The position numbers and the translations under genes were made by a program. From positions 1 through 52,904 of the forward strand of contig CANQRW010000017.1 in the NCBI GenBank assembly GCA_947626365.1: a stretch of DNA of 52,904 bases, given 5' to 3'. Under the pieces are notes generated by a model. The model was not told the DNA's origin. It searched no databases and worked only from the letters and a program-made list of their open reading frames with translations. Positions 1 to 52,904 of this stretch are shown here, piece by piece (position 1 is the first letter of the stretch; every line of letters starts with the position of its first letter). Source of the stretch: an uncultured Lachnospiraceae bacterium. Its GTDB lineage: Bacteria; Bacillota; Clostridia; Lachnospirales; Lachnospiraceae.

Positions 1-51
1 TTTCCTTTATTTGAGTCCCCCTTACAGGGACCCGGTCTGCATTACGATTCG

Positions 52-83
52 ATTATACTTCCTATAATGGAAATTATAGACAA
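52..83 (-). promoter_or_regulatory. Promoter-like site reading out of the left edge
   Basis: On the minus strand TATAAT (52-57) sits downstream of TTGTCT (78-83), and CAAATAAAGG, a possible ribosome binding site, follows at 4-13. The combination of CAAATAAAGG, CGTAATGC and TATAATC recurs upstream of the cell-wall-binding protein gene that starts at 2970. A related gene therefore probably starts just left of the window. The 20 bp spacing is long, so the -35 is uncertain. Confidence 0.45.
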
Positions 84-118
84 GGGGCGGGAGAGGCATA
101 ATTCCCTTTATAAACACT

Positions 119-147
119 AAAAAACCCGCTGCCTGTAGAACAGCGGG
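119..147 (-). terminator. Intrinsic terminator of the 106-aa cell-wall-binding protein
   Basis: Read on the minus strand, CCCGCTG (141-147) pairs perfectly with CAGCGGG (125-131) across a 9 nt loop and is followed by six Ts (119-124). It lies 16 bases past the stop codon of the upstream gene, the normal position for a Rho-independent terminator. Confidence 0.85.
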
Positions 148-162
148 AAATGCACATTGTCG

Positions 163-483
163 CTATTTAATGCTTTTCATCTTGCCTTCTGAGTTTACAT
201 AATAGTTGTCAACCCATTTATCTTTTTGTAAAACTCCATCCTCATCGAAATAGTACCAGGAGCCCTTGGACTTAAACCAGCCGGTCTTGAGGATTCCGTC
301 ATCATCCAGATAGTAAGTATTCTCGCCGTCCTCGATCCAGCCGGTGAGGGATTCACCGTCGTCATTTAAGTAGGTCCAGGTATTTTCTTCGCCGCGTGTC
401 CAGGTTCCGGCGAAAGCCGGCATGGCGGACACAAGCATCATGAGGAAGGAAAGTATCAATGCCGTAATCCGTGCGCGTCTCAT
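163..483 (-). CDS. Small secreted cell-wall-binding repeat protein
   Basis: 106 aa. An N-terminal signal peptide (MRRARITALILSFLMML...AFA, about residues 1-25) is followed by two to three aromatic repeats of the type GWxxxxxxxYYLDDDGxLxTGW, as in choline/glucan-binding repeats (CW_binding family). The protein is almost only repeats and has no catalytic domain, so it probably sticks to wall polymers or acts as a small surface adaptor. An AAGGAGG ribosome binding site (494-500) lies 10 nt before the ATG. A two-codon frame (ATG AGA TGA) sits in that spacer and its stop overlaps the start codon. TATAAT on the minus strand at 527-532 is the likely -10. It resembles a short version of the protein at 1567-2970. 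Natural ligand unknown. Confidence 0.8.
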   Translation of the reverse strand: MRRARITALILSFLMMLVSAMPAFAGTWTRGEENTWTYLNDDGESLTGWIEDGENTYYLDDDGILKTGWFKSKGSWYYFDEDGVLQKDKWVDNYYVNSEGKMKSIK

Positions 484-823
484 CTCATTACAGCCTCCTT
501 CTCATCACCATCTTTACGTTGGCTACATTATAGCATAATGCGGGGTAGTTGGCTAGAGGGAAAATGTTTATAAATCTTACGATTTTCAGACAAGAATCTT
601 ACCAAAAAGTTTTCGACATTTTTACCCAAAATACGCCATGAAAGTTTTTCAAGAGGTAGTGTTTTTCGTGAAAGTTCGAACTATATTTTGTGGAGAAAGG
701 GCAAAAAACAGAAAAAGGAAACGGACGAAATGTGAGAATTTGTCGAATTGTGCGCTTTATTTCCCTTTCCAAATCGAGAAAAATGGGATATAGTGGAACT
801 ATTCCAAAAGGGGGAATTTTCAT
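484..823. other. 340-bp intergenic region with two Spo0A-box-like sites
   Basis: No gene was accepted here. The AT-rich region separates the divergent 106-aa secreted protein and 51-aa coiled-coil genes. TATAAT on the minus strand (527-532) serves the left gene. Two perfect 7-mers of the Spo0A box TGTCGAA occur, one on the minus strand (612-618) and one on the plus strand (741-747). The second lies just upstream of a weak -35 (TTTCCA, 766-771), 17 bp from TATAGT (789-794). This layout fits a promoter activated by phosphorylated Spo0A and serving the 51-aa gene. Assignment by motif only. Confidence 0.5.
766..794 (+). promoter_or_regulatory. Candidate promoter of the 51-aa gene
   Basis: TTTCCA (766-771), a 17 bp spacer and TATAGT (789-794). 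The -35 is poor, as expected for an activator-dependent promoter, and a perfect Spo0A-box core (741-747) lies 18 bp upstream of it. Confidence 0.45.
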
Positions 824-979
824 ATGAATGAGGAAGAAAGAATCGTAGCTTTAGAGGAGGAAAATCGAAAATTAAAGGCGGACAATGATAAGCTGGTAGA
901 GATCATGGCGCAGCTGCATGTAACACTGAACCGCCTTATTTTTCGATATGTCTCTGAGGAACGAGAAAGCAAAGCGTAA
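824..979 (+). CDS. Small coiled-coil protein, 51 aa
   Basis: Short gene with a good ribosome binding site (AAAAGGGGGA, 806-815) 8-9 nt before ATG. It starts MNEEERIVALEEENRKLK and is charged, with leucine/hydrophobic heptads over nearly its whole length, so it should form a helical coiled coil. No membrane segment or cysteine. The N-terminal part resembles coiled coils in front of many DNA-binding proteins, but no DNA-binding domain follows. An intrinsic terminator directly follows, so it is a complete unit. Spo0A-like boxes upstream suggest expression in the transition to stationary phase or sporulation (inference). Function unknown; an oligomerisation or inhibitor peptide is possible. Confidence 0.65.
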   Translation: MNEEERIVALEEENRKLKADNDKLVEIMAQLHVTLNRLIFRYVSEERESKA

Positions 980-994
980 GCGGTGTGTGGAATG

Positions 995-1029
995 GAGTTA
1001 GGAATTCTTCTGAGTTTCTAACTCTTTTT
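995..1029 (+). terminator. Terminator of the 51-aa gene, overlapping the convergent gene
   Basis: GAGTTAGGAA (995-1004) pairs with TTTCTAACTC (1015-1024), with one G-U pair, and is followed by five Ts (1025-1029). The hairpin sits inside the last codons of the convergent gene ending at 998. Confidence 0.75.
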
Positions 1030-1393
1030 CCAATTCACGGATACGTGCCAGTTGGTCCCAGATAGTCTTATGCATCCATTCAACCGTCTGGTTGAGTTCC
1101 TGATTTTCTTTTTCAAGTCTGCTGCATTCCGCGGTCAGCCGTCCGATCAGTTCCCGTTGATTGTAAACCTTGTCCGGCGCGCAGATACGATTTACCATAG
1201 TCGGAGCGTTTTCTATGATTTTGCGGGTGATCAGCCGGTCGCGGGCTTCATGGTCCAGATCCATGAAATCCTGATAGCGCATGCCCAATAAATTCATGTT
1301 GATCTGACATTTATGGCAGAACGCATTCTTGGGCAGCTGGAAGTAGGCGTAGTGGCCGCAGACGGGACAATAGTAAACGGATAGTTCTCTCAT
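998..1393 (-). CDS. Hypothetical zinc-ribbon and coiled-coil protein
   Basis: 131 aa, not assigned to a named family. Residues 9-12 (CPVC) and 28-31 (CHKC) form a C-x2-C...C-x2-C zinc ribbon. The middle part is helical, and residues about 85-128 are a leucine-rich coiled coil (ECSRLEKENQELNQ...). No signal peptide or membrane segment, so cytoplasmic. The ATG is preceded by GGGAGG on the minus strand. It converges on the 51-aa coiled-coil gene with an 18-base gap, and the neighbour's terminator reads through its last codons. Because both proteins carry coiled coils they could interact, but nothing in the sequence proves this. Confidence 0.7.
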   Translation of the reverse strand: MRELSVYYCPVCGHYAYFQLPKNAFCHKCQINMNLLGMRYQDFMDLDHEARDRLITRKIIENAPTMVNRICAPDKVYNQRELIGRLTAECSRLEKENQELNQTVEWMHKTIWDQLARIRELEKELETQKNS

Positions 1394-1471
1394 GGTGTAA
1401 ATCCTCCCTGTTTAATAATATTCTCCATAAATATAAACGCAAAAATCCCAATTTTATAACATAAATTATGC

Positions 1472-1503
1472 AAAAAACTGCCAAAATATTTATATTCTGG
1501 CAG
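1472..1503 (-). terminator. Terminator of the 467-aa cell-wall-binding protein
   Basis: On the minus strand CTGCCA (1498-1503) pairs with TGGCAG (1478-1483). The stem continues through AATAT/ATATT after one mismatch, and six Ts (1472-1477) follow. It lies about 65 bases past the stop codon at 1567. Confidence 0.8.
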
Positions 1504-1566
1504 CTTTTGAACGGATGATAATATTTTTTACGATTGATTATGCGTTTTTATGCGGTTACGGCGGAT

Positions 1567-2970
1567 TTACTTCTGGACAATACCGTTGACGTCAACAGTC
1601 CATACGATGTCATTGGAGTCTCTTACATCACGGAAGCCGGCGCCCAGTTCCGGACGGGTGGAGGATTTGGAGGAGGCGGTTGCTTTCTGAATCGTGCCGG
1701 AGGCGTTGACCAGGTAACTCTGTCCCTCAAAAGTAACCGGCGCGTAGCGCATGTCGGAGTCTGCTTCCAGGCGCAGGCCGTGATCGTAGATGACGTTGCT
1801 GCGGATACCATGGAATCCCTGACCCTTCTGGGAACCTTCTGTGTAGAAGAACCAGTTCTGATTCATGTCCAGATCCTCATTGAAGATGGTCTGTTTGCCG
1901 GTCTTCATGGCGCCGTTGGCGTCAAAGTAGTAGTTGGCGGTGGTACCATCGCTTAAGGTGACAACCTTGAGTCCCGTCTGCATTTCGCCCTTCATATTGA
2001 AGGCATATCGGTCGGAACCGATATTGAAAACCTGGATACCGGTTTCAGCAAAGTAGGGAACGCCGCTTTTGAAATAGAATCTGTAAAGCTCGTCTTCATT
2101 GCTGAGGCCGGGGATACCGGTGATATTCAGCCAGCCGGCGGCCCGCTTGCCGCTCTTTTCGTAGTATTGATATCCGGCAGCGGAATCGTTTTTGGCAGCC
2201 GTATTCTCAGAAGTGACAGTCTCTGTGACTGCGGCTGTCTGGGACGAGCCGGCATTTTCAGCGGCGTCCTGAGAAGAATCTGTGTTCTCAGCGGCAGCCT
2301 GGGGCAGTTTGTACCAGCCGGTTACCATCTTGCCGTCCACGAAGGTGTAATAAGCTTCATTGATACGCTTGTCCACCTGATTTTCAATGCGCTTTCCATC
2401 GCTTCCGAAGTAAGCCCATACGGTGTCGTTTTCGTCGTCTTCTTCATCGGCTTCGAGTTCTACCCAGCCTTTTTTCATGGAACCGTCGGTGGCTTTTCCG
2501 AAATAATAATTGGAGCCGTCTATGTTCTGCAGGCCGGTCAGCATGTGGCCGTCTTCATCGAAATAGTAGGTTTTGTCTCCGATAGTTTTGAACTTGGCTA
2601 CGGTCATTTTGCCGTTGCTGCCGTAATAGTACCAGTAGAATTCGGAATCCTCATTGTCATCCCAGTAATCTTCGTTGGCGACGGACACCCAGGCGTCAGT
2701 GACACGTTTTCCGTCTTTGTCTACGTAATATTCATCTACCTGTCTTTCACGGGCAATGCTGCCGTCTTCATCCAAATAGTACCAGTGATCGTTGCTCTTC
2801 TTCCAGGAGTCGGTAAGGACATACCCGTCGGAATCGTAATACCTCCAGCTGCCGTTTTCCAGAGCCCAGCCGGCAGTCTGCGCCAGGACAGGCGTGGTCA
2901 AAACGGGAACCATTGCGGTCATAACCGCCGCGGCGGAAACAACAGCCGTCCATTTGATGGATTTTTTCAT
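1567..2970 (-). CDS. Secreted protein built of cell-wall-binding repeats
   Basis: 467 aa. A signal peptide at residues 1-30 (MKKSIKWTAVVSAAAVMTA...VLAQ) is followed by roughly a dozen aromatic repeats with the pattern W-x-YY-x-DxDG-x-x-x-x-G/DxW, typical of choline- or glucan-binding repeats in clostridial surface proteins. An acidic insert (EADEEDDENDT) and an Ala/Ser/Thr-rich linker near residues 225-265 divide the repeat blocks. No enzyme domain is visible, so it is probably an adhesin or scaffold bound to wall polysaccharide. GGAGAG lies before the ATG, and TATAAT (3027-3032) on the minus strand is the likely -10. The upstream region resembles that at the left edge of the window. It lies beside the polysaccharide genes but points away from them. 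Confidence 0.85.
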   Translation of the reverse strand: MKKSIKWTAVVSAAAVMTAMVPVLTTPVLAQTAGWALENGSWRYYDSDGYVLTDSWKKSNDHWYYLDEDGSIARERQVDEYYVDKDGKRVTDAWVSVANEDYWDDNEDSEFYWYYYGSNGKMTVAKFKTIGDKTYYFDEDGHMLTGLQNIDGSNYYFGKATDGSMKKGWVELEADEEDDENDTVWAYFGSDGKRIENQVDKRINEAYYTFVDGKMVTGWYKLPQAAAENTDSSQDAAENAGSSQTAAVTETVTSENTAAKNDSAAGYQYYEKSGKRAAGWLNITGIPGLSNEDELYRFYFKSGVPYFAETGIQVFNIGSDRYAFNMKGEMQTGLKVVTLSDGTTANYYFDANGAMKTGKQTIFNEDLDMNQNWFFYTEGSQKGQGFHGIRSNVIYDHGLRLEADSDMRYAPVTFEGQSYLVNASGTIQKATASSKSSTRPELGAGFRDVRDSNDIVWTVDVNGIVQK

Positions 2971-3026
2971 AAAAATAATCTCTCCTTTATTTGTTGGCCG
3001 TAAATCCGTTTTTGCATTACGGTCAG

Positions 3027-3056
3027 ATTATATACCATAGGGGCGGCCCGTGAAAA
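3027..3056 (-). promoter_or_regulatory. Promoter of the 467-aa cell-wall-binding protein
   Basis: On the minus strand TTTTCA (3051-3056), 18 bp spacer, TATAAT (3027-3032). CGTAATGC follows the -10, as at the left edge of the window. Confidence 0.55.
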
Positions 3057-3165
3057 GTGAAGGTTCATGGCAAATGTGGAAGGAAAATACTTTCAACTTC
3101 CGCAAATGTGTGATATGATAAATCCATGTGTAAAATGTTATGACAAGCGATAGAAAGGCAGGCCT

Positions 3166-4209
3166 ATGAAGACGATCAGTATTGCGGTGCCCTGTTTTAA
3201 CGAGGAGGAGAATGTAAGGCCTCTGGCGGATGCCATTCGGAAGATGTTCAAACGGGATTTGCCCAATTACAGATATGAGATTCTGTTTATCGATAATGAT
3301 TCCAGGGACAGGACCCGCCAGATTATCCGGGAGCTGTGCGCGGAGGACAGGAATATCCGGGGGATTTTTAACGCTAAGAATTTCGGCCAGTTCAATTCCC
3401 CCTATTATGGCATGCTTCAGACCAGCGGAGATTGTACGGTTTTGATGGCGGCGGATTTTCAGGATCCGGTGGAGATGGTTCCCAGGTATGTGAAAGAATG
3501 GGAGAACGGCTACAAGATTGTCATTGGGATCAAGACGTCCAGCCAGGAGAACAGGCTGATGTATTTCCTGCGGGGCTGTTATTATAAGCTGATCAAGCGG
3601 CTGTCCGATGTGGAGCAGATCGAGCAGTTTACCGGATTTGGCCTCTATGACGCGAAGTTTATCGAGGTCCTGCGCCAGCTGGATGATCCGACCCCCTTTC
3701 TCAGAGGAATTGTGGCGGAGCTTGGTTTCCGGCGGAAGGAGATTCCCTATGAACAGCCGAAGCGCCGGGCGGGAAAGACCAGCAATAATTTCTACAAACT
3801 CTATGATGCAGCCATGCTGAGCGTCACTTCCTACACGAAGGTAGGGCTGCGGCTGGCGACTTTCGTGGGAGCTTTCAGCTGTGTAGTCAGTATGATCGTG
3901 GCGATTATTTATCTGGTCATGAAGCTGATCTGGTGGGACCGTTTTCCGGCAGGCATGGCCCCCATGCTTCTGGGTATGCTGTTTCTGGGCTCGGTGCAGA
4001 TTTTCTTCATCGGGATGATCGGCGAGTATGTGCTTTCTATCAACCAGAGGGTCATGAGACGTCCCCTGGTAGTGGAGGAGGAGCGGATCAATTTCCCTGA
4101 AGATAAGAAAAAGAAGAAGGATAATAAAAAGAAATCCGGCAAGGATAAAAAAAACGGCTCTGAAGAGACGGGACGGAATCTTCGGGAAGATTCGGAGAAC
4201 CGGGATTAG
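3166..4209 (+). CDS. GT2 glycosyltransferase, GtrB/DPM1-like, membrane anchored
   Basis: 347 aa. The N-terminal GT-A fold starts ISIAVPCFNEEENV, and DFQDP near residue 101 supplies the metal/nucleotide-binding Asp region. Two membrane helices follow at about residues 228-257 and 264-290, the layout of bactoprenol glucosyltransferases that load a sugar from UDP or GDP onto undecaprenyl phosphate. The last ~45 residues form a very Lys/Glu-rich cytoplasmic tail (KKKKKDNKKK) that is unusual for the family. First gene of a block of three glycosyltransferases and an initiating transferase. Likely role: making lipid-linked sugar donors for a surface polymer. The exact sugar cannot be read from sequence. 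Confidence 0.85.
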   Translation: MKTISIAVPCFNEEENVRPLADAIRKMFKRDLPNYRYEILFIDNDSRDRTRQIIRELCAEDRNIRGIFNAKNFGQFNSPYYGMLQTSGDCTVLMAADFQDPVEMVPRYVKEWENGYKIVIGIKTSSQENRLMYFLRGCYYKLIKRLSDVEQIEQFTGFGLYDAKFIEVLRQLDDPTPFLRGIVAELGFRRKEIPYEQPKRRAGKTSNNFYKLYDAAMLSVTSYTKVGLRLATFVGAFSCVVSMIVAIIYLVMKLIWWDRFPAGMAPMLLGMLFLGSVQIFFIGMIGEYVLSINQRVMRRPLVVEEERINFPEDKKKKKDNKKKSGKDKKNGSEETGRNLREDSENRD

Positions 4210-4237
4210 AAGTTGACAGAGAAGGAATCGGTATACG

Positions 4238-6454
4238 ATGAAATACAAGATAGACGTAGTCAGAATCCGGGAGAATTCCATTCAGCTGAACGGGTGGGTC
4301 ATCGGGAAAACTCCGGAATCCAAAGCTGCTTTTAAGGTGCTGGACCAGGATAAGAAACCGGTCAGGTTCCGGTATGTGCCGACCCGGCGCGATGATGTGA
4401 GCCAGATTTATTATAAAAAGACCTATGACAGGGATTTTGGCTTTGATATTCAGTTCCCTTATGAGAGGGGAAAAAGCTACTGGCTTCTGATCCGGTGCGA
4501 CAGGAAAATATCCAGAATCAAGTTTAACGAGGAACTGATTGCGAAGCGGTCCAGTGTGGCCCATAAGCGGCTGGAGAAGATCCGGGACCTGATGAATATG
4601 GAGACTGTCCATGTGGCCGTGGAGTTCGGGCGAAAGCATGGACTGAAAGCGTTGTTTTTGAAGTCCAGACACAAACTGCAGGGCCTGGACAATGATTACG
4701 AGTACGCGGAGTGGTACGATCTGACAAAACCGACAGAAGAGGAGCTGGCGCGTCAGCGGAAGGAACAGGTTCCGGGCGGCCCCAGGTTCTCTGTTGTCAT
4801 GCCCGTCTATAAGGCTCCGGCCGGATATCTGAAGGTGATGCTGGATTCGATTCGGAATCAGACCTACACAAACTGGGAACTGTGTATTGCCGACGGCAGC
4901 CCCGCGGGAGAAGATTCCGCCGCTTTGATTGGAAAATATATGGAAAAGGATTCTCGGATCCATTACCGTAAGCTGGAGAATAACGGGGGAATCTCTGAGA
5001 ACACCAATGCGGCCATTGCCATGGCAGCCGGCGGCTATATCGTGCTGGCGGATCAGGACGACGCCATGCCGGAACACGCCCTGTATGAGTGCGCCCAGGC
5101 CATAGCGGCAGATCCGGCGATCGATGTGCTCTATTCCGACGAGGATAAGATGGACATGGACGGCGGCGCCCTGTTCGATCCTCATTTCAAGCCGGATTTC
5201 AATCCGGATCTTCTGTGCAGCGTCAATTATATCTGCCATCAGTTTGTGGTGAAGAAGACGCTTTTGGATCAGGTGGGGGGTTTTCGGAAAGAATATGACG
5301 GGGCCCAGGATTACGACCTGATCTTCCGGTGTACGGAAGCGGCGGAGAAGATCCATCATATTCCCAGGGTGCTGTATCACTGGCGCTGTCACCAGAATTC
5401 CACCGCCAGCAATCCTCAGAGCAAGCTGTACGCTTTTGAGGCCGGCTCCAGAGCCATCATGGATCATTACCGGCGTGTGGGAATCCGGGCGGAGCAGGTG
5501 GAAAAGGGCGTAGATTACGGGATTTATCATACCGTATTTGCCATTGCGGGGGAGCCGCTGGTGTCTGTCATTATTCCCAATAAGGATCATACGGCGGATC
5601 TGGATCTGTGCATCCGCTCCATACTGACGAAGTGTACCTACCGGAACCTGGAGTTTGTGGTGGTGGAGAACAACAGCACCCGGCCGGAGACCTTTGCGTA
5701 TTATGAAAAGATTCAGAAGGAATTTCCCCAGGTTCATGTGGTTCGGTGGGAGAGGGAGTTTAATTTCTCCGCCATCAATAATTTCGGAGTGAAATATGCC
5801 CATGGAGACTATCTTCTGTTCCTGAATAATGATATTGAGCCCATTGCGGAGAATTTTATCCAGGAGATGCTGGGCTTCTGTCAGCGGGATGATGTGGGAG
5901 CCGTAGGCGCCCGGCTGCTTTATCAGGATGATACCATTCAGCACGCAGGCGTGGTGATCGGTTTCGGCGGCATTGCCGGACATACCTTTATCGGCCTGCA
6001 CAAGGCGGAGAACAGCTATTTCCACCGCGCCATGTGCGCCCAGGATTACAGCGCCGTGACGGCGGCCTGTATGATGAGCAAAAAGTCCGTGTTCGAGGCG
6101 ATCGGAGGATTTTCCGAAGATCTGGCCGTGGCGTTTAACGATATCGACTACTGCATGAAGGTCCGGGCTCTGGATAAGCTGGTGGTGTACGCGCCTTACG
6201 CCCTTCTCTACCACTATGAATCCAAATCCAGGGGACTGGAGGATACGCCAGAGAAGGTGGCCCGCTTCAACCGGGAGGTGGCCCGCTTCGCGAAGAAATG
6301 GCCGGAGATTCTCCGGGATGGAGATCCCTATTATAATCCCAATCTGACCCTGCGCAAATCCAATTTCGCGCTGAGGGATCTGCTGAAGGAGAAGATCGGC
6401 GAACCTTACCCGATGCCCGAAGAGATTGCCAGGCTTATGGAGGAATATGAGTGA
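4238..6454 (+). CDS. Tandem two-domain GT2 glycosyltransferase
   Basis: 738 aa. Residues 1-100 form a beta-rich accessory domain (RENSIQLNGWVIGK...) seen in front of some polysaccharide polymerising enzymes. A first GT2 domain begins near residue 183 (FSVVMPVYKAPA), with DQDD at about 272 and YSDEDKMD at about 303. A second begins near 442 (VSVIIPNKDHTADL), with LNNDIEP as its DxD-like site. Two catalytic domains in one chain suggest alternating addition of two linkages, as in rhamnan or galactofuranan-type synthases. No membrane helices. It overlaps the next glycosyltransferase by one base (TGATG), so the two are translationally coupled. Sugar specificity is unknown. Confidence 0.85.
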   Translation: MKYKIDVVRIRENSIQLNGWVIGKTPESKAAFKVLDQDKKPVRFRYVPTRRDDVSQIYYKKTYDRDFGFDIQFPYERGKSYWLLIRCDRKISRIKFNEELIAKRSSVAHKRLEKIRDLMNMETVHVAVEFGRKHGLKALFLKSRHKLQGLDNDYEYAEWYDLTKPTEEELARQRKEQVPGGPRFSVVMPVYKAPAGYLKVMLDSIRNQTYTNWELCIADGSPAGEDSAALIGKYMEKDSRIHYRKLENNGGISENTNAAIAMAAGGYIVLADQDDAMPEHALYECAQAIAADPAIDVLYSDEDKMDMDGGALFDPHFKPDFNPDLLCSVNYICHQFVVKKTLLDQVGGFRKEYDGAQDYDLIFRCTEAAEKIHHIPRVLYHWRCHQNSTASNPQSKLYAFEAGSRAIMDHYRRVGIRAEQVEKGVDYGIYHTVFAIAGEPLVSVIIPNKDHTADLDLCIRSILTKCTYRNLEFVVVENNSTRPETFAYYEKIQKEFPQVHVVRWEREFNFSAINNFGVKYAHGDYLLFLNNDIEPIAENFIQEMLGFCQRDDVGAVGARLLYQDDTIQHAGVVIGFGGIAGHTFIGLHKAENSYFHRAMCAQDYSAVTAACMMSKKSVFEAIGGFSEDLAVAFNDIDYCMKVRALDKLVVYAPYALLYHYESKSRGLEDTPEKVARFNREVARFAKKWPEILRDGDPYYNPNLTLRKSNFALRDLLKEKIGEPYPMPEEIARLMEEYE

Positions 6455-7443
6455 TGTCAGATAAAAAGGTAACGGTTATTATTCCCAATTATAATGGGCT
6501 TGTGTTTCTGGGGCCGTGCCTGCTGGCCCTGGAGAACCAGCTGTGCCATGATTTTCAGGTGCTGGTGGTGGATAACGGTTCTACGGACGGCAGCGTGGAA
6601 TGGCTGAAGAAGAGGAATATTCCGTCCCTGTTCCTGGACAGGAATACGGGATTCTCCGGCGCGGTCAATGCCGGGATTCGGGCGTCGGATACGCCCTATG
6701 TGCTGCTTTTGAATAACGATACGGAGGCGGCGCCGCTGTTTGTGGGAGAACTTCTGAAAGCGGTCAGCCGCTCGGAGAAAATATTTGCCGTCAGCAGCAA
6801 GATGGTGCAGATGTACCACAAGGAGCTGATGGACGACGCGGGGGACATGTACAGTGTTCTCGGCTGGGCCTATCAGCGGGGCGTGGGAAGAAGCAGCCAT
6901 AAGTATAACAGGCCTATGGAGATATTTTCCGCCTGCGCCGGAGCAGCCATCTACCGGCGGGAAGTCTTCGATGAGATCGGGCTTTTCGATGAGACGCATT
7001 TCGCTTATCTGGAGGATATCGACGTGTGTTACCGGGCCAAGATCCGGGGGTATCACAACCGGTACTGTCCCACGGCCATTGTCTATCATGTGGGCAGCGG
7101 GACCAGCGGCTCCAAGTATAATTCCTTCAAAGTCAGGCTGGCGGCCCGGAACAATGTGTATCTGAACTATAAGAATATGCCGCTTCTGCAGTTCCTCTTC
7201 AACAGCCCGTTTATCCTGGCGGGAATCGGGCTGAAATACGGCTTTTTCCGCAGGATCGGATTTGGAAAGGATTATCTGGCGGGGGTGTGGGAAGGACTGA
7301 AAACTCTTTACAAATGCAGGCGCGTGCCGTATAATCCAGATTATCTGGCGAATTATCTCTCCATTCAGTGGGAGCTGACGGCGGGGACGGTTATTTATGC
7401 GTATGAGTTTCTCATGCGGCAGATTAAGAAGGCGCGCAGGTGA
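6454..7443 (+). CDS. GT2 glycosyltransferase, rhamnosyltransferase-like
   Basis: 329 aa from the ATG at 6454 that overlaps the previous stop; an in-frame GTG one codon earlier is less likely. GT2 fold from residue 4 (VTVIIPNYNGLVFL). LLNNDTEA near residue 88 is the metal-binding region, and FDETHFAYLEDIDVCYRAK is the typical acceptor-side motif of the rhamnosyltransferase-like subgroup. The C-terminal part contains hydrophobic stretches (LLQFLFNSPFILAGIGLKY) that may associate with the membrane. Probably adds a deoxyhexose or similar sugar to the lipid-linked repeat unit made with its neighbours. A 113-base gap with a TATAAT-containing segment (7509-7514) separates it from the next gene. Confidence 0.85.
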   Translation: MSDKKVTVIIPNYNGLVFLGPCLLALENQLCHDFQVLVVDNGSTDGSVEWLKKRNIPSLFLDRNTGFSGAVNAGIRASDTPYVLLLNNDTEAAPLFVGELLKAVSRSEKIFAVSSKMVQMYHKELMDDAGDMYSVLGWAYQRGVGRSSHKYNRPMEIFSACAGAAIYRREVFDEIGLFDETHFAYLEDIDVCYRAKIRGYHNRYCPTAIVYHVGSGTSGSKYNSFKVRLAARNNVYLNYKNMPLLQFLFNSPFILAGIGLKYGFFRRIGFGKDYLAGVWEGLKTLYKCRRVPYNPDYLANYLSIQWELTAGTVIYAYEFLMRQIKKARR

Positions 7444-7555
7444 ATCCGGCGCTGCAAAAAGTTACCAAATATTAAGAGAATTTTAATATCATGAGAATGG
7501 ATTTCATGTATAATGTATGTCATATTACACCACATTAAATTCAAGGTGAACTCTT

Positions 7556-8974
7556 ATGATAAAGAATAATCAGCCAATGCTGAACCGGCTGCACATTGCT
7601 TTGGATGTGCTGGTGATGGTGGTATCCTACGCGCTGGCGTGGACAGGCCTGTATGTGGGCAATATCCTTTTCACCCCGGACAGAGGGTTGCTGCCGCCGC
7701 GGTATTATTTTGCGCTGCTGGTGGGCATTGTTCCGCTGTACCTGATTCTGTATACGGTCTTTCATCTGTATGAGCCTAAGAGGATACAGCAGAGACGTTA
7801 TGAATTTGTAAACATATTGAAGGCTAACCTGATTGGCCTTCTGGTCATCACCATGGTGCTGTTTCTTCTGAATAACAACCTGTATTATCAGGAATATTCC
7901 AGAAGAATGGTCTATTATTTCTTTGTGATCAATGTGGTGATGGAGACGGCGGAGCGCAATGGTATCCGCCTGATTTTGCGCACAATACGGGCCAGGGGAT
8001 ATAATCAGAAGCATATCCTCCTTCTGGGCTACAGCAGGACGGCAGAGGGATTCATTGACCGTGTACAGATGAATCCGGAGTGGGGATACCATATCTGGGG
8101 AATTCTGGATGACAACAGCCCGCTGGGCAGGGAATATAAGGGCGTCAGGGTGATTGGAGCTACCCATGACCTGGAGTCTATTCTGGAATTAAATACGCTG
8201 GATGAGATTGCCATCACGCTGGGACTGGCGGAGTATGCCAAGCTGGAAGCGATCGTGGCTGCCTGTGAGAAATCCGGCGTTCATACCAAGTTTATTCCGG
8301 ATTATAATAATGTACTTCCCACGAGACCCTATACGGAGGACCTGCAGGGCCTTCCGGTCATCAATATCCGCCATGTGCCGCTGAATTCTATGTTTAACAG
8401 AACTGTCAAGCGTGCGGTGGATATTTTTGGTTCTCTGGTGGGGATTATTTTATTCTCTCCGGTGATGCTTCTGACGGCGATCGTGATCAAGATTACATCG
8501 CCCGGCCCGCTGATCTTTAAGCAGGAGCGGGTGGGTCTTCACAATCGGACGTTTCAGATGTACAAGTTTCGTTCCATGACGGTTCAGCCGCCCTCAGAGG
8601 AGAAGAATAAGTGGACGACCCCTCATGATCCGAGAGTGACGCCCTTTGGACACTTTATCAGAAAATGCAGCATTGACGAGATACCTCAGTTTTTTAACGT
8701 GCTGAAGGGAGATATGAGCCTGGTAGGCCCCAGACCGGAACGGCCGCTTTTTGTGGAGCGGTTCAAGGAAGAGATTCCCAGGTATATGATCAAGCATCAG
8801 GTGCGTCCCGGCATGACAGGCTGGGCCCAGATCAATGGGTATCGGGGAGATACTTCCATCACAAAGCGGATCGAGCATGATCTGTATTACATTGAAAATT
8901 GGACGCTGGGATTTGATTTCAGGATCATGTTCCTGACGTTTTTTAAAGGATTTATCAATAAAAACGCTTATTAG
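7556..8974 (+). CDS. Polyprenyl glycosylphosphotransferase initiating a surface polysaccharide
   Basis: 472 aa, the usual length of WcaJ/WbaP-type enzymes. The N-terminal half has about four membrane helices (first at residues 10-35), then a Rossmann-like CoA_binding_3 region (ILLLGYSRTAEG). The C-terminal sugar transferase domain begins near residue 280 (RAVDIFGSLVGI), with the signatures PGPLIFKQERVG, YKFRSM, SIDEIPQFFNVLKGDMSLVGPRPE and RPGMTGWAQ. It transfers a sugar-1-phosphate from a nucleotide sugar to undecaprenyl phosphate, the first step of exopolysaccharide assembly. AAGGTGAA lies just before ATG. No flippase or polymerase is visible in the window, so the pathway must be completed elsewhere. 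Confidence 0.92.
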   Translation: MIKNNQPMLNRLHIALDVLVMVVSYALAWTGLYVGNILFTPDRGLLPPRYYFALLVGIVPLYLILYTVFHLYEPKRIQQRRYEFVNILKANLIGLLVITMVLFLLNNNLYYQEYSRRMVYYFFVINVVMETAERNGIRLILRTIRARGYNQKHILLLGYSRTAEGFIDRVQMNPEWGYHIWGILDDNSPLGREYKGVRVIGATHDLESILELNTLDEIAITLGLAEYAKLEAIVAACEKSGVHTKFIPDYNNVLPTRPYTEDLQGLPVINIRHVPLNSMFNRTVKRAVDIFGSLVGIILFSPVMLLTAIVIKITSPGPLIFKQERVGLHNRTFQMYKFRSMTVQPPSEEKNKWTTPHDPRVTPFGHFIRKCSIDEIPQFFNVLKGDMSLVGPRPERPLFVERFKEEIPRYMIKHQVRPGMTGWAQINGYRGDTSITKRIEHDLYYIENWTLGFDFRIMFLTFFKGFINKNAY

Positions 8975-9004
8975 CGGCGATATAGCAGAGACGAGGACAG
9001 CAGT

Positions 9005-11008
9005 ATGAGTTTTGATTTTGACCATGAGACGGGGCAGAGCGGCAGAAGGAAGACGGATGCCGGTCTGGGCCGGGAGGATAATGAAGTCAGGAAAACGGTG
9101 AGAAACAGAGCGGAGGGACCGGCCCGCGGTCCCAGGCGCCGGCCCAGGGTGGAGACGACCGCTTCTCAGAGCAGCCGTTATGCTGAGCTGAAGATTCAGG
9201 AGAGGAACCGGAAAAAGAAGCGGAATCGCATCATAGCCATGATCGTGGCGGAATGTATTACACTTACTGCCATTTTTTCTTATGCCTATGTGAGCAGGCT
9301 GTGGAATCTGATGCCAAAGCCCAGCGTGAAGGAGGAGAACGTCACGAATCCCAATCTGGCGGTTGAGGATATCCACAAGATGCAGGGATACTGGATGATT
9401 GCCATATTCGGCGTCGATGTAGGGAAGGGAACTTCCGGAGCCCGCGGCAATTCTTCAGACGTGAATATTATCGCATGTATCAATCAGGACACCGGCGATA
9501 TCAAACTGGTGTCCCTGTACAGGGACACATACCTGAAGGTAACCGATAAGGGAGAGTACCGCAAGTTTAACTATGCTTATTCTGCCGGCGGACCGGAGAT
9601 GGCGCTTAAGATGCTCAATGAAAACCTGGATTTGAACATCACCGATTATATTATCTTTAACTGGAAGGCTGTGGCCGACGGGATCAATATTCTGGGCGGC
9701 GTGGATGTGGATATCACAAAATCGGAATTCAAATTCATCAACAGCTTTATTACAGAGACGGTGAAGGAGACAGGCGTGGGCTCTTATCAGCTTAAGAGCG
9801 CCGGGGTGAACCATCTTGACGGAATCCAGGCGGTTTCCTATGCGCGCCTGCGTCTTATGGATAATGACTACAAACGTACCGAGCGTCAGAGAAAGATCAT
9901 TCAGCTGGCGTTTGATAAGGCAAAACAGTCCGATTACAACGTGCTGAACGCCATTCTTGTTACGTGTCTTCCTCAGGTCATGACAAATCTGGATTTTGTG
10001 GATTTGACCAGTATGGCTCTCAGCATTTCCAAGTATAATCTGGGAGAGACGGCAGGATTCCCATTTGAGAAGGGCGACGCCAACATGGGTCCCCAGAAGG
10101 GCGCCTGCGTTATTCCTCAGAGCCTGGAATCCAACGTAAGCCAGCTTCATCAGTTCCTGTTTGGGGATGAGGCATATCAGCCGACCAGCACGGTGCGGCA
10201 GATCAGCCAGAAGATATCTTCCGACACCGGATTGTACGCGCAGAGCAGGACGGCCGGATCTTCCGGCGGGCAGAGTACATCGGATACGTCGGAAGAAAAG
10301 AAGAATGTTGAGTATGATGAGGATGACGAGGATGAAAAAGAGGACGAGAAGGAGACTACCGAGGGCGTCATCCCTGATTATCCGGGAATTTTTGAGACGG
10401 ACGAAGACGGATATCTGATCGATCCGCCGGAGCCGGATGAAGATGAGGACGAGGGATATATCCATCCGGGACAGAGATATCCCTATGAGTCAACTTCGGC
10501 GGCGAATCCCGGAGATGAGGATACCTGGACGGAAACGCGTCCCGGCACGCCCGGAGGGACTGCGCAGCCGTCGGGGACAGGTTCGCCCAGATGGCCGGGA
10601 GATACGGGGAATACGGAACCGACTCAGGGACCGGGCAATACGGCAATTCCTGGCGGCGACAGAACGACGACGCCGGGCGGCAATTCTCCCGCGGCAGGGA
10701 ATGGAAATTCCAACAGTGTCACGCCGGGCGGCAGCAATACGACACCGGGCGGCAGCAATACTCCCGGAGGCGCGGCGACGCCAGGCGGCAATGATACTTC
10801 CGGCGGGCCGGGCGTGTCCGGCGGCGGGACAGGAACACCGGGCGGCAGTTCTTCTTCACCGGGAGGCGCAGCGACGCCAGGCGGCAATGATACTTCCGGC
10901 GGACCGGGCAGCTCCGGGGCGGGTTCGGGACCTTTGGACACCAGCGGTATCATAACGGGGCCGGGAACCGGCGCGCCGTCAGATGTGGCGGCGGGTCCCG
11001 GAAACTGA
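9005..11008 (+). CDS. LytR-CpsA-Psr family glycopolymer ligase with long repeat tail
   Basis: 667 aa. A cytoplasmic basic N-terminus is followed by one membrane helix (about residues 75-97) and an LCP domain at about 130-310, with RGNSSDVN, SLYRDTY and the Arg-rich YARLRLMDNDYKRTERQRK. LCP enzymes move lipid-linked polymers onto peptidoglycan. This fits the glycosyltransferase block upstream: the gap to the transferase gene is only 30 bases. From about residue 415 the tail is acidic (DEDDEDEKEDEKE), then Gly/Pro/Thr/Ser-rich with repeated TPGG and SGGPG units to the end. Ordinary LCP proteins lack such a tail; it probably spans or embeds in the wall. The 96 bp repeat inside the tail may vary in copy number. 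Confidence 0.9.
   Translation: MSFDFDHETGQSGRRKTDAGLGREDNEVRKTVRNRAEGPARGPRRRPRVETTASQSSRYAELKIQERNRKKKRNRIIAMIVAECITLTAIFSYAYVSRLWNLMPKPSVKEENVTNPNLAVEDIHKMQGYWMIAIFGVDVGKGTSGARGNSSDVNIIACINQDTGDIKLVSLYRDTYLKVTDKGEYRKFNYAYSAGGPEMALKMLNENLDLNITDYIIFNWKAVADGINILGGVDVDITKSEFKFINSFITETVKETGVGSYQLKSAGVNHLDGIQAVSYARLRLMDNDYKRTERQRKIIQLAFDKAKQSDYNVLNAILVTCLPQVMTNLDFVDLTSMALSISKYNLGETAGFPFEKGDANMGPQKGACVIPQSLESNVSQLHQFLFGDEAYQPTSTVRQISQKISSDTGLYAQSRTAGSSGGQSTSDTSEEKKNVEYDEDDEDEKEDEKETTEGVIPDYPGIFETDEDGYLIDPPEPDEDEDEGYIHPGQRYPYESTSAANPGDEDTWTETRPGTPGGTAQPSGTGSPRWPGDTGNTEPTQGPGNTAIPGGDRTTTPGGNSPAAGNGNSNSVTPGGSNTTPGGSNTPGGAATPGGNDTSGGPGVSGGGTGTPGGSSSSPGGAATPGGNDTSGGPGSSGAGSGPLDTSGIITGPGTGAPSDVAAGPGN
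10766..10909 (+). repeat. Near-identical 48-bp direct repeats in the LCP tail
   Basis: Copies at 10766-10813 and 10862-10909 start GGAGGCGC and encode GGAATPGGNDTSGGPG. They differ at only two bases and are 96 bp (32 codons) apart. Shorter GGCGGCA units surround them. In-frame gain or loss of 96 bp would keep the protein intact. Confidence 0.85.
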
Positions 11009-11141
11009 TGGGGCAGCAGGACAGATCAGAATTTTCGTTTCACAGATTTATAATTATTCTTTCACAATTTGGTCACAAAACATTGTTATAGTTAGACCAT
11101 CAAAAGAAATTAATACTTTGTTTGAAAGGAGATTATAGATT

Positions 11142-12740
11142 ATGTATGATGAGAACATGAATGTAAATGAAAATGGGCAGCAGGAGGGAGATTCCGACAG
11201 AACGGATGTTAATTTCGTTATGAGTGATCCTCAGCCTCAGAACAGTTCGGAGAGGGAGCGCGCAGACCAGCAGGCGTCGGAGAATCCGGCGGCGGGAAGC
11301 CAGGATTATGGATATCAGGCGCAGAACAGCCAGAGCTGGTCCCGTCAGAACGGAGGCGGCCAGAACTGGAATTATCAGAACCAGGACAGCCAGAGTTATC
11401 AGAATTACCAGGGACAGCCGTCGGGCAGCCAGAACTGGTCTTACCAGGGCGGAGGCAGCCAGAACAGTTACGGCGGCCAGAGTTACCAGCCGATACCTCC
11501 GGAGCCGGTGAAGAAAGAGAAGAAGCCCTCTCTGCTTAAGAAGGCGGCAGGTATCGCGGCGGCGGCCCTTTTGTTCGGAGTGATCTCCGGCGGCACTATG
11601 GTAGGAATCAATGTAGTGGCGGAATCCACGAAGAAGACGGATCAGCCTGTGGCAACTCAGGAGGAGGAGAAGGTAACCCTTTCCGACGAAGAGTTTGCCG
11701 AGCTTAAGAAGGATCTGGTGGTCGAGGCCAGCAACGCCCAGAATCTGGACGTATCCGCAATCGTTGAGTCAGCGATGCCTTCCGTGGTGGCTATCAATAA
11801 TACCATGCTTTACCAGAGCAGGAATCCGTGGTTCGGTTCTCAGACGTATGAGGTTCCCAGCAGCGGTTCCGGCATTATCGTAGGAAAGAATGATGATGAA
11901 CTTCTGGTCGTCAGCAATAACCATGTGGTGGAGAATGCCACAGAACTGTCAATCGTTTTTATTGACGGGACCGCCGTGGACGGCACGGTAAAGGGAACCG
12001 ATGCGGAGACAGACCTCGCAGTGGTGGCAGTGCCCCTCAGTGATATTCCGTCAGAGACCATGAGCAAAATTTCCATTGCGGAGCTGGGTGATTCCGATGA
12101 TATGAAGGTCGGTCAGGGCGTTATCGCCATCGGCAATGCGCTGGGTTACGGCCAGTCTGTGACCGTCGGTTATGTCAGCGCTCTTAACAGGGAAGTACGT
12201 ACTCAGGATTCGACTACAAGAAAGCTTCTGCAGACAGATGCGGCGATCAACCCCGGCAACAGCGGCGGCGCTCTTCTGAACATGAAGGGACAGGTGATCG
12301 GCATCAATGCGGCCAAGTACTCGGATACGGATGTAGAAGGCATGGGTTATGCGATACCGATTTCCCAGGCCCAGGATATTATCAATTCTCTGATGGTACG
12401 CCGCAGCGGCGATAAAGTAGAGGAAGGCAGCGAGGGATATCTGGGCATCCAGGGAGTCACCGTAGATGACAGTATGGTGCAGCAGCTGGGAATTCCGGAA
12501 GGCGTGTATGTGTACAAGATTCTGGATGGCGGCGCAGCCTCCAAGACAGACCTCCGGGAAAAAGATGTCATCACCAAGTTTGACGGGCAGACGATCCGCT
12601 CCATGGCCAGTCTTCAGGATCTTTTGAAGTATTATAAGGTAGGAGAGACGGTGGAGATGGTAGTTCAGTCCCTTGAAGACGGACAATATGTGGAAAGAAC
12701 CATTTCGATCACCCTTGCGAAGCAGGTGAGCGCGAATTAA
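11142..12740 (+). CDS. HtrA/DegP-like trypsin-type serine protease with PDZ domain
   Basis: 532 aa. Residues 1-125 are a Gln/Asn/Ser/Gly/Tyr-rich low-complexity cytoplasmic segment (SQNWSYQ-type repeats). One membrane helix follows at about 130-158, then the extracellular S1C protease domain with the triad H261 (SNNHVVE), D291 (ETDLAVV) and S374 (GNSGGAL). A single PDZ domain covers about 425-525. Membrane-anchored HtrA proteases degrade or refold damaged exported proteins. It is its own transcription unit: a 133-base gap upstream, and a terminator (12765-12795) downstream. Clp-family and subtilase genes follow, making a protein-quality neighbourhood. Regulation by envelope stress is expected from the family, but no two-component genes are nearby. 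Confidence 0.93.
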   Translation: MYDENMNVNENGQQEGDSDRTDVNFVMSDPQPQNSSERERADQQASENPAAGSQDYGYQAQNSQSWSRQNGGGQNWNYQNQDSQSYQNYQGQPSGSQNWSYQGGGSQNSYGGQSYQPIPPEPVKKEKKPSLLKKAAGIAAAALLFGVISGGTMVGINVVAESTKKTDQPVATQEEEKVTLSDEEFAELKKDLVVEASNAQNLDVSAIVESAMPSVVAINNTMLYQSRNPWFGSQTYEVPSSGSGIIVGKNDDELLVVSNNHVVENATELSIVFIDGTAVDGTVKGTDAETDLAVVAVPLSDIPSETMSKISIAELGDSDDMKVGQGVIAIGNALGYGQSVTVGYVSALNREVRTQDSTTRKLLQTDAAINPGNSGGALLNMKGQVIGINAAKYSDTDVEGMGYAIPISQAQDIINSLMVRRSGDKVEEGSEGYLGIQGVTVDDSMVQQLGIPEGVYVYKILDGGAASKTDLREKDVITKFDGQTIRSMASLQDLLKYYKVGETVEMVVQSLEDGQYVERTISITLAKQVSAN

Positions 12741-12764
12741 TAATTGTTTCCAATCGAACAAAAT

Positions 12765-12795
12765 AGGGTTTCGGCGTTGAACCGGAACCCTTTTT
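12765..12795 (+). terminator. htrA terminator overlapping the clpX-like promoter
   Basis: AGGGTTTCGG (12765-12774) pairs with CCGGAACCCT (12782-12791), one wobble, 7 nt loop, then TTTTT. The -35 element of the next promoter (TTGAAC, 12777-12782) lies in the loop and arm. Confidence 0.85.
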
Positions 12796-12805
12796 GCTTT
12801 ATAAT
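12777..12805 (+). promoter_or_regulatory. Promoter of the clpX-like gene
   Basis: TTGAAC (12777-12782), 17 bp spacer, TATAAT (12800-12805), a strong vegetative-type promoter about 43 bases upstream of the TTG start. Confidence 0.75.
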
Positions 12806-12847
12806 GTAGATTATTACAGAAAACATATACGGAACAGGAGAGAACAC

Positions 12848-14224
12848 TTGGAAGAGAAAGATACCAACAAACCCGAACAGGAAGACCAGTATGAAAAGAT
12901 TTGCTATATCTGCAGAAGGACGGAAAGCAAGGCCGGGCCTATGATCAATATGCCTGGAGGCATGTGCCTCTGTCATGACTGTATGCAGAAATCCTTCGAT
13001 TCTGTTTTAAACAGCGGCCTGGATTTTTCTAAGATTCAGAACATGCCCTACATGAATATGAATCTGAATGACTTTTCCAACCTTAATATACCGAAGCCGG
13101 AGATTCCCCAAAAGCAGAAGATCAAGAAGAAATCTGCCCAGGAGAAGCCGGCGCTGAATATTAAGGACATTCCTGCGCCTCACAAGATCAAGGCGTCCCT
13201 GGATCAGTATGTGATCGGACAGGAACAGGCCAAGAAAGTGATTTCCGTGGCCGTGTATAACCATTATAAGCGGATTTTTGCCAGGGAGAACGGACAGGAA
13301 TCCGATGACGTACAGATTGAGAAATCCAATATCCTGATGATAGGCCCCACGGGAAGCGGAAAGACTTATCTGGTAAAGACCCTGGCCAGGCTTCTGGATG
13401 TGCCGCTGGCCATTGCCGATGCTACGGCCCTGACGGAAGCCGGATACATTGGGGATGATATTGAAAGCGTGGTATCCAAGCTGCTGGCGGCTGCCGATAA
13501 TGACGTGGAACGGGCCGAGCGCGGCATTATTTTTATCGATGAGATTGATAAGATTGCCAAGAAGAAGGACGTCAGCACCCGGGATGTCAGCGGCGAATCG
13601 GTGCAGCAGGAGCTTTTGAAGCTTCTGGAAGGCAGTCTGGTGGAGGTCCCCGTAGGCTCCAACCAGAAGAACGCCCTTTCTCCCATGGCCACGGTAAATA
13701 CGGATCAGATCCTGTTTATCTGCGGTGGAGCTTTTCCGGATCTGGAACAGATTATCAAAGAACGGCTGAATAAAGCTTCCTCCATCGGCTTCGGCGCGGA
13801 ACTCAGGGACAAATATGACAATGACCCGGACATCCTGTCTCACGTTACTAATTCCGACCTCCGCAAGTTCGGTATGATCCCGGAATTCCTGGGGCGCCTT
13901 CCCATCGTGGTGACGCTCAGGAAATTAACGGAGCCAATGCTGGTGGAGATTTTGAAAAAACCGAAGAATGCCATTCTGAAGCAGTATATCAAGCTTTTGG
14001 AGCTGGATGAGGTTAAGCTGGTGTTCGAGGACGATGCCCTGGAGTGGATAGCCGGGGAGGCCCTAAAGAGGGATACCGGTGCAAGGGCCCTTCGGGCTAT
14101 CCTGGAAGAGTTTATGCTGGACATCATGTATGAAGTGCCCAAAGACCCGGGTATCGGTACGGTAGTGATCACCCGGGGATATCTGGAGAAAAATGGCGGT
14201 CCCCGCATCGAGATGCGCCAGTGA
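12848..14224 (+). CDS. ClpX-type AAA+ unfoldase, divergent paralogue
   Basis: 458 aa from a TTG start (12848) placed by GGAACAGGAG seven bases upstream; an earlier in-frame TTG overlaps the promoter -10. A Cys4 zinc-binding N-domain (C19, C22, C42, C45) leads the AAA+ core, with Walker A GPTGSGKT (166-173), pore loop GYIG (199-202), Walker B FIDEID (about 229-234), the sensor/arginine region EFLGRLP and an IGF loop (313-315) that docks on ClpP. The RKH loop that recognises ssrA-type substrates in ClpX is replaced by QKN (273-275). It is not linked to clpP or tig, so it is probably a second ClpX with its own substrates or adaptor. The adjacent genes are also proteases. Confidence 0.85.
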
Positions 14225-14295
14225 GAAAAGTGCGGCTTCAGGGGCGGCAGGCCGGAGCAGGGCTGCGCTGATGCGGGACCTGTGCCGCTGGGCGG

Positions 14296-16026
14296 TCAGT
14301 TTCTGAGGGAAATAAGAGCTTCGTAGAGATCCAAAGTACCGTATCCCCACTCTCTGCTGGGATATGTGTAGTTTGGATTTCTTTGAGCGCCCCGTGTCAG
14401 ATATGCCTTGACTACGCTGTTGTTGATATAGGGATCGTTGCTTTTTCCGTATCCCCAGGAATAGAGGGCTGCCGCGGCTCCGGCTGTGTGGGCCGCGGCC
14501 ACGGAGGAGCCGGTCATGCGGGTCATGGGATATGTGTTTTGGGCGGAAGAGATGCCCGGGCCGAAGACATCGACGCCCGGAGCGGCCAGATCCGGTTTGA
14601 GACGGCCGTCCCTGGTGTAGCCCCTGCTGGAATGAATGTACAGGCTGCCGTTTAAGTGGTTGTACGCGGCGGCAGTAATGGGAAAAAGAGCGGTACCCGG
14701 CGCCGTGACTGTGGTGTAGGGGTCAGCCCGGAGAAAATAGGTATCTTCCGTGATGAAACCATGGATAGGCAGCCACATGTGAAAGATGCCGGTGATGGTC
14801 AGGGTAGGATAGACCCGGATTTTCCAGATGCCGGGAGATGGGCTTCGGAAGCGGATGAAAGCCAGGTAGCTGCTCTGCCCCCCGGTGATGGTCACATAAG
14901 AGACAGTAACAATGCTTTCTTCTCCGGAGAAGCGGACGGAAGTATCCTGACCGGCCCGGAGAGGGATTCGGCCGATGACTTCCCCGGATGGAGAGACGAA
15001 GCCCACAGTGTAGACTTCCGGAAGACTGGCCCATAGTTCAATATCAAAACCGGTCTCATTCTCCCCTACCCGGAGTTCAGCCTCATCATAATCTCCGGTG
15101 ATGTGTCCGGAATAATGATGACGCCTGCCGGCTTCATTGCCGGCGGCGCAGACAGTGGACACGCCGGGGAAAATCTGCAGGCGGTTCTGAACCTGCTCCA
15201 GAGGCGAGGATCCGTCGTGTCCGCCCTGATTGCTGCCTAAGCCGATGCAGATGACGAGAGGCAGCCGATGCCGGTAGGCCAGCTGCAGAAGATAGGTGGT
15301 TCCCATCATGATATCGGTATCCTGAAAAGCGGCGGCGTTTTCCCGGATCTGATAATAGCTGCGCAGGTACTGTTTGGCAGGCTTTAATTTTACTATGCCC
15401 AGATAGGCAGCCGGAGCCGCTCCTGTGAAGCCGGAGGATTCCGTCTCTCCGCCTGCGGCGATTCCGGCCAGGAAAGTGCCGTGACCGATCGTATCCGTAA
15501 CCGGGATCAGATCCAGCGGACGGTCAGATTTCAGCGCCCGATTGATTTCTTCTTCTCTGTATTCCCGGCCATAGAGGAACCAGTAGGGAATGCCTCTGGG
15601 ACCTTCACAGATGAAGGGAGGACCGGCGGCGGTCTGATCCCAGATCCCCAGGATTCGGGTGCTGCCGTCCCGATTGCGGAAGAGAGGGTTCTGATAGTCG
15701 ATGCCTGTGTCAATGAAGCCGATGATGGTTCCTGCCCCGTCAGCGCCCAGAGCCGGCCGGCGGGAGGCCTGCAGGATTCCGGAAGCCTCCATGCTGGTAT
15801 CATCCAGGAGGCCGTACAGAGTGGGAATGGAGTTGTAAGGGTAGTTTTCCGGGGTGACAGGAGGAATGTCTGCCAGAGGAACGTGAAAAATGACAAATTC
15901 TTCATTGACGTAGGAGAAGCAGTCGTTTCCCAGGATTTCTTTCAGAGTGTCAGGGGCGCTGTTTCCATGGCGGTAGACGAAGTCCGCGTAGTCTTCTCCG
16001 GCCACATTGGCGGTGCAGGTGATCAT
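14296..16026 (-). CDS. Subtilisin-like S8 serine protease, Csp-like
   Basis: 576 aa. The S8 catalytic residues are all present: D106 (GFIDTGIDY), H182 (IGHGTF) and S508 (TGSSVAAA, replacing the usual GTSMA). A beta-rich insert between His and Ser (about 320-420) matches the jelly-roll insert of clostridial CspB/CspC-type subtilases. No Sec signal peptide is obvious; the first ~90 residues look like a propeptide. In spore formers such enzymes process the cortex-lytic enzyme SleC at germination, but Lachnospiraceae carry many copies with unknown roles, so this assignment stays general. GGGGAG lies before the ATG. It converges with the clpX-like gene, with 71 bases between the stop codons and no clear terminator there. 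Confidence 0.88.
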   Translation of the reverse strand: MITCTANVAGEDYADFVYRHGNSAPDTLKEILGNDCFSYVNEEFVIFHVPLADIPPVTPENYPYNSIPTLYGLLDDTSMEASGILQASRRPALGADGAGTIIGFIDTGIDYQNPLFRNRDGSTRILGIWDQTAAGPPFICEGPRGIPYWFLYGREYREEEINRALKSDRPLDLIPVTDTIGHGTFLAGIAAGGETESSGFTGAAPAAYLGIVKLKPAKQYLRSYYQIRENAAAFQDTDIMMGTTYLLQLAYRHRLPLVICIGLGSNQGGHDGSSPLEQVQNRLQIFPGVSTVCAAGNEAGRRHHYSGHITGDYDEAELRVGENETGFDIELWASLPEVYTVGFVSPSGEVIGRIPLRAGQDTSVRFSGEESIVTVSYVTITGGQSSYLAFIRFRSPSPGIWKIRVYPTLTITGIFHMWLPIHGFITEDTYFLRADPYTTVTAPGTALFPITAAAYNHLNGSLYIHSSRGYTRDGRLKPDLAAPGVDVFGPGISSAQNTYPMTRMTGSSVAAAHTAGAAAALYSWGYGKSNDPYINNSVVKAYLTRGAQRNPNYTYPSREWGYGTLDLYEALISLRN

Positions 16027-16137
16027 AAATGAACTCCCCTAAATTTCTTCTGCAATAATTATATGCAAAAATGAATGATATCTGTCTGGACGGAAAAAGA
16101 TAATTGGTGTATGATATATTTTCAGGAGGTGCCGACT

Positions 16138-16605
16138 ATGATATTACTGCTGCTGATCGCTGTGATTGTAATGTTTGATTTGGGAATCAAGGACGTCATA
16201 GAGAACAGGGACGATTCGGTTTTCCCCAAAGAGCTGGAGGGCACAGGCGGCCTGATCGTCCTGTATAAAAAACATAATCCGGGCCTTCCTATGGGCGCGT
16301 TGGCGGAATATCCCGGCCTGGTGCTGCAGATTCCGGCGGCCGTGACATCAGCGGCGGCAGGGATTCTGGCATGGCTGTTTCCCAGGAAAGGAGCCTGGCC
16401 CCAGAAGCTGGGCCTGTCTCTGATTATCGGCGGCAGTCTAAGCAATCTGTACGACCGCTTTGTGCGAGGCTATGTGGTGGACTACCTGAATGTCCGCTGG
16501 AAGAGACTGGGGAAGATTGTTTTTAATCTGGCGGACATCTGTATTCTGGCAGGAGCGGTACTGTTCGCGGCAGGAGAGTTTTTCTCTGATTTCCGCAGAA
16601 AATAA
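16138..16605 (+). CDS. Signal peptidase II (LspA)-like membrane aspartic protease
   Basis: 155 aa from ATG 16138, chosen because AGGAGGT (16124-16130) lies at ideal distance; an upstream in-frame ATG lacks a site. Four membrane helices. Both catalytic Asp motifs of SPase II are recognisable: GGSLSNLYDRFVRGYVVDY and VFNLADI. The HNPGLPMGAL segment aligns with the NxGxAF motif. The N-terminal motif (FDLGIKDVIE) is altered compared with the usual LDxxTK, so this is a diverged member, perhaps a second LspA. It would cleave diacylglyceryl-prolipoproteins in the membrane. It precedes glmM by 65 bases and may be cotranscribed with it. Confidence 0.75.
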   Translation: MILLLLIAVIVMFDLGIKDVIENRDDSVFPKELEGTGGLIVLYKKHNPGLPMGALAEYPGLVLQIPAAVTSAAAGILAWLFPRKGAWPQKLGLSLIIGGSLSNLYDRFVRGYVVDYLNVRWKRLGKIVFNLADICILAGAVLFAAGEFFSDFRRK

Positions 16606-16670
16606 TAAGGAATATATGCTGGGGCGGAAGGGCGGCCGATGCCTCTGCATGATATATGGAGGAAATAATA

Positions 16671-18026
16671 ATGGCAAAGTATTTTGGAACAGACGGCTTT
16701 CGCGGCGAGGCCAATGTAACTTTGAATGTGGAGCATGCCTTTAAGATCGGGCGTTTTCTGGGCTGGTACTATGGACAGAAACGGGCAAGCGGTCCGGCAA
16801 AGGTAGTTATCGGCAAGGATACCCGCCGGTCCTCTTACATGTTTGAGTATGCTCTTGCCGCAGGCCTTACGGCTTCCGGCGCGGACGCGTATCTTCTGCA
16901 TGTTACCACGACTCCCAGCGTATCCTACGTGGTGCGCACGGAGGATTTTGACGGCGGGATCATGATCTCTGCCAGCCACAATCCCTACTATGACAACGGG
17001 ATTAAACTGATCAATTATTACGGCGAGAAGATGGATGAAGATACGATCATGAAGGTAGAGGCCTATCTGGACGGTTATTCCGGCGAGATTCCGCTGGCGA
17101 CCAGAGAGAAGATGGGCTGCACCGTAGACTATGCCAGCGGGAGAAACCGCTATATAGGATATCTGATTTCCCTTGCTACCCGTTCCTATGCGGGAAAGAG
17201 AGTGGGGCTGGACTGCGCCAACGGAAGCGCCTGGATGATTGCCAAGAGTGTGTTTGATGCCCTGGGCGCCAAGACCTATGTGATCGGCAATGCGCCTGAC
17301 GGTATGAATATCAATAAAGACTGCGGTTCTACTCATATTGAGAATCTCCAGAAGTTTGTAAAAGAGAATCAGCTGGATGTAGGCTTCGCGTTTGACGGAG
17401 ATGCGGACCGCTGCCTGTGTGTGGACGAGAAGGGCAATGTAGTGGATGGAGACAAGATTCTCTACATATATGGCTGCTATCTGAAAGAGAGAGGGAAACT
17501 GGTAGGCAATAAGATCGTCACGACGGTTATGTCCAATTTCGGCCTGTACAAGGCTTTGGATGAGGCCGGTATCGGCTATGAGAAGACCGCGGTAGGCGAC
17601 AAGTACGTCTATGAGAATATGGTGTCCAACAACTACCGTATCGGCGGTGAACAGTCCGGCCACATTATCTTCCGGAAATATGCCACTACCGGAGACGGCA
17701 TTCTGACCGCTATCAAGATGATGGAGGTTATGCTGGAGAAAAAGCTGCCTCTCAGCAAGCTGGCTGAGCCGATGGTAACGTATCCTCAGGTGCTTCAGAA
17801 TATCCGTGTGAAAGATAAGGCTGCGGCCAGGGAGGACAGCGATGTCCAGGCAGTGGTGGCCCAGGTTGCGGAAGAACTGGGCGACGAAGGGCGTATTCTG
17901 GTGAGAGAGAGCGGCACAGAGCCGGTGATCCGTGTTATGGTGGAAGCGGACAGCAAAGAAAAGTGCCGGGAATATGTGGACAGGGTGATCCGTAAAATCA
18001 AAGAAAAAGGGCACGAGGAGGCTTAA
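16671..18026 (+). CDS. glmM: Phosphoglucosamine mutase
   Basis: 451 aa. It converts glucosamine-6-phosphate to glucosamine-1-phosphate on the way to UDP-GlcNAc for peptidoglycan. Visible motifs: substrate entry KYFGTDGFRGEAN, phosphoserine loop ISASHNPYYDNGIK (active Ser about residue 100), metal loop DGDADR, and phosphate-binding RESGTEPVIRVMVE, the GlmM-type ending. Start at 16671: GGAGG (16658-16662) lies eight bases upstream, while the earlier in-frame ATG overlaps that site. glmS follows after three bases, so product and precursor enzymes are made together. Length is normal. Confidence 0.95.
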   Translation: MAKYFGTDGFRGEANVTLNVEHAFKIGRFLGWYYGQKRASGPAKVVIGKDTRRSSYMFEYALAAGLTASGADAYLLHVTTTPSVSYVVRTEDFDGGIMISASHNPYYDNGIKLINYYGEKMDEDTIMKVEAYLDGYSGEIPLATREKMGCTVDYASGRNRYIGYLISLATRSYAGKRVGLDCANGSAWMIAKSVFDALGAKTYVIGNAPDGMNINKDCGSTHIENLQKFVKENQLDVGFAFDGDADRCLCVDEKGNVVDGDKILYIYGCYLKERGKLVGNKIVTTVMSNFGLYKALDEAGIGYEKTAVGDKYVYENMVSNNYRIGGEQSGHIIFRKYATTGDGILTAIKMMEVMLEKKLPLSKLAEPMVTYPQVLQNIRVKDKAAAREDSDVQAVVAQVAEELGDEGRILVRESGTEPVIRVMVEADSKEKCREYVDRVIRKIKEKGHEEA

Positions 18027-18029
18027 GCG

Positions 18030-19871
18030 ATGTGTGGAATCGTAGGATACACCGGCAGCAGCCAGGCTGCTCCCATATTGCTTGACGGTCTGGAGAAGCT
18101 GGAATACCGCGGCTACGACTCGGCCGGTATTGCTGTGTTCAGCAAAAAGAAAAAATCCGAACCGTCCATCGAGGTGATCAAGGCCAAGGGGCGGCTGAAG
18201 GTGCTTTTTGAGATGACGGACAGCGGCAAGTCGGTGAAGGGGACCTGCGGCATCGGCCATACCCGCTGGGCTACTCATGGGGAGCCCTCCGTGGTCAATT
18301 CCCATCCGCAGTACGCCAAAGACAAGAGAGTTGTGGTGGTTCACAACGGAATCATAGAGAATTATCAGGAACTGAAGGAACGGCTGATGAGAGACGGCTG
18401 TGAGTTCGTGTCCGCTACGGATACGGAGGTTGTGGCCCATCTGCTTGACCGGTATTATGACAGCGACCCGATTGATGCCATCAGCAAGCTGATGTACCAT
18501 GTGCGGGGGTCTTACGCCCTGGGAATCCTGTTTCAGGATCGTCCGGGCGAGATTTACGCGGTCCGCAAGGACAGCCCGCTGATCGTGGGGCGGTCTTCCG
18601 GCGGCAATTTCATTGCGTCTGATGTGCCGGCTATCCTGAAGTATACCCGCGACGTATGCTTCATCGAGAATCAGGTGATTGTCCGTCTGACCGGAAAGGA
18701 CATTCAGTTTTTCGATGTGGATAAGGCGGAGCTTAAGAAGGAATTTACCCAGATCCAGTGGGATACGGAGGCGGCGGAGAAGGGCGGCTTCAAGCATTTT
18801 ATGCTGAAGGAGATTTATGAGCAGCCCAAGGCGGTCCGGGATACCATCAGCCCCCGGATTAAGGACGGAAAGGTGAATCTGGAAGAACTGAATCTGAGTC
18901 AGGAGGAGTTATCTTCCATCCGCCGGATTCAGATGGTCGCCTGCGGCTCCGCCTATCATGTGTGCATGACGGCCCGCTATATGATGGAGGAACTGGTGCG
19001 GATTCCCGTGGATGTGGATCTGGCCAGCGAGTTCCGCTACCGGAAACCGGTTCTGGAAGAAAACACGCTGGTGATCGTCATCAGCCAGTCCGGGGAGACG
19101 GCAGATTCCCTGGCGGCTCTTCGGGAAGCGAAGAAACTGGGACATAAGGTTTTGGCTGTTGTCAATGTGGTGGGAAGTTCCATTGCCCGTGAGGCGGACA
19201 GCGTTTTCTACACCTGGGCAGGACCCGAGATTTCCGTGGCTACCACCAAAGCTTACAGCACCCAGCTGGCGGCGGTCTATCTTCTGGCCATAGTTCTGGG
19301 AAAGGCCAGAGGTATGGTGGATGAGCAGGCGGAAGCAGAGATGGTGGAAGAACTTCAGAGACTTCCGGAGAAGATTGAGAGGATTCTGGAGGAGAAGGAG
19401 CGGATCCAGTGGTTTGCCAACAAATTCTCTCACAGCAAGGATATTTTCTTTATCGGAAGAGGGCTGGACTATGCCTCATCCCTGGAAGGTTCCCTGAAGC
19501 TGAAGGAGATTTCCTATATCCATTCGGAGGCGTATGCGGCAGGCGAACTGAAGCATGGAACCATTTCTCTGATTGAAGACGGGATTCTGGTGGTGGGAGT
19601 CGCCACTCAGAGCGAACTGTTTGAGAAGCTGATCAGCAACATGGTAGAGGTGAAAAGCAGGGGAGCTTATGTGCTGGGCGTCACCAGCTACGGCAACTAC
19701 AATATGGAGGACGTGGCCAACTATACCATCTATGTTCCAAAGACCATGGAATGTTTTGCCGCCAGCCTGGTGGTGATTCCTCTCCAGCTTCTGGCCTATT
19801 ATGTGGCGCTCGGCAAGGGCCTGGACGTGGATAAGCCCAGGAACCTGGCCAAGTCGGTGACGGTGGAATAA
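18030..19871 (+). CDS. glmS: Glutamine-fructose-6-phosphate aminotransferase (isomerising)
   Basis: 613 aa. It makes glucosamine-6-phosphate from fructose-6-phosphate and glutamine, the step before GlmM. The chain begins MCGIVGYTG, so Cys2 becomes the N-terminal nucleophile of the glutaminase domain. GHTRWATHGEPS and the two SIS domains (ACGSAYH, ISQSGETADS, GRGLDYASSLEGSLKLKE) follow, ending in the conserved PRNLAKSVTVE. Strong GAGGAGG before the ATG. No glmS ribozyme fits in the three bases upstream and none was seen before glmM. Its terminator (19906-19933) lies in the convergent neighbour. Confidence 0.97.
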   Translation: MCGIVGYTGSSQAAPILLDGLEKLEYRGYDSAGIAVFSKKKKSEPSIEVIKAKGRLKVLFEMTDSGKSVKGTCGIGHTRWATHGEPSVVNSHPQYAKDKRVVVVHNGIIENYQELKERLMRDGCEFVSATDTEVVAHLLDRYYDSDPIDAISKLMYHVRGSYALGILFQDRPGEIYAVRKDSPLIVGRSSGGNFIASDVPAILKYTRDVCFIENQVIVRLTGKDIQFFDVDKAELKKEFTQIQWDTEAAEKGGFKHFMLKEIYEQPKAVRDTISPRIKDGKVNLEELNLSQEELSSIRRIQMVACGSAYHVCMTARYMMEELVRIPVDVDLASEFRYRKPVLEENTLVIVISQSGETADSLAALREAKKLGHKVLAVVNVVGSSIAREADSVFYTWAGPEISVATTKAYSTQLAAVYLLAIVLGKARGMVDEQAEAEMVEELQRLPEKIERILEEKERIQWFANKFSHSKDIFFIGRGLDYASSLEGSLKLKEISYIHSEAYAAGELKHGTISLIEDGILVVGVATQSELFEKLISNMVEVKSRGAYVLGVTSYGNYNMEDVANYTIYVPKTMECFAASLVVIPLQLLAYYVALGKGLDVDKPRNLAKSVTVE

Positions 19872-19880
19872 AAAGAACGA

Positions 19881-20753
19881 TTAAAATTCTCCAAAGGTAT
19901 GATTCAGGCGGGCATCCAAAGGCTCGCCTTTTTCAATGTGATTTTTGAAGTTCTGGATCAGTTCCGCGGCATCTGACACGGCAGTGTCGTAATGTTTCGT
20001 CAGACGGCTGCAGATGGAAGCGCAGGCGGGATTGGCCTTCGGCTGCATGACCATGTCGTAAAGGTCCTGCGGGCAATGGACAAGTATCATGGCGCTGCGG
20101 AGGATGCGGCGTCTTGCCGGTGTGCGTATGGTCAGCAGGTTTATGTAGAAACGAATGGAACGGATTGCCGTCAGTGCCTCTCTGGGCCCCACGCCGGAAA
20201 AGAAACGGGAAATGACCCTTGCGTTTCTCTGAGTCGCCCGGAAATGCCGGGTAGGGTGATAATACATAGGATCAATGCCGTCCTTTATCATATACCAGCG
20301 GTCCAGTTCCGCTTCAATCTCACTGTGAGAGATACCGGTGCGGCGCACCGACTGTTCCACATAAGGGTGGCAGTTGCTGTCCAGGGCGAAATGACACAAA
20401 AATCCGTACAGATACGCCATGGAGGGAGCCATATCTTCGGCTGGGATGACAGGTTCTGTCTGGATGGATGATTGTTCAGAGACAGAATTGTCCCCTTCCG
20501 TATTTATGCGGGTCTGCCGTCCCAGCGCATGGGCCGCGGCAGAGAAAAATACCATGCCGGGCCGTTTGTGCATGGCGAAACCAAGACGGTTGACCGGGTT
20601 CCGAAACAGCGCTTTATAGTAGAACAGCAGGTCCGGACCGTGCAGGCCGATACAGAACAGATCCAGATACGGACGGATATCCTGGCGGATCTGCAGAGGA
20701 AGTCTTTTATATACATCAGTTCCAAAACGATAGTGTGTGTAAGTAGTAGGCAT
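19881..20753 (-). CDS. Zinc-dependent phospholipase C-like protein
   Basis: 290 aa from the ATG at 20753 (MPTTYTHYRFG). On the minus strand GGAGG lies nine bases before this ATG, and the upstream in-frame ATG directly touches GGAGG. The family (zinc-dependent PLC, S1/P1-like) has scattered His/Asp ligands: THYRFG, GLHGPDLLFYY, HFALDSNCHPYVEQ and the HSEIE segment are present here. No signal peptide is visible, unlike secreted toxins, so a cytoplasmic or membrane-side phosphoesterase is more likely. It overlaps the upstream SDR stop (TAATG), so the two are coupled. Substrate unknown. Confidence 0.75.
   Translation of the reverse strand: MPTTYTHYRFGTDVYKRLPLQIRQDIRPYLDLFCIGLHGPDLLFYYKALFRNPVNRLGFAMHKRPGMVFFSAAAHALGRQTRINTEGDNSVSEQSSIQTEPVIPAEDMAPSMAYLYGFLCHFALDSNCHPYVEQSVRRTGISHSEIEAELDRWYMIKDGIDPMYYHPTRHFRATQRNARVISRFFSGVGPREALTAIRSIRFYINLLTIRTPARRRILRSAMILVHCPQDLYDMVMQPKANPACASICSRLTKHYDTAVSDAAELIQNFKNHIEKGEPLDARLNHTFGEF
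19906..19933 (+). terminator. glmS terminator inside the convergent gene
   Basis: AGGCGGGC (19906-19913) pairs with GCTCGCCT (19922-19929), one wobble, 8 nt loop, followed by five Ts. It sits about 35 bases past the glmS stop and within the last codons of the convergent phospholipase-like gene. Confidence 0.8.
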
Positions 20754-21553
20754 TAATTCCATCCTCCGTCAAGACCTATGACCTGACCGGTCAGGTAGGA
20801 GTTTTCCTGTGCCAGATAAAAGACCAGGTCCGCCGCTTCATCGGGCGTTCCCAGACGCCCGGCAGGAATCTCCTCCGCAAGGGCCTTCAGTTCTTCTTCG
20901 CTCAGAAAGTGATTCATCTCCGTGTCGATGGCGCCGCAGGCGACGGCGTTTACCTGAATATTGCTGGGGGCCAGCTCTTTGGCCAGGGCTTTGGTGAGGG
21001 CATTGACAGCCCCCTTGGAAGCAGAATAGGCCGCCTCGCAGGAGGCGCCTCTTTGGCCCCACACGGAAGAAATATTAATGATTTTGCCGGATTTGCGGGA
21101 GACCATATCCGGGATGGCCAGTCTGCTCAGGTTAAAAACAGAGGTCAGATTGGTGCGTATGATCCGGTCCCAGTCGCCGGCCGACATATCCTGAAGAAGC
21201 CCTACATAGGAGATTCCGGCATTGTTGACCAGGATGTCCAGGTGGCCGAAGGCTTCTTTGATCCGGGCATACAGTCTTTCGCAGGCGGCCGGATCGCCCA
21301 TGTCTCCGAGAAAAGAGAGGCAGCGGGGAGTTCCGTTTTCCGCAGACGGTCTGCCTAAGGTGTCTGCCGGCCCGCGCCCGGCGGACTGCCGGGCGGCCTG
21401 TATCGCCCGGATTTCGGCTTCCGTCTCCGCAAGCAGGTTTTCGCTGCGGACGCAGTTAATTACCACGTTATAATCTTCCTGAGCGAATTTGATGGCGATC
21501 GCCCTGCCGATTCCCCGGGACGCTCCGGTCACCAGGACTGTTTTTCCGGTCAT
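20753..21553 (-). CDS. Short-chain dehydrogenase/reductase, FabG-like
   Basis: 266 aa. Classical SDR: NAD(P) motif TGASRGIGRA, NNAG, catalytic Ser in INISSVWGQRG, YSASKG with catalytic Tyr and Lys, and a C-terminal YLTGQVIGLDGGW typical of 3-oxoacyl-ACP reductases. An insert of about 25 residues (residues ~55-80, rich in Gly/Ala/Arg) lies between the second helix and the LGDMGD strand, which FabG lacks. It is not near other fatty acid genes but is coupled to the phospholipase-like gene, so its substrate is open. TAAGGAGA lies before the ATG. It is divergent from trxB. Confidence 0.85.
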   Translation of the reverse strand: MTGKTVLVTGASRGIGRAIAIKFAQEDYNVVINCVRSENLLAETEAEIRAIQAARQSAGRGPADTLGRPSAENGTPRCLSFLGDMGDPAACERLYARIKEAFGHLDILVNNAGISYVGLLQDMSAGDWDRIIRTNLTSVFNLSRLAIPDMVSRKSGKIINISSVWGQRGASCEAAYSASKGAVNALTKALAKELAPSNIQVNAVACGAIDTEMNHFLSEEELKALAEEIPAGRLGTPDEAADLVFYLAQENSYLTGQVIGLDGGWN

Positions 21554-21676
21554 GAATAGTCTCCTTAAAGTACAGCTGCGGAAATATTATGGTTTGCTGC
21601 CGAAATGTGATAATTCCGACGAAGATATGATACCACTGTGTAAAAAAAATAGCAAGAATACATAGTTGGAATTCAT

Positions 21677-21706
21677 TTGTATATTTTATATCCTTTGTGT
21701 TATACT
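21677..21706 (+). promoter_or_regulatory. Candidate trxB promoter
   Basis: TTGTAT (21677-21682), 18 bp spacer, TATACT (21701-21706), 38 bases upstream of the trxB start. Confidence 0.5.
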
Positions 21707-21743
21707 GTCAGAAGGAAATCTGACAAGCGGAGGATGGTTACAT

Positions 21744-22676
21744 ATGGATAAACTGTATGATCTGATTATTATCGGTTCCGGACCTGCGGGACTGGCGGCA
21801 GGAATCTACGCGGAGAGGGCCAGGCTGGATTCCATTGTCATAGAGAAAGAGTATGTCAGCGGCGGCCAGGTGGTGAACACCTACGAGGTGGATAATTACC
21901 CCGGACTGCCCGGAATCAACGGATTCGATATGGGCATGAAGTTCCGGGAGCACGCGGATAATCTGGGAGTGAATTTCATCACGGACCGGGCAGAACGTGT
22001 GGAATCGTATGAGGAGAACGGGAAGAAGAGAAATCGTGTGGTCTGTGAAAACGAGACCTACACGGCGAAAACGGTGATCATCGCTACAGGCGCTGTCCAT
22101 CGGAAGCTGGGAGTGCCGGGTGAAGAAGAGCTGGCAGGCATGGGCGTTTCCTACTGCGCCACCTGCGACGGCGCCTTTTTCCGGAATAAAGATGTGGCTG
22201 TGGTAGGCGGGGGCGATGTAGCCCTGGAGGACGCCATTTTCCTGGCGAGAGCCTGCAGGAAGGTATACCTGATCCATCGCCGGGATGAGCTGCGCGGGGC
22301 GAAAAGCCTGCAGGAGAAGCTTATGAGCCTGGAAAATGTGGAGATTCTCTGGGATACGGTGGTGACGGAGATTAAAGGGCAGGGTCAGGTCAGCGCCGCG
22401 GTACTGCAGAATAAGAAGACCGGACAGACCGGAGAGCTGGAGCTTCAGGGCGTGTTCATCGCTGTGGGAATTACCCCCAGCAGTCAGATATTTGAAGGGC
22501 TGGTGGAGATGGAGCACGGATATATCAGGGCCGATGAGACAGGGACGACCTCTGTGCCGGGAATCTTCGCGGCGGGAGACGTGCGGACCAAGGCCCTGCG
22601 CCAGATCGTGACGGCTGTGTCCGACGGCGCCAACGCGGTGGCATCGGCGGAACGGTACCTGACCGGGCAGGGATGA
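21744..22676 (+). CDS. trxB: Thioredoxin reductase
   Basis: 310 aa from ATG 21744, which follows GGAGG; the open frame extends upstream across the promoter. FAD site GSGPAGLAAGIYAERA, the redox-active C138-A-T-C141 (YCATCDGAFF), NAD(P) site VVGGGDVALEDA and the C-terminal FAD contact GIFAAGDVRTKALRQIVTA. It reduces thioredoxin with NADPH in the cytosol; some clostridial homologues use reduced ferredoxin or NADH instead, but here the second dinucleotide-binding site is intact. No thioredoxin gene is adjacent. A strong terminator hairpin follows. Confidence 0.92.
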   Translation: MDKLYDLIIIGSGPAGLAAGIYAERARLDSIVIEKEYVSGGQVVNTYEVDNYPGLPGINGFDMGMKFREHADNLGVNFITDRAERVESYEENGKKRNRVVCENETYTAKTVIIATGAVHRKLGVPGEEELAGMGVSYCATCDGAFFRNKDVAVVGGGDVALEDAIFLARACRKVYLIHRRDELRGAKSLQEKLMSLENVEILWDTVVTEIKGQGQVSAAVLQNKKTGQTGELELQGVFIAVGITPSSQIFEGLVEMEHGYIRADETGTTSVPGIFAAGDVRTKALRQIVTAVSDGANAVASAERYLTGQG

Positions 22677-22689
22677 GACAGAAGATTCG

Positions 22690-22739
22690 GGGGCCGCTGC
22701 AGAAATTTCACGGTAATATTTCTGCAGCGGCCCCTTGTT
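22690..22739 (+). terminator. trxB terminator with 17-bp perfect stem
   Basis: Positions 22690-22706 pair perfectly with 22718-22734 (GGGGCCGCTGC.../...GCAGCGGCCCC), 11 nt loop, followed by TTGTT. It lies between convergent trxB and hpf. The run of Ts is short, but the stem is very stable. Confidence 0.8.
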
Positions 22740-22790
22740 CATTACGTCAGTATTCAGTTGTATTCCGGATTCTGACGGGCAGGTCCGGCA

Positions 22791-23321
22791 TCAGAACTCC
22801 GGTTCAATCAGTCCGTAGTTATTGCCTTTTCTCTTATAAACCACATTGACCTGGTCGGTTTCGGCGTTGAGGAACATGTAGAAATTATGGCCCAGAAGTT
22901 CCATCTCGATGCAGGCATCCTCCGGAAACATGGGTTTCATGCCAAACCGCTTGGTCTTGACAATATTGATCTCCTCATCATCCACATCCTCGTCAGACTC
23001 CAAAAACAGCTGGGAGAAGGACTGGGCCGACTGTTTCCGGTCAATGATCTTCTTCTTATATCTGCGTACCTGCCGTTCAATAACTTCTTCCACCAGATCG
23101 ATGGAGACATACATATCATTGCTGGACTCCTCAGCCCGGATAATCCCTCCTTTGATGGGTATGGTCACCTCAATCTTCTGTTCGCCGCGCTGGATGCTCA
23201 AGGTGACGATCACCTCCGTGGTGGGGGTGAAATAATGTTCCAGTTTCCCCAGTTTCTCCTCAATAGCTTCTCTCAGCCCTGTGGATACTTCCATGTTTCT
23301 TCCGGTAATCGTAAAACGCAT
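22791..23321 (-). CDS. hpf: Ribosome hibernation promoting factor, long form
   Basis: 176 aa. The N-terminal domain (about 1-95, MRFTITGRNMEVSTGLREAI..., with a basic segment RQVRRYKKKIIDR) binds the small subunit decoding region. A flexible linker leads to the C-terminal dimerisation domain (about 120-176, VKTKRFGMKPM...EEA-type, ending YGLIEPEF), which pairs two 70S ribosomes into 100S particles. A good promoter TTGAAT-17-TATACT reads into it, and a Spo0A-box core lies upstream of that promoter. This agrees with expression on entry into stationary phase. It is divergent from secA, a conserved neighbour in clostridia. Confidence 0.95.
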   Translation of the reverse strand: MRFTITGRNMEVSTGLREAIEEKLGKLEHYFTPTTEVIVTLSIQRGEQKIEVTIPIKGGIIRAEESSNDMYVSIDLVEEVIERQVRRYKKKIIDRKQSAQSFSQLFLESDEDVDDEEINIVKTKRFGMKPMFPEDACIEMELLGHNFYMFLNAETDQVNVVYKRKGNNYGLIEPEF

Positions 23322-23351
23322 ATAATCAACTCCTTCGTTTGGGATGGTTAT

Positions 23352-23380
23352 AGTATATCACATATGTTCAAAATATTCAA
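23352..23380 (-). promoter_or_regulatory. hpf promoter
   Basis: On the minus strand TTGAAT (23375-23380), 17 bp spacer, TATACT (23352-23357), about 30 bases from the hpf start. Confidence 0.75.
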
Positions 23381-23398
23381 TCATAATTGTTGAAGTAT

Positions 23399-23405
23399 TT
23401 CGACA
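23399..23405 (-). promoter_or_regulatory. Spo0A-box core upstream of hpf
   Basis: TGTCGAA on the minus strand, 18 bp upstream of the hpf -35. A 7-mer match by itself is weak evidence; the position and the family's stationary-phase control make it worth noting. Confidence 0.4.
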
Positions 23406-23522
23406 ATTATGCGTAAAGATTGGAGAATTCCGCGATTTTTTGTGGGGTAATTTTGAACAAAAAGGAAAAGTTTATGAGTTCTTAACAAAAATAATTCCTG
23501 TCAGGAGACGTCCAATTCTTTT

Positions 23523-23593
23523 TGTGGATAATGTGGATAACTCGGTGTATAACTTATTTTCCTTTTAAAATGGACAATCTTTCCTGTGGATAA
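23523..23593 (+). promoter_or_regulatory. Cluster of DnaA boxes
   Basis: Three perfect copies of TGTGGATAA (complement TTATCCACA) at 23523-23531, 23532-23540 (directly abutting) and 23585-23593, plus an 8/9 match GGTGTATAA at 23544-23552, all in the same orientation within 71 bp. No dnaA, dnaN or other origin gene is present nearby. Likely a DnaA binding site used for regulation or titration rather than a full origin. Confidence 0.7.
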
Positions 23594-23720
23594 ATTCAAA
23601 GCGGTTGGTGAATAAATAGACAATCGAACACAATTTTTGTGCAATCTGCTGTATTTACAATAATGGGAATAGTTATGTCATCCTGAAAAGTAAATTTTTT
23701 GTGAATACGAATTGATTTGG

Positions 23721-23749
23721 TTGAATAAACGGGCGGTTGGTGATACAAT
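23721..23749 (+). promoter_or_regulatory. secA promoter
   Basis: TTGAAT (23721-23726), 17 bp spacer, TACAAT (23744-23749), 47 bases upstream of the secA start. Confidence 0.7.
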
Positions 23750-23796
23750 AAATAAGATTATACCTGACAAAATGAGCATTATAGGAGTGAATTAAG

Positions 23797-26373
23797 ATGA
23801 ATCTCATCGAAAAGGTATTCGGTACCCACAGTGAGCGGGAACTGAAGATGATATACCCCATCGTAGATAAGATCGTAGCGATGCGGCCGGAGATGATGGC
23901 CCTGTCGGATGAAGAGCTGCGGGGAAAGACTAAGATTTTTAAGGAGCGGCTGGCGGCTGGCCAGACGCTGGATGATATTTTGCCGGAGGCATTTGCGGCA
24001 GTGCGGGAGGCAGCCAGAAGGACGCTTAACATGGAACATTTCCCGGTACAGCTGATCGGCGGAATCGTGCTTCATCAGGGGCGCATCGCTGAGATGAAGA
24101 CCGGTGAAGGAAAGACCCTGGTGTCTACCTGCCCGGCTTATCTGAACGCACTGGCCGGCAAGGGCGTCCACATTGTGACGGTCAATGACTATCTGGCGAA
24201 GCGTGATGCCGAGTGGATGGGCCGGATTCATGAATTTCTGGGCCTGACCGTAGGCGTGGTGCTGAATTCCATGACTGCCGAGGAGAGAAAAAAGGCCTAT
24301 GCCTGCGATATTACTTATGTGACTAACAATGAGCTGGGTTTCGACTATCTGAGAGACAATATGGCCATCTACAAGGAGCAGATGGTCCTGAGAGAACTGG
24401 ATTACGCCATTATCGACGAGGTGGACTCCGTACTGATCGACGAGGCCAGGACGCCTTTGATCATATCCGGTCAGAGCGGCAAGTCCACGAAGCTGTATGA
24501 GGTCTGCGATATTCTGGCCAGACAGCTGCAGCGGGGTGAGGCATCCGGTGAATTTACCAAGATGAACGCCATCATGGGCGAGGATATTGAGGAGACGGGA
24601 GATTTTGTCGTCAATGAGAAGGACAAGGTTGTGAACCTGACGGAGGACGGCGTCCGGAAGGTGGAGGAATTCTTCCATATTGACAACCTGGCCGATCCGG
24701 AGAATCTGGAGATTCAGCACAATATTATCCTGGCCCTCCGCGCCAATAATCTGATGCACCGTGACAAGGATTATGTGGTCAAGGACGACGAAGTCCTGAT
24801 CGTGGACGAGTTTACCGGACGTATTATGCCGGGCCGCCGTTATTCCGACGGCCTGCATCAGGCAATCGAGGCCAAGGAACACGTCAATGTCCGCCGCGAG
24901 AGCAAGACCCTGGCTACCATTACCTTCCAGAATTTCTTCAACAAATTCCGCAAGAAGGCAGGCATGACCGGTACGGCGCTGACGGAAGAGAAGGAGTTCC
25001 GCAACACCTACAGCATGGACGCCATCGAGATTCCCACTAACAAGCCGGTGATCCGCGTGGACCATGACGATGCGGTTTATAAGACCAAGAAAGAGAAATT
25101 CAAAGCCGTGGTGGATGAGGTGGAGATGGCACACGCTAAGGGGCAACCGGTTCTGGTAGGCACCATCACCATTGAGACCTCCGAGATGCTCAGCAAGATG
25201 CTGAACCGCAGGGGGATTCCACACAAAGTGCTGAACGCCAAGTTCCATGAACTGGAGGCGGAGATCGTGGCGGACGCCGGACTTCACGGCGCGGTCACCA
25301 TTGCCACCAACATGGCTGGCCGTGGTACGGATATCAAGCTGGATGATGAGTCCAGGGCGGCAGGCGGCCTGCGGGTCATCGGTACGGAGCGCCATGAGGC
25401 ACGCCGTATTGACAACCAGCTGCGGGGCCGTTCCGGACGTCAGGGAGATCCGGGTGAGTCCAGGTTCTACATCTCGCTGGAAGACGATTTGATGAGACTG
25501 TTTGGCTCTGAACGTCTCATGAGCATGTTCAACGCCCTGGGTGTGCCGGAGGGCGAGCAGATCGAGCACAAGATGCTGTCCAGCGCCATCGAGAAGGCCC
25601 AGAAGAAGATTGAGAACAACAACTATGGCATCCGTGAGAACCTGCTGAAGTATGATGAGGTCATGAATGAGCAGCGCGAAGTGATTTACGCGGAGCGCCG
25701 CCGGGTTCTTGACGGCGATAACATGCGAGATGTGATCCTGAAGATGGTGACGGACATCGTAGAGCACGCCGTGGATATGGCGATTCCGGAGGACGCCGGT
25801 TCGGATAACTGGGATCTGGGAGAATTGAATTCTCTTCTTCTGCCCATTATACCTCTGACGCCGGTGAATCTGGATGAAGTTCAGAAGCAGGGCCTTAAGA
25901 GAAAAGAACTGATCCACATGCTGAAGGAGGAGGCCATCAAGCTGTACGAGGCCAAGGAGGCGGAGTTTCCGGATGCGGAGCAGATTCGTGAGATTGAGCG
26001 TGTGGTCCTTCTGAAGGTCATTGACAATAAATGGATGTCCCATATCGATGATATGGATCAGCTCCGCCAGGGCATCGGGCTTCAGGCCTACGGCCAGAAA
26101 GATCCTCTTGTGGAGTACAAGATGAGCGCCTACGAGATGTTCGACGGCATGACGGCGGCGGTGAAGGAAGACACGGTGCGGATTCTGTTCCATATCCGGG
26201 TAGAACAGAAGGTGGAGCGTGAGCCGGCGGCCAAGGTGACCGGAACCAACCGGGACGACAGCGTGGCTAGGGCTCCCATCCGCAAGGAAGTGAAGAAGAT
26301 CTATCCTAACGATCCCTGTCCCTGCGGAAGCGGAAAGAAATTCAAGCAGTGCCATGGGCGGAAACCGGCCTGA
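23797..26373 (+). CDS. secA: Preprotein translocase ATPase SecA
   Basis: 858 aa, normal length. It drives unfolded preproteins through SecYEG with ATP. Visible: Walker A in [12 protein letters not shown], Walker B and DEAD-like [20 protein letters not shown], preprotein cross-linking domain around 230-360, [13 protein letters not shown], helicase motif VI region [13 protein letters not shown], helical scaffold/wing, and a C-terminal zinc tail [14 protein letters not shown] that binds SecB or phospholipids. AGGAGTG before ATG. prfB follows 136 bases later, a conserved order. No secA2 feature is present. Confidence 0.98.
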
Positions 26374-26509
26374 AAACCGTCCGAAAAGTTAAGCGGGGAT
26401 TCCCGTAATCGCGCCGGCCCCGTGCTTTCATCGGGCCGTGTTCCCGGATATCCCATTGGGAAAGCAGAAGAAGCAATGAGTTTCGCACAGACAGAAAGAA
26501 GGTGACACA

Positions 26510-27626
26510 GTGGTTGAGCTTGACCAGTTTAAGTATACGTTATCAACATTTCAGAAACCATTAGTGGAAGTGAGGGATTCACTTTGACCTGGATAACAAG
26601 GTAAAGCGAATCGCGGAGCTGGACCGCTCCATGGAGGAACCGGGATTCTGGGACGATCCGGACCGGTCCACGAAACTGATGAAAGAAGCCAAGAATCTGA
26701 AGGATACGGTGGAAGGCTTCCGCAGCCTGGAACGTCAGTACGAGGATATCGAGGTGCTGATCGAGATGGGCTATGAGGAAAACGACCCTGAGGTGATTCC
26801 TGAGATTCAGTCCATGCTGGATGAATTCCAGGAGAAACTTGAAGAACTGCGGATCGGGACTCTGCTTTCCGGTCCTTATGACAACAATAACGCAATCCTC
26901 CGCCTGAACGCGGGAGCCGGCGGCACAGAATCCTGCGACTGGTGCAGCATGCTGTACCGGATGTACTGCCGTTGGGCGGACAAAAAGGGCTATTCCACGG
27001 AAGTTCTGGATTTCCTGGATGGTGAAGAAGCCGGGATTAAGTCCGTCACCATTCAGATCAACGGTGAGAACGCCTACGGCTACCTGAAATCGGAGCACGG
27101 GGTTCACCGCCTGGTTCGTATCTCGCCCTTCAACGCGGCAGGAAAACGGCAGACCTCTTTCGTATCCTGCGATGTGATGCCGGATATTGAGGAGGATCTG
27201 GATGTGGATATCAATCCGGACGATCTGCGGATCGATACCTACCGTTCCAGCGGAGCCGGCGGTCAGCACATCAACAAGACTTCCTCGGCAGTGCGTATCA
27301 CCCATATCCCGACGGGCGTGGTGGTGCAGTGCCAGAATGAGCGGTCCCAGTTTCAGAACAAGGACAAGGCCATGCAGATGCTGAAGGCCAAGCTGTTTAT
27401 CCTGAAGCAGCAGGAGAACGCGGCTAATCTGTCGGATATTCGCGGCGACGTGGCGGATATTGCTTGGGGCAGCCAGATCCGTTCCTATGTGCTTCAGCCC
27501 TATACCATGGTGAAGGATCACAGAACCAACGAGGAAAGCGGCAATGTGAACGCGGTGCTGGATGGCGGCATCGATCCGTTTATCAGCGCGTATCTGAGAT
27601 GGAGCCGGCTGAACGGAAAAAAATAG
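26510..27626 (+). CDS. prfB: Peptide chain release factor 2 with programmed +1 frameshift
   Basis: 371 aa after frameshifting. The zero frame starts at GTG 26510 (after AGAAGGTG) and runs 25 codons to CTT TGA (26582-26587). Ribosomes slip +1 on CTT and continue with GAC at 26586. With this splice the SPF anticodon-like motif falls at residues 205-207 and the catalytic GGQ at 250-252, exactly the usual RF2 numbering, which supports the start and shift. RF2 reads UGA and UAA. Low RF2 favours the shift, giving autoregulation. A reader ignoring the shift would start the gene too late, at an internal ATG. It lies downstream of secA, a conserved arrangement. Confidence 0.96.
26572..26588 (+). promoter_or_regulatory. 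prfB programmed frameshift site
   Basis: The Shine-Dalgarno-like GAGGG (26572-26576) is followed after five bases by CTT-TGA-C (26582-26588). The SD-to-slip spacing is a little longer than in E. coli. TGA is the stop codon read by RF2 itself. Confidence 0.9.
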
Positions 27627-27704
27627 TTGCATCGATGGAATGATTGTGGTAATATCTTTCCCATGAGCACAGATGTGCATGGTATGCGCACAGAGGAGAC
27701 GTTC

Positions 27705-28148
27705 ATGGCAGAGAAGAATAAATATTTTGTAGTGACGAAAAAAGCAGTGCCGGAAGTACTTCTGAAGGTGGTGGAGGCCAAGAGGCTTCTGGAGTCTGAG
27801 AAAGTGATGACGGTACAGGAGGCTGCGGCGGTTGTGGGCATCAGCCGCAGTTCCTTTTATAAGTACAAGGATGATATTTTTCCGTTTTACGACAATTCGA
27901 AAGGTAAGACAGTGACCTTTGTGACCATCATGGATGATGTGCAGGGGTTATTGTCTGACCTTTTGCATATTGTAGCCGACTATAAGGCCAATATCCTGAC
28001 GATTCATCAGAGTATTCCCGTCAATGGCGTGGCTACGCTTACCCTGAGCGTGGAGGTGCGGACGGACACAGAGGATGTGTCACGCATGGTGGAAGATATT
28101 GAGAGTATGGAAGGCATACATTCCGTGAAAATATTAGCTAGGGAGTAG
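27705..28148 (+). CDS. ACT domain protein (PheB/UPF0735-like)
   Basis: 147 aa from ATG 27705, after AGAGGAGAC. The N-terminal part carries a helix-turn-helix-like segment (TVQEAAAVVGISRSSFYKYK, about residues 40-59), and the C-terminal half is an ACT domain (FVTIMDDVQGLLSDLLHIVADYKANILTIHQ) that usually binds an amino acid. The homoserine dehydrogenase gene begins five bases after its stop, so the two form an operon. It is likely a small amino-acid-sensing regulator of threonine/methionine-branch synthesis. The PheB name from Bacillus implies chorismate mutase, but that activity was never well supported and is not assumed here. Confidence 0.85.
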   Translation: MAEKNKYFVVTKKAVPEVLLKVVEAKRLLESEKVMTVQEAAAVVGISRSSFYKYKDDIFPFYDNSKGKTVTFVTIMDDVQGLLSDLLHIVADYKANILTIHQSIPVNGVATLTLSVEVRTDTEDVSRMVEDIESMEGIHSVKILARE

Positions 28149-28152
28149 AGAT

Positions 28153-29391
28153 ATGATTTATGCGGCAATTATGGGATACGGAACCATCGGTTCCGGTGTC
28201 TTTGAAGTTCTTGAGAAGAATAAGGATAAGATAGCGGCTGCTGCAGGGCAGCCGATTGAGGTGAAATATGTGCTGGATCTCCGGGATTTTCCCGGCACGC
28301 CGGTGGAGGATAAAGTGATCCATGATTTTTCTGTGATCGAGAAAGATCCGGAGGTTCAGCTGGTAGTGGAGACCATGGGCGGACTGAACCCGTCCTACCC
28401 CTTTGTAAAGGCCTGCCTGCTGGCGGGAAAGCATGTGTCTACTTCCAACAAGGCCCTGGTGGCGGCTTATGGTACGGAGCTTCTTGCCATTGCCAGGGAG
28501 AAGGGTGTGAATTTTCAGTTTGAAGCCAGCGTAGGCGGCGGAATCCCTGTTATCCGCACTATGTATCGGGCCATGGCCGGAGATAAGATTCAGGAGATTA
28601 CAGGAATTCTGAACGGCACTACCAATTACATACTGACGAAGATGGATCAGGAGGGCTGGTCTTTTAAGGAGGCATTAAAGGAGGCACAGGCCCTGGGCTA
28701 TGCGGAACAGAATCCGGAGGCGGACGTAGAGGGTTATGACACCTGCCGGAAGATCGCTATTCTGACTGCCCTTGCCACGGGCCGGGAGGTGGATTACCAG
28801 GAGATCCCCACAGAGGGAATCACAGAGATCTGCGCGGAGGATCTGCGGTATGCGGATGCGCTGGGATTGTCGGTGAAGCTGGTAGGTTCCAGCCAGGTTC
28901 AGGGAAAGGACGCGATGGTATGGGTAGCGCCTCTTATGGTAGGCAAGGACAACCCCCTGTATGGCGTCAATGACGTGTATAATGCGGTTCTGATAAAAGG
29001 CAACATGCTCGGTACCAGTATGTATTACGGCAGCGGAGCGGGCAAGCTTCCCACGGCCAGCGCGGTGGTTGCGGATATGATTGAGGAAGCCCAGAACCTG
29101 AATTGTCATGTGTCTATGGGATGGAGTGATGAGAAACTAAAGGTTCAGCCGTCGGACAATTCTGTTTACCGATATTTCCTCCGCATATCCGGTAAGTTTG
29201 AGGAGCTGCATCATGCGGCGGAACACTATCTGGGCGAGTGCAGAATTGCTCTTCTGGAAGGACTTAATGAATTCGCGGTGCTTACAGAGCCCATGGAGAA
29301 GAGCGCTTTTGAGCAGGCCAGGGGCCGGCTTTCGGAGATGCTGGCCCAGTCCGGCGACAGGATCATTCAGGTTATCCATGCAGAGGCCTGA
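28153..29391 (+). CDS. hom: Homoserine dehydrogenase
   Basis: 412 aa. It reduces aspartate semialdehyde to homoserine for threonine and methionine synthesis. Rossmann motif GYGTIGSGV, STSNKALVAAYG, and the catalytic signature GILNGTTNYILTKM with nearby Lys/Glu/Asp residues (YAEQNPEADVEGYD). The last ~80 residues form an ACT-like domain (YRYFLRISGK...), the usual feedback site for threonine. Start just after GGGAGTAGAG. No thrB or thrC gene is in the window. Cotranscribed with the ACT protein upstream. Confidence 0.95.
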   Translation: MIYAAIMGYGTIGSGVFEVLEKNKDKIAAAAGQPIEVKYVLDLRDFPGTPVEDKVIHDFSVIEKDPEVQLVVETMGGLNPSYPFVKACLLAGKHVSTSNKALVAAYGTELLAIAREKGVNFQFEASVGGGIPVIRTMYRAMAGDKIQEITGILNGTTNYILTKMDQEGWSFKEALKEAQALGYAEQNPEADVEGYDTCRKIAILTALATGREVDYQEIPTEGITEICAEDLRYADALGLSVKLVGSSQVQGKDAMVWVAPLMVGKDNPLYGVNDVYNAVLIKGNMLGTSMYYGSGAGKLPTASAVVADMIEEAQNLNCHVSMGWSDEKLKVQPSDNSVYRYFLRISGKFEELHHAAEHYLGECRIALLEGLNEFAVLTEPMEKSAFEQARGRLSEMLAQSGDRIIQVIHAEA

Positions 29392-29403
29392 GGGGTGCGG
29401 ATA

Positions 29404-29838
29404 ATGATCAGGCTGCGGACTGTGTGGAATATAATCAGGCAGGGAGGAGGAATCCCCTGCCTGTTTCATCTTCTGACCGGACTTTACTGCCCCGGCTGCG
29501 GAGGGACCAGGGCTGTCTGGTATCTCCTTCACGGCCAGATATTAAAAAGCGTCCAGTACCATCCGCTGGTTCTTTATATGGCTTTGGTTCTGGGGACAGA
29601 GCTTATCTGCCGGTTAAGGGTGAAAATGGAATATCGGCGTGGCGGAAGGACTGAGCGGAAGACTAAACAGGCCGATGAGAGCGTGTGTTGCTCTGGCGCG
29701 TTTTCCCCTCCCCTTCCTATGAGGCGGTATGAGAAAGAGGTAATTCTCGGGACGGTAATCGTGCTGGTCAACTGGATTTTCAAAAATTACATGCTGGTTG
29801 CCCGGGGAATCGATCTTTTGTCGGAAAACCTGTACTGA
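29404..29838 (+). CDS. DUF2752 membrane protein
   Basis: 144 aa from ATG 29404, placed by AGGGG (29391-29395); an in-frame GTG nine bases earlier is possible. It has the DUF2752 hallmark GLYCPGCGGTRAVWYLLHG (residues ~25-43) with two Cys and a conserved Arg, followed by two membrane segments. The stretch of residues 68-100 is hydrophilic and rich in Arg/Lys/Glu, unlike short family members, so it may be a lineage-specific insert. Function unknown for the family. It starts 12 bases after hom and probably rides on that operon. Confidence 0.8.
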   Translation: MIRLRTVWNIIRQGGGIPCLFHLLTGLYCPGCGGTRAVWYLLHGQILKSVQYHPLVLYMALVLGTELICRLRVKMEYRRGGRTERKTKQADESVCCSGAFSPPLPMRRYEKEVILGTVIVLVNWIFKNYMLVARGIDLLSENLY

Positions 29839-29883
29839 AGAAAACGTGGAAAGTATGCTGCGGGTATGCTTTCCCGCGTAAAC

Positions 29884-29920
29884 AAAAGCGGCTGAACTCT
29901 TTTCTGGAGCAGCCGCTTTG
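29884..29920. terminator. Bidirectional hairpin between convergent genes
   Basis: AAAGCGGCTG (29885-29894) pairs perfectly with CAGCCGCTTT (29910-29919), flanked by A- and T-rich ends on both strands. It can stop transcription from the DUF2752 side and from the Q/N/P-rich protein side. Confidence 0.7.
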
Positions 29921-29932
29921 TCATATTCGGTA

Positions 29933-30649
29933 TTATTGATTCTGAGAATCATTCTGGGAATCGTAAATGTCCTCGTAGATGTCTTCGTATATTTTCTGGT
30001 ATTCCGGACTGCTTAAGATCTTCCGGTATTCCGGACTGTTGAAAAGGCCGATCAGCAGAGTCATGGCGATGCTCATGAGAATGGCGAAAATAGCCATGAT
30101 CAATCCGGCCACGGCGAATCCGCTTAATGGCCTGCCCTTTTTTGACAGAATCATCAGTACGATGGCTGTGACAGCCAGCGGGAACTGAACCAATGGACTG
30201 CAGCAGCAGCTGATCAGTGCCAGGATTCCAACGATCATGGAAGCCAGTGCCAGGCCGTTGGACTCCTTTGGATGATTGTACTGTTGGTATTGGTTTTGCT
30301 GCCAGCCCTGGGGAGTCCCGTTCTGCTGGTATTGGTTCTGCTGCCAGCTGTTTTGGGGTCCGCTCTGCTGGTATTGGTTCTGCTGCCAGTTATTCTGCGG
30401 ACCGTTCTGGGGATTCTGCCAGCCCTGCCAAGGCCCATTCTGAGGGTTCTGCCAGCCGGGGTTATCCTGGGGCTGAGGCTGCTGCCAGCCGGGGTTGTCC
30501 TGGGGCTGAGGGTTCTGCCAGCCGGGGTTGTCCTGAGGCTGGGGCTGCTGCCAGCCGGAACTGTCCTGGGGCTGGGGAGATCTGCCGTTGGGATTGCTGT
30601 CTGTATTCTGGTTATCCGGGTTCTGCTCCGGTTCTTTGTAATCGTCCAT
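29933..30649 (-). CDS. Q/N/P/W-rich membrane protein with DUF4190-like domain
   Basis: 238 aa. Residues 1-125 are low complexity with repeated units PQPQDNPGWQ and QQNQYQQ, starting just after the N-terminus; no signal peptide. Residues about 130-155 (GLALASMIVGILALISCCCS) and 158-210 form two to three membrane helices of the DUF4190 type. The tail is short and acidic (IYEDIYEDIYDSQND). A cytosolic repeat region attached to small membrane domains is common in Firmicutes, and function is unknown. GGAGGATG lies before the start codon. It is divergent from tex across 152 bases. The repeat block has stretches of near-identical 30 bp DNA units. Confidence 0.8.
   Translation of the reverse strand: MDDYKEPEQNPDNQNTDSNPNGRSPQPQDSSGWQQPQPQDNPGWQNPQPQDNPGWQQPQPQDNPGWQNPQNGPWQGWQNPQNGPQNNWQQNQYQQSGPQNSWQQNQYQQNGTPQGWQQNQYQQYNHPKESNGLALASMIVGILALISCCCSPLVQFPLAVTAIVLMILSKKGRPLSGFAVAGLIMAIFAILMSIAMTLLIGLFNSPEYRKILSSPEYQKIYEDIYEDIYDSQNDSQNQ
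30290..30570 (-). repeat. Tandem Q/N/P-coding repeats
   Basis: Degenerate in-frame units of about 30 bp (PQPQDNPGWQ) and a set encoding WQQNQYQQ repeat six or more times within the gene at 29933-30649. They are imperfect copies, consistent with slippage and gene conversion. Confidence 0.7.
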
Positions 30650-30801
30650 ACTGTCATCCTCCGTATTATTTTACTGCTATAATCCTATCACAAATTTTTT
30701 TTACTGTCTAGACGCAACGGAGGATTCGCTATATAATGATTGTTACAGTTCATTTGTGATCAGCGGCGGCAGCCGTAGCGTGCCGCCGGCAGGAGAGATT
30801 T

Positions 30802-32943
30802 ATGGATATTATCAAAGTATTGCAGGAAGAGCTTAAGATCGGACGCGGACAGGCGGAGGCGGCGGTAAAGCTGATTGACGAGGGGAATACCATTCCTTTT
30901 ATTGCCCGTTACCGGAAGGATGTGACGGGGTCCCTGGACGATCAGGTGCTGAGAAATCTGGATGAGCGTCTTCGGTATCTCCGCAATCTGGAGGAGAAAA
31001 AAGAGCAGGTGCTGTCCAGCATAGGGGAGCAGGGAAAGCTGACCCCGGAACTGGAACAGCAGATCAAAGAAGCGATGACTCTGGTGGCGGTGGAAGACCT
31101 GTACCGGCCATACCGCCCCAAGAGAAGAACCAGGGCCACCATTGCTCAGGAGAAAGGCCTGGGCCCCCTGGCAGATGCCATTGCCCTCCAGATGACGAAG
31201 GAACCGCTGGAGATACTGGCGGCAGCCTACATATCGGAGGAGAAAGGCGTGGCGTCCGCGGAAGAGGCGATTGCCGGGGCAAAGGATATTCTGGCGGAGC
31301 GGATTTCCGACGAGGCGGATTACCGGACCTACATCCGCAATACGACCATGAACCAGGGAACCATTCAGTCTGAGGCGAAGGATCCCAAGGCGGAGTCGGT
31401 CTATGAGATGTACTATCAGTATGAGGAAACCATACGGAAAGCGGCCGGCCACAGGATTCTGGCTCTGAACCGGGGCGAGGAAGAGAAATTCCTGACAGTG
31501 AAGATTACAGCTCCGGAAGAGCAGATTCTCCGTTACCTGGAGAAACAGGTGATCATCCGGGACAACCCTTACACCACGCCTGTTCTTAAGGATGTGGCGG
31601 CGGACAGCTACAGCCGCCTGATCGCGCCTTCCATTGAACGTGAGATCCGCAATGATCTGACGGAGAAGGCGGAGGACGGCGCTATCAAGGTCTTCGGCAG
31701 GAATCTGGAACAGCTTCTGATGCAGCCGCCGATTGTAGGAAACGTGGTCCTTGGCTGGGATCCGGCCTTTCGGACCGGCTGCAAACTGGCGGTAGTGGAT
31801 GCCACCGGCAAGGTGCTGGATACGGTGGTGATTTATCCGACCGCCCCTCAGTTTAAAGTCCGTGAGGCGAAGGAGACCCTGAAGAAACTGATTAAAAAAT
31901 ATCATATCACCCTGATTTCCGTGGGCAACGGCACAGCATCCCGGGAGTCGGAGCAGGTGATTGTAGAATTCTTAAAAGAAATTCCGGAGAAGGTTCAGTA
32001 CGTGATCGTCAATGAGGCCGGAGCTTCCGTGTACTCTGCCAGCAAGCTGGCGACAGAGGAATTCCCTCAGTTTGATGTGGGACAGCGAAGCGCCGCTTCC
32101 ATTGCCCGTCGGCTCCAGGACCCGCTGGCGGAGCTGGTAAAGATCGATCCCAGATCTATCGGCGTGGGACAGTATCAGCACGATATGAATCAGAAAAAGC
32201 TGAGTACGGCCCTTCAGGCGGTGGTGGAAGACTGCGTGAACAGGGTAGGCGTAGATCTGAATACGGCGTCTGCTCCGCTTCTGGAGTATGTGTCCGGCAT
32301 CAGCAAGGCGCTGGCAAAGAACATTGTGGCTTACCGGGAGGAGAATGGCGCTTTCCGAAGCCGTGCCCAGCTTCTTAAGGTGGCCAAGCTTGGTCCCAAG
32401 GCCTATGAGCAGTGCGCCGGATTCATGCGGATTCAGGGAGGAAAGAATCCTCTGGATGCCACCTCGGTTCATCCGGAAAGCTACGGAGCGGCCGAGCAGC
32501 TTTTGAAGCGGCTTGGCTATCAGCCGGAAGATATTGTGAAAGGCGGCCTTCCCGGTATCAGCCGGAAAGTGTCGGATTACAAAAAGCTGGCTCAGGAACT
32601 GGAGATTGGCGAGATGACCCTGCGGGATATTGTTAAGGAACTGGAGAAACCGGCCAGAGATCCCAGAGATGAGATGCCCAAGCCCATTCTCAGAAGCGAT
32701 ATTCTGGAGATGAAGGATCTGACGCCGGGTATGGTTCTCAAGGGAACGGTCCGCAATGTCATTGATTTCGGGGCTTTCGTGGATATCGGCGTCCACCAGG
32801 ACGGCCTTGTCCACATTTCCCAGATGTCGGACAAGTATATCAAACATCCGATGGAAGTGGTCAGCGTCGGCGACATCGTGGAAGTAAAGGTGCTGAGCGT
32901 GGATCTGGCGAAGAAGCGGATTGCCCTGACCATGAAATTGTGA
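30802..32943 (+). CDS. tex: Tex family S1 RNA-binding transcription accessory protein
   Basis: 713 aa, full length. An N-terminal helical region (ELKIGRGQAEAAVKLIDEGNTIPFIARYRKD) is followed by a YqgF/RNase H-like core (about 310-440, GWDPAFRTGCKLAVVD), helix-hairpin-helix DNA-binding repeats (about 490-560, LNTASAPLLEYVSGI) and a C-terminal S1 domain (about 640-713, MVLKGTVRNVIDFGAFVDIGVHQDGLVH). Tex proteins bind nucleic acids and associate with transcription and ribosomes; their exact reaction is not settled. GGCAGGAGAG before ATG. Divergent from the Q/N/P-rich protein. Confidence 0.95.
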   Translation: MDIIKVLQEELKIGRGQAEAAVKLIDEGNTIPFIARYRKDVTGSLDDQVLRNLDERLRYLRNLEEKKEQVLSSIGEQGKLTPELEQQIKEAMTLVAVEDLYRPYRPKRRTRATIAQEKGLGPLADAIALQMTKEPLEILAAAYISEEKGVASAEEAIAGAKDILAERISDEADYRTYIRNTTMNQGTIQSEAKDPKAESVYEMYYQYEETIRKAAGHRILALNRGEEEKFLTVKITAPEEQILRYLEKQVIIRDNPYTTPVLKDVAADSYSRLIAPSIEREIRNDLTEKAEDGAIKVFGRNLEQLLMQPPIVGNVVLGWDPAFRTGCKLAVVDATGKVLDTVVIYPTAPQFKVREAKETLKKLIKKYHITLISVGNGTASRESEQVIVEFLKEIPEKVQYVIVNEAGASVYSASKLATEEFPQFDVGQRSAASIARRLQDPLAELVKIDPRSIGVGQYQHDMNQKKLSTALQAVVEDCVNRVGVDLNTASAPLLEYVSGISKALAKNIVAYREENGAFRSRAQLLKVAKLGPKAYEQCAGFMRIQGGKNPLDATSVHPESYGAAEQLLKRLGYQPEDIVKGGLPGISRKVSDYKKLAQELEIGEMTLRDIVKELEKPARDPRDEMPKPILRSDILEMKDLTPGMVLKGTVRNVIDFGAFVDIGVHQDGLVHISQMSDKYIKHPMEVVSVGDIVEVKVLSVDLAKKRIALTMKL

Positions 32944-33098
32944 GAAGAAAGCGGCATGATTTCCAGCGGAGCGGAGGAAAAGCACGGCGCGGATTCCGGC
33001 AAGACAGAGAAAAAGACTACGTGGTTTCCGGTAGGATAAGGGAAAATGTAGCATGGCTTTCGGAAAAAAGATGCCGGCACAATGGAGGAGAATAGCGC

Positions 33099-33605
33099 AT
33101 GAGTGAGAAGAAAGAACTGAAATTCCATGTCCGCATGGAGACAGGGGATCTGTGGAGGTTTTCCATGTACCATGCCAACAAAAGCTATATGGGCGTGTTC
33201 AACCTGCTGTTTACAGTGGTGCCGATTTATCTGCTGTTTTTCCAGGGGGAAGACCTTCTGCTGCCTCAGCGGTTTCTGCTGGTGGTATGCGCCTGTATGT
33301 TTTCCGTGATTCAGCCCTCTCTTCTTCTTTTGAAAGCCAGGCGGCAGTCCATGAGCAGAGCTGTCCGGGAGCCTCTTGTCATTACATTCCGCGAGGAAGG
33401 ACTGCTGATCGAGCAGGCGGAAGAACAGCTGGAGCTGGAGTGGGACCGGGTCAGCCAGGCAAAGCATATTCCGGGAGAACTGATCATCTACACGGACCGG
33501 ATTCATGCTTATCTTCTGCCGGACCGTGTTGTGGGAGACCGCAGACAGGAACTGACGGAATATTTAAAAGGCCATCTGCCTGAAGAGAGGTGCAAACGGC
33601 TGTGA
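33099..33605 (+). CDS. YcxB-like membrane protein
   Basis: 168 aa. N-terminal beta segment (LKFHVRMETGDLW), two membrane helices at about 37-52 and 59-80, and a C-terminal YcxB-like domain (ITFREEGLLIEQ...ELEWDRVSQAKHIPGELIIYTD). The family has no known biochemical role. It overlaps the next gene by four bases (GTGA), so it is cotranslated with tsaE. Its last codons contain a 24-bp stretch that reappears as the start of tsaE. The ATG has GGAGGAGAA upstream. Confidence 0.7.
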   Translation: MSEKKELKFHVRMETGDLWRFSMYHANKSYMGVFNLLFTVVPIYLLFFQGEDLLLPQRFLLVVCACMFSVIQPSLLLLKARRQSMSRAVREPLVITFREEGLLIEQAEEQLELEWDRVSQAKHIPGELIIYTDRIHAYLLPDRVVGDRRQELTEYLKGHLPEERCKRL

Positions 33606-34057
33606 CAGACTATTTGAAAGGCCATCCCGGGAGCCGGATTCTGGAGACCCGGTCTCATCAGGAGACCTATGAGCTTGGCCGTTTCATGGGAGAAAAGGCC
33701 GCGGCCGGCCAGGTCTACTGTCTGGATGGAGATCTGGGCGCAGGAAAGACAGTCTTCGCCCAGGGATTCGCGGCAGGGCTGGGAATCGCGGAACCGGTGA
33801 ACAGCCCGACATTTACGATTATTCAGCAGTATGAAGGGGGCCGCCTGCCTTTTTATCATTTTGACGTGTACCGGATCGGGGACGTGGAGGAGATGGACGA
33901 GGTCGGCTATGAGGATTATTTTTACGGAGACGGCGTATGCCTGATCGAGTGGTCGGAATTGATCCGGGAAATTCTGCCGGAGGAGGCTGTCCGGGTGAAG
34001 ATTGAGAAGAACCTGGATAAGGGATTGGATTATCGGAAGATTTCAATAGAAATGTGA
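33602..34057 (+). CDS. tsaE: tRNA threonylcarbamoyladenosine biosynthesis ATPase TsaE
   Basis: 151 aa from GTG 33602, which overlaps the previous stop and follows GAGAGG 11 bases earlier; a GTG at 33590 is possible. P-loop GDLGAGKTVFAQGFA (about residues 43-57) and the family motif NSPTFTIIQQYEGGRLPFYHFDVYR are present, plus ECIEW-like LIEWSELI. TsaE turns over ATP to keep the TsaB-TsaD complex cycling in making t6A37 on tRNA. Followed ten bases later by tsaB. The first residues (TDYLKGH) come from a local duplication of the end of the gene upstream. Confidence 0.95.
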   Translation: MTDYLKGHPGSRILETRSHQETYELGRFMGEKAAAGQVYCLDGDLGAGKTVFAQGFAAGLGIAEPVNSPTFTIIQQYEGGRLPFYHFDVYRIGDVEEMDEVGYEDYFYGDGVCLIEWSELIREILPEEAVRVKIEKNLDKGLDYRKISIEM

Positions 34058-34067
34058 CGGAGGATTC

Positions 34068-34913
34068 ATGAAAATATTAGGAATCGACAGTTCATCGCTG
34101 ACGGCGTCTGTGGCGGTTGTGACAGATAACGTGCTGACGGCGGAATTTACGGTGAATTATAAGAAGACCCATTCCCAGACGCTTCTGCCTATGCTGGAGC
34201 AGATGATGAATGTTCTGGGCATGGATTTGGGGGAACTGGATGCCATTGCAGCAGCCGCAGGCCCCGGTTCCTTTACCGGTCTCCGCATCGGGGCGGCTAC
34301 AGCCAAAGGGCTGGGACTGGCCCTCGGCAAGCCGCTGGTGGAGGTGCCTACCCTGGAGGCGCTGGCCTGCAACCTGTGGGGCAGCGCGGATCTGGTGTGT
34401 CCCATCATGGATGCCCGGCGGAGTCAGGTGTATACAGGAGTGTACCGGGTGACAGGCCGCAGCGCTTTGGCTGAGGCAGAGTATAAGGTGCCGGCTGAAA
34501 CAGACTGTGGAGCTCCGGCAGAGACAGACTGCGGAGTTCCGGCGGAGACGGCCGGTATCCGCATGCCGGAGATTGTCCTGGACCAGTGCGCCATGGATAT
34601 TCTGGAACTGGTCGGAACGCTGAACAGACTGGGACAGCCGGTTACATTTCTTGGCGACGGCGTGCCGGTGTATGAAAAGCAGATTCGGGAGCATATGGAA
34701 GCGCCGTTTTCCTTTGCGCCGGCCCAGAACAGCTGTCAGCGGGCGTCGTCGGTGGCAGCCCTGGGGCTGGAATATGTGAAGCGGGGCAGAACCGTGACGG
34801 CGGCGGAATTTAACGTGAATTATCTGAGGAAATCCCAGGCGGAACGTGAGAGGGAAGAGCAGATGAAGACGGCTGTGTCCGAGGAGCGGAATGGAGGTAC
34901 AAGGACAGCGTAA
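34068..34913 (+). CDS. tsaB: t6A synthesis protein TsaB
   Basis: 281 aa. ASKHA-fold inactive partner of TsaD: LGIDSSSLTASVAV at the start and AAAAGPGSFTGLRIGAATAKGLG at about 62-84. It forms the scaffold with TsaD and TsaE for threonylcarbamoyl transfer to A37 of ANN-decoding tRNAs. Residues 141-162 contain a Pro/Glu/Thr/Cys-rich insert made of three 8-residue repeats (VPAETDCG), absent from typical TsaB. GGAGG before ATG. Its stop overlaps rimI (TAATG). Confidence 0.93.
   Translation: MKILGIDSSSLTASVAVVTDNVLTAEFTVNYKKTHSQTLLPMLEQMMNVLGMDLGELDAIAAAAGPGSFTGLRIGAATAKGLGLALGKPLVEVPTLEALACNLWGSADLVCPIMDARRSQVYTGVYRVTGRSALAEAEYKVPAETDCGAPAETDCGVPAETAGIRMPEIVLDQCAMDILELVGTLNRLGQPVTFLGDGVPVYEKQIREHMEAPFSFAPAQNSCQRASSVAALGLEYVKRGRTVTAAEFNVNYLRKSQAEREREEQMKTAVSEERNGGTRTA
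34488..34553 (+). repeat. 24-bp in-frame tandem repeat in tsaB
   Basis: Units at 34488-34511, 34512-34535 and a partial at 34536-34553 encode VPAETDCG, APAETDCG and VPAETA. The third-position differences show they are not brand new. Confidence 0.8.
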
Positions 34914-35389
34914 TGAAAGATTCAGATCGGAAGGATTCAGTCCCGGAAACCGTATCCATCCGTCCCATGACGGCCGCCGACCTGGAATCTGTATGGCAGC
35001 TGGAAAGGCAGTGCTTTTCCGACCCTTGGTCCATGAAACTGCTGGAAGAGGGATTAAAGGGACCGTATGACCGCTTTTTTGCGGCAGAGTCCGATGGTCA
35101 GATCTGCGGTTACGCGAATCTGAGAATCATTGCCGGGGAAGGCGAGATTGAGCGTATTGCCGTGGACAGCCGGTTCCGCAGGCAGGGCGTCGGCAGGGAA
35201 CTGATGGAGAAGATGGAAGAAGCTGCCAGCCTGGAAGGGGTGGGGGATATTACCCTGGAGGTTCGCGAGAGCAACACGGCGGCCCGGAAACTGTATGAAT
35301 CCTTTGGATTTGCGGAGGAAGGACGGAGAAAAGAGTATTATCGGAATCCCACGGAGGATGGAGTCATCATGTGGCGGCGGAAAGCATGA
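34913..35389 (+). CDS. rimI: Ribosomal protein bS18-alanine N-acetyltransferase
   Basis: 158 aa. GNAT fold: acetyl-CoA loop RRQGVGRE (about residues 83-90, the R/Q-x-x-G-x-G/A motif), LEVRESNTAARKLYESFGF near the C-terminus, typical for RimI. It acetylates the N-terminus of S18 and sits in the tsaE-tsaB-rimI arrangement common in Firmicutes. ATG overlaps the TsaB stop by one base. The first ~15 residues are charged and variable. The operon ends in a terminator (35434-35467). Confidence 0.9.
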   Translation: MKDSDRKDSVPETVSIRPMTAADLESVWQLERQCFSDPWSMKLLEEGLKGPYDRFFAAESDGQICGYANLRIIAGEGEIERIAVDSRFRRQGVGRELMEKMEEAASLEGVGDITLEVRESNTAARKLYESFGFAEEGRRKEYYRNPTEDGVIMWRRKA

Positions 35390-35433
35390 AACATTTACCA
35401 CTTAAAATTCGACAGGAAACGATTTATAATGTA

Positions 35434-35467
35434 AGGGTATCTGTGAGAGACAGGTATCCTTTTCTTT
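35434..35467 (+). terminator. Terminator of the tsaE-tsaB-rimI operon
   Basis: AGGGTATCTGT (35434-35444) pairs with ACAGGTATCCT (35450-35460) including two wobbles, 5 nt loop, followed by TTTTCTTTA. A TATAAT at 35425-35430 just before it and a Spo0A-box core (35408-35414, minus strand) may be incidental. Confidence 0.7.
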
Positions 35468-35607
35468 ATGGCGCGGGCGGAATATGAGGTTTGAGCGGCC
35501 AAGTCCGGCCGCAGCGCGGCGGCTTTGTCGGCCCGTGTCGCGGCATATTAAAGGAAAAGAGGAAATCTGTCTGCGGGAAACAAGGATAAAAGAAAGGTGA
35601 GAGTAAG

Positions 35608-35850
35608 ATGAGGAAGTACACACGCAATGGGGATTTGGAGACGGTAATCTGCAACGGCTGCGGCAAAAAGCTGATTGTAAAGGATGGGATCCTTCGGGAG
35701 GGAGTCCTTCGCCTGGACCACGCCTGGGATTTTTTCTCGGAGAAGGATGGAGAGGTTCACCATATGGATCTGTGCGAGGACTGTTATGATCAGATTGTCC
35801 GCAATCTGCGGATTCCTGTGGAAATCGAGGAAAGCACGGAGCTTCTGTGA
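35608..35850 (+). CDS. Small hypothetical protein with zinc-ribbon-like cysteines
   Basis: 80 aa. Cysteines at residues 12 and 15 (CNGC) and 54 and 57 (CEDC) form a widely split C-x2-C pair that could hold one zinc. An acidic end (IPVEIEESTEL) closes the protein. No family name recognised. It has its own AGAAAGGTGAGAG ribosome binding site and follows the operon terminator, so it is transcribed separately. Two hundred bases upstream are free of genes. It is soluble, with no membrane segment. Confidence 0.7.
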   Translation: MRKYTRNGDLETVICNGCGKKLIVKDGILREGVLRLDHAWDFFSEKDGEVHHMDLCEDCYDQIVRNLRIPVEIEESTELL

Positions 35851-35915
35851 TAGGAATTGTAATAAAAAGCATATTTTTAGTAAGATAAAATAGTGTTCCC
35901 GCCGGAAGTTCCGTG

Positions 35916-36761
35916 TTAAGATAGAGACAGGTTCGAAGAGGAAAACTGTTTGCGGTACTGAAGAGGCGTAAGCTGTTCCCGATCCCTGAAAATCTTGATG
36001 AAATTGTTGACATTGATGTAGCCCACTCTGCAGGCGATCTCCTCAATCGGAAGGTCGGTAGCGGCAAGCAGTTTTTTGGCCTCCGTGACACGAAAGAGGA
36101 GCAGGTATTCTTTGAATGTAATGCCGGTGACATCTTTGAAAGCCAGAGACAGGGCGTGACTGCTGATAAAAGCAGCCTCGGCGGTTTCCTGAATCGTGAG
36201 TTTTCGGTTAAAGTGTTCGCTGATATAGTGCTGGGCGCTCAGCACGGACGAGGCGATTCCGCCAGGCGTCCGGATAGGAAAGCATTCCGGATGAGCCCGA
36301 TACAGGCTGATCAGAATTGCTGTGACCAGTCCGGTGCTGCGGGCAGTAAAGAACTGCTTCTGTGCCTGATATTCCTGCTCCAGCGCTGCGAAACAGGGAA
36401 GCAGAGTCTCATAAACGGAATCCTCCAGGGTGATTACGTGGCAGAAGTCCAGGGGATGCTGGATAAAGATGGAGATCAGCTCGGGCTCCTTTATTCCGGA
36501 CATGATCAGTTCGCTGGATATGGAAGTGACGTATCTGGTGTAGGGAATTTCGTCAATGATGAAGCGGTGGGCTTCCAGGCGGCTGATGAAGATCAGGGAT
36601 CCGGCCGTCAGGGCATAGGTCTTCTGATTGATGATCAGCCGGGCCCTGCCGCCGGTGACGAGAATCATCTGATACTCGAAGTGAGCGGTAGGAGAGACAT
36701 GAGCGGACTCCGCGGTGCCGGAGAAAAAACAGCTGATGGCAGGAATATGAGTGCAGAGCAT
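35916..36761 (-). CDS. AraC family transcriptional regulator
   Basis: 281 aa from ATG 36761, placed by AAGGAG seven bases before; an ATG five codons earlier sits in front of that site. The N-terminal cupin-like ligand domain (about 20-130) is followed by two AraC helix-turn-helix motifs at about 185-280 (LTIQETAEAAFISSHALSLAFKD and IEEIACRVGYINVNNFIKIFRD). It is divergent from the OYE-family gene across 136 bases and probably controls it. A partial dyad CCGGGTAT/ATACCGG (36833-36867) in that gap is a candidate operator. The ligand domain is not of a named class, so the inducer is unknown. Confidence 0.9.
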   Translation of the reverse strand: MLCTHIPAISCFFSGTAESAHVSPTAHFEYQMILVTGGRARLIINQKTYALTAGSLIFISRLEAHRFIIDEIPYTRYVTSISSELIMSGIKEPELISIFIQHPLDFCHVITLEDSVYETLLPCFAALEQEYQAQKQFFTARSTGLVTAILISLYRAHPECFPIRTPGGIASSVLSAQHYISEHFNRKLTIQETAEAAFISSHALSLAFKDVTGITFKEYLLLFRVTEAKKLLAATDLPIEEIACRVGYINVNNFIKIFRDREQLTPLQYRKQFSSSNLSLS

Positions 36762-36897
36762 AGCTTCTCCTTTCATGTAAGAGGCAGGTAAAAAATGCCG
36801 CCATTTTCCTCATGAGAACGTAAGATCAATGACCGGGTATCTGTATTATATACAAAATAAATACCGGAGTCAAATCATAAAGAAAGGCGGGAACACT

Positions 36898-38262
36898 ATG
36901 GTACATGAGAAATTCCATTACAGGAGCGTGGAGGCAATTCAGGCGAAAGCCGCGGAGCTGGGCGTACACATTCCTTTTGGAAAGGATACGTCGGTATTGA
37001 CGCAGCCGCTGAAGGTGGGAAATGTAACGCTGGCGAACCGGATGGGCATTGCGCCCATGGAGGGAGCCGATTCCCTTCCGGACGGTTCCCCGTCGGAGCT
37101 GACTACCCGGCGGTATGTGAGGGAGGCCGTAGGGGAGAGCGCGGTCATCTGGTTTGAGGCCATCGCCATCGTCCCGGAGGGGCGGTCCAGCGCTCATCAG
37201 CTGATGCTGACAGAGGAAAATCTGGAAGCGTACAAAGCATTTACGGCGGCCGTTAAAGAGGCCGGGAGAAAGGCCAATGGATTTGAGCCCTATCTGATCA
37301 TGCAGGCCAATCACAGCGGGAGATATTCCAATCCAGGCGGAAAGCCGGCGCCCATGATAGCGTACCGCCATCCGGAATATGAAAAGCTGCGTCCGGCTGA
37401 TGATTCCTGCATTGTCAGCGATGATTATCTGAAGTCGCTGGAAGAAAAGTTTGGACAGGCGGCCCGTCTGGCCAGGGAAGCGGGATTTGACGCCATCGAT
37501 ATTAAGTCCTGCCACGGATATCTCCTGGCGGAACTGTCATCCGCGTATAACCGGCCGGGACTTTACGGCGGAAGCTACGAGAATCGGACCCGCCTTCTGA
37601 AAAATGGAATTCTTGCGGCAAAAGCATGGGAGAACGATACATTTCAGGTGACTGCCCGAATCGGAATTTTCGACGGTTACGCCTGGCCTTACGGTTTCGG
37701 CGTAAACAGCGGGACGCCCTTTGAAGCCGGCAGGTTCGGCGCCAGGGGCGAGGGAGCGGAGCCGGATCTGACGGAGCCGGTACGGCTGATCGGTGAACTT
37801 CATGACCGGTATGGCCTCGGCATGGTGAACCTGACCATGGGAAATCCCTATGTGACCACCCATGTAACCAGGCCCTTTGACGGCGGGAAATATGTGCCGG
37901 AGGAGCATCCGCTGTATGGAATTGCCCGGATGATCAATGGAATCGGACAGGTGAAAAGGGCGGTGCCGGATATGGTGATTTCAGCTTCCGGACCTTCCTA
38001 TCTGCGCCAGTATTCCGATCTTTTTTCGGTGGGAGCCATTGAGGAAGGACTTTGCGACGCCATGCTGTTCGGACGGATGTCCTTTGCGGATCCGGACTTT
38101 GCGAAACAGATTATCGAGGAAGGCCGCATCGATCCGAAGAAAACCTGCGTCGCCTGCGGCAAGTGCGGCGATCTGATCCGGGCAGGGAAACCCACCGGCT
38201 GTGTGGTTCGGGACTCACAAAACTACCTGAAATATTATAAAGAATATTTGGCTGAAATTTAA
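36898..38262 (+). CDS. Old yellow enzyme-family oxidoreductase with Cys4 motif
   Basis: 454 aa from ATG 36898 (AAAGGCGGG upstream). FMN-binding TIM barrel of the NADH:flavin oxidoreductase/OYE family: LTQPLKVGNVTLANRMGIAPM, QANHSGRYSNPGG, DIKSCHGYLLAELSSAYNRPGLYGGSYENRTRLL. Near the C-terminus C417-x2-C420-x2-C423-x11-C435 resembles the 4Fe-4S site of 2,4-dienoyl-CoA reductase-type members, but the FAD/NAD(P)H domains of those ~650-residue enzymes are missing. It probably reduces a C=C bond, fed by electrons from another protein. It stands at the head of the accessory block and diverges from an AraC regulator. Terminator follows at 38300. Confidence 0.88.
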   Translation: MVHEKFHYRSVEAIQAKAAELGVHIPFGKDTSVLTQPLKVGNVTLANRMGIAPMEGADSLPDGSPSELTTRRYVREAVGESAVIWFEAIAIVPEGRSSAHQLMLTEENLEAYKAFTAAVKEAGRKANGFEPYLIMQANHSGRYSNPGGKPAPMIAYRHPEYEKLRPADDSCIVSDDYLKSLEEKFGQAARLAREAGFDAIDIKSCHGYLLAELSSAYNRPGLYGGSYENRTRLLKNGILAAKAWENDTFQVTARIGIFDGYAWPYGFGVNSGTPFEAGRFGARGEGAEPDLTEPVRLIGELHDRYGLGMVNLTMGNPYVTTHVTRPFDGGKYVPEEHPLYGIARMINGIGQVKRAVPDMVISASGPSYLRQYSDLFSVGAIEEGLCDAMLFGRMSFADPDFAKQIIEEGRIDPKKTCVACGKCGDLIRAGKPTGCVVRDSQNYLKYYKEYLAEI

Positions 38263-38299
38263 ATGCAAAAAATGCATACTGATGAAATCGGATAAAGAG

Positions 38300-38327
38300 C
38301 GGGGCCGCGGCATAGGCCCCGTTTTTT
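38300..38327 (+). terminator. Terminator of the OYE-family gene
   Basis: CGGGGCC (38300-38306) pairs with GGCCCCG (38315-38321), 8 nt loop, followed by TTTTTT. Confidence 0.9.
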
Positions 38328-38451
38328 GTCGCATCGTTTGGATGCCGGACGTTAAAATACAGCGTTTTTCCGCGGCCGTCCCCACTACGGCTATAAAATA
38401 TACATTTCTTGCTATTGGATATAAGATTGTTGTCAATAAACCCGTGTTTTA

Positions 38452-38480
38452 TTTACAAATAAAAATCAAGTAAATATAAT
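38452..38480 (+). promoter_or_regulatory. Promoter of the TAXI-TRAP operon
   Basis: TTTACA (38452-38457), 17 bp spacer, TATAAT (38475-38480). Inverted arms CGTGTTTT (38443-38450) and AAAACACG (38482-38489) flank it and could form an operator. Confidence 0.75.
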
Positions 38481-38537
38481 AAAAACACGATAAAGAGAGA
38501 AGACGCTCTCAATAAAAAGAAAGGTGAGGAAAATACT

Positions 38538-39623
38538 ATGAAAAAGACGATGGCGATGCTTTGTATGGCAGCATTGGCGGTTTCGATGACCGCTTGTGGT
38601 TCAAGCAGCAGTTCTCAGAGCGGACAGACGACGACGGAGGCAGGGACGACAGACGCAGGGACGACAGCCGCAGAGACGCCGGCAGCAGAGACAGCCTCTG
38701 CGGAAGCAGGAGCAGCGGAAGCTCCGGCGACCGATGTGGAACTGCCTAAATTTGTGACAGTGGGGACCGGAGCGACCGGCGCGGCGTTTTATCCCATTGG
38801 CGTTTCCATGGCGGAGATTCTGACCAATAACCTGGGAGTGGAGGCTTCCGCACAGGTAACAGGAGGCGCTTTGGAAAATCTGCAGCTGGTGCAGGAGGGA
38901 ACCATCGACATGGGAATCACCATGGGCAACTCCGCGCAGGAGGCGTATGAAGGGACAGGAGATTATGAAGGGACTCCCTATGAGAATGTAAACGCCCTGT
39001 TCGGAGGTCTGTCCAAGGGATACTTCCAGGTGGTAGTTCTGGACGACAGCCCCATTCAGACGATGAACGATCTGGTAGGCAAAAAGGTCTGCATGGGCCC
39101 GGCAGGAAACGGAGCCATCAGTGTGGCTCAGACTATCTGGAATGCCTGCGGTTTCTCCATTGAGGACGTAAATGCTACTTATCTTTCCTATGACGATGGA
39201 ATCAGTCAGCTGACCGACGGCAACTGTGATGCCGTAGTGGTGCAGGCAGCGGCCCCTTCCTCCGCTATTCAGGAACTGGCGGCTTCCGGCAAGGCATATC
39301 GCCTGATTCCGGTTGACGAAGCTGTGGCCCAGACTTTGTGTGACGAGTACGCCTATTTTGGTTACGGAACCCTGGCAGCCTCCATGTACGACAATAATCC
39401 TTCTGATACCGATACCATGTATATTACTAATATGGTGATCGTACGTGCCGATCTGCCTGAAGATGTAGTTTATGAGATGACAAAAGCCCTCTTTGAGAAC
39501 GTGGATACCATCAAAAATTCTCACCCGGCGGCTGCCGGAGTTTCTCTGGAAGGCGCAGTGAGAACATCCATCCCCCTGCATCCGGGCGCGGATCGGTACT
39601 TCACGGAAGTGGGAGCGAAATAA
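38538..39623 (+). CDS. TAXI-type TRAP transporter solute-binding lipoprotein
   Basis: 361 aa. A lipoprotein signal peptide with the lipobox MTAC and lipidated C20 is followed by a Ser/Thr/Ala/Glu-rich linker to about residue 68, then the TAXI domain (VTVGTGATGAAFYPIGVSMAEIL and EGTIDMGITMGNSAQEAYEG). TAXI proteins bind carboxylates such as glutamate or other organic acids outside the cell. AAAGGTGAGG precedes the ATG. Its permease follows after 82 bases that contain a small hairpin (CCGCC/GGCGG, 39628-39642), which may limit permease expression. Substrate cannot be read from sequence. Confidence 0.92.
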   Translation: MKKTMAMLCMAALAVSMTACGSSSSSQSGQTTTEAGTTDAGTTAAETPAAETASAEAGAAEAPATDVELPKFVTVGTGATGAAFYPIGVSMAEILTNNLGVEASAQVTGGALENLQLVQEGTIDMGITMGNSAQEAYEGTGDYEGTPYENVNALFGGLSKGYFQVVVLDDSPIQTMNDLVGKKVCMGPAGNGAISVAQTIWNACGFSIEDVNATYLSYDDGISQLTDGNCDAVVVQAAAPSSAIQELAASGKAYRLIPVDEAVAQTLCDEYAYFGYGTLAASMYDNNPSDTDTMYITNMVIVRADLPEDVVYEMTKALFENVDTIKNSHPAAAGVSLEGAVRTSIPLHPGADRYFTEVGAK

Positions 39624-39705
39624 GTATCCGCCCGCAAGGCGGGGCAGATCAATGATACAGGCGTATGAAAGGAATACAGCGAAGCTGTGAGGAAGGGAGA
39701 GGCAT

Positions 39706-41583
39706 ATGAAAGAACTGGATGATAAGATTCGTGTGAATCTGTGCAGGGCGCTTTATATTATAACGGCGCTGATCTATCTCTATACAGCCGGTTTCGGCTC
39801 TTTCTCGGAAATGACCCAGAGAGCTCTGCTGGTAACCATCTGCGGATTCACCATCTTTTTGCGGAAGCCGCTGAAATGGAAAAAGGAGCAGACGGCCTTT
39901 ACCCGCATTTTGGACTGGGCGCTGGCGCTGGGTTTTACGGCGGCGGGAATCTACATTATGGCAATCTGGAGCGACCGGATCAGCAAGGTGGGAGCGGTTC
40001 CCATGCCGGACGTGATCATGGCGACGGTTATGATCGTACTGCTGCTGATCGCTACCTATAAAGCCACGGGCTGGCCGCTGGTGATTACCTGCATCGTGTT
40101 TCTAATCTACACGGCGGCAGGACCATATCTTCCGTCCATTCTTGCCCACAGAGGGGAAACCTGGGCCAGGACAGCCAACTTCATGTATGTTTCCACAGGA
40201 AGCATATTCGGCGTGCCGGCAGGAATTGCCGCCACCTACATTATCAGCTTTGTGATCTTCGGCTCTTTCCTGGAACGGTTCGGCGCGGGCCAGTGGTTTG
40301 TGGACCTGGCTTACGCGGGAACCGGAAGATTCCGCGGCGGTCCGGCCAAGACGAGCATTGCCTCCAGCGCCCTTATGGGTATGATCTCCGGTTCGCCGGC
40401 GGCTAATGTGGTGACGACAGGCGCATTTACCATTCCCCTGATGAAGAGGACCGGATATAAGGACTATGAAGCGGGAGCCGTGGAGGCTGTGGCCTCTACA
40501 GGAGGCATGTTTACGCCTCCCATCATGGGAGCGGCGGCCTTTATGATGGCGGAGTTTCTGGGAATCCCCTACATAGAAGTGGCAAAAGCCGCCATTGTTC
40601 CGGCCTGCCTGTACTATCTGTCCCTGATGCTGGTGGTGGATTCCATCGCGGTGAAAAACGGACTGGTCGGCCTGCCCAAGGACCAGCTTCCCAGTGTGAA
40701 GAAAATCATGCTGGAGAGAGGACAGCTGGGACTGCCCATCATATTCGTGATCGCGGTGATCCTGATGGGATGGAGTCCCATGAAATCAGCGTTTTACGGA
40801 ACCATTGCCGTTCTGCTGGTGGCCTTTGTCAAGAAAGAGACCCGGCCTACCCTGTCCTCCTTCCTAGATGCGCTGGAAAGCGGAGTCAAGGGTGTATCCA
40901 ACATCGTGATCTCCTGCGCGGCGGCGGGAATCATCGTGGGCGTCATCAGTATGACCGGTCTGGCCACCAAGCTCAGCTATACCCTGGTCAGCATTTCCGG
41001 AGGCAATATCTTTATAGCTGCCGTTCTGACCGCGCTGATCACCATTGTACTGGGCTGCGGCATGCCTCCCACACCTACGTATGTCATTTTGGCTACGGTG
41101 CTGGTAAGGCCCTTGACGGAAATGGGAGCGACAGCCCTGTCTGCCCATATGTTTATCTTCCTCTTTGCGTGTATCGGCGCCCTGACGCCTCCCGTGGCGA
41201 TCACCGCCTACACGGCCGCGGCCATAGCCAAGTCCGATCCCAATAAAACCGGCTTTAGGGCGTTCCGCATGGGACTGGTGGCGTATATCATCCCCTTTAT
41301 CTTCCTGCTGAGTCCGGCTATCCTGCTGATGGGCGGCGCGGCGGAAGTGGTGATAGCGGTTCTGACAGCGACTCTTGGGATTTTCTGTCTGACTGCGGCG
41401 GTAGAGGGATATATGTTCCGCTGCTGGGGGAGTGTGACGAGAATTCTCATGATGGCGGCAGCCCTTCTGATGCTGATACCGGGAACTTTTACTGATGCGG
41501 CAGGTGTCGTCTGCGCCGTCCTGGCATTCCTTTTAGAAAAACTGATTTTCAAGACAAGCCTGGGAGGTGCCGCTCATGCCTAG
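39706..41583 (+). CDS. TRAP transporter fused permease (4TM/12TM)
   Basis: 625 aa. Four N-terminal DctQ-type helices (about 15-165) are fused to a DctM-type domain of about 12 helices (about 165-620), the normal layout for TAXI partners. Conserved stretches include GAGQWFVDLAYAGTGRFRGGPAKTSIASSALMGMISGSP, MFTPPIMGAAAFMM and GCGMPPTPTYVILATV. It imports the ligand of the binding protein with Na+ or H+. GAAGGGAGAGG precedes ATG. Its last codons overlap the next gene by eight bases, so transporter and amidohydrolase are coupled. Confidence 0.93.
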   Translation: MKELDDKIRVNLCRALYIITALIYLYTAGFGSFSEMTQRALLVTICGFTIFLRKPLKWKKEQTAFTRILDWALALGFTAAGIYIMAIWSDRISKVGAVPMPDVIMATVMIVLLLIATYKATGWPLVITCIVFLIYTAAGPYLPSILAHRGETWARTANFMYVSTGSIFGVPAGIAATYIISFVIFGSFLERFGAGQWFVDLAYAGTGRFRGGPAKTSIASSALMGMISGSPAANVVTTGAFTIPLMKRTGYKDYEAGAVEAVASTGGMFTPPIMGAAAFMMAEFLGIPYIEVAKAAIVPACLYYLSLMLVVDSIAVKNGLVGLPKDQLPSVKKIMLERGQLGLPIIFVIAVILMGWSPMKSAFYGTIAVLLVAFVKKETRPTLSSFLDALESGVKGVSNIVISCAAAGIIVGVISMTGLATKLSYTLVSISGGNIFIAAVLTALITIVLGCGMPPTPTYVILATVLVRPLTEMGATALSAHMFIFLFACIGALTPPVAITAYTAAAIAKSDPNKTGFRAFRMGLVAYIIPFIFLLSPAILLMGGAAEVVIAVLTATLGIFCLTAAVEGYMFRCWGSVTRILMMAAALLMLIPGTFTDAAGVVCAVLAFLLEKLIFKTSLGGAAHA

Positions 41584-42592
41584 AATCATCGATATGTTTA
41601 ACCACTATCTTCCGCCGGAGTTTTATGACAAGATCACAGCCCTCGGCGGAAACGCCCACATGATGAACCGGGCGCGGAAAATGCGGGCCATGGCCGATCT
41701 GGATTACCGGCTGAAGAAGATGGAGGAGTTTGAGGGCTATCAGCAGATTCCCTGTATTGTCAGCCCGAATGTGGAACAGCTGGTTCCGGCGGAGCACACG
41801 GCAGAACTGGCCCGGTTTGCCAATGAGACTTTTTATAATATATGTCAGAAATATCCGGACAAATTTCCAAGCTTCGTGGCTGTGCTGCCTCTGGATGACA
41901 TGGACAAGGCATGCCGGGAGGCGGAGTACGCCATTACCCAGTTAGGTGCCGCCGGCGGTCAGATCTTTACCAACCAGGACGGCCGTCCGGTAGATGGGGA
42001 AGATTTCTATCAGCTTTACAGGACGCTGAACGATCTGGACAGCGTATTGTGGATTCATCCCCAGAGAACGGCGAAGCAGCCCTATTATCGGAATGAAGAG
42101 ATGGAGAGATATGAACTCTGGTGGACCATGATGTGGCCGGTTGAGACGACAATGGCCGCCTCCCGGCTGGTGTATTCCGGCATCTTCCAGCGCTGTCCCC
42201 GATTGAGTATCGTGCTGCACCACGCCGGGGCCATGCTCCCCATGCTGGAGGGCCGTCTGGAAAACGGGCTGAAGCTTTATTCCACCAGAACGGCGCCGGA
42301 ACAGCAGTATCTGGTGGAAAGTCCCATCAGGGATAAGGTACAGATTGATGAATTCCGGAAATTTTACGCGGACTGCGCTACCTTCGGCAGCAGGGCAGCC
42401 ATCGAGTGCGCCGTCAACCTGTTTGGAATATCCAACATGGTATTTGCCAGCGATATGCCCTTTGATCCGGAGGATGGGTTCGGGTATGTGCGCCGCGCCA
42501 TTCGGGATGTGGAAGGCCTTTCCGCATCCGCGGAAGAGAAGAACGCGATTTACTGCGGCAATGCCCTTAGGATTATGAAAAAAATAAAGTAG
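41576..42592 (+). CDS. Amidohydrolase/ACMSD-fold enzyme lacking the first metal His
   Basis: 338 aa from ATG 41576; GGGAGGTG lies six bases upstream, and an in-frame GTG at 41567 overlaps that site. TIM-barrel amidohydrolase_2 of the aminocarboxymuconate semialdehyde / resorcylate decarboxylase group. Later metal/active sites are present: LWIHPQRT, VLHHAGAMLPM, ASDMPFDPEDG. The N-terminal H-x-H motif reads IIDMFNHYLP here, so the first His is Phe. It may use one metal differently or rely on a different acid. Likely a decarboxylase or hydrolase acting on the imported compound. Translationally coupled to the TRAP permease. Confidence 0.82.
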   Translation: MPRIIDMFNHYLPPEFYDKITALGGNAHMMNRARKMRAMADLDYRLKKMEEFEGYQQIPCIVSPNVEQLVPAEHTAELARFANETFYNICQKYPDKFPSFVAVLPLDDMDKACREAEYAITQLGAAGGQIFTNQDGRPVDGEDFYQLYRTLNDLDSVLWIHPQRTAKQPYYRNEEMERYELWWTMMWPVETTMAASRLVYSGIFQRCPRLSIVLHHAGAMLPMLEGRLENGLKLYSTRTAPEQQYLVESPIRDKVQIDEFRKFYADCATFGSRAAIECAVNLFGISNMVFASDMPFDPEDGFGYVRRAIRDVEGLSASAEEKNAIYCGNALRIMKKIK

Positions 42593-42609
42593 CCGGTTAT
42601 ATGGAGGGA

Positions 42610-43461
42610 TTATTTCCCCTGGTTGCGATACTGCAGCGGGGAGATGCCCTCCATCGACTTAAAGCTGCGTATAAAATGAGAGGTGCTGTTGAAGCCTACG
42701 GAGGAGCCTATTTTCTGGATTTCTTCCGAAGAGCGGAGAAGGAGATCCTTGGCTTTGGATAGGCGGGCCGTGATGACATACTCTTTATATCCGTATCCGG
42801 TAATTTCACGAAAACTGTGGCTTAAATGGTATTTGCTGATGAAAAATTTATTGGCGACCGTTTCCAGCTGCAGATCTTCATCCAGATGGGATTCGATGTA
42901 ATTCTGGATATTGTAAATAAGTCCCTGGCCGTTGGCCTGTCGGGTGCCGGGAAAAGCATTGGGCTGGGTCCTGTACATATAGATCAGGATATCCGTCAGT
43001 TTGGATAGAATCAGCTGTTCCCAGTAAGGACGCTGCAGCTGGTATTCATGGACCATAATATCCAGAAGCCGGGTATAGCGGACGGTTTCCTGAGGGGTAC
43101 AGATGTACTGATGGCAGAATCCGGGAATCCTCTGTTTGAAGATGGACAACAGAAGAGGGTCATGAACCATACTTGCCAGAATTTCATTGGAAAAACGGGC
43201 AGTGTACCGGTCATAACCTTCGCTGTGAGAGAGGATGGAATGGTTTTCCAGGTTGTTGATCACCAGAATATGTCCCGGCTCCAGGTGATACACGGTTCCG
43301 CTGATATTGAAATCAGCGCATCCCCCTACATTGAGGATCAGTTCGCACTGGTTGTGGAAATGGGGCGTTTTTTTCTGGACGTCCGGATGCATATAGGCCT
43401 GGACTTCATCCTTGCGGTGAAAAATCCGGACCGAAGGGTTTGACATGTCGATTTCGGCCAT
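42610..43461 (-). CDS. AraC family transcriptional regulator, second copy
   Basis: 283 aa. Cupin-type N-terminal domain (HFHNQCELILNVGGCADFNISGTVY) and two helix-turn-helix motifs at the end (LETVANKFFISKYHLSHSFREITGYG and IQKIGSSVGFNSTSHFIRSFKS). It shares its layout with the regulator at 35916-36761, so the two are likely ancient paralogues. AGAGGTGACTT precedes ATG. It is divergent from the SDR/flavoprotein pair and sits between them and the transporter genes, so it probably controls one or both sides. Ligand unknown. Confidence 0.9.
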   Translation of the reverse strand: MAEIDMSNPSVRIFHRKDEVQAYMHPDVQKKTPHFHNQCELILNVGGCADFNISGTVYHLEPGHILVINNLENHSILSHSEGYDRYTARFSNEILASMVHDPLLLSIFKQRIPGFCHQYICTPQETVRYTRLLDIMVHEYQLQRPYWEQLILSKLTDILIYMYRTQPNAFPGTRQANGQGLIYNIQNYIESHLDEDLQLETVANKFFISKYHLSHSFREITGYGYKEYVITARLSKAKDLLLRSSEEIQKIGSSVGFNSTSHFIRSFKSMEGISPLQYRNQGK

Positions 43462-43582
43462 AAGTCACCTCTTTGAATCGCAATGAAAAGGGAAACAGGA
43501 ACGCGGCAAAGCAGTATTAAGCCGTATATAACAGATTCAGTATATCACAGCAGATTTTGGAAAATCAAGAGGAGGAAAGCAA

Positions 43583-44350
43583 ATGAAAAAGACGGCGATT
43601 GTGACCGGCGGAAGCCGGGGAATCGGTTACGCCATTGCGAAGCGTCTGGGAGAAGACGGATTCAATGTAGTGATCATGGATATGAACCGGCAGGAGGATT
43701 ATCAGGAGAATCTTGACGGGCTGGCGAAAATGGGAGTAGAATATCTCTATATTCAGGGAAATATCTGCAGCGCGGAGGACCGGCAGAAGCTGGTGGATCA
43801 GACGGTAGAACGCTTTGGCGGAATCCATGTGCTGGTGAACAATGCCGGGGTCGCGCCGAAGGTGCGGGCGGATCTTTTGGAGATGACGGAAGAAAGCTTT
43901 GACCGTGTCGTCGGCATCAATACAAAGGGAAATATGTTCGTAACCCAGGCGGTGGTCCGCCAGATGCTCCGGCAGCCGGCAGAGGGCAGAAAGAGAGGTT
44001 CCATCATCAATATCTCGTCCTGTTCCGCCGTGGTTTCTTCTACCGGGCGCGGTGAATACTGTGTGTCTAAGGCAGGCGTTTCCATGCTGACGACTCTTTA
44101 TGCCGACCGTCTGGCCAGGGAGGGGATTCTGGTCAATGAGGTGCGTCCGGGCGTGATCGCCACTGATATGACCAGTACGGTTCAGGAAAAGTACGATAAA
44201 ATGTTTGCGGATGGAGTGTTTCCCATCGCCCGCTGGGGGACCCCGGAGGATATCGCTAACGCGGTTTCGGCCTTGGCCGGAGATTCCTTCTTATATACAA
44301 CGGGGAACTATATCGATGTAGACGGAGGCTTTCATATCCAGAGATTATAG
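43583..44350 (+). CDS. Short-chain dehydrogenase/reductase of the accessory block
   Basis: 255 aa. NAD(P) motif TGGSRGIGYAIAK, NNAGVAP, Ser in INISSCSAVVSST and YCVSKAG with catalytic Tyr and Lys; ends TGNYIDVDGGFHI. Residues 37-60 after the second strand are charged (NRQEDYQEN), where co-enzyme selectivity is set; no clear NADP-type Arg is seen. It would reduce a ketone or oxidise an alcohol. GAGGAGGAAAG lies before ATG. The flavoprotein gene follows 12 bases later, so they are one operon. Confidence 0.9.
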   Translation: MKKTAIVTGGSRGIGYAIAKRLGEDGFNVVIMDMNRQEDYQENLDGLAKMGVEYLYIQGNICSAEDRQKLVDQTVERFGGIHVLVNNAGVAPKVRADLLEMTEESFDRVVGINTKGNMFVTQAVVRQMLRQPAEGRKRGSIINISSCSAVVSSTGRGEYCVSKAGVSMLTTLYADRLAREGILVNEVRPGVIATDMTSTVQEKYDKMFADGVFPIARWGTPEDIANAVSALAGDSFLYTTGNYIDVDGGFHIQRL

Positions 44351-44362
44351 AGAGGTGCGGTC

Positions 44363-46321
44363 ATGAGAGAAGGACGAATCAGGGTGGGAGATGTCTCCCT
44401 GAGAGAATATCAGCTGAATACGGTGGTGGTTGGGACAGGCGCCGCAGGCTACAACTGCGCTGACCGTCTGTATTCCTACGGACAGAAGGATATTGCCATA
44501 GTCACCGAGGGAATCAACCGGGGAACCAGCCGCAATACCGGAAGCGACAAGCAGACCTACTATAAACTGACGCTGTCGGGAGGCGATCCGGACAGCGTGC
44601 GGGAGATGGCCCAGACTCTTTTTGAAGGACAGTGTGTGGACGGAGACATCGCCCTCTGTGAGGCGGCTTTGTCGGTTCAGGGGTTCCTTCATCTGGTGGA
44701 GCTGGGAGTTCCCTTTCCCAGAAACCGGTGGGGCGAGTATATCGGTTATAAGACGGACCATGATCCCAGACGGAGGGCCACCAGCGTGGGCCCCTACACC
44801 AGCCGCAGGATGACCGAGTGCCTGCAGAAGTCGGTGGAATCAAAGGATATTCCGGTGTTTGACGGGTTCCTGGCCGTTGCTATCTTAAGCGACGGGGAAA
44901 CCTGCGGAGGCCTTCTCTGCCTGGACTGCAAAAACGCGGAGAATCCGGAAGACCGGTATGTGGCTTTCAAATGTAAAAACATAGTGTGGGCCACAGGCGG
45001 CCCGGCCGGAATGTACCATGACAGCGTCTATCCCCTGGGCCATCTGGGGGCTACGGGAACCGCCTTCGCGGCAGGTGCCAGAGGCAAGAATCTGACGGAA
45101 TGGCAGTATGGGCTGGCGAGCGTGCGGCCCCGGTGGAACATGTCGGGAACCTATATGCAGGTGCTTCCCCGTTTTATCTCCACAGAAAGCGACGGCTCTG
45201 ATGAGAGAGAATTTCTGAATGATTTCTTTGACGACCGTGGGCAGCTTCTGACCAATGTGTTCCTGAAGGGCTACCAATGGCCTTTTGATGTGCGGAAAGT
45301 GGAAAAGGGCAGTTCCATTATAGATATCCTGGTCTACCTGGAACAGAAGAAGGGGCGGAAGGTGTATCTGGATTTCCGGACGAATCCCTGCTGCGGAGAA
45401 TTGGATTTCGGCCTTCTCTCGGAAGAGGCCTATGACTACTTGAACCGGGCCGGCGCCTGCTTCGGAACGCCTATTGAACGGCTGTGCCATATGAATCAGC
45501 CGGCAGTGGATTTTTATCTGGATAAAGGTGTGGATCTGTCGAAAGAGCCTTTGGAGATCGCACTTTGCGCCCAGCATAATAACGGCGGTCTGGCCATCGA
45601 CGCCTGGTGGCAGACCAATGTGAAGGGCCTGTTTGCCGCGGGAGAGGCGGCGGCCAGTCATGGCGTCTATCGTCCCGGCGGCAGCGCACTGAACGCGGGG
45701 CAGGTAGGTTCCGCCCGGGCGGCTCAGTATATCGCGGCCCGGGGACAGGGAGAAGCCGACGAGGCCGTCTATGGAAGCAGTCTGGAGAAAGCCCTGCAGG
45801 AGTGCAGACAGCTGGAAGCACCCGCGGAGGCGAACGCCCCCTATAATATTCAGCGGCTGTGGGACGAGGCAGCGATGGACATGAGTACTTTCGGCGCGGC
45901 AATCCGAAGCCGCCAGGGGATTGAGGGACTTCTTCAGAGAGTGAGACGGAGAAGAGCGGAGTTTCCCGAGGCCGTCAGAATCGTTTCCTCATCACAGCTT
46001 CCTCAGCTGTTCCGCCTGCGCGATATGCTTCTGTGCCAGCAGGTGTATCTGGAGGCAATGCTTAACTACCTGACAGAAGGAGGCGACAGCCGGGGAAGCG
46101 CATTGTACACCAATCCGGAAGGGATTCATCCTCACAGCCAGCTGCCGGAAGAGTTTACCTACCGCCTGGAACGGGAAGGCGGCAGCGGCCGGATTCAGGA
46201 GGTTTTGTGGAACGGACAGGAATGTGAGTTTTTCTGGCGCAGCCCCAGGCCGATTCCGAAGGATGACGATTTCTTTGAGAATGTCTGGAGAGAGTACCGC
46301 CAGACCGGTAACATATATTAA
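44363..46321 (+). CDS. FAD-dependent oxidoreductase, FrdA/aspartate oxidase-like
   Basis: 652 aa. An FAD site at about residues 18-45 (TVVVGTGAAGYNCADRLYSYG) is preceded by a short non-family N-terminus. NTGSDKQTYYKL, a large capping domain, and the C-terminal FAD contact AAGEAAASHGVYRPGGSALNAGQVGSARAAQYIA follow. This group reduces C=C bonds or oxidises C-H bonds; the usual partners are fumarate reductase-like or quinone-linked proteins. No cytochrome or heme motif is present, and no Tat signal, so it is soluble and cytosolic. Cotranscribed with the SDR. A terminator follows at 46372. Confidence 0.87.
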   Translation: MREGRIRVGDVSLREYQLNTVVVGTGAAGYNCADRLYSYGQKDIAIVTEGINRGTSRNTGSDKQTYYKLTLSGGDPDSVREMAQTLFEGQCVDGDIALCEAALSVQGFLHLVELGVPFPRNRWGEYIGYKTDHDPRRRATSVGPYTSRRMTECLQKSVESKDIPVFDGFLAVAILSDGETCGGLLCLDCKNAENPEDRYVAFKCKNIVWATGGPAGMYHDSVYPLGHLGATGTAFAAGARGKNLTEWQYGLASVRPRWNMSGTYMQVLPRFISTESDGSDEREFLNDFFDDRGQLLTNVFLKGYQWPFDVRKVEKGSSIIDILVYLEQKKGRKVYLDFRTNPCCGELDFGLLSEEAYDYLNRAGACFGTPIERLCHMNQPAVDFYLDKGVDLSKEPLEIALCAQHNNGGLAIDAWWQTNVKGLFAAGEAAASHGVYRPGGSALNAGQVGSARAAQYIAARGQGEADEAVYGSSLEKALQECRQLEAPAEANAPYNIQRLWDEAAMDMSTFGAAIRSRQGIEGLLQRVRRRRAEFPEAVRIVSSSQLPQLFRLRDMLLCQQVYLEAMLNYLTEGGDSRGSALYTNPEGIHPHSQLPEEFTYRLEREGGSGRIQEVLWNGQECEFFWRSPRPIPKDDDFFENVWREYRQTGNIY

Positions 46322-46371
46322 ATCGATCAATCTTACATTTATGGAACGGACAGGTATATGGATATCAGAGG

Positions 46372-46401
46372 GAGGCTTGCTGTATCGGCAGGCCTCTTTT
46401 T
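46372..46401 (+). terminator. Terminator of the SDR-flavoprotein operon
   Basis: GAGGCTTGC (46372-46380) pairs with GCAGGCCTC (46388-46396), one wobble, 7 nt loop, followed by five Ts. Confidence 0.85.
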
Positions 46402-46510
46402 GACGGTTTATCCTTTATAAACCGTGTTTTTGTCCCGAAAATCTCAGTACCGCTATGGAAATCCGCCGATTCATGTGATATAGTTATGAAAAAAGGAAAG
46501 AGAGATTTTT

Positions 46511-47422
46511 ATGCTTGATGTGTGTCTTCTGGGAACCGGAGGGATGATGCCGCTGCCGTACCGGTGGCTTACTTCCCTGATGGCCCGCTGCGATGGCAGT
46601 AATCTGCTGATCGACTGCGGGGAGGGAACCCAGATCGCTTTAAAGGAAAAGGGCTGGAGTTCCAAGCCCATTGATGTTATCTGTTTTACCCACTATCATG
46701 CCGATCACTGCAGTGGTCTTCCGGGACTGCTTCTGACCATGGGCAACGCGGAGCGGACGGAGCCTCTTCTTCTGGCGGGTCCTAAGGGGCTGAAACGGGT
46801 AGTGGAGGCTTTGCGGACCATAGCGCCGGAGCTGCCCTTTGAACTGCGGTTTCTGGAGTTTACTGAGCCGAGGGAGCATTTTCATATCGGCCCCTATGAG
46901 ATTGATGCGTTCCGGGTGAATCACAATGTAGTCTGCTACGGTTACTCCATCTCCATTCCCAGGGCAGGGCGTTTCGACGTGGAGAGGGCAAAGGCCCAGA
47001 ACGTGCCTATGCCTGCCTGGCGTTTTCTGCAGAAGGGTGAAAATGTAGTCATAGACGGCATCACTTATACGCCGGATATGGTTCTTGGCCCGCCCAGACG
47101 GGGACTGAAGGTGACTTACTGTACGGATACCCGTCCGGTTCCGGTTATCGCCGAGTATGCCCAGAGTGCGGATCTGTTCATCTGCGAGGGCATGTACGGG
47201 GAGGACGGCAAGGAGTCGAAAGCGCGGGATTACAAACATATGACCATGTATGAGGCAGCGAAGCTGGCAAAGCAGGCTCAGCCCGGGGAAATGTGGCTGA
47301 CTCATTACAGCCCGTCTCTGACCCGGCCGGAGGAGTTCATTGACAAGGTTCGGGAAATATTTCCGAAGACAGTGGCGGCCAGAGACGGACGTTCCGTGGA
47401 GCTGGGATTTTCGGAGGAATAG
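46511..47422 (+). CDS. rnz: Ribonuclease Z
   Basis: 303 aa. Metallo-beta-lactamase fold with the zinc motif THYHADHCSGLPGLL, the early loop LLGTGGMMPLP, and CDGSNLLIDCGEGTQIAL. Later metal ligands: TYCTDTRPV and DYKHMTMYEAAKLA. It processes the 3' end of tRNA precursors; both tRNA genes in this window lack an encoded CCA, so its activity is needed. The protein begins MLDVCLLGTGG, with AAAGGAAAGAG upstream. tsaD follows after 66 bases, linking tRNA maturation genes. Confidence 0.93.
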   Translation: MLDVCLLGTGGMMPLPYRWLTSLMARCDGSNLLIDCGEGTQIALKEKGWSSKPIDVICFTHYHADHCSGLPGLLLTMGNAERTEPLLLAGPKGLKRVVEALRTIAPELPFELRFLEFTEPREHFHIGPYEIDAFRVNHNVVCYGYSISIPRAGRFDVERAKAQNVPMPAWRFLQKGENVVIDGITYTPDMVLGPPRRGLKVTYCTDTRPVPVIAEYAQSADLFICEGMYGEDGKESKARDYKHMTMYEAAKLAKQAQPGEMWLTHYSPSLTRPEEFIDKVREIFPKTVAARDGRSVELGFSEE

Positions 47423-47488
47423 CGGACATGGCGGCATTATTAAAGAGAGGCAGCAGGCGGAAGACAGACGGAGAGTGAGACGGTAATA

Positions 47489-48526
47489 ATGAAGATTCAT
47501 GCGACAGACGAAGATGTATATATTCTTGCGATTGAAAGTTCCTGTGATGAGACGGCGGCTGCGGTGGTGAAAAACGGCCGCCAGGTGTTGTCCAACGTAA
47601 TCTCATCTCAGATCGACCTTCACACGCTGTACGGCGGCGTAGTGCCGGAGATCGCTTCCCGGAAGCATATCGAGAAGATCAATCCGGTGATCGAGACGGC
47701 GCTGAAAGATGCGGAAATGACCCTGAATGACATAACAGCCGTTGCCGTTACTTACGGCCCCGGACTGGTGGGAGCCCTTCTGGTAGGAGTGGCGGAGGCC
47801 AAGGCCATTGCTTACGCGGCAAAGAAACCTTTGGTAGGCGTTCACCATATTGAGGGGCATATTTCCGCTAATTTTATCGAGCATCCGGATCTGGAACCTC
47901 CCTTTGTCTGCCTGGTGGTGTCCGGCGGCCATACCCATCTGGTAGTGGTAAAGGATTACGGAGAGTTCGAGATTCTGGGCCGTACCAGAGACGACGCGGC
48001 AGGAGAGGCCTTCGACAAGGTGGCCAGAGCCGTGGGACTGGGCTATCCCGGCGGGCCGAAGATAGACAAAACGGCCAGAGAGGGCAATAAGAAAGCCATT
48101 CATTTTCCAAGGGCCAAGGTGGACGGTTCTCCCTATGATTTCAGCTTCAGCGGCCTGAAGTCGGCGGTTCTTAATTATATCAATCACGCCCAGATGACCA
48201 GCGAGGAGATTGCGGTGCCGGATCTCGCAGCTTCTTTCCAGTATGCGGTGGTCGATGTGCTGGTGAGCCATACGGTGCAGGCGGCCAAAGAGCTGGGATA
48301 TCCGAACGTGGCGATGGCAGGCGGCGTGGCCTCCAATTCCGAACTGCGGGCGGAGATGAAAAAAGCCTGTAAAAAGGCGGGACTTCAGTTTTATTATCCG
48401 TCCCCCATTTTCTGTACGGATAACGCGGCAATGATCGGCGCGGCCGCTTATTATGAATATATCAATGGGGCCAGAAGCGGCTGGGATCTGAACGCAGTGC
48501 CCTATCTGAAGTTGGGAGAACGGTAG
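47489..48526 (+). CDS. tsaD: tRNA N6-threonylcarbamoyladenosine transferase TsaD
   Basis: 345 aa. The Kae1/TsaD catalytic subunit transfers threonylcarbamoyl to A37 of tRNA. Motifs: [12 protein letters not shown], the iron ligands in [44 protein letters not shown] and [12 protein letters not shown]. Its partners TsaE and TsaB are 13 kb upstream, separated by the accessory block and rnz. ispD begins on the next base after its stop, so the two are cotranslated. AGACGGTAATA precedes the ATG. Confidence 0.96.
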
Positions 48527-49279
48527 ATGGAAGAAAGAACCGAAGGGAAGAAAATGAATGGCGCGCCTGAAAAAATAACCGCCGTTGTTCTTGCGGCGGG
48601 CCGGGGCAGTCGCATGGGCAGCGAGATTCAGAAACAGTACATGGAACTGGCGGGCCGGCCTCTGATCTGCTATGCGCTGGCTGCGTTTCAGAAGAGCGCC
48701 GTGAACGAGATCATTCTGGTGACAGGAGCCGGAGAGGAAGAGTTCTGCCGCAGGGAGATTGTGGAAGCATACGGTTTTTCGAAAGTGGCAGCCATTGTTC
48801 CCGGGGGAAAGGAGCGTTATCACTCCGTCTACGAGGGGCTGAAGGCCGCGGCGGGCAGCGACTATGTGCTGATTCATGATGGGGCGCGTCCCTGCGTGAC
48901 GGAGGAAATCATTCAGGCGGCCATAGACGGGGCCAGGCAGTACAGGGCCTGTGTGATTGCCATGCCGGTGAAGGATACAATCAAGGTGGCGGATGAGCAG
49001 GGATTTGCCCTGACGACTCCTGACCGCAGCCGCCTCTGGATGATTCAGACGCCCCAGGCGTTTGCCTACCGCCTTGTTTATGATGCCTACCGCCGGATGC
49101 TGTCAGAAGGCGGCGATCTGGACGGCGTCACTGATGACGCTATGGTGGTGGAGCGGATGACCGGCGGGAAGGTGCAGCTGATCCGGGGAAGTTATGAGAA
49201 TATCAAAGTAACTACGCCGGAGGATCTGGCTGTGGCGGAATCATTTTTGAAAAAAGGCGGATGCGGGGATACGGAATGA
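48527..49279 (+). CDS. ispD: 2-C-methyl-D-erythritol 4-phosphate cytidylyltransferase
   Basis: 250 aa from ATG 48527 (GGGAG eight bases upstream); a second ATG at 48554, with AAGGG, is also reasonable and would give 241 aa. Nucleotide loop VVLAAGRGSRMGSEIQKQYMEL, HDGARPCV and TPDRSRLWMIQTPQAF are IspD signatures. It makes CDP-methylerythritol from CTP in the MEP isoprenoid pathway, which also supplies undecaprenyl phosphate used by the polysaccharide genes. Shares an operon with tsaD; the link is by location, not pathway. Confidence 0.93.
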   Translation: MEERTEGKKMNGAPEKITAVVLAAGRGSRMGSEIQKQYMELAGRPLICYALAAFQKSAVNEIILVTGAGEEEFCRREIVEAYGFSKVAAIVPGGKERYHSVYEGLKAAAGSDYVLIHDGARPCVTEEIIQAAIDGARQYRACVIAMPVKDTIKVADEQGFALTTPDRSRLWMIQTPQAFAYRLVYDAYRRMLSEGGDLDGVTDDAMVVERMTGGKVQLIRGSYENIKVTTPEDLAVAESFLKKGGCGDTE

Positions 49280-49306
49280 CTTTTTCATTTCTTTGACCGT
49301 GACGGC

Positions 49307-49336
49307 TTGACAGAAGAGGCTGTTTGCTGATATGAT
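49307..49336 (+). promoter_or_regulatory. Promoter upstream of the M20 module
   Basis: TTGACA (49307-49312), 18 bp spacer, TATGAT (49331-49336). The predicted start of transcription falls at the beginning of the hairpin at 49342-49384. Confidence 0.7.
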
Positions 49337-49341
49337 TTGAT

Positions 49342-49384
49342 AAGGCGAAGGGGTCTGACTGAGAGGATTTCTTTGCCCTTTTTC
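49342..49384 (+). terminator. Hairpin and T-run before the M20 gene
   Basis: AAGGCGAAG (49342-49350) pairs with CTTTGcCCTT (49371-49380) with one bulge, followed by Ts. It can terminate the tsaD-ispD transcript. Transcripts from the promoter at 49307 would carry it at their very 5' end, so it could also influence expression of the M20 gene. Confidence 0.6.
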
Positions 49385-49410
49385 ATGTGACAGGAAAAGG
49401 AGGAATTGCC

Positions 49411-50649
49411 ATGACAGATATTAATTTTTTGCAGGAAGCGGCTGACAGCCGTCAGATGATGGAAGAGGCCAGGCACTATCTACACGCCCATCCGGGAACC
49501 GGGTTCGATCTGGAGGATACAGTGAGGTTTGTGAAAAAACAGCTGACCGATATGGGGTATGAGCCGAAGGAATGCGGGAAGGCGGGGCTGGTCGCTGTGG
49601 CAGGAGGCAGACATCCCGGAAAGGTGTTTATGATCCGGGCGGATATGGATGCTCTGCCTGTCAAAGAAGAGTCCGGAGTGGAATTTGCCTCCGATAACGG
49701 GAAAATGCATGCCTGCGGACATGATATGCATACGGCCATGCTTCTGGGCGCGGCGAAGCTTCTGAAAGCTCATGAAGATCAGATTCAGGGAACGGTAAAG
49801 CTGATGTTCCAGCCGGCAGAAGAGATCTTCCAGGGCTCCGATGATATGATCAGGGCAGGTCTTCTGGAGAATCCCCATGTAGATGCGGCTTTGATGATTC
49901 ACGTAATGGCCGGTGTTCCCTTCCCCATAGGCACAGCGGTGGTCTGCGACGGCGGAATCAGCGCGCCGGCGGCGGATACCTTTGAGATTAAGATTCAGGG
50001 AAAAGGCTGCCACGGTTCCATGCCCAACAACGGCATCGATCCAATCATAGTGGCTGCCCATATTATCACGGCGCTTCAAGAGCTTCACGCCAGAGAACTG
50101 GCGATGGTTGACGAGGCCGTGCTTACCATAGGAAGCATTCATGCAGGCGTGGCTCCTAATGTGATTCCCGATACGGCGGTGATGGGCGGAACTATCCGCA
50201 CTTATGATGAGGAGATTCGGGAGTTCCTCAAAAAACGTATGGAGGAGATTTCGGTTTCCATTGCCGCGGCTTTCCGGGCCTCTGCCCAGGTGACCTACGG
50301 AAGCGGCTGTCCCACGCTGAAGAATGACGGTGAACTGTCGGCGGCAGTAACCGGCTATATTAAGGAACTGAATGGCCCCGGGAAATGCTTTACTACCGGC
50401 CAGCTCCAATCTGCGGCTGGAGATTCCAAGACTTCCAAGTCTACCGGATCAGAGGATTTCGCTTATGTGAGCCATCAGGTTCCGTCCATTATGCTTGCCC
50501 TGGCGGCAGGCGGTCCGGCAGAGGGGTGCTCATATCCTCAGCACCATCCCAAGGCCAGGTTCTCTGACGAGGCCCTTACCACCGGAAGCGCCATTTACGC
50601 CTATACGGCCATGCGGTGGCTGGAAGAGCACAAAGGAAATGAGCAGTGA
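49411..50649 (+). CDS. M20 family metallopeptidase / amidohydrolase
   Basis: 412 aa from ATG 49411, with AGGAGG upstream; the open frame reaches further but without a site. M20D/amidohydrolase type: LHAHPGTGFDLEDTVRFV, metal site MHACGHDMHTAMLLGAAKLL, MFQPAEEIFQGSDDMI, and dimerisation insert KIQGKGCHGSMPNNGIDPI; C-terminal His in PQHHPKARFSDEAL. It removes an acyl or amino-acid side group from N-acyl amino acids or peptides. The two membrane genes directly downstream suggest that an imported amide or dipeptide is its substrate. No signal peptide, so cytosolic. Confidence 0.9.
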   Translation: MTDINFLQEAADSRQMMEEARHYLHAHPGTGFDLEDTVRFVKKQLTDMGYEPKECGKAGLVAVAGGRHPGKVFMIRADMDALPVKEESGVEFASDNGKMHACGHDMHTAMLLGAAKLLKAHEDQIQGTVKLMFQPAEEIFQGSDDMIRAGLLENPHVDAALMIHVMAGVPFPIGTAVVCDGGISAPAADTFEIKIQGKGCHGSMPNNGIDPIIVAAHIITALQELHARELAMVDEAVLTIGSIHAGVAPNVIPDTAVMGGTIRTYDEEIREFLKKRMEEISVSIAAAFRASAQVTYGSGCPTLKNDGELSAAVTGYIKELNGPGKCFTTGQLQSAAGDSKTSKSTGSEDFAYVSHQVPSIMLALAAGGPAEGCSYPQHHPKARFSDEALTTGSAIYAYTAMRWLEEHKGNEQ

Positions 50650-50730
50650 GCGGGATTCCTAAAGAGCATAAGGAAAGTTAATGAGATACAGTAATGTGTC
50701 TGTGATAAATAAAGAAAGAAGGTAATATGT

Positions 50731-51450
50731 ATGGCAACCATGAAAGACATAATCTCCAGCCCGCTTCTTCTGGCGCTGGTAGCGGGAGGCCTGCTGTATA
50801 TCGTAGGATTTTCCCTGGTCTATCTTAAGAAAGCGTATACCCGCTGCCTGGAGCTGGGAATCAGTAAGGAAGATTTGAAGAGCGTTATCAAATCCAGCCT
50901 GATCTTTTCCATCGTCCCCAGCCTGTCCATCGTGGTGGGACTGTTCGCCCTGATAACGGTTATGGGGGTAGTGTGGTCCTGGTGGAGACTGTCTGTGATC
51001 GGGTCCCTCTCCTACGAGACCATGATCTCCAGCAGCGTGGCCACGGCTGTCGGGTTTGAGAACAGCGCCCAGATGCTGGAGCAGGCCAGCGGCCGCCAGT
51101 TCGGCGTGGTGATGATCCTTATGAGCGTAGGTATGCTCAGCGGATTTCTGGTGCTGATTCCTTTTGGAAAGAAACTGTCCAAAAGCGTTGACAAATCGGA
51201 TACGGGCAATACATGGAAGTATGTCCTCAGCGGAACTTTTATGCTGTGTCTTTTTGCCGTATATATTCCTGTGCTGATCTTCGGCGACACGGTGCAGATG
51301 CTGGTGATGGTGACCGGACTGATCATCGCCGTCGCGCTGGGCGTTCTGGCCAAACGGCCGGGACTGAAGTGGCTCAATGAATTTATCATGGCGTTTTCCA
51401 TGATCGGCGGCATGGTTTCGTCCCTGCTGTGGGTCAGTCTGTTCAGGTAA
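50731..51450 (+). CDS. DUF5058 family membrane protein
   Basis: 239 aa, six predicted membrane helices. Recognised as DUF5058 by the start (LVAGGLLYIVGFSLVYLKKAYTRCLELGISKEDLKSVIKSSLIFSIVPSLSIVVGLFALI) and the WSWWRLSVIGSLSYE segment. The family is uncharacterised but often lies next to M20 peptidases in clostridia, as here. Probably one half of a membrane transporter. AGAAAGAAGG precedes the ATG. It lies 81 bases downstream of the M20 gene and 22 upstream of a second membrane gene. Confidence 0.8.
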   Translation: MATMKDIISSPLLLALVAGGLLYIVGFSLVYLKKAYTRCLELGISKEDLKSVIKSSLIFSIVPSLSIVVGLFALITVMGVVWSWWRLSVIGSLSYETMISSSVATAVGFENSAQMLEQASGRQFGVVMILMSVGMLSGFLVLIPFGKKLSKSVDKSDTGNTWKYVLSGTFMLCLFAVYIPVLIFGDTVQMLVMVTGLIIAVALGVLAKRPGLKWLNEFIMAFSMIGGMVSSLLWVSLFR

Positions 51451-51472
51451 ATAAGGATCAGGAGGTGCAAAA

Positions 51473-52228
51473 ATGAGTAAAAATACGAAAACCGCAGTGT
51501 CTATGGATCCCTTCCAGGCCTGGTGCCACAGATGGGGCCGGGTAGGTACCGTGATCGCCCTGGTTTATATGATTGCCATTCCTTTTATCGTGCTGGCATA
51601 CTATGACAGCGTTCCCTCATTGGGAGAAGTCATCAACCTGTCTACGGTCAGCATTTTGCTGATCTACATACCGGTAGGTTTTTCGGAGGCGCTAAGCTAC
51701 ACGCCGATTCTGGGCTGTTCCGCCTATCTGACCTTTATTACCGGCAATATTATGAACCTGAAGCTGCCCTGCGCCGCCAACGCCATGAAGCTGGCCGGCA
51801 GAGAGCCCAACACGCCGGAGGGTGAGGCCATCTCTTCGGTAGCCGTGGCAGTCTGCTCCATCATGACCATCATTATCCTGGCTCTGGCAGCCCTTCTCAG
51901 CACCTGGATCATGCCGGTGTTTGAACTGCCTGCCGTCAAGACCGCGTCGGAATATCTGATTCCCGCCCTGTTCGGTTCTCTGACCCTGGGGCTGTTCGCC
52001 AGCACCAATTCCGGCCAGAAGGTAGTGAAAAACGGCATTGCCGGCGTCGTGCCCATCCTGGTGATCGTCTCCATTTTGGCGCTCGCCGTAAGGATTCTGG
52101 GAGGAGGCTCTCTCTTCGGCGCCGTAGGTTTCCTGATCCTGTTTATGCTGCCGATTGCCATCATCTCTTCCCGGATCATGTGGAAGAAGGGGATCATCAA
52201 GGTGGTAGACCGGGAGACAGGAGAATAA
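51473..52228 (+). CDS. Unnamed membrane protein, probable DUF5058 partner
   Basis: 251 aa with about seven membrane helices: IALVYMIAIPFIVLAYY, VSILLIYIPVGFSEAL, GCSAYLTFITGNIMNLKLPCAANAMKLAG, and further helices at 115-140, 155-175, 180-205 and 210-235. The NIMNLKLPCAANA segment between helices contains charged and conserved-looking residues and may be the transport site. No named family recognised. It follows the DUF5058 gene by 22 bases with GGAGGTG, so both should be made in equal amounts. A two-part importer for the M20 substrate is inferred, not shown. Confidence 0.7.
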   Translation: MSKNTKTAVSMDPFQAWCHRWGRVGTVIALVYMIAIPFIVLAYYDSVPSLGEVINLSTVSILLIYIPVGFSEALSYTPILGCSAYLTFITGNIMNLKLPCAANAMKLAGREPNTPEGEAISSVAVAVCSIMTIIILALAALLSTWIMPVFELPAVKTASEYLIPALFGSLTLGLFASTNSGQKVVKNGIAGVVPILVIVSILALAVRILGGGSLFGAVGFLILFMLPIAIISSRIMWKKGIIKVVDRETGE

Positions 52229-52321
52229 GAGGCAGAACAGTAGATGGAGGCGCAGGCCGCCGCCGGAAGACGGGAAATGTGCCAGCCGGTATCCGGATTC
52301 CTGTTTTTCGTGGGAAATGCC

Positions 52322-52350
52322 TTGACAAAACGGGCGGTATTCAGTAAAAT
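52322..52350 (+). promoter_or_regulatory. Promoter of tRNA-Ser(UGA)
   Basis: TTGACA (52322-52327), 17 bp spacer, TAAAAT (52345-52350), 14 bases before the tRNA. Confidence 0.8.
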
Positions 52351-52364
52351 GAAAAAGCACGTTC

Positions 52365-52450
52365 GGAGAGATATCGAAGTGGTCATAACGAGGCGGTCTT
52401 GAAAACCGTTTGTCCGCAAGGGCGCGTGGGTTCGAATCCCACTCTCTCCG
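52365..52450 (+). tRNA. tRNA-Ser, anticodon UGA
   Basis: The acceptor stem GGAGAGA (52365-52371) pairs with TCTCTCC (52443-52449), with G as discriminator. The anticodon loop CTTGAAA gives UGA. A long variable arm (GTCCGCAAGGGCGC region) and the T-loop GGTTCGAATCC are typical of class II serine tRNA. CCA is not encoded, so 3' processing requires RNase Z or another nuclease plus CCA addition. Confidence 0.97.
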
Positions 52451-52462
52451 TGAATATATGGG

Positions 52463-52503
52463 ACTGCTGCAGAGTGTTACAGGGAATGTCTGCAGCAGTT
52501 TTA
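52463..52503 (+). terminator. Terminator of tRNA-Ser(UGA)
   Basis: ACTGCTGCAGA (52463-52473) pairs perfectly with TCTGCAGCAGT (52489-52499), 15 nt loop, followed by four Ts. Confidence 0.8.
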
Positions 52504-52515
52504 TGTTACGTCAGT

Positions 52516-52550
52516 ATGCAAAAAACGCGCCAGTGACGCGTTTTTTGCAT
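52516..52550. terminator. 14-bp perfect palindrome, bidirectional terminator
   Basis: ATGCAAAAAACGCG (52516-52529) pairs perfectly with CGCGTTTTTTGCAT (52537-52550) across a 7 nt loop. A- and T-runs flank the GC core on both strands, so it could act in either direction. Confidence 0.7.
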
Positions 52551-52596
52551 TTAAAAGCGGAAATAGGTCGATGTAAAAAATAATTATAAAATGTGA

Positions 52597-52625
52597 TTGA
52601 CAAATCTAATTGCTTGTGATAAACT
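52597..52625 (+). promoter_or_regulatory. Promoter of tRNA-Ser(GGA)
   Basis: TTGACA (52597-52602), 17 bp spacer, TAAACT (52620-52625), about 95 bases upstream of the tRNA. A closer TTGACT at 52703 lacks a good -10. Confidence 0.6.
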
Positions 52626-52720
52626 TTCTTTTGCTGTGATTGGTACGTTTTTGGTACGGTAGACTGACTAGGTACTGAAGCAACTCCTTTCATAGTATTT
52701 TTTTGACTCAGGCATTTTGG

Positions 52721-52809
52721 GCAGAAGTACCCAAGTGGTTGAAGGGACACCCCTGGAAAGGGTGCAGGCCGTTAATAGCGGTGCGAGGGTTCAAATCCCT
52801 CCTTCTGCG
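52721..52809 (+). tRNA. tRNA-Ser, anticodon GGA
   Basis: The acceptor stem GCAGAAG (52721-52727) pairs with CTTCTGC (52802-52808), with G as discriminator. The anticodon loop CTGGAAA gives GGA. A long variable arm (GCCGTTAATAGCGGT) and T-loop GGTTCAAATCC make it class II serine tRNA. No encoded CCA. The following bases up to the window end hold no gene that can be recognised; ACCTTGAAAACTGAAG there resembles sequences next to rRNA genes, but nothing more is visible. Confidence 0.97.
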
Positions 52810-52904
52810 CTGGCTTGTGAAAAGCCGAAGGACCTTGAAAACTGAAGACTGAACAGTATGTAAGACCCTGAATGTCCGCGAATATCAGCCTGCGGGCGCG
52901 CGGA

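Follow-up and report, generated by a model that had tools for sequence, protein, structure and literature searches.

A linked TAXI-TRAP, OYE, SDR and FrdA-like gene set in Lachnospiraceae as a candidate catabolic system for a polyhydroxylated organic acid

The contig of an uncultured Lachnospiraceae bacterium analyzed here (the window, 52,904 nucleotides) carries an island of eight genes that are linked beyond chance, three of which (OYE, SDR, and FrdA) represent a conserved core joined to varying uptake and entry genes across bacteria. Judging from sequence, we estimate at about 45%, slightly below even odds, the probability that the island encodes an undescribed catabolic system for a polyhydroxylated organic acid, including the stepwise scheme given below. 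An AraC-family regulator (AraC1, 35916..36776, reverse strand; Pfam HTH_18 and AraC_binding) is divergent from a single-domain OYE-type flavoprotein (36898..38262, forward strand; Oxidored_FMN), which is followed on the forward strand by a TAXI-family TRAP solute-binding lipoprotein (38538..39623; TIGR02122 above cut-off), a fused TRAP permease (39706..41583; TIGR02123 above cut-off), and an amidohydrolase-2 fold enzyme of the ACMSD/decarboxylase-hydratase superfamily (41567..42592; Amidohydro_2). A second AraC-family regulator (AraC2, 42610..43461, reverse strand; Pfam HTH_18 and AraC_binding) is divergent from a short-chain dehydrogenase/reductase (SDR, 43583..44350, forward strand; adh_short_C2, with PRK12745 [NF009386] above cut-off) and a stand-alone FrdA-like FAD protein of 652 aa (44363..46321, forward strand; FAD_binding_2). 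All eight genes are open reading frames (ORFs), and the gene calls and names of the preliminary description were borne out by the ORF check and by Pfam and NCBIfam profile searches with all eight proteins. No RNA family reached its gathering threshold at 35300-46600. A genome of the same genus (G114) is syntenic with the window up to 35848, where the synteny ends; an empty insertion site was sought on the contig fetched from that genome and was not demonstrated, a 303-aa gene being unmatched and tsaD giving a partial 31% match only.

The preliminary description had considered these genes as one linked uptake and reductive set and had proposed searching for it in gut Lachnospiraceae, where the set was found to be conserved. 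All eight genes are present at 89-99% identity on another Lachnospiraceae contig (L033), and the set is re-ordered in locus L060 (genome G019), in which TAXI-TRAP-amidohydrolase, AraC2, and OYE-SDR-FrdA are contiguous. In 34 OYE loci from public genomes, an SDR gene was located at most 3 kb from OYE in 25 and an FrdA gene at most 5 kb away in 21; the nine loci without such a nearby SDR include two contig ends and L033, where SDR is found at 5.3 kb. The isolate name of L033 suggests rabbit, and cultured carriers include Lacrimispora and Clostridium strains. FrdA homologues were detected in 8 and OYE homologues (1e-40) in 9 of 200 family genomes, with both in 7 (hypergeometric probability, 1e-10) and single carriers limited to G015 and G107 for OYE and G132 for FrdA; in 398 phylum genomes, the corresponding counts were 21 and 30, with both in 16 against 1.6 expected (hypergeometric probability, 2e-16), and because of kinship among genomes, both probabilities overstate independence. 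This co-occurrence and the proximity within loci thus identify OYE-SDR-FrdA as a conserved core whose entry genes can be exchanged. Amidohydrolase homologues (1e-40) occur in 4 of the 200 family genomes, all of which carry OYE and FrdA, and three loci (L061, L063, and L047) combine such a homologue with an adjacent OYE-SDR-FrdA trio and an Asp-Al_Ex permease. Observations that count against our preferred explanation include the nine public OYE loci without a nearby SDR, the 5 of 21 phylum genomes in which FrdA occurs and OYE was not detected at 1e-60, and G567, which was the sole further genome of the phylum to match the amidohydrolase at that threshold and was on neither the OYE nor the FrdA list. 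TAXI-TRAP homologues were restricted to L033 and L060 among 45 searched loci. The TAXI-TRAP link recurs in the remote locus L110 (27%/37% identity), along with a long OYE, ADH, IlvD, cupin, and FrdA, and a further TAXI-TRAP in G506 (45%/55% identity) is flanked on one side by genes resembling ADH, LacI, kinase, and aldolase genes (by eye) and on the other by a second-type FrdA and OYE.

The OYE-type flavoprotein, whose start codon is the ATG at 36898, is 453 aa long and matches Oxidored_FMN with 93 bits (cut-off, 27), its sole Pfam match at an E value of 0.001, and no NAD/FAD (coenzyme) domain was found in it by this search. Its C-terminal motif Cx2Cx2Cx11C contains four Fe-S-type cysteines, which would be consistent with a predicted 4Fe-4S cluster. 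Cysteines C416, C419, C422, and C434 are invariant in an alignment of 22 rows, as are K202 and H205, which align with the histidine pair of YqjM. The rows of this alignment and of those made for FrdA (19 rows) and the amidohydrolase (6 rows) were selected for spread, leaving out, among others, the FrdA of L067 (one internal TGA) and that of L033; later clustering counted 47 loci with OYE, 49 with FrdA, and 7 with the amidohydrolase. The OYE domain is common to the bile-acid BaiCD, bilirubin reductase (BilR), and mycofactocin OYE families, but the island protein scores far under their curated NCBIfam cut-offs (64-72 versus 425-825 bits).

A parallel with equol formation had also been put forward. 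According to the accessible text of two reports, the equol enzymes DZNR, DHDR, and THDR belong to the OYE, SDR, and FrdA-like classes (PMC4381290, PMC9164157), i.e., the three classes present in the island, and DZNRs comprise OYE, 4Fe-4S, and coenzyme-binding domains (PMC9164157). Compared with this domain description of DZNR, the island OYE possesses the FMN domain and the 4Fe-4S cysteine motif but lacks the coenzyme domain, and its context differs as well: it adjoins an acid importer, and its relatives stand near sugar-acid genes. Membership in an equol/flavonoid pathway was rejected since the coenzyme domain is missing from OYE, and the idea was kept as an alternative. Beyond the enzyme classes, the parallel goes unsupported; the FrdA resemblance is at the superfamily level and is common to any complex-II-fold flavoprotein.

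The best, though weak, NCBIfam matches of the FrdA-like protein were the fumarate reductase and aspartate oxidase families, and it remained under the cut-off for all 23 families among the matches listed (best score, 90 versus 718). Its predicted structure (pLDDT 85) resembles complex II flavoproteins, with 13-19% identity to the structural matches listed. In alignment with aspartate oxidase, H405 and R437 fall on an active-site His and Arg, respectively, and no position in the protein could be assigned to the catalytic arginine of FrdA. While the fold and the aligned His and Arg are common to FrdA and L-aspartate oxidase NadB, the island protein differs from both by its low identity, its scores below curated cut-offs, its stand-alone nature, and a 16-residue segment of its own, GTSRNTGSDKQTYYKL, which is invariant in the 19 aligned rows and is not kept in remoter FrdA-like copies, e.g., those of L105 and L110. 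The iron-sulfur and membrane partner subunits of fumarate reductase and succinate dehydrogenase were not found among the eight island genes. By family score and by partner subunits, the protein falls outside the fumarate reductase/succinate dehydrogenase flavoproteins.

The carboxylate importer and decarboxylase-like enzyme of the preliminary description were confirmed as an acid-type importer and a decarboxylase-superfamily protein. The island encodes both the binding protein (TIGR02122, 260 bits versus a cut-off of 84) and the fused permease (TIGR02123, 611 bits versus 321) of a TAXI-TRAP system, and all seven solved-structure matches of the binding protein are TAXI-type or are named immunogenic protein or GluR0 ligand-binding core. 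The third protein has the fold and family assignment of the amidohydrolase-2 decarboxylases (ACMSD class), with His and Asp residues conserved across the 6 aligned rows; its closest characterized relatives are 5-carboxyvanillate, resorcylate, and ACMSD-type decarboxylases, which act on aromatic or muconate acids. Amidohydrolase-2 decarboxylases carry an HxH or ExH motif. The island enzyme, for which a structure was predicted as for FrdA, shares its fold with ACMSD, the hydroxybenzoate decarboxylases, and 3ij6, whereas it has F11/H13 at this motif, a Phe replacing the first residue.

Regarding regulation, 15 of the 34 public loci have a divergent AraC1 homologue no more than 1.5 kb from OYE, and AraC2 stands divergent from OYE-SDR-FrdA in L060. 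A 22-bp predicted operator located 5′ of TAXI (38394..38415) is identical to L060 at 21 of 22 bases, a score attained in 0 of 60 shuffles (best shuffle, 18), and a sigma-70-like promoter, TTTACA-17-TATAAT (38452..38480, forward strand), was found 5′ of the same gene by consensus scan (11/12 matches). The element of the AraC2/SDR gap (43525..43546), also present in the AraC2/OYE gap of L060, is weak (17/22 bases, attained in 1 of 60 shuffles). A terminator-like hairpin (38300..38321) was predicted in the OYE-TAXI gap by consensus scan alone, a scan that returned 12 terminator-like and 14 promoter-like sites in the region versus shuffle means of 9.9 and 7.8, respectively. Eight same-genome comparisons gave no operator shared by the regions 5′ of OYE, TAXI, and SDR (the best was equalled by 3 of 60 shuffles); a single operator common to these promoters was rejected since no comparison was clear of shuffles, which counts against the claim of co-regulation.

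Named neighbors of OYE/FrdA homologues were mostly sugar and sugar-acid genes (KDPG aldolase, KDG-type kinase, IlvD, Gfo/Idh, and sugar ABC) in a non-random sample of 51 distinct proteins, picked for family searches as recurrent or striking among ORFs called by simple scripts that are error-prone in GC-rich loci, e.g., L046 and L049. Two remote TAXI-TRAP relatives likewise have such genes in their vicinity. In L104, FrdA is directly followed by KDPG aldolase and PfkB kinase genes, as it is, by clustering, in L097, and L123 combines KDPG aldolase and a KDG-type kinase with OYE, SDR, and an FrdA of a second type, as well as IlvD-like and ADH-like genes (by eye). IlvD, ADH, TIM barrel, and LacI genes accompany OYE, SDR, and FrdA in L052, L065, and L093 and accompany OYE alone in L039; the fetched part of L092 has this arrangement with all three core genes and without IlvD. 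For one ADH, the top NCBIfam match was scyllo-inosose dehydrogenase, which did not reach its cut-off and scored no better than threonine dehydrogenase. By eye, gene names further included pectin (L101), sialic-acid (L068), kinase and aldolase (L132), and DctPQM (L094, L109, and L123) functions, as well as GMC oxidoreductases (L139 and L140). The sugar-acid reading is taken over from relatives, since the Pfam search identified none of the eight genes in the window as encoding a KDG kinase, an aldolase, IlvD, or Gfo; a KDG kinase and a KDPG aldolase share a cluster in L104 and L123, and not in the window.

Other substrates could be considered. It is possible, if rather doubtful, that a hydroxylated aromatic acid is imported and decarboxylated by the amidohydrolase and that its ring is reduced by OYE, SDR, and FrdA. 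A phenolic or plant-derived substrate had been suggested in the preliminary description, and a phenolic or hydroxybenzoate compound is conceivable because the amidohydrolase relatives include hydroxybenzoate decarboxylases and because one remote locus (L122) holds a UbiD (aromatic-acid) decarboxylase with OYE and an FrdA-type gene, TAXI-TRAP being further along; both observations favor a phenolic acid, and an OYE without an NAD domain might fit a low-potential donor. However, the named neighbors in the chosen sample are mostly sugar, sugar-acid, or CoA genes, OYE lacks a DZNR-like coenzyme domain, and the BaiCD, BilR, and mycofactocin profiles score far below their cut-offs. Catabolism of C3-oxidized glycosides seems unlikely: Gfo/Idh or other oxidases would yield 3-keto sugars, a TIM-barrel elimination would give a 2-hydroxy-3-keto-glycal whose enone is reduced by OYE, and the window would hold a carboxylated variant. 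One Gfo/Idh cluster is indeed found in 19 of 66 clustered loci, TIM barrels are recurrent, and an elimination product of this type is described for O- and C-glycosides in the accessible text of one report (PMC10628242), but Gfo and TIM-barrel genes are absent from the island in the window, L033, and L060, and the TRAP and CoA-transferase versions would be left unexplained.

Reductive catabolism of the hydroaromatic acids quinate or shikimate appears improbable. The acid importers and the ADH matching scyllo-inosose dehydrogenase below cut-off would agree with it, as would the CoA transferase and enoyl-CoA hydratase genes accompanying FrdA in L094 (by eye and family search) and in E. coli, but the sugar kinase and aldolase neighbors do not fit. 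The L123 cluster also includes a shikimate dehydrogenase gene, which is the sole copy found in its genome and thus probably biosynthetic, so that this support was dropped. We regard it as similarly improbable that the island joins chance neighbors, TAXI-TRAP-amidohydrolase forming one acid system and SDR-FrdA and OYE another. Separate regulators, the hairpin between OYE and TAXI, and the confinement of TAXI-TRAP homologues to two of the searched loci would be expected in that case; against it stand the re-ordered set in L060, the set in L033, the amidohydrolase with the trio in L061, L063, and L047, and the renewed TAXI-TRAP linkage in L110 and G506.

Under our preferred explanation, TAXI-TRAP would import a polyhydroxylated carboxylate of the sugar-acid or cyclitol type, which the amidohydrolase-fold enzyme might decarboxylate or hydrate. 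SDR would interconvert ketone and alcohol, OYE would reduce an activated C=C on FMN, and the FrdA-like FAD protein would reduce (or oxidize) a bond beside a carboxylate that H405 and R437 hold in place. An external electron donor is proposed for OYE because no NAD domain was found, electrons possibly arriving via the predicted [4Fe-4S] cluster from ferredoxin or a partner flavoprotein. The products would enter central metabolism, for which relatives would use the KDG/KDPG route or CoA thioesters, and the two AraC regulators would induce two or three transcripts. None of the titles and abstract openings among the matches listed, in a literature mostly excluding subscription journals, describes this gene set, in agreement with the earlier remark that no known pathway has exactly this composition. 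As a whole, the earlier interpretation is partly supported.

A related arrangement exists in the E. coli ytfB-rplI operon, which encodes an SDR (37% identity), a TIM barrel, an enoyl-CoA hydratase, a CoA transferase, an FrdA (36% identity), and TRAP components, and at least 80% of which is found at one place in 1441 of 5426 complete E. coli genomes, about a quarter. It has SDR, the FrdA-like protein, and a TRAP importer in common with the island but differs by separate small and large TRAP permeases, no annotated TAXI, the lack of OYE, and the additional TIM barrel, enoyl-CoA hydratase, and CoA transferase; its annotation is generic (3-ketoacyl-ACP reductase, FAD-dependent oxidoreductase, and TRAP transporter). 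As a tentative and rather speculative extension, OYE-SDR-FrdA might be a general anaerobic deoxygenation core that uses sugar acids or cyclitols as electron sinks by the oxidize-eliminate-reduce logic of bile acids and equol, with interchangeable importers and entry enzymes and a reduced SDR-FrdA-TRAP form in roughly one-fourth of E. coli. If true, gut Lachnospiraceae, Gemmiger/Subdoligranulum, spirochaete bins, other Firmicutes, and many E. coli would share an unassigned catabolic branch, its enzymes going by labels like 3-ketoacyl-ACP reductase or FAD-dependent oxidoreductase. The E. coli version opens the module to direct genetic testing, and one solved substrate would aid the annotation of many operons together and could point to a dietary or host acid contested among gut bacteria.

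The island occupies positions 35916 to 46321 and comprises, in order, AraC1 (minus strand), OYE, the TAXI binding protein, a fused TRAP permease, an amidohydrolase-fold enzyme, AraC2 (minus strand), SDR, and the FrdA-like flavoprotein. Each of the gene classes named in the preliminary description was confirmed by family searches. The start of the amidohydrolase-fold gene overlaps the end of the permease gene by 17 bases. With flank names read by eye, tsaE-tsaB-rimI lies on one side of the island, and a single 303-aa gene followed by tsaD on the other. Synteny between the window and the same-genus genome G114 ends at 35848, consistent with a putative island junction at that point.

The set had been described as linked, and this observation holds: all eight genes are found in L033, a contig of a Lachnospiraceae MAG for which the isolate name, Lapin, points to rabbit, in the same order as in the window and with 89 to 99% identity, and a reordered set is found in L060 (genome G019), where TAXI-TRAP-amidohydrolase, a divergent AraC2, and OYE-SDR-FrdA form one run. 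Among 34 public OYE loci, which by record title belong to Lachnospiraceae, other Clostridia, Gemmiger, and spirochaete bins, 25 have SDR no more than 3 kb from OYE in the same orientation, and 21 have FrdA no more than 5 kb away; L033 itself falls outside both distance limits because the importer genes intervene. When at least 3 kb was available on both sides of OYE (n = 27), SDR was present in 21 loci, FrdA in 18, and both in 18. In the family set (200 genomes), FrdA was detected in 8, OYE in 9 (1e-40), and both in 7, and all four genomes with the amidohydrolase also carried OYE and FrdA. In the phylum set (398 genomes, shared handles suggesting that the OYE and FrdA counts refer to one common set), FrdA was detected in 21, OYE in 30, and both in 16, against 1.6 from the product of the frequencies. 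These 16 genomes carry the two genes on one contig within approximately 15 kb in 8 cases and on separate contigs in the other 8, and the genes thus tend to go together even where linkage is not seen. By contrast, OYE was not found at the phylum-search threshold in 5 of the 21 FrdA genomes. Likewise, G132 encodes a FrdA 69% identical to that of the window, but OYE is absent from its entry in the 200-genome family list, and neither OYE nor SDR was detected in the 20 kb surrounding this orphan FrdA (L066, 11241 to 13226). The amidohydrolase was found in only 2 of the 398 phylum genomes, the second of which (G567) is in neither the OYE nor the FrdA list. Overall, the linkage is real, and the set constitutes a conserved functional module.

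As for regulation, a 22-bp element located 5′ of a good TAXI promoter match is kept at 21 of 22 positions in L060 (0 of 60 shuffles), and a weaker element is common to the AraC2 gaps (1 of 60 shuffles). No element clearly common to OYE, TAXI, and SDR was found that would indicate coregulation.

OYE contains a single recognized domain and four cysteines, spaced Cx2Cx2Cx11C and unchanged across 22 aligned rows; Lys202 and His205 align with the two histidines of the YqjM pair. The searches revealed no coenzyme domain, hence its electron donor is presumably external; the proposed analogy with equol-type (iso)flavonoid reduction received no support from this or the other features that could be tested. 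OYE homologues also occur within open frames of approximately 880 to 900 aa in L115 (9469 to 12177) and L116 (6742 to 9375), possibly as fusions with a further domain. In L059 (10001 to 14048, from a record of Lacrimispora xylanisolvens), the matches to OYE, SDR, and FrdA are each split into at least two pieces, reflecting a broken copy or sequencing errors, and in L068 an OYE-SDR pair is followed by genes resembling, by eye, a sialic-acid cluster (transporter, epimerase, kinase, lyase).

The SDR score exceeds the PRK12745 model cutoff. The predicted structure of the FrdA-like protein (pLDDT 85) resembles those of complex II flavoproteins and aspartate oxidase, with 13 to 19% sequence identity, and no Fe-S or membrane subunit is encoded among the eight genes. 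Since its His405 and Arg437 align with one His and one Arg of aspartate oxidase that we take to be substrate-binding, the alignment suggests a carboxylate beside the reacting bond of the substrate. All 19 aligned rows share an unchanged stretch of 16 residues, GTSRNTGSDKQTYYKL, which remoter copies do not keep. A second FrdA-type protein (28 to 34% identical) is encoded near OYE in eight other Firmicutes loci (L120 to L124 and L126 to L128), together with ADH-like genes and, in part of these loci, with MtaA-like URO-D genes; OYE is thus found paired again, here with a different FrdA subfamily. Rhizobium plasmids L139 and L140 carry a FrdA-like gene (34 to 35% identical), with GMC oxidoreductases read by eye in both and Gfo/Idh, sugar kinase, and aldolase genes among its annotated neighbors in L140.

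A search of plasmid records with the FrdA protein led to an E. coli operon between ytfB and rplI (L138, 4077 to 13860; also L142), consisting of TetR, SDR, TIM barrel, enoyl-CoA hydratase, CoA transferase, FrdA-like, small and large TRAP permease, and binding protein genes, all annotated generically. Its SDR and FrdA are 37% and 36% identical to those of the window, and 1,441 of 5,426 complete E. coli genomes carry at least 80% of the 9,784-base query at one place; no literature on this operon was among the matches listed. Because the operon, unlike the island, lacks OYE, the SDR-FrdA-TRAP theme extends more widely than the OYE-SDR-FrdA trio.

Regarding the substrate, gene context in relatives was examined in 66 loci and 20 further OYE regions, with 51 neighbor proteins, a chosen rather than random sample, submitted to family searches. 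Partners identified in this way included Gfo/Idh/MocA oxidoreductases (one cluster in 19 of the 66 loci), IlvD-type dehydratase, Zn-alcohol dehydrogenases, xylose-isomerase-like TIM barrels, KduI/IolB and cupin proteins, KDPG aldolase, PfkB/KDG-type kinase, a heparinase II/III protein, MtaA-like URO-D proteins, and permeases of the sugar (BPD_transp_1) and branched-chain (BPD_transp_2) ABC, Asp-Al_Ex, and purine-cytosine types. Beyond the close relatives, the TAXI-TRAP link recurs in L110 (27% and 37% identity), with a long OYE and with ADH, IlvD, cupin, and FrdA genes, and in G506 (45% and 55%), where it is flanked on one side by genes resembling ADH, LacI, kinase, and aldolase genes and on the opposite side by FrdA and OYE genes of the second type. 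Judged from these families and recurring contexts, polyhydroxylated acids would be the likely substrates. However, L122 encodes a UbiD decarboxylase, and the amidohydrolase has characterized relatives whose substrates are aromatic or muconate acids: below its best match, 3ij6 (titled uncharacterized), come ACMSD and the isoorotate, carboxyvanillate, and resorcylate decarboxylases, with LigY and LigJ lower. Because Phe11 takes the place of the His or Glu found in decarboxylases, calling the enzyme a decarboxylase is a guess.

The nature of the substrate, the direction in which FrdA works, and the electron donor of OYE are inferences; the island is best read as a module for the catabolism of a polyhydroxylated organic acid, in which TAXI-TRAP and the amidohydrolase would form the entry step of the window's lineage and OYE-SDR-FrdA would be the shared core.
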